Part shown: positions 1-13,249 of the stretch, in pieces | Numbering within the stretch: the stretch's first letter is position 1 | Layout of the letters: every line of letters begins with the position of its first letter | Assembly (NCBI GenBank): GCA_946543095.1 | Contig: CAMNLO010000014.1 | Location: 1 to 13,249, forward strand | Source: an uncultured bacterium | GTDB taxonomy: Bacteria; Bacillota; Clostridia; Lachnospirales; Lachnospiraceae | Reading direction: 5' to 3' | Length of the DNA stretch: 13,249 bases | The notes under the pieces: generated by a model | What the model was told of the DNA's origin: nothing | Seen by the model: only the letters and a program-made list of their open reading frames with translations | Database searches by the model: none | Program-made: the position numbers and the translations under genes

Positions 1-291
1 CTTGACACATTGCATCGGATGAGAATAGTATTATCTCTGCACGGCTCTGTATTCTGTCTTTTGTTCCGGATTTCTGAAACAATCGAGGAGAGCAGTACGG
101 CGAATATGGAACAGGAATCGCGTACCATGTCATAAGTGATCTCGATGGGTGTACCGCAGGGAAGAGCAGGATGGGACTGTGCGGATGGATGTGCCGGAAG
201 AAGAGAGCTTCTCCAGCTCCCTGCATCTGATGAAATGATCTTCATCAATGACATGAGAAGACAGGAATACTGAAGAATGAGAGGTCTTAGC
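1..291. other. Upstream region without a defensible gene
   Basis: No reading frame here is convincing. On the + strand a frame is open from the window edge to a TAA at 133-135 (44 codons), followed in the same frame by an ATG at 145 running to a TGA at 271-273. On the - strand a frame with ATG at 245-243 is open to the window edge (81 codons), but no ribosome binding site precedes it. The predicted peptides match no family I know and the frames conflict. The stretch may be the edge of an upstream gene, a decayed gene, or noncoding DNA. Bases 1-31 also hold a possible promoter, listed separately. Confidence 0.4.
2..31 (+). promoter_or_regulatory. Possible sigma-A promoter upstream of the small GNAT gene
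   Basis: TTGACA at 2-7 is a perfect -35 box. It is followed after 18 bases by TAGTAT at 26-31, a four-of-six match to the -10 consensus. It would leave an untranslated leader of more than 250 nt before the GNAT start at 292, which is long, so it could also serve something in the unexplained stretch or be chance. Confidence 0.3.
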
Positions 292-765
292 ATGAACACG
301 GTAAGACGCGCAGAGAAAAAGGATATCCCCGGGATCCTTGCGCTTTTGGTCCAGGTGGATATGGTCCACCATAATGGCAGACCGGATATTTTCAAGGGCC
401 CCGCAACGAAATATGACGCCGGGGAGCTGGAGGAGATCCTGATGGATCCCGCATCCCCTGTGTTTGTCTGCGTGGATGAAACGGATTCCCCCATCGGTCA
501 TGCCTTCTGTGTGCATAAGCAGATCCTGGAGGACCATGTGCTGACGGATATCAAGACCCTGTATATCGATGACATCTGTGTGGACGAGAGCCACAGGGGG
601 CAACATGTGGGCACAGCCCTCTATCAGGCGGTGCTGGATTATGCGAAAACGCAGGGTTTCTATAATGTGACCCTGAATGTCTGGAGCTGCAATCCCGGTG
701 CCATGGCCTTTTACGAAAGCCTTGGATTTCAGCCCCAGAAGGTGGGGATGGAGATCATTTTATAA
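292..765 (+). CDS. GNAT-family N-acetyltransferase (single domain)
   Basis: A 157-residue cytosolic acetyltransferase of the GNAT superfamily, which moves the acetyl group of acetyl-CoA to an amine. The substrate cannot be told from sequence. The fold is complete. Strand 4/motif A reads LYIDDICVDESHRGQHVG (residues 90-107), with the R-x-x-x-x-G CoA-phosphate loop at RGQHVG (102-107). Motif B is near the C-terminus with the classic AFYESLGF (139-146). The length is normal for a one-domain GNAT. An in-frame ATG at 277 would add five residues, but GAGG at 281-284 sits seven bases before the ATG at 292, so I chose 292. It ends just before the cysK promoter and seems to be its own unit. It differs from the tandem-GNAT proteins further downstream in lacking their shared N-terminal pattern and having one module only. 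Confidence 0.9.
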   Translation: MNTVRRAEKKDIPGILALLVQVDMVHHNGRPDIFKGPATKYDAGELEEILMDPASPVFVCVDETDSPIGHAFCVHKQILEDHVLTDIKTLYIDDICVDESHRGQHVGTALYQAVLDYAKTQGFYNVTLNVWSCNPGAMAFYESLGFQPQKVGMEIIL

Positions 766-775
766 AATATCTATA

Positions 776-798
776 ATACCTATTGACATAGTAGGTAT
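776..798 (+). promoter_or_regulatory. Rrf2-like operator dyad over the cysK -35 box
   Basis: A perfect 7-bp inverted repeat, ATACCTA at 776-782 and TAGGTAT at 792-798, is separated by nine bases that contain the whole -35 box. Size and ATACC/GGTAT arms resemble binding sites of Rrf2-family regulators (IscR, CymR), and CymR is a known repressor of cysteine genes in Firmicutes. The fit to that family is inference. The dyad and its placement are directly visible. A repressor bound here would block RNA polymerase at cysK. Confidence 0.6.
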
Positions 799-811
799 AC
801 AGTGGTATCTT
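783..811 (+). promoter_or_regulatory. Sigma-A promoter of cysK
   Basis: TTGACA at 783-788 (perfect -35), 17-base spacer, TATCTT at 806-811 (-10). The AT-rich stretch at 757-778 upstream could act as an UP element. Transcription should start near 818, leaving a leader of about 160 nt before cysK. Confidence 0.75.
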
Positions 812-848
812 TTTATCATGTTAAAAGAACCGCTGCCGTTTCTGTTTT

Positions 849-947
849 CGGAAATTGGCTTGGCAGGAACCCGGCAGCAAAGCCGGCGCTCCTGTGAGAT
901 GCCAAAAGGGCGCTTTCCGGAGTACAAAAACATGGGCATGCCGGAAA
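849..947 (+). promoter_or_regulatory. Structured cysK leader with alternative pairings
   Basis: The leader folds on paper into one long interrupted hairpin: CGGAAA 849-854 with TTTCCG 914-919, TTGGCA 860-865 with TGCCAA 900-905, GGA 866-868 with TCC 890-892, and CCGGC 871-875 with GCCGG 882-886. The strand TTTCCGG at 914-920 can instead pair with CCGGAAA at 941-947 (7 bp), so the outer stem and this downstream stem exclude each other. That layout is typical of cis-regulatory RNA. It lacks the core of S-box, T-box and cobalamin riboswitches as I know them, so I give it no class. Bases 890-901 are identical to 2688-2699 in the leader of the next operon. Confidence 0.45.
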
Positions 948-978
948 CTACTATGGGATAGGAAAGGAAGGGAACATC

Positions 979-1911
979 ATGGCAAAGATCTATAAGGGAA
1001 CTCTGGAACTGGTAGGGAACACCCCCCTGGTGGAGGTGGTGAATATCGAGAAGGAGCTGGGCTTAAAGGCCACGGTGCTTGTGAAGCTGGAATATTTCAA
1101 TCCTGCGGGCAGCGTAAAGGACCGTATCGCCAAGTCCATGATCGAGGATGCGGAAGAGAAGGGCCTGTTAAAGGAAGGCTCTGTGATCATAGAGCCCACC
1201 AGCGGGAATACGGGCATCGGTCTGGCATCCCTGGCTGCCGCCAAGGGCTATCGCATCATTCTGACCATGCCGGAGACCATGAGCGTGGAACGAAGGAACA
1301 TCCTGAAGGCCTACGGTGCGGAGCTGGTCTTGACGGAAGGCCCCAAGGGCATGAAGGGAGCCATCGAAAAAGCAAAGGAGCTGGCGGAAGAGATCCCGAA
1401 CAGCTTCATTCCCGGGCAGTTTGACAATCCGGCGAATCCGGCCATCCATAAGGCCACCACAGGTCCCGAGATCTGGAGGGACACCGATGGCAAGGTGGAC
1501 ATCTTTATCGCCGGCGTGGGCACAGGCGGGACGGTCACCGGGACCGGCGAGTATTTAAAGGAACAGAATCCGAATGTGAAGGTGGTGGCTCTGGAGCCGG
1601 CTGATTCCCCGGTGCTTTCCGAGGGCAGAGCCGGAGCCCATAAGATCCAGGGCATCGGCGCCGGGTTTGTGCCTGCGGTGCTGAACACAAAGGTGTATGA
1701 TGAGATCTTTAAGGCTGCCAACGAGGATGCTTTTGCCGCCGCAAAGCTTCTGGCAAAGAAGGAAGGGATCTCTGTGGGGATCTCCTCCGGTGCTGCCCTC
1801 CACGGGGCCATCGAGCTGGCAAAACGCCCGGAGAATGAAGGCAAGACCATTGTGGCACTGCTTCCCGACAGTGGGGACAGATATTATTCCACAGCATTGT
1901 TTACGGAGTGA
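979..1911 (+). CDS. cysK: Cysteine synthase A (O-acetylserine sulfhydrylase)
   Basis: A 310-residue PLP enzyme that makes L-cysteine from O-acetyl-L-serine and sulfide, the last step of cysteine synthesis, in the cytosol. The family marks are all present: GNTPLV near the start (13-18), the PLP lysine K47 in NPAGSVKDR, the substrate loop TSGNTG (74-79), the motif QFDNPANP (147-154), the PLP-phosphate glycine loop GTGGT (181-185), and near the end GISSGAA and [10 protein letters not shown]. The length is standard. The start at 979 is supported by the GGAAAGGAAGGG purine run at 961-972. It is the first gene of a two-gene unit with an exporter that starts one base after its stop. The promoter, Rrf2-like dyad and structured leader suggest control by cysteine or sulfur supply. 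No serine acetyltransferase gene (cysE) is in the window. Confidence 0.97.
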
Positions 1912-1912
1912 T

Positions 1913-2524
1913 ATGCCCCTGAGTCTTTACACTTCTTTTCTGATCTATGCTCTGGCGGCAACGATCCTGCCCGGGCCGAATAATGTGCTTTTAATGTCGG
2001 AGGCCGCCGGGCGCGGCCTCCGGAAATGTCTGCCCCTGCTCTTTGGTATCTGGACGGGGCTCTTATGCGTGATGAGCCTGGCGGCGGGCTTCATGACCGT
2101 CTTAAACCGTATCCTGCCGCAGATCACTCCGGTGTTCCGGATCCTGGGAGCCGCCTATATCCTGTATCTTGCCTTAAAGACCCTGAAAAGGAAGGGGATC
2201 GCAGTGCAGGATACAAAGGAGGAGGGAGAGCTTCCCGGCTTTCCCAGAGGCTTTCTTCTCCAGTTTCTGAATGTGAAGGTTTTGATGCTGGGGCTTGCGG
2301 TATACCCCGGCTATTTTCTGAACGATTCCGTCACCCTTCCCCAGCAGCTTCTGATCCCCCTCTTTGCCCTGTCCATGACTGCCTGCTGCGGCGTGGGCAA
2401 TCTGATCTGGATGGTGGGAGGAAGCCTGATCCGCCCCTTCTATGACCGTTTCTATCGCGTGATCAATATGGTGATGGCGCTTCTTTTAGTCTACTGCGCC
2501 TTCAGGATCCTGATCCCGGCGTAA
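1913..2524 (+). CDS. LysE/RhtB-family exporter, EamB-like (cysteine/O-acetylserine)
   Basis: A 203-residue inner-membrane protein of the LysE/RhtB amino-acid exporter family, with about six hydrophobic segments. The family signature PGPNN lies at residues 20-24, followed by the glycine-rich MSEAAGRG. From memory of E. coli EamB (YfiK), which exports cysteine and O-acetylserine, several blocks match well: LQFLNVK in the middle, GNLIWMVGG, and the C-terminal INMVMALLLVYCAFRIL. The start is the ATG at 1913, one base after the cysK stop, with GGAG at 1905-1908 inside the end of cysK, so translation is probably coupled. Sharing a transcript with cysteine synthase strengthens the idea that it exports cysteine, O-acetylserine or a related thiol to limit toxicity. 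The exact substrate is inference. No clear terminator follows. Confidence 0.9.
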   Translation: MPLSLYTSFLIYALAATILPGPNNVLLMSEAAGRGLRKCLPLLFGIWTGLLCVMSLAAGFMTVLNRILPQITPVFRILGAAYILYLALKTLKRKGIAVQDTKEEGELPGFPRGFLLQFLNVKVLMLGLAVYPGYFLNDSVTLPQQLLIPLFALSMTACCGVGNLIWMVGGSLIRPFYDRFYRVINMVMALLLVYCAFRILIPA

Positions 2525-2590
2525 GGGCGCCACAGCATATTTCCTCTCCGCTACTGTTCAGAATTCCATATTCCTCATTCCTTCTGCGGA

Positions 2591-2619
2591 TTGTTTTGCA
2601 ATTATCCGTATATTATAAT
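2591..2619 (+). promoter_or_regulatory. Sigma-A promoter of the L/G operon
   Basis: TTGTTT at 2591-2596 (-35), 17-base spacer, perfect TATAAT at 2614-2619 (-10). Transcription should start near 2626 and give a leader of about 180 nt before L1. It is the only good promoter I find for the six genes that follow. Confidence 0.7.
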
Positions 2620-2635
2620 GATCGATAAATGACCG

Positions 2636-2740
2636 GGCATATTCAGGGAAGCGGCAAAATGCCTGCGGGGCATGCATTGAAGCGAGTTCCTGTGAGATGT
2701 GCCTGAGGCACACCGTTATCACCGTCAGCTTTGGCCGACG
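2636..2740 (+). promoter_or_regulatory. Structured leader of the L/G operon
   Basis: Predicted pairings are GGCATAT 2636-2642 with ATGTGCC 2697-2703 (one G-U), GGAA 2647-2650 with TTCC 2687-2690, and an inner hairpin ATGCC 2659-2663 with GGCAT 2669-2673. TGTGCC 2698-2703 can instead pair with GGCACA 2707-2712, so the outer stem and this small hairpin exclude each other. A further hairpin lies at 2723-2740. Bases 2688-2699 (TCCTGTGAGATG) repeat the block at 890-901 of the cysK leader and occupy the same place: 3' strand of the inner stem, an unpaired TGTGAG, then the outer stem. This suggests related RNA elements. No known class fits. Confidence 0.4.
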
Positions 2741-2805
2741 ATGCATGATCGTGTTTATCAAGGGAAAACGTAATCAGTTTTGTATATTTGAAAGGGCGTA
2801 AGATC

Positions 2806-4737
2806 ATGGAAATCTTTGAACAGCAGGAAAACACCCCGGCCCCGATCCAGGTTGAGCATCATGAAAACCCGCAGCAGCAGCCCATTCAGCAGCAGCCGGT
2901 GGCACAGCAGCCTGTTCAGCAGCTTATTCAGCAGGAAGATGCCCCCCTGTTCATGCCCGGTCTTACCGGCTGGCGGGAACGCAGAAAAGCCATGTTTCAG
3001 GACAACAACTGGATGATGGCAAGAGAACAGATAGAAGTCCGGGAGGCAGAGAGGTACATGGGCAATGATGAGAGGCCCATGCAGATCCCCAAGGAGCAGG
3101 CAAACGCTGCCATCAGCCAGATGTACAGGGAAGTCTACGGACGTAAGATCGGCAGGCTGGAGCGCCATAAGATCCGGAAGGATCTCGAAAAGCAGCAGGC
3201 GAAGTGGCAGGACAGGGGGGAGACCGTGGATGCCTATTACCGCGATGTCAATGAACGGGAAGAAGACTTCCGGGACAGGAAATATAAGGACCTGAGGGAT
3301 CCCTGGAAATATATCGGGATGCTGGAGGAGCAGGAAGACCGGAAGACTCTGATGGACGGCTATGCGGACCAAAACCCGGAGCTGATCCGTAAGGGCTTAA
3401 GAGTGCTCTTTGACAGCTTTCTGAATATGAATATGAACCAGTTTAACTATAACACCACGGATGATCTTTACTACCGGTTTGGCAGGAATTACAGAACCGT
3501 CAAAGCCGGAATGGTCCTTCGCAATGCCATGCGGGATTATGAGCAAAACGGCGGCGTTTTCAAGCACGATGAGTATGTCCGCCTGCAGGCCATTTGCGAT
3601 ATCATGGAGGACCTGAACAAGCTGTATGCACCGTTGGATGATCTTCACACACATCCTGCGGATTATCTGCTTGATCAGAAGGAGCTGGCGAAAAAGTCAA
3701 ATGATGAGCTGGTGGAGATGGCGGACAGTGTTTCGGATCATATGCTCGAGCATGATGTCGGAAGCAGTGAGTACAAGAGATTGGACAATCTGAGAAAATA
3801 TCTGCTGAACTACAGGAACAGCAGGGAGTACAAGGCGGGCAACCTGTTAAAGCCCGGGGGAAGCGCTCAGGAATATTTCGAAAAGGCTCTGAAGGAACGC
3901 GGGGAGAAGGAAGCCGCAAGGTGGTTTGTACAAAGGGATGGCTATCAGGCAAGGAAGCAGGAGATCGATCATGTCTTAAGCCCCGCAAAGATCCATCAGC
4001 TGACTGAAGAGAAAGGACTGCCTCTGGAGCAGGGCCATCGCTGGTCCGGAAGCAGAAACGTGGAGACCCTTCAGGCATCCATGATGGAGCTGTATCATCT
4101 GGGAAGCACCGGCGGTGCGACTCTGGAGAAGCTCATCGGGGAAGAGGGGATGCAGGGCTTTGACCATAGCGCTGACTCCCTGCGGTATTTGATCGCACAG
4201 GGAGATCCGGAATCTCTTGGGAAGGCGCTTGCCATCATAATGAAAGGCTTCGTCAACCAGTTCATCGGAGAGTACGGCGAGGAAAACTATAAGCAGTTTG
4301 CGGGACAGAAGGCAAGCTCGGAAACCTTCGGGAGAAACACCGCAATGCTGGAGCATATGATCCGTCTGTCCAACGATCTGAAGCTTCTGGCAGGAAAAGA
4401 TCAGGAGGTGACGCAGAATGCGCTGGACCGGATGACCGAAAGGGAAAAGACCCTTCTGAAAAAGGGCACAGAGTATCTGGCCCGCATGGAGAGACTGAAT
4501 TTTGCCACCTTCAGGATCTTCTCCCTGGACAAGTCTCATGATGTTGCCTCCGCCAAAATCTTTGCCGGGGAAAAGGACAGGACCAATGACGAATCGGTGG
4601 AGGTATTTAACGATATCTATCTGTATTACTCCGAAACGAAGAAGGAGGATGAGATCGGGGCGTGGCCGGATGACCCCGCAGAGCCCGTCATCCGGTTTGG
4701 AGGTAAGGAGTTCGACCTTCGGGACGTGAAGCAGTAA
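2806..4737 (+). CDS. Large helix-rich protein of unknown function (L1)
   Basis: A 643-residue protein I do not recognise. No signal peptide or membrane segment is visible, so it is probably cytosolic. Residues 6-45 form a low-complexity Gln/Pro tail (units like QQQPI, QQQPV, AQQPV). After that the protein is highly charged and looks almost wholly alpha-helical, with a basic helical stretch at about 109-165 and only one cysteine (264). Residues 225-236 read FGRNYRTVKAGM, closely matched in L2 (FGKHYGEVKAEM), so the two are probably distant relatives. I chose the ATG at 2806 because AAAGGG at 2791-2796 precedes it. An in-frame TTG at 2788 lacks a binding site. It opens a six-gene array in which such proteins alternate with tandem-GNAT proteins, which argues that it works with its GNAT-like neighbour as partner, scaffold or substrate. 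That role is inference. Confidence 0.85.
   Translation: MEIFEQQENTPAPIQVEHHENPQQQPIQQQPVAQQPVQQLIQQEDAPLFMPGLTGWRERRKAMFQDNNWMMAREQIEVREAERYMGNDERPMQIPKEQANAAISQMYREVYGRKIGRLERHKIRKDLEKQQAKWQDRGETVDAYYRDVNEREEDFRDRKYKDLRDPWKYIGMLEEQEDRKTLMDGYADQNPELIRKGLRVLFDSFLNMNMNQFNYNTTDDLYYRFGRNYRTVKAGMVLRNAMRDYEQNGGVFKHDEYVRLQAICDIMEDLNKLYAPLDDLHTHPADYLLDQKELAKKSNDELVEMADSVSDHMLEHDVGSSEYKRLDNLRKYLLNYRNSREYKAGNLLKPGGSAQEYFEKALKERGEKEAARWFVQRDGYQARKQEIDHVLSPAKIHQLTEEKGLPLEQGHRWSGSRNVETLQASMMELYHLGSTGGATLEKLIGEEGMQGFDHSADSLRYLIAQGDPESLGKALAIIMKGFVNQFIGEYGEENYKQFAGQKASSETFGRNTAMLEHMIRLSNDLKLLAGKDQEVTQNALDRMTEREKTLLKKGTEYLARMERLNFATFRIFSLDKSHDVASAKIFAGEKDRTNDESVEVFNDIYLYYSETKKEDEIGAWPDDPAEPVIRFGGKEFDLRDVKQ
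2872..2934 (+). repeat. CAG-rich in-frame repeat in L1
   Basis: An imperfect repeat of CAG codons interrupted by Pro/Val/Ile codons encodes residues 23-43 of L1 (Q-Q-Q-P-I, Q-Q-Q-P-V, A-Q-Q-P-V, Q-Q-L-I, Q-Q). Such runs can change length by slippage. It makes a flexible tail or linker. Confidence 0.75.
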
Positions 4738-4764
4738 TCCTTCCACCCCATACTGTAAGGAACT

Positions 4765-4833
4765 GAAACGAAATAACTTCACCGTTTCCTTCGCCGCAGG
4801 AACCATATACGACAGTTCCTGCAGCGAAGAGGA
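4765..4833 (+). promoter_or_regulatory. Tandem hairpins between L1 and G1
   Basis: The 155-base gap between L1 and G1 holds a strong stem: CTTCGC 4789-4794 and GCAGGAAC 4796-4803 pair with GTTCCTGC 4815-4822 and GCGAAG 4824-4829, giving 14 pairs around one C/A mismatch and an 11-base loop. Just before it, GAAACG 4765-4770 can pair with CGTTTC 4783-4788. No U-run follows, so it is not a standard intrinsic terminator. It could set mRNA stability or processing, or lower readthrough into G1. Confidence 0.5.
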
Positions 4834-4892
4834 CTGAGGGATTCCTGACCGGTTCCTGAGTAATTGTCACGAAAGAGAGAAAAGAGGATCAC

Positions 4893-6269
4893 ATGAGGAC
4901 CATTACAGAGATCGGATCGGATAATTATTCCTGTTTTGCGCCCCTTATGCCTGAGGTGGCCCCGGGAGACAATGTGCTGATGCTGGGGATCATTGAGGAG
5001 GATAAGGCCGCAGGTGCCCTTGCTTCCCTTTTGGAGAACGAGGTGGCATCCATCATTGCCCTTATGGTGGCGGAGGAGGACAGGCGAAAGGGGATCGGGA
5101 AGGAACTGGTGGATTTCTTCATGAACCTGGCGGAGCATGTAGGGGTGGAGGGCGTCCTTGCGGTGTACCCCGAGGAGAAGGAAGATCTGAACGGCTTTTT
5201 TGATGCTCTGGGCTTCTGGATCGAAGAGGGAGAACCGGTCTATTCTATAGCGATGAAGGACCTGTTTTCCTCCGAGAGAGTGCGAAAGAAGCTGGCAGCG
5301 GCAGACAGGGACAGCTGCAGGAGCCTGTCTTCCTTAAGCCCCGGGGAAAAGGAACAGCTTACGGCACTGCTTCTGGAAGCGGGTTATTCCCTGCAGGACC
5401 AGCAGGATCTGGGAATGGATCCGGATCTGTCCTTTACCCTGTTTGCCCAGGGAAGGCCTCAGGGAGTGGTCATTGCGGGCAGGGAGGAGAAGGATCTGTT
5501 CATTCATCTTCTGTATGACCGGAAGCCCACCGGACCGGAGACTCCGATCCTTCTTCTGGCCGCCTGCTTAAGCGAGGCAAGGGAGCTGACCTATCTGGAA
5601 AGGCTTGTTTTTGTGGCAGGGAAGGGAAGTGTGGTATCTCTGGCAAAGAACATGGCGGATCATCCGGAAATGCTGAAGCGGGAAAATCCGGTGAAAAAGG
5701 CGGTGATGCCGCTGCTTACCGCAAGACAGAGACGCCGCATGGAGGAGGATCAGGCTGCGGCGGAGAACACCTTCGGAGCCCGGGAGTCAAAGGAAGGGGA
5801 GGGCAGCGCATTTCCCGTAAGGCGGTACCGTACCACTCTGGGGGAGCTGATGGCACGGCCCCTCTATGTAAAGCAGAAGAATGCAAAGCTTCTGGCAAGG
5901 CCCTTATCTGCCTTAAGACCCGCTGAATACAAGGCATTCACTGCGTTTGCGGAGGCCTGCTCCCATGGCGGAGGCGGGGAGCGGGTCTGGGATCATTCTC
6001 CGGATTGCAGCGGCGTGGTGGAAAGAAACGGAAAACCGAACAGCTTCCTGCTGGTAAAGCTGGGTTCGGATGGCAGGGTCTATATGGACGATCTTTATCT
6101 GAAGCTGGGAGAGAACAGAGACTTTTATGAGCTGGTGCTCCTTTCCATCAGGCAGCTTGCCGGGAGGCTTCCGGAAAGCGCTCCCGTATACTATGTCTGC
6201 AGGAGAGCGGAAGGAGCAAAGCTGGTGGAGCATTTTTATCCGGGACTTGACTTTGAGATCATGGAGTGA
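4893..6269 (+). CDS. Three-module GNAT-like acetyltransferase (G1)
   Basis: A 458-residue protein. Residues 1-124 are a GNAT domain: motif A runs IIALMVAEEDRRKGIGKEL with the CoA loop RRKGIG at 64-69, and motif B is GFFDALGF at 101-108. Two more stretches, about 145-275 and 338-458, repeat the look of a degenerate GNAT half: a helix, a G-x-P-type turn, a beta strand of the form LLV/VVI, a hydrophobic helix and a final strand with helix. They lack a glycine CoA loop. The charged linker at about 276-335 separates them. So I read one active-looking module plus two pseudo-modules. The start has GAGGA at 4884-4888. The N-terminal pattern NYSCFAPLMPE (11-21) recurs in G2 and G3. It lies between the two helical proteins L1 and L2. 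The substrate is unknown. Confidence 0.85.
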   Translation: MRTITEIGSDNYSCFAPLMPEVAPGDNVLMLGIIEEDKAAGALASLLENEVASIIALMVAEEDRRKGIGKELVDFFMNLAEHVGVEGVLAVYPEEKEDLNGFFDALGFWIEEGEPVYSIAMKDLFSSERVRKKLAAADRDSCRSLSSLSPGEKEQLTALLLEAGYSLQDQQDLGMDPDLSFTLFAQGRPQGVVIAGREEKDLFIHLLYDRKPTGPETPILLLAACLSEARELTYLERLVFVAGKGSVVSLAKNMADHPEMLKRENPVKKAVMPLLTARQRRRMEEDQAAAENTFGARESKEGEGSAFPVRRYRTTLGELMARPLYVKQKNAKLLARPLSALRPAEYKAFTAFAEACSHGGGGERVWDHSPDCSGVVERNGKPNSFLLVKLGSDGRVYMDDLYLKLGENRDFYELVLLSIRQLAGRLPESAPVYYVCRRAEGAKLVEHFYPGLDFEIME

Positions 6270-6283
6270 TTCAGGAGGCATTT

Positions 6284-8986
6284 ATGGCAGAAATCATTTT
6301 GAATGAACCAGAGCAGCTCAGACAGACACCGGTCTTTACCTCTGATGCCGAAAGAGAGCTCTTTGACAGGGAGCAGGGGAACGAGATCCTGCGGGAGTAC
6401 CAGGCACGGCAGAAGCTGCATTCCGATCAGATGGGAAATACTGCTCTGTTTCATGAAAGCATCAAACCGGTCTATGGGGCCATCGCGGAGGTGCATGAGA
6501 CAGATCAGGGGTGGAAATCGAGAAAGCTTAAGAAGCTGATGCAGAAAAGGCGGCTGAAGAAGGGACTGCGCCTTACCCGGAATGCCACGGAATACACGGT
6601 GTCTATCCTGGAATATGAAAAAAAGCTGGAGAAAGACCGGGCCCGGGGAAAGATCAAGCCCCCCGACGAGTCCTATACAGCCCTCGAAGGATTGAGACAG
6701 ACGGTTTTAGGCAAACGCTACAGCCCTGTATTATTTGATCAGGAATACTTTGGAAAACACTATGGCGAAGTGAAGGCCGAGATGGAGGAGCTGGGCCGTT
6801 TTCTTGAATATTTCGGGGAGGGCAAAGAGAGATTCACAAGCATGAGCTACGGGGATATGGCAAGAACCCGGGATCTGGCAAAGATCTACGCCGCCATGGA
6901 AAACGCCATGACCGTCACGCTTTCCCTGCATGGGATCAAAAAAGAGGCTGAAGGCTTTGCCATCGAGAGCCATGATCGTATTGCCGCCGCTTCTGCCCAC
7001 AGGGAATGCCTGCAGACTCTGAGCGGCCGCATTTCGGAAGCCGCTGTAAACGAGACAGCGATCCTGAGCATGGAATCCGGGGACATCGAAACAAAGAACG
7101 ACCAGTGGGACTGGATCACTGAATTCCCCGATGTATATAAGCGGTTCGGATTTGTAAAGCTTGCGGACCGTTCCGATTATGAAAAGGTCTCAAGGATCCT
7201 GAAGCTGAAGGAGGAAGCTGAAAATACAGGAGGAGTCACGAAAAGCAATGAGCTTGCAGACAGGATCCTCATGGATGCCCTGCGGGCGGGGGAGGCGTAC
7301 GCTTATCATGCCAGAGCGTATGCGGCATGGGAGGAAACAAGAGACACTTTGCAGGCGATACAGCCCGCAAATGTGAACCTGGCCAACCCTGACCGCAACG
7401 ATCCGGAGGTTCGTCAGGTGAGATCGAGACTGGATTATGTCACGAAAAGACTGCGCACGGAAGAACTCAGACATCAGGCATATCAGCAGAGATTTGACAC
7501 TCTTCTTACAGGTCTGAACTATCTGATCACAGGGCAGCGGGAGGAGATGAGCAGGGATTCCTGGAGGACCCTCGCCTCTTATGGCAATGAAGAGGCGAAG
7601 AAGGAGGTGGCTTCGGATCTGACGGACCCGCAGTTCTATTCGAACATCATGCAAAAAAAGAGAAAGCTGTTTCAGGAGGCATGTGAAAGATATTCCGCAA
7701 AGCATGGGAATATGGAAGGGGTGGAGAAGCTCAATGGTCAGAAAGTCGCTGAATACATGAGCTTTGAGGATACGGAGTATAATGACAGGATCATAGCGTT
7801 CATGGTCAAAAGAGAGATGTTTCGCGGAGAAGACGGAGACGGCCTGTTTGCCGGGAAACCCGAAACAAACGATCCGGAGGCGCTTGCTCTCGCAAGGGAA
7901 GCCGCTGCGCTCATAGCCCCGAAGATCCGGGCCATTGAGGAGTATAATACCGGTGGTATGGAAAACCTTTCTCCGGAGGATCTGAGCTTAAAACTGGCGG
8001 AGCTTCAGGAGCTGGTTTTTGCGGATCATATGATCAATGACCTGAGGGATCTGCCGATGAAGGTCATCGGCCTCACTGCAAGGGAAAAGGAACAGCTGCT
8101 GGAATTGCCGGACAAGATCATACCGGATGATGAGACACCGGAGGAAGAGATCAGACGGGAAAGATATGCAGCAAAATGGGCGGCGTATACAGGAAAAAAC
8201 TGGCTGATCAAGGGGCTTCATCACCGGGCGCGTGCGGCAGCGCTGTTCTCTGTGGCGCAGCTCTCCGAAGAGATTCCCTTCTCCCTCCTTCTGACTGAGC
8301 GTGAGAAAGCGGATCTGGAAAGGAAATGCAGGGGACGTTCCGACCGGGAAAAGCTGTTCATTTTTGCCCATGATGAGTACAGGGACGGGATCTTCGCTGA
8401 GGATAATGCAAAGTATAGCCTGCTGAGCGCGGACAGGGGGATCTATCAACATCTGAAAAAAGAGGAACAGCGCAGCAAGCAAAAAGAGCTTGCACCCTAT
8501 ATGGATGGCTATATGCCCCCGCAGCCGGTGTTTCTGGATAAGGGATCGCAGGAAAAGAGCTTCAGCAGGCAGTATGCTGCCATCGAGAGCCATTATGGAA
8601 TGGTGGAGAGAAAATACGGGCATGAACTGCCGGATCTGGCCTTCATGATGGAACACAGGAGCGAAATGCTCCGCGATCTTCATAACATCGATTCTGACCT
8701 GGAGCTTTTGGAAAAGGACAGGGACGTGCTGATCCAGGAAACGGAAGGGGCTTTGCGCCTGCTCCATGTTTTAAGGTACTTCAGGCACTTCAGGGATTGT
8801 ATCGCGGATATCATCCCGAACGCCATTCTGCGGGAGGTGCCTGATGTAGAGGATAATGCGCCGGAGAATGGCGATGCGGATTTCAGGCCCTTATACCGGC
8901 GTTTGATCGGAATGGCGAAAGCGCATCTGGCAGAAGTGTCGCAGGATCTTGAGTATCTGAAAGAGCATCCGCAGAAGGGGAACTGA
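6284..8986 (+). CDS. Very large helix-rich protein of unknown function (L2)
   Basis: A 900-residue, strongly charged, almost all-helical protein that I do not recognise. It has no visible signal peptide or membrane span and no enzyme motif I can name. Residues 156-167 read FGKHYGEVKAEM, matching FGRNYRTVKAGM in L1. A GLR lies before the motif in both, about 20 residues ahead here and about 30 in L1. A basic helix at about 78-97 (rich in K/R) recalls the basic helical part of L1. Proline-acidic linkers, for example around PDDETPEEE, suggest several helical blocks. A GTG at 6266 overlaps the G1 stop, but AGGAGG at 6273-6278 lies five bases before the ATG at 6284, which I chose. The gene follows G1 after 14 bases and precedes G2 by 29 bases, so it is co-transcribed. 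A scaffold or modified substrate for the GNAT-like partners is possible but only inferred. Confidence 0.85.
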   Translation: MAEIILNEPEQLRQTPVFTSDAERELFDREQGNEILREYQARQKLHSDQMGNTALFHESIKPVYGAIAEVHETDQGWKSRKLKKLMQKRRLKKGLRLTRNATEYTVSILEYEKKLEKDRARGKIKPPDESYTALEGLRQTVLGKRYSPVLFDQEYFGKHYGEVKAEMEELGRFLEYFGEGKERFTSMSYGDMARTRDLAKIYAAMENAMTVTLSLHGIKKEAEGFAIESHDRIAAASAHRECLQTLSGRISEAAVNETAILSMESGDIETKNDQWDWITEFPDVYKRFGFVKLADRSDYEKVSRILKLKEEAENTGGVTKSNELADRILMDALRAGEAYAYHARAYAAWEETRDTLQAIQPANVNLANPDRNDPEVRQVRSRLDYVTKRLRTEELRHQAYQQRFDTLLTGLNYLITGQREEMSRDSWRTLASYGNEEAKKEVASDLTDPQFYSNIMQKKRKLFQEACERYSAKHGNMEGVEKLNGQKVAEYMSFEDTEYNDRIIAFMVKREMFRGEDGDGLFAGKPETNDPEALALAREAAALIAPKIRAIEEYNTGGMENLSPEDLSLKLAELQELVFADHMINDLRDLPMKVIGLTAREKEQLLELPDKIIPDDETPEEEIRRERYAAKWAAYTGKNWLIKGLHHRARAAALFSVAQLSEEIPFSLLLTEREKADLERKCRGRSDREKLFIFAHDEYRDGIFAEDNAKYSLLSADRGIYQHLKKEEQRSKQKELAPYMDGYMPPQPVFLDKGSQEKSFSRQYAAIESHYGMVERKYGHELPDLAFMMEHRSEMLRDLHNIDSDLELLEKDRDVLIQETEGALRLLHVLRYFRHFRDCIADIIPNAILREVPDVEDNAPENGDADFRPLYRRLIGMAKAHLAEVSQDLEYLKEHPQKGN

Positions 8987-9015
8987 TTGAAAGGAAAACC
9001 GGTCAGGAGGTGATC

Positions 9016-9912
9016 ATGAGCACTATATATCAGATCAGTAAACGAAACTATCGGGAATTGGCTCCTATCCTGCCGGAGGATATCATTTCCTGGGCAGAGG
9101 AGTCCGGAGAGATCCGGATATACGTCATTGAGGAGGATGAGGAGACAGTGGGCTGCGCGGCAGTGGAGCTGTCCGTCCCCAGGGCCGAGCTTCTGTGGTT
9201 TTATGTGACGGAGGACTACAGAGGCTATGGGATCGGAAGAGAAAGCTTTTTCAGCCTGCTCTCAGATCTCCGGGATGCCAGAGCCTATGAGCTTTCCGCA
9301 GAGCTTAGTGCCGGCACGAAAGAGAGCTTTGTCAGCCTGTTTGGAGGCTATCCTGTCTCCTATGAGCATATTGCGGCCTGCAATGTGTCCTTTCCGGCAG
9401 AAGAAGTGAACAAAGCCGGAGAGCTTTTAAAGCCTTCCGTGCATTCTGTTTCCCTGCGCTCTGTGAGCAAAGAGGAGCTGGAGGCTCTTCAGCAAAAGCT
9501 TTCGGAAGAAGGAAAGGATATCATGGATGTCCGGGAAGAAGGGTATAATTCCACCCTCTCCACCGTATATCAAAAGGACGGTGAGGCGCTGGGGGCTTTG
9601 CTGTTTAAGAGAAAGGGCTCCAATGCGGTCTCCCTTTCCTTTGCGGCCACTGTTTCAGACGATCAGGTGGCGTTTCTGGATATGCTCCGTTATGCGGCGG
9701 GAATGATCAGGCAGCTCCCTGCCGGAACCATGGTGGAAATGAATATCCTGGATCAGAAGCTGAGGGATTTTCTGATGACCCTCATGAAGGATGCGGACCA
9801 TCTTGAGATCAAAGAAGGACAGCTTGCCACACTGTCTCTTTCCTATCTGGACAGGCTGAAGGAGGAGGCGGAAGCTGAGACAGAGCTGATAAAGGAGCTG
9901 TTCGCCCTATGA
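9016..9912 (+). CDS. Two-module GNAT-like acetyltransferase (G2)
   Basis: A 298-residue protein with two GNAT-like halves. The N-terminal half (1 to about 135) starts NYRELAPILPE (11-21), as in G1 and G3. It carries motif A as LLWFYVTEDYRGYGIG with the CoA loop RGYGIG at 69-74, so it can probably bind acetyl-CoA. Motif B is less clear (SLFGGYPV at 107-114). The C-terminal half (about 145-275) has helix LEALQQKL, the turn and strand GEALGALLFKRK (189-200), a strand SLSFAATV and a final helix. It lacks the glycine loop and resembles the extra modules of G1 and G3. An acidic helical tail ends the protein. AGGAGG at 9005-9010 supports the ATG at 9016 over an in-frame GTG at 9010. The stop overlaps the L3 start by four bases (ATGA), a sign of coupled translation. 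Confidence 0.85.
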   Translation: MSTIYQISKRNYRELAPILPEDIISWAEESGEIRIYVIEEDEETVGCAAVELSVPRAELLWFYVTEDYRGYGIGRESFFSLLSDLRDARAYELSAELSAGTKESFVSLFGGYPVSYEHIAACNVSFPAEEVNKAGELLKPSVHSVSLRSVSKEELEALQQKLSEEGKDIMDVREEGYNSTLSTVYQKDGEALGALLFKRKGSNAVSLSFAATVSDDQVAFLDMLRYAAGMIRQLPAGTMVEMNILDQKLRDFLMTLMKDADHLEIKEGQLATLSLSYLDRLKEEAEAETELIKELFAL

Positions 9913-11402
9913 ATGCCCAGTCTTTTCTGAGCGCCAGGGAAAAGGGAGACATCTACCGTGAGAAGCGGAGCAGATACACGGTTTCCGCAGAGGTCCGGGG
10001 CCTTTCGCCGGAAAACATGTTTCATCTGGACACTGCCCATTTCGTTCTGGAGGAATACAAAACGGCAGCGGTAAAGCCGCTGTTATCCATCACCGGCACG
10101 GAGTTTGCCGACAGGCCTCCCACAGCTTCCGGCCAGCGGGCCTTCGCCCTTTCCGTTGCGGAAATGAAGAAGACCTTAGACGCCCTGAAGGAAGGGGAGG
10201 ATCCGACCGTAGAAGTGTGTTCCGCTTTTCGGGAGCCGGAGCGCTTCCGCAAGCTTCTGGATCAGACCGTCAGGTCCTTCTTCCTTGCCTGCGGGATGGA
10301 TGAACAGGATGAAAAGCTGAAGGATCACAAAGGCATCCGGGAAGGCAGGGAGAGTTTTTTTCGGTGCAGAACCGCTTTTGAGAAGCTTGTGAGTTCGGAA
10401 ACCGCATTCAGAAAACGGAAGCGGATGGAGGACTTCCGAAAGGAAAAGGGACTGGAGGAGCTTCCGGCTGCAGATCCCGTGGAGGAAGATCCGGAGGTTC
10501 TCAGGTTATGCGAGGAATATCCTGAGGCCTGTAAACAGTATCCGGATAAAATCCGGCAGATCAGGGAAGCAAGGCTTGAGAGCGAAAGAAAAGCACAGAG
10601 CATAAGAGCCGGCAGGGATGCGCTTTATGCGGAGGGAAAAAAGTATTTTCTGGATGAATCAAAGGACTGGGAGGACCGGTGCTTTTTCCGGGAGGCCTAT
10701 TTATCCTGGTCCCTTGAGGCGGAGGAACAGCTGAGGGAGCTTGCCTACACACGGCAGGCCGCGGACCGATTGCTGAACTGGCTGCTTTGTGAAGAGTGTG
10801 TGGACGAGATCATCTTTGAGCATATCATGAAGCACTTTGATCTTGCACCGAAGCTTCTGGACGGGGAAATGCTCTTAAAGGATCTGAAGGGATACGTCCA
10901 TCCGGATGAGGGCCTTTATTACCCCCTTCCCGCCCCGGGGGATATGGCTTCTGTCAGGGAGCGGGCCAGGGAGGTGTTCGGGTATGTGGAGGATCACCCG
11001 GACCAGTTTGAGGCCCAGAGCCTTCTCTCCATTGTTTCCGACACGGAAGGGCTGTGCCGCTGCACCGAAAAGGCCTGGTCCCTGGTGCAGTGGATCGATG
11101 CGTACACAATAACGGAAGCCTTCCGGGTGCTGGAGGGAAAGCACAAGATCGAGCTGTTTAAGATATGTGTGGAGATGGATGCGGTATGCCATGCGGGGCA
11201 TACCATGATGGATTTTCTGCTGGGGTATGAAAACAGGACCATAGAGGAGGCCTCCGAATGTCTGAGGCACACCCTGAACAGGATCTCTTTCAGCAGACTG
11301 GAAAAGCAGAGCAAGGAAGCTCTCGGAAGGATCTTTATGGAAAGGAGCGGCTTCCATGTATCACAGCAGAAGGATCGATTCCTCGAATATTTCGGAGTTT
11401 GA
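9909..11402 (+). CDS. Helix-rich, cysteine-rich protein of unknown function (L3)
   Basis: A 497-residue protein without a recognisable family. It looks helical and charged like L1 and L2, with a basic block around 168-182 (RKRKRMEDFRKEK) and a possible coiled region at about 215-235. It has 13 cysteines against one in L1, including CEEC (294-297), CRC (383-385) and a CHAGH cluster (427-431), which might bind metal or react with thiols. This is unproven. Similarity to L1/L2 is weak: only a tentative Y-x-x-x-x-VK stretch at 50-56. The start ATG at 9909 overlaps the G2 stop by four bases, with GGAG at 9894-9897. Its 3' end overlaps G3 by 47 bases. Position rather than sequence makes it the third member of the alternating set. 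Confidence 0.85.
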   Translation: MNAQSFLSAREKGDIYREKRSRYTVSAEVRGLSPENMFHLDTAHFVLEEYKTAAVKPLLSITGTEFADRPPTASGQRAFALSVAEMKKTLDALKEGEDPTVEVCSAFREPERFRKLLDQTVRSFFLACGMDEQDEKLKDHKGIREGRESFFRCRTAFEKLVSSETAFRKRKRMEDFRKEKGLEELPAADPVEEDPEVLRLCEEYPEACKQYPDKIRQIREARLESERKAQSIRAGRDALYAEGKKYFLDESKDWEDRCFFREAYLSWSLEAEEQLRELAYTRQAADRLLNWLLCEECVDEIIFEHIMKHFDLAPKLLDGEMLLKDLKGYVHPDEGLYYPLPAPGDMASVRERAREVFGYVEDHPDQFEAQSLLSIVSDTEGLCRCTEKAWSLVQWIDAYTITEAFRVLEGKHKIELFKICVEMDAVCHAGHTMMDFLLGYENRTIEEASECLRHTLNRISFSRLEKQSKEALGRIFMERSGFHVSQQKDRFLEYFGV

Positions 11403-12210
11403 AGCTCTCCTGCCGGAACACTACAGCCGGCAGATCCGGTCCGGACTGTTGTTCGGCGGCGCGGTATTTGAGCCGGAGGGGGAGGAGCAGCCCCCGGCTC
11501 TGGTCAGTGTGATGGCTTACAAAGGGGAGTGGCTGGAGCTGATCTGGATCGGGTTTCCGGACCGGACGAGGAGCGACAGCTTTTTTGCGGAGCTGATCCG
11601 TACCCTGATCCGCAGAGAGCGGTTTTACCGCGGACTTTCCCTGAAGGGAGTGTATGCGGAATTCCATTCGGATATCAAGCTCCGGTCGGAGAGGATCCGC
11701 AATGTGATGATCCTGGCCGGCATGGAGAGTATCATCACAAAGAGCAATGTCTATGAATTTCCCTTAAGCGCCGTGGAGGAGGCCAGTCTTTTGCAGAAGG
11801 CAAAGGGCAGGCTGAAATGCATTCCGCTTTCCGGGGCGAAGGGGGGGCTGTTTGATCAGCTGGATGAGCTGATCCAGACGGATGCAAGGCCCTCCCCCCT
11901 TCCTCTTTTTGTAAACTGGGACGTGTACCTTCAGGAGGAGAGCCTGATCTGCCTGATGGGAGAGGAGCCCTGCGGCATCCTTCTGTTTTCCCGGAACGGG
12001 GAATATCTCGTCATCGACTGTGCCTTTGTGACGCAGGCCATTGCCCTGCCCGTTCTGCTGGGGAATGCCTGCGCTTTTCTGAAGGAGCGATACGGGGAAG
12101 CACAGCGGATCCTGGTGCCGGTGGTCATCGACCGCACGGCCTCCATTGTGGAGCGTCTGGTCCCCGGGGCGGAGAGAGTGGATGTGGTGGAAGCGGTGCT
12201 GAGGCTGTAA
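11356..12210 (+). CDS. Degenerate two-module GNAT-like protein (G3)
   Basis: A 284-residue relative of G1 and G2. It starts with the shared pattern NISEFEALLPE (11-21) and keeps the strand before the CoA loop (LELIWIGF, 60-67). The loop itself reads PDRTRSDSF instead of R-x-x-G-x-G, so acetyl-CoA binding in the usual way is unlikely. The C-terminal half (about 150-284) has the same layout as in G2: a helix, PCGILLFSRNGEYLVID (205-221), a hydrophobic helix and a final strand/helix ending VLRL. I read it as a pseudo-acetyltransferase with a binding or regulatory job. The start is supported by GGAG at 11344-11347 and lies inside L3 (47-base overlap in another frame), so the two are probably translated in a coupled way. 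It is the last gene before a GC-rich hairpin. Confidence 0.8.
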   Translation: MYHSRRIDSSNISEFEALLPEHYSRQIRSGLLFGGAVFEPEGEEQPPALVSVMAYKGEWLELIWIGFPDRTRSDSFFAELIRTLIRRERFYRGLSLKGVYAEFHSDIKLRSERIRNVMILAGMESIITKSNVYEFPLSAVEEASLLQKAKGRLKCIPLSGAKGGLFDQLDELIQTDARPSPLPLFVNWDVYLQEESLICLMGEEPCGILLFSRNGEYLVIDCAFVTQAIALPVLLGNACAFLKERYGEAQRILVPVVIDRTASIVERLVPGAERVDVVEAVLRL

Positions 12211-12212
12211 CG

Positions 12213-12239
12213 TGCGGGGCCGTGCAAAGCACGGCCGCA
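12213..12239 (+). terminator. GC-rich hairpin at the end of the L/G operon
   Basis: GGCCGTGC at 12218-12225 pairs perfectly with GCACGGCC at 12229-12236 around an AAA loop. TGC 12213-12215 and GCA 12237-12239 can extend the stem past two bulged Gs. It starts just after the G3 stop. The tract after it is pyrimidine-rich (TCCCTCCGTCC) rather than a U-run, so it may be a weak terminator or a 3' stability stem. Confidence 0.55.
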
Positions 12240-12250
12240 TCCCTCCGTCC

Positions 12251-12279
12251 TTGACGTGAGTGCAAATTCAAATTATAAT
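12251..12279 (+). promoter_or_regulatory. Sigma-A promoter of the TRAP operon
   Basis: TTGACG at 12251-12256, exactly 17 bases, then perfect TATAAT at 12274-12279. This is the best-matched promoter in the window. Transcription should start near 12286, leaving a leader of nearly 120 nt before the DctQ gene. Confidence 0.8.
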
Positions 12280-12294
12280 AGTGTCGTTTTTTGC

Positions 12295-12310
12295 TGTATA
12301 TCTGTATACA
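12295..12310 (+). promoter_or_regulatory. Operator-like palindrome just after the TRAP start site
   Basis: TGTATATCTGTATACA is an inverted repeat of TGTATA (12295-12300) and TATACA (12305-12310) with four bases between. It lies about 10-25 bases after the predicted start of transcription, a usual place for a repressor site. GntR-type regulators often control TRAP uptake operons and bind GTATAC-like palindromes. That assignment is inference. Confidence 0.5.
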
Positions 12311-12320
12311 ATATGCAATT

Positions 12321-12373
12321 GTTCAGAACCAATCACAGGTTTTTTTAACGCTTTCTTTCCCCGGTTTCTGAAC
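12321..12373 (+). repeat. Inverted repeat in the TRAP leader
   Basis: GTTCAGAA at 12321-12328 and TTCTGAAC at 12366-12373 are exact inverted repeats. CC 12329-12330 and GG 12363-12364 extend the pairing past one bulged T. The intervening 30-odd bases are T-rich. This could be a leader stem-loop or a pair of protein sites, because GTTCAGAAC is itself a small palindrome. Confidence 0.4.
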
Positions 12374-12403
12374 AGTGTACGCAGTTTAGGAAGGAACGAC
12401 TGA

Positions 12404-12889
12404 ATGGAAACCTACAAACGTGTGATGCAGGGGATCGCCTTTGTGGAAAAGCTGGTGCTGGCCGTCACCTTTGTGCTGGTGCTGGCACTGACCTTCGGCA
12501 ACGTGGTGGCCCGCTATGTGTTCTCCCATTCCTGGGGCTTCACGGAGGAGATCGTGGTGGCCATGTTCGTGATCCTGTCGCTTCTGGCAGCAGGGGTGGC
12601 CGCGGCCAACGGCGAGCTGGTGAACCTTTCCCTGGTGACCTCTGCAGTGCCCCTTTCCGTAAGGAAGGTGTTCAAGGTGGTGGAGACCGTTTTCTGCTGC
12701 GCCTTCTCCCTGATCTTAACCTGGCAGGGTGTGGACAGGATGCTGACGGACCATACCTTTTCCCCCATCCTCCATATCTCCAAGACCGTGTTCTGGAGCT
12801 TCGTGGTCATCGGCGGGATTTCCATGACCCTGCATTTCATTGAAAACTGTATTCTGTTCTGCGTGGAGACGAAGGAGGATAACGCATGA
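12404..12889 (+). CDS. dctQ: TRAP transporter small permease subunit (DctQ family)
   Basis: A 161-residue membrane protein, the small four-helix subunit of a tripartite ATP-independent periplasmic transporter. These systems use the sodium gradient to take up organic or sugar acids caught by a solute-binding protein. Hydrophobic segments lie at about 12-35, 48-69, 88-108 and 126-150. The family marks are NVVARYVF (33-40), followed by a tryptophan (44) and the glutamate pair E48-E49, and a polar ANGELVNLSL stretch after helix 2. The length is typical. AGGAAGGA at 12388-12395 supports the start. Its stop overlaps the ATG of the large subunit (ATGA), as is usual for this pair. No solute-binding protein gene (DctP) is seen, so the substrate is open. 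It presumably lies downstream. Confidence 0.93.
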   Translation: METYKRVMQGIAFVEKLVLAVTFVLVLALTFGNVVARYVFSHSWGFTEEIVVAMFVILSLLAAGVAAANGELVNLSLVTSAVPLSVRKVFKVVETVFCCAFSLILTWQGVDRMLTDHTFSPILHISKTVFWSFVVIGGISMTLHFIENCILFCVETKEDNA

Positions 12890-13249
12890 TCACAGCGGTT
12901 TTGTTCATTTCCTTCTTCGCCCTTTTGCTTCTGGGGGCTCCCATTGCTCTGTGCCTCGGCATGAGCGCGGTGCTGTCCCTCACCTGCGCCATCGCTTTTT
13001 ACCCGCAGTACGCGGCTCTTTCCCTTTCCATTATCGCCACCAACACCTACACGGGCATCGCCAAGTTCCTGCTTTTAGCCATTCCCTTTTTCGTGCTTTC
13101 CGGGAATATCATGGCAAAGGCCGGGATCTCCACAAGGCTGGTGCGTTTCATTGACGACTGTGTGGGCCATAGACGCGGCGGCATGGCCATCGTCTGCGTG
13201 GTGGTGGCCTGCTTTTTCGGCGCTATTTCAGGCTCCGGCCCCGCCACGG
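12886..13249 (+). CDS. dctM: TRAP transporter large permease subunit (DctM family), 3' end cut
   Basis: The first 121 residues of the large, channel-forming TRAP subunit. The full family length is about 425 residues, and the frame is still open at the window edge. The protein begins with a hydrophobic helix (AVLFISFFALLLLGAPIA), followed by a second membrane helix, the IPFFVLSGNIMAKAGIS block typical of DctM, and RGGMAIVCVVVACFFGAISGS ahead of SGPAT, the strongly conserved family signature. It starts at 12886, overlapping the DctQ stop by four bases, with GGAGG at 12875-12879. It works with DctQ and a solute-binding protein in the cytoplasmic membrane. Confidence 0.93.
   Translation, partial: MITAVLFISFFALLLLGAPIALCLGMSAVLSLTCAIAFYPQYAALSLSIIATNTYTGIAKFLLLAIPFFVLSGNIMAKAGISTRLVRFIDDCVGHRRGGMAIVCVVVACFFGAISGSGPAT

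Follow-up and report, generated by a model that had tools for sequence, protein, structure and literature searches.

What are the large proteins of this locus to the GNAT-type proteins that are encoded between them, and why should the two kinds alternate so regularly? The window, by which we mean the whole stretch analysed here, takes up all 13,249 bp of contig C14; its host genome, 68% complete, comprises 370 contigs that add up to 2.04 Mb. It carries six open reading frames that run in one direction and alternate strictly as L1-G1-L2-G2-L3-G3, L standing for a large protein and G for its GNAT-type neighbour. This order, together with the coordinates and the spacing reported in a first-pass annotation of the same DNA, is fully borne out by our list of open reading frames, which come from a simple greedy caller and may have wrong start positions. 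The features are as follows.

L1, positions 2806-4737, + strand: 643 aa with a Q/P-rich N-terminus, putative cargo effector of a contractile injection system (CIS); open reading frame.
G1, positions 4893-6269, + strand: 458 aa, tandem-GNAT partner; Pfam match to Acetyltransf_1 at E 8.5e-8.
L2, positions 6284-8986, + strand: 900 aa from ATG, putative CIS cargo effector; open reading frame.
G2, positions 9016-9912, + strand: 298 aa from ATG, tandem-GNAT partner; Pfam match to Acetyltransf_1 at E 6.2e-9 and AlphaFold2 model.
L3, positions 9909-11402, + strand: 497 aa, predicted all-helical, putative CIS cargo effector; AlphaFold2 model.
G3, positions 11356-12210, + strand: 284 aa, G-family partner with a degenerate CoA motif; G-family profile.
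Hairpin 3' of the operon, positions 12218-12236, + strand: possible transcript end; 8-bp stem.

Along the operon the successive genes are separated by 155 nt, 14 nt and 29 nt and then overlap by 4 nt and by 47 nt. The flanking genes encode a PLP enzyme (cysK-like) and a LysE-type exporter on one side and the DctQ component of a TRAP transporter on the other. One promoter and one end hairpin had been proposed for the whole set. The hairpin is indeed present, but folds only moderately better than shuffled sequence (z -1.6; 8 of the 200 shuffles do as well), and no T run stands directly 3' of it. A single promoter is unproven, since our promoter scan has no entry immediately 5' of L1; by eye a TATAAT, preceded by a weak hexamer, can be made out near 2590-2620.

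Our analysis suggests, as a reading that we consider reasonably probable, that the L proteins are CIS cargo effectors and that each G is a dedicated partner, probably the loading adaptor or chaperone of its own L. The argument runs through the fold of G, the recurrence of the L-G pairs, their association with CIS genes and, finally, the part of L that the similarity between G proteins follows.

We begin with the G proteins, which had been described as clearly related to one another. For G1 and G2 this is right, BLAST matching the two at E 2.6e-6, while for G3 it is too strong: BLAST links G3 to neither of the others, Pfam finds in it DUF1853 alone, at E 0.35, and it is joined to the family only by a profile. 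That profile, built from 70 G proteins without G3 and without the relative of G3 on contig C7, recovers G3 at E 6.4e-23 over nearly its full length (the top match of the search, the second G of contig C2, is a member of the profile by construction). NCBIfam gives none of the six operon proteins a name above its cut-off, the best match of G2, RimI, lying far below it. The AlphaFold2 model of G2, computed from an alignment of 38 G proteins, has a mean pLDDT of 94.9 and consists of two GNAT folds in tandem, which places the G proteins among proteins of GNAT fold. In Foldseek/VIA comparisons it resembles the tandem GNATs 2wpw, 5kf1, Legionella VipF, Eis and MshD, and RimI and Nat enzymes are among its single-domain structural matches. 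Residues 310-458 of G1 form a third module, a further copy of the second GNAT domain, and the second half of a G protein on contig C60 matches this C-terminal module (E 6e-7).

The fold need not imply an enzyme. GNATs bind acyl-CoA through the motif (R/Q)xxGx(G/A), which is present in G1 and G2 and absent from G3. Across the family, the looser pattern [RQK]xx[GA]x[GA] survives in 40 of 69 G proteins at the first domain's CoA-motif position and is lost in the other 29, G3 and its C7 relative included. The strict motif occurs anywhere in the first 120 residues in 45 of 72 G proteins and in the second half in 3 of 72, where the 72 comprise the 69 and three more (on C60, on C71 and the second on C2) that our filter had missed and that we added by hand. 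Since no more than 40 of 69 retain the pattern, the pairing of L with G does not need catalysis.

The L proteins show no such kinship. L1, L2 and L3 match nothing in Pfam up to E 1 and no family in NCBIfam; L1 and L2 have no BLAST match to each other at E<1, and none of the profiles of L1, L2 and L3 recovers another L of this operon. The motif said to be common to L1 and L2 is thus not reproduced by these searches, and the proposal that a two-gene cassette was duplicated twice holds only for G, because L1-L3 are not detectably related. The description of the large proteins as helical agrees with the AlphaFold2 model of L3, the one L that was folded, which is all-helical (pLDDT 80.7, falling below 50 at residues 1-7 and 18-33) and whose fold has no structural match at E<=0.001. 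Among database sequences L1 has one further relative, at 77%, and L3 has four, at 46-69%, and central and C-terminal segments of L2 match a profile of four L proteins from loci L158, L161, L163 and L170 at E 1.9e-12.

Most of the L proteins that we scanned from other loci have no known domain, and some of them have domains of toxin type. Ntox11 is found in one G-adjacent L each of genomes G105, G080 and G041, and calpain (Peptidase_C2) in L proteins beside G in genomes G000 and G424. Of these two calpain L proteins one, with the Cys, His and Asn motifs known for the calpain family, belongs to the genome of our operon, in another locus with the order G-L-G. In genome G041 a large open reading frame near a G contains an ABC1 kinase-like domain, and the L of contig C60, which has no Pfam match, carries a GHSRGA motif that we take to resemble a lipase nucleophile elbow. 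The N-termini are often rich in Q and P, which together make up 15.1% of the first 50 residues in 50 L proteins that have no strong hydrophobic segment, as against 6.8% in controls; the corresponding values are 44% for L1, 16% for L2 and 4% for L3.

Is the alternation of L and G a peculiarity of this operon? In the same genome, where 16 of 23 candidates were scored, we count at least 15 genes of the G family on 11 contigs, namely C14, C98, C2, C7, C85, C15, C60, C71, C66, C5 and C84, and two partial G matches on contig C163 besides. A large L stands beside G on nine of the 11, the others being C5 and C71, on the second of which G lies at a contig end. Contig C98 carries a pair of the L1-G1 type (L_C98 with 33% identity, its G with 38%), and C7 a pair of the L3-G3 type (L_C7a with 29%, its G with 35%) whose genes overlap by 38 nt, compared with 47 nt on C14. 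Because relatives of L1-G1 and of L3-G3 recur as pairs on other contigs, the layout is more than chance.

A count over many loci leads to the same result. We define an L-type neighbour as a gene on the same strand and within 200 nt that encodes at least 400 aa and is neither a CIS gene nor a G. Such a neighbour is found for 54 of 69 full-length G proteins and for 70 of 255 similarly sized control genes (Fisher p 2e-14), the controls coming from the same 117 loci as the G proteins, many of which were chosen for a G or AAA match. Small or overlapping loci (L001-L007, L012-L022, L027-L056, L072 and L079-L088) were dropped. Ordinary short GNATs in the same loci have an L-type neighbour in 3 of 7 cases, which is a small control, and 15 of the 69 G proteins lack one by this rule, some of them at contig ends. 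In 27 cases the L gene is the gene before its G. The neighbourhood survey and the recurring pairs support the first-pass view of L and G as partners; a preponderance of G genes without an L neighbour, which would have refuted that view, was looked for and not found.

To what larger system might the pairs belong? Other G-L pairs sit in or beside CIS operons in related Lachnospiraceae, a link that the first-pass annotation does not make. In genome G006 a run of genes for baseplate J, P2_I, STAS, ABC-like, HATPase and AAA proteins is closed by G and then L, where the contig ends within L. Genome G041 encodes a full CIS (Pvc16, DUF4280, sheath, tube, spike, gp25 and baseplate), and upstream of it, separated from it by some intervening genes, stand several G-L pairs; in genomes G424 and G201 an AAA gene is followed by G and L. 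A scan of 84,980 species genomes for the AAA ATPase gave 212 relatives; among the best 80 of these 212 loci, chosen by AAA alone and several of them cut by contig ends, a full-length G lies within 10 kb in 30 and G directly follows the AAA homologue in 9. Overall we count 11 cases, at 10 loci, of G directly after an AAA homologue. Contig C14 has no CIS gene. Elsewhere in its genome, contig C30 carries Pvc16, a sheath gene and two tube genes, and contig C142 carries baseplate, P2_I, ABC and GHKL genes, and it is a CIS encoded elsewhere in this way that the L1-G3 operon would feed.

Genome G235, its genes named by similarity to G041, reads baseplate, P2_I, STAS, GHKL, a small gene, L, G, L, G and AAA, the same alternation as on C14 inside a CIS operon.

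The association can also be followed across whole genomes. Among 145 relatives, six genomes have a full-length G; five of them (G006, G041, G105, G080 and G000) are the five whose baseplate matches are strongest, and the sixth is G023, which is 60% complete. Over 397 genomes of the family, our own included, a full-length G is found in 17, a CIS baseplate of the close type in 16 and both in 13 (Fisher p 1.6e-18), where the close type means a baseplate score of >=690 bits, plus the truncated match of G000, the cut between close and distant having been drawn after the scores were seen. Genome G343, whose G match is partial and lies in a 155-aa frame, was excluded. The two sets overlap and are therefore not independent tests, and because only the six best candidates per genome were scored over the 397, absences of G are less certain than presences. 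Lower-scoring baseplates occur in 22 genomes, with G in 0 of the 22. The genomes with G and without a close-type CIS are G023, G201, G398 and G434; on opening the last three we found CIS genes beside G in every one. The AAA genes of G201 are 56-61% identical to those of G041, and the CIS of G398 and G434 is more distant (sheath 51%, AAA 41% to G041), so that G occurs with more than one type of CIS. A close-type CIS stands without G in G229 (76% complete), G444 (78%) and G231 (99%).

If G serves L, which part of L does it follow? We divided the L pairs between G clusters according to whether or not the part they have in common begins, in both proteins, within the first 150 residues. Where it does, 14 of 15 cluster pairs have G proteins at or above the 95th percentile of all similarities between G proteins of different loci; where it does not, 3 of 20 do (p 1.2e-5 for the contrast, the pairs not being independent), and one of these three, L158-L170, also shares its N-terminus by profile. 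This comparison leaves out 19 of the 69 L proteins, which have a strong hydrophobic segment and include L_C7a and the L of L163, so that the L3 pair is uncounted, and it leaves out six in-between pairs at percentiles 97, 93, 71, 80, 38 and 98. Some of the pairs that share the N-terminus are alike over most of their length. When such pairs have the gene order swapped, 5 of 6 are at or above the 97th percentile (two of these share most of their length, Ntox11 included), and therefore linkage of the DNA alone is not the explanation.

One family of L proteins illustrates the point. Those of L161, L163, L170, L158, L065 and L131 have their first ~300 residues in common and differ in the remainder, and their G proteins lie at the 96th-98th percentile, whereas L2 and the L of L063 share only later segments with this family and have G proteins at the 41st-63rd percentile. 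G1, encoded by the gene before L2, scores higher against the G proteins of that family, at the 84th-92nd percentile. The Ntox11 L of L066 breaks the correlation between L and G (39th-88th percentile). As far as these sequence comparisons go, the similarity of G mostly follows the N-terminal part of L, also when the gene order is swapped.

How could such a system work? The sequences themselves show the pairing of G with L, the association with CIS genes and the tracking of the L N-terminus; from these we infer binding, hand-over and delivery. We picture a CIS particle that would be assembled inside the cell, and an L that would be made together with its own G, whose tandem GNAT fold would bind the N-terminal region of that L. 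Bound in this way, G would keep L competent or inactive and would then hand it to the CIS-associated AAA ATPase, which would load it into the particle for delivery. There are precedents in systems already described: PVC cargo is loaded by means of N-terminal signals and the AAA ATPase Pvc15 (PMC11495950, in part), and JF50_12605 binds Mif1 and is needed for the presence of Mif1 in MACs (PMC6748791, in part). More generally, and here we are somewhat short of convinced, the GNAT fold may have been turned into a set of effector-specific loading chaperones for CIS, often without catalysis, with at least 15 such adaptors in one cell, scattered over the genome and mostly encoded with their cargo genes.

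The same facts may be read in other ways. G could be an active enzyme, an acyl- or acetyltransferase with its L as substrate, which would switch the effector on or mark it for loading, for instance by N-terminal acetylation or by lysine acylation of the kind that HlyC performs on RTX toxins. The 40 of 69 G proteins with the loose CoA pattern in their first GNAT domain would fit this, as would the RimI and Nat enzymes among the single-domain matches of G2 (with RimI its top NCBIfam match as well, albeit far below cut-off) and the tendency of G similarity to track the L N-terminus. However, 29 of 69 have lost the pattern, among them G3, whose pairing with L3 recurs, and the second half retains the strict motif in just 3 of 72; we therefore regard an enzymatic role as fairly unlikely. 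It is also conceivable that G is itself a co-injected effector, made beside L and not for it. Examples of secreted tandem GNATs are Legionella VipF and mycobacterial Eis; both are among the Foldseek matches of G2, the VipF structure is titled an effector, and genomes hold many copies of G. Against this reading, which we consider improbable, the similarity of G tracks the N-termini of L, and the partners remain paired when the gene order is swapped.

An immunity protein, or antitoxin, against L would account for the frequent presence of a single G with each toxin-like gene, which it directly follows in 27 cases, and toxin-immunity pairs are known near eCIS (PMC8213781, in part). We nevertheless think it very improbable that G is of this kind, since a single conserved fold accompanies L proteins with unrelated domains, the similarity of G follows the N-terminus of L (14 of 15) and less so other common parts (3 of 20), and the G that accompanies the Ntox11 L of L066 is dissimilar. 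There is finally the question of whether the L1-G3 operon belongs with the others at all, or is an unrelated system, the CIS link being true only of other G-L pairs. Two observations count against taking L1-L3 as cargo and speak for such a separation: none of the three has a recognisable toxin domain, and contig C14 has no CIS gene. But the same genome has CIS genes, as well as a further locus of the order G-L-G whose L is a calpain, and segments of L2 recur in L proteins from CIS loci, which makes a separate system improbable in our view.

Seen as a cargo effector with a dedicated loading partner, the L-G pair can be compared with several known arrangements. T6SS effectors are served by the adaptor families DUF4123, DUF2169 and DUF1795. 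There, too, one adaptor fold serves many unrelated effectors and is matched to each; the fold of G, by contrast, is that of a GNAT, and 12 scanned G proteins have no Pfam match to these three families. The tandem GNATs named above (2wpw, the glucosamine N-acetyltransferase 5kf1, MshD, Eis and VipF) likewise have two GNAT folds in one chain, but their identity to G is 8-16%, the motif is often lost in G, and G is linked to CIS cargo genes. A HlyC-type toxin-activating acyltransferase is a protein of GNAT-like fold encoded next to a large toxin, and G may be likened to it in that respect.

Closer to the present case are the CIS themselves. In eCIS and PVC, whose cargo is loaded by the AAA ATPase Pvc15, variable toxin genes likewise lie by a conserved CIS cluster that includes a gene for such an ATPase, and the Q/P-rich N-termini of many L proteins may be a further likeness; here, however, the L genes have a tandem-GNAT partner of their own, and many of the pairs lie far from the CIS cluster. 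JF50_12605 and Mif1 of the MACs of Pseudoalteromonas likewise consist of a partner protein for loading one large cargo into the CIS tube, whereas G is a multicopy family with a tandem GNAT fold. Signal-peptide targeting of cargo has remained largely elusive (PMC11495950, in part), and an eCIS survey has suggested DUF4157 as a possible chaperone (PMC11297309, in part).

CIS cargo as such is already known, while the tandem-GNAT partner family appears to be undescribed in the literature that we searched, in which we found no link of GNAT proteins to CIS cargo. In the available portions of their main texts, the eCIS toxin surveys PMC8213781 and PMC11297309 mention neither acetyltransferase nor Ntox11, and the latter mentions neither Lachnospira nor Butyrivibrio. 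A conserved and easily recognised partner family would offer both a handle on CIS loading and a genome-wide marker for effectors: in Lachnospirales, a large gene that adjoins a gene of the tandem-GNAT family would become a candidate for cargo. Related CIS loci that might be approached in this way, and whose targets could be other bacteria, protozoa, fungi or the host, lie in many Lachnospiraceae of the rumen, Butyrivibrio sp. Su6 (locus L123) being one cultured isolate, the titles of the best 80 of the 212 AAA loci naming Lachnospiraceae, Butyrivibrio, Pseudobutyrivibrio, Eubacterium and a few others, many of them MAGs and isolates from the rumen.

Two AAA ATPase homologues per locus were present in 19 of the 80 loci picked by homology to the AAA ATPase of the contractile injection system (CIS) (L096-L175, the best 80 of 212 relatives), and in L158, L161, L163, L172 and L174 the tandem-GNAT gene G lies directly 3' of a more divergent copy. 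These divergent copies preceding G are 30-37% identical to the AAA ATPase of G041, a related genome. G085, another relative, has a related CIS whose baseplate score is intermediate; the stretch read (L094, L095) contains no G.

The related genome G105 carries two eCIS_core (PF13699) genes:
L066:8245-9825, eCIS_core gene
L093:5464-6600, eCIS_core gene
One of them comes directly after a G gene and has a stretch in common with the adjoining large gene that encodes an Ntox11 toxin domain. Another large G-adjacent gene product, with a calpain peptidase domain (L008:8870-11647), also matches DruD of PADLOC (E 3.9e-8).

Directly after the AAA gene, some loci encode related proteins of very large size:
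L077:11518-14445, very large protein
L100, L102-L104, L107, L109 and L113, near 12 kb, very large proteins
Their N-terminus is signal-like and most have a C-terminal hydrophobic segment; they are likely surface proteins rather than cargo.

In the window itself, a single-domain GNAT gene (277-765), upstream of a cysK-like gene, probably has no kinship with the G family.

The Lachnospiraceae CIS clusters of G041 and G080 include a gene product matching the outer-membrane efflux protein family (OEP, PF02321), an odd presence in a Gram-positive lineage:
L076:1034-3166 (G041), OEP match, E 8e-6
L090:2159-4216 (G080), OEP match, E only 0.023
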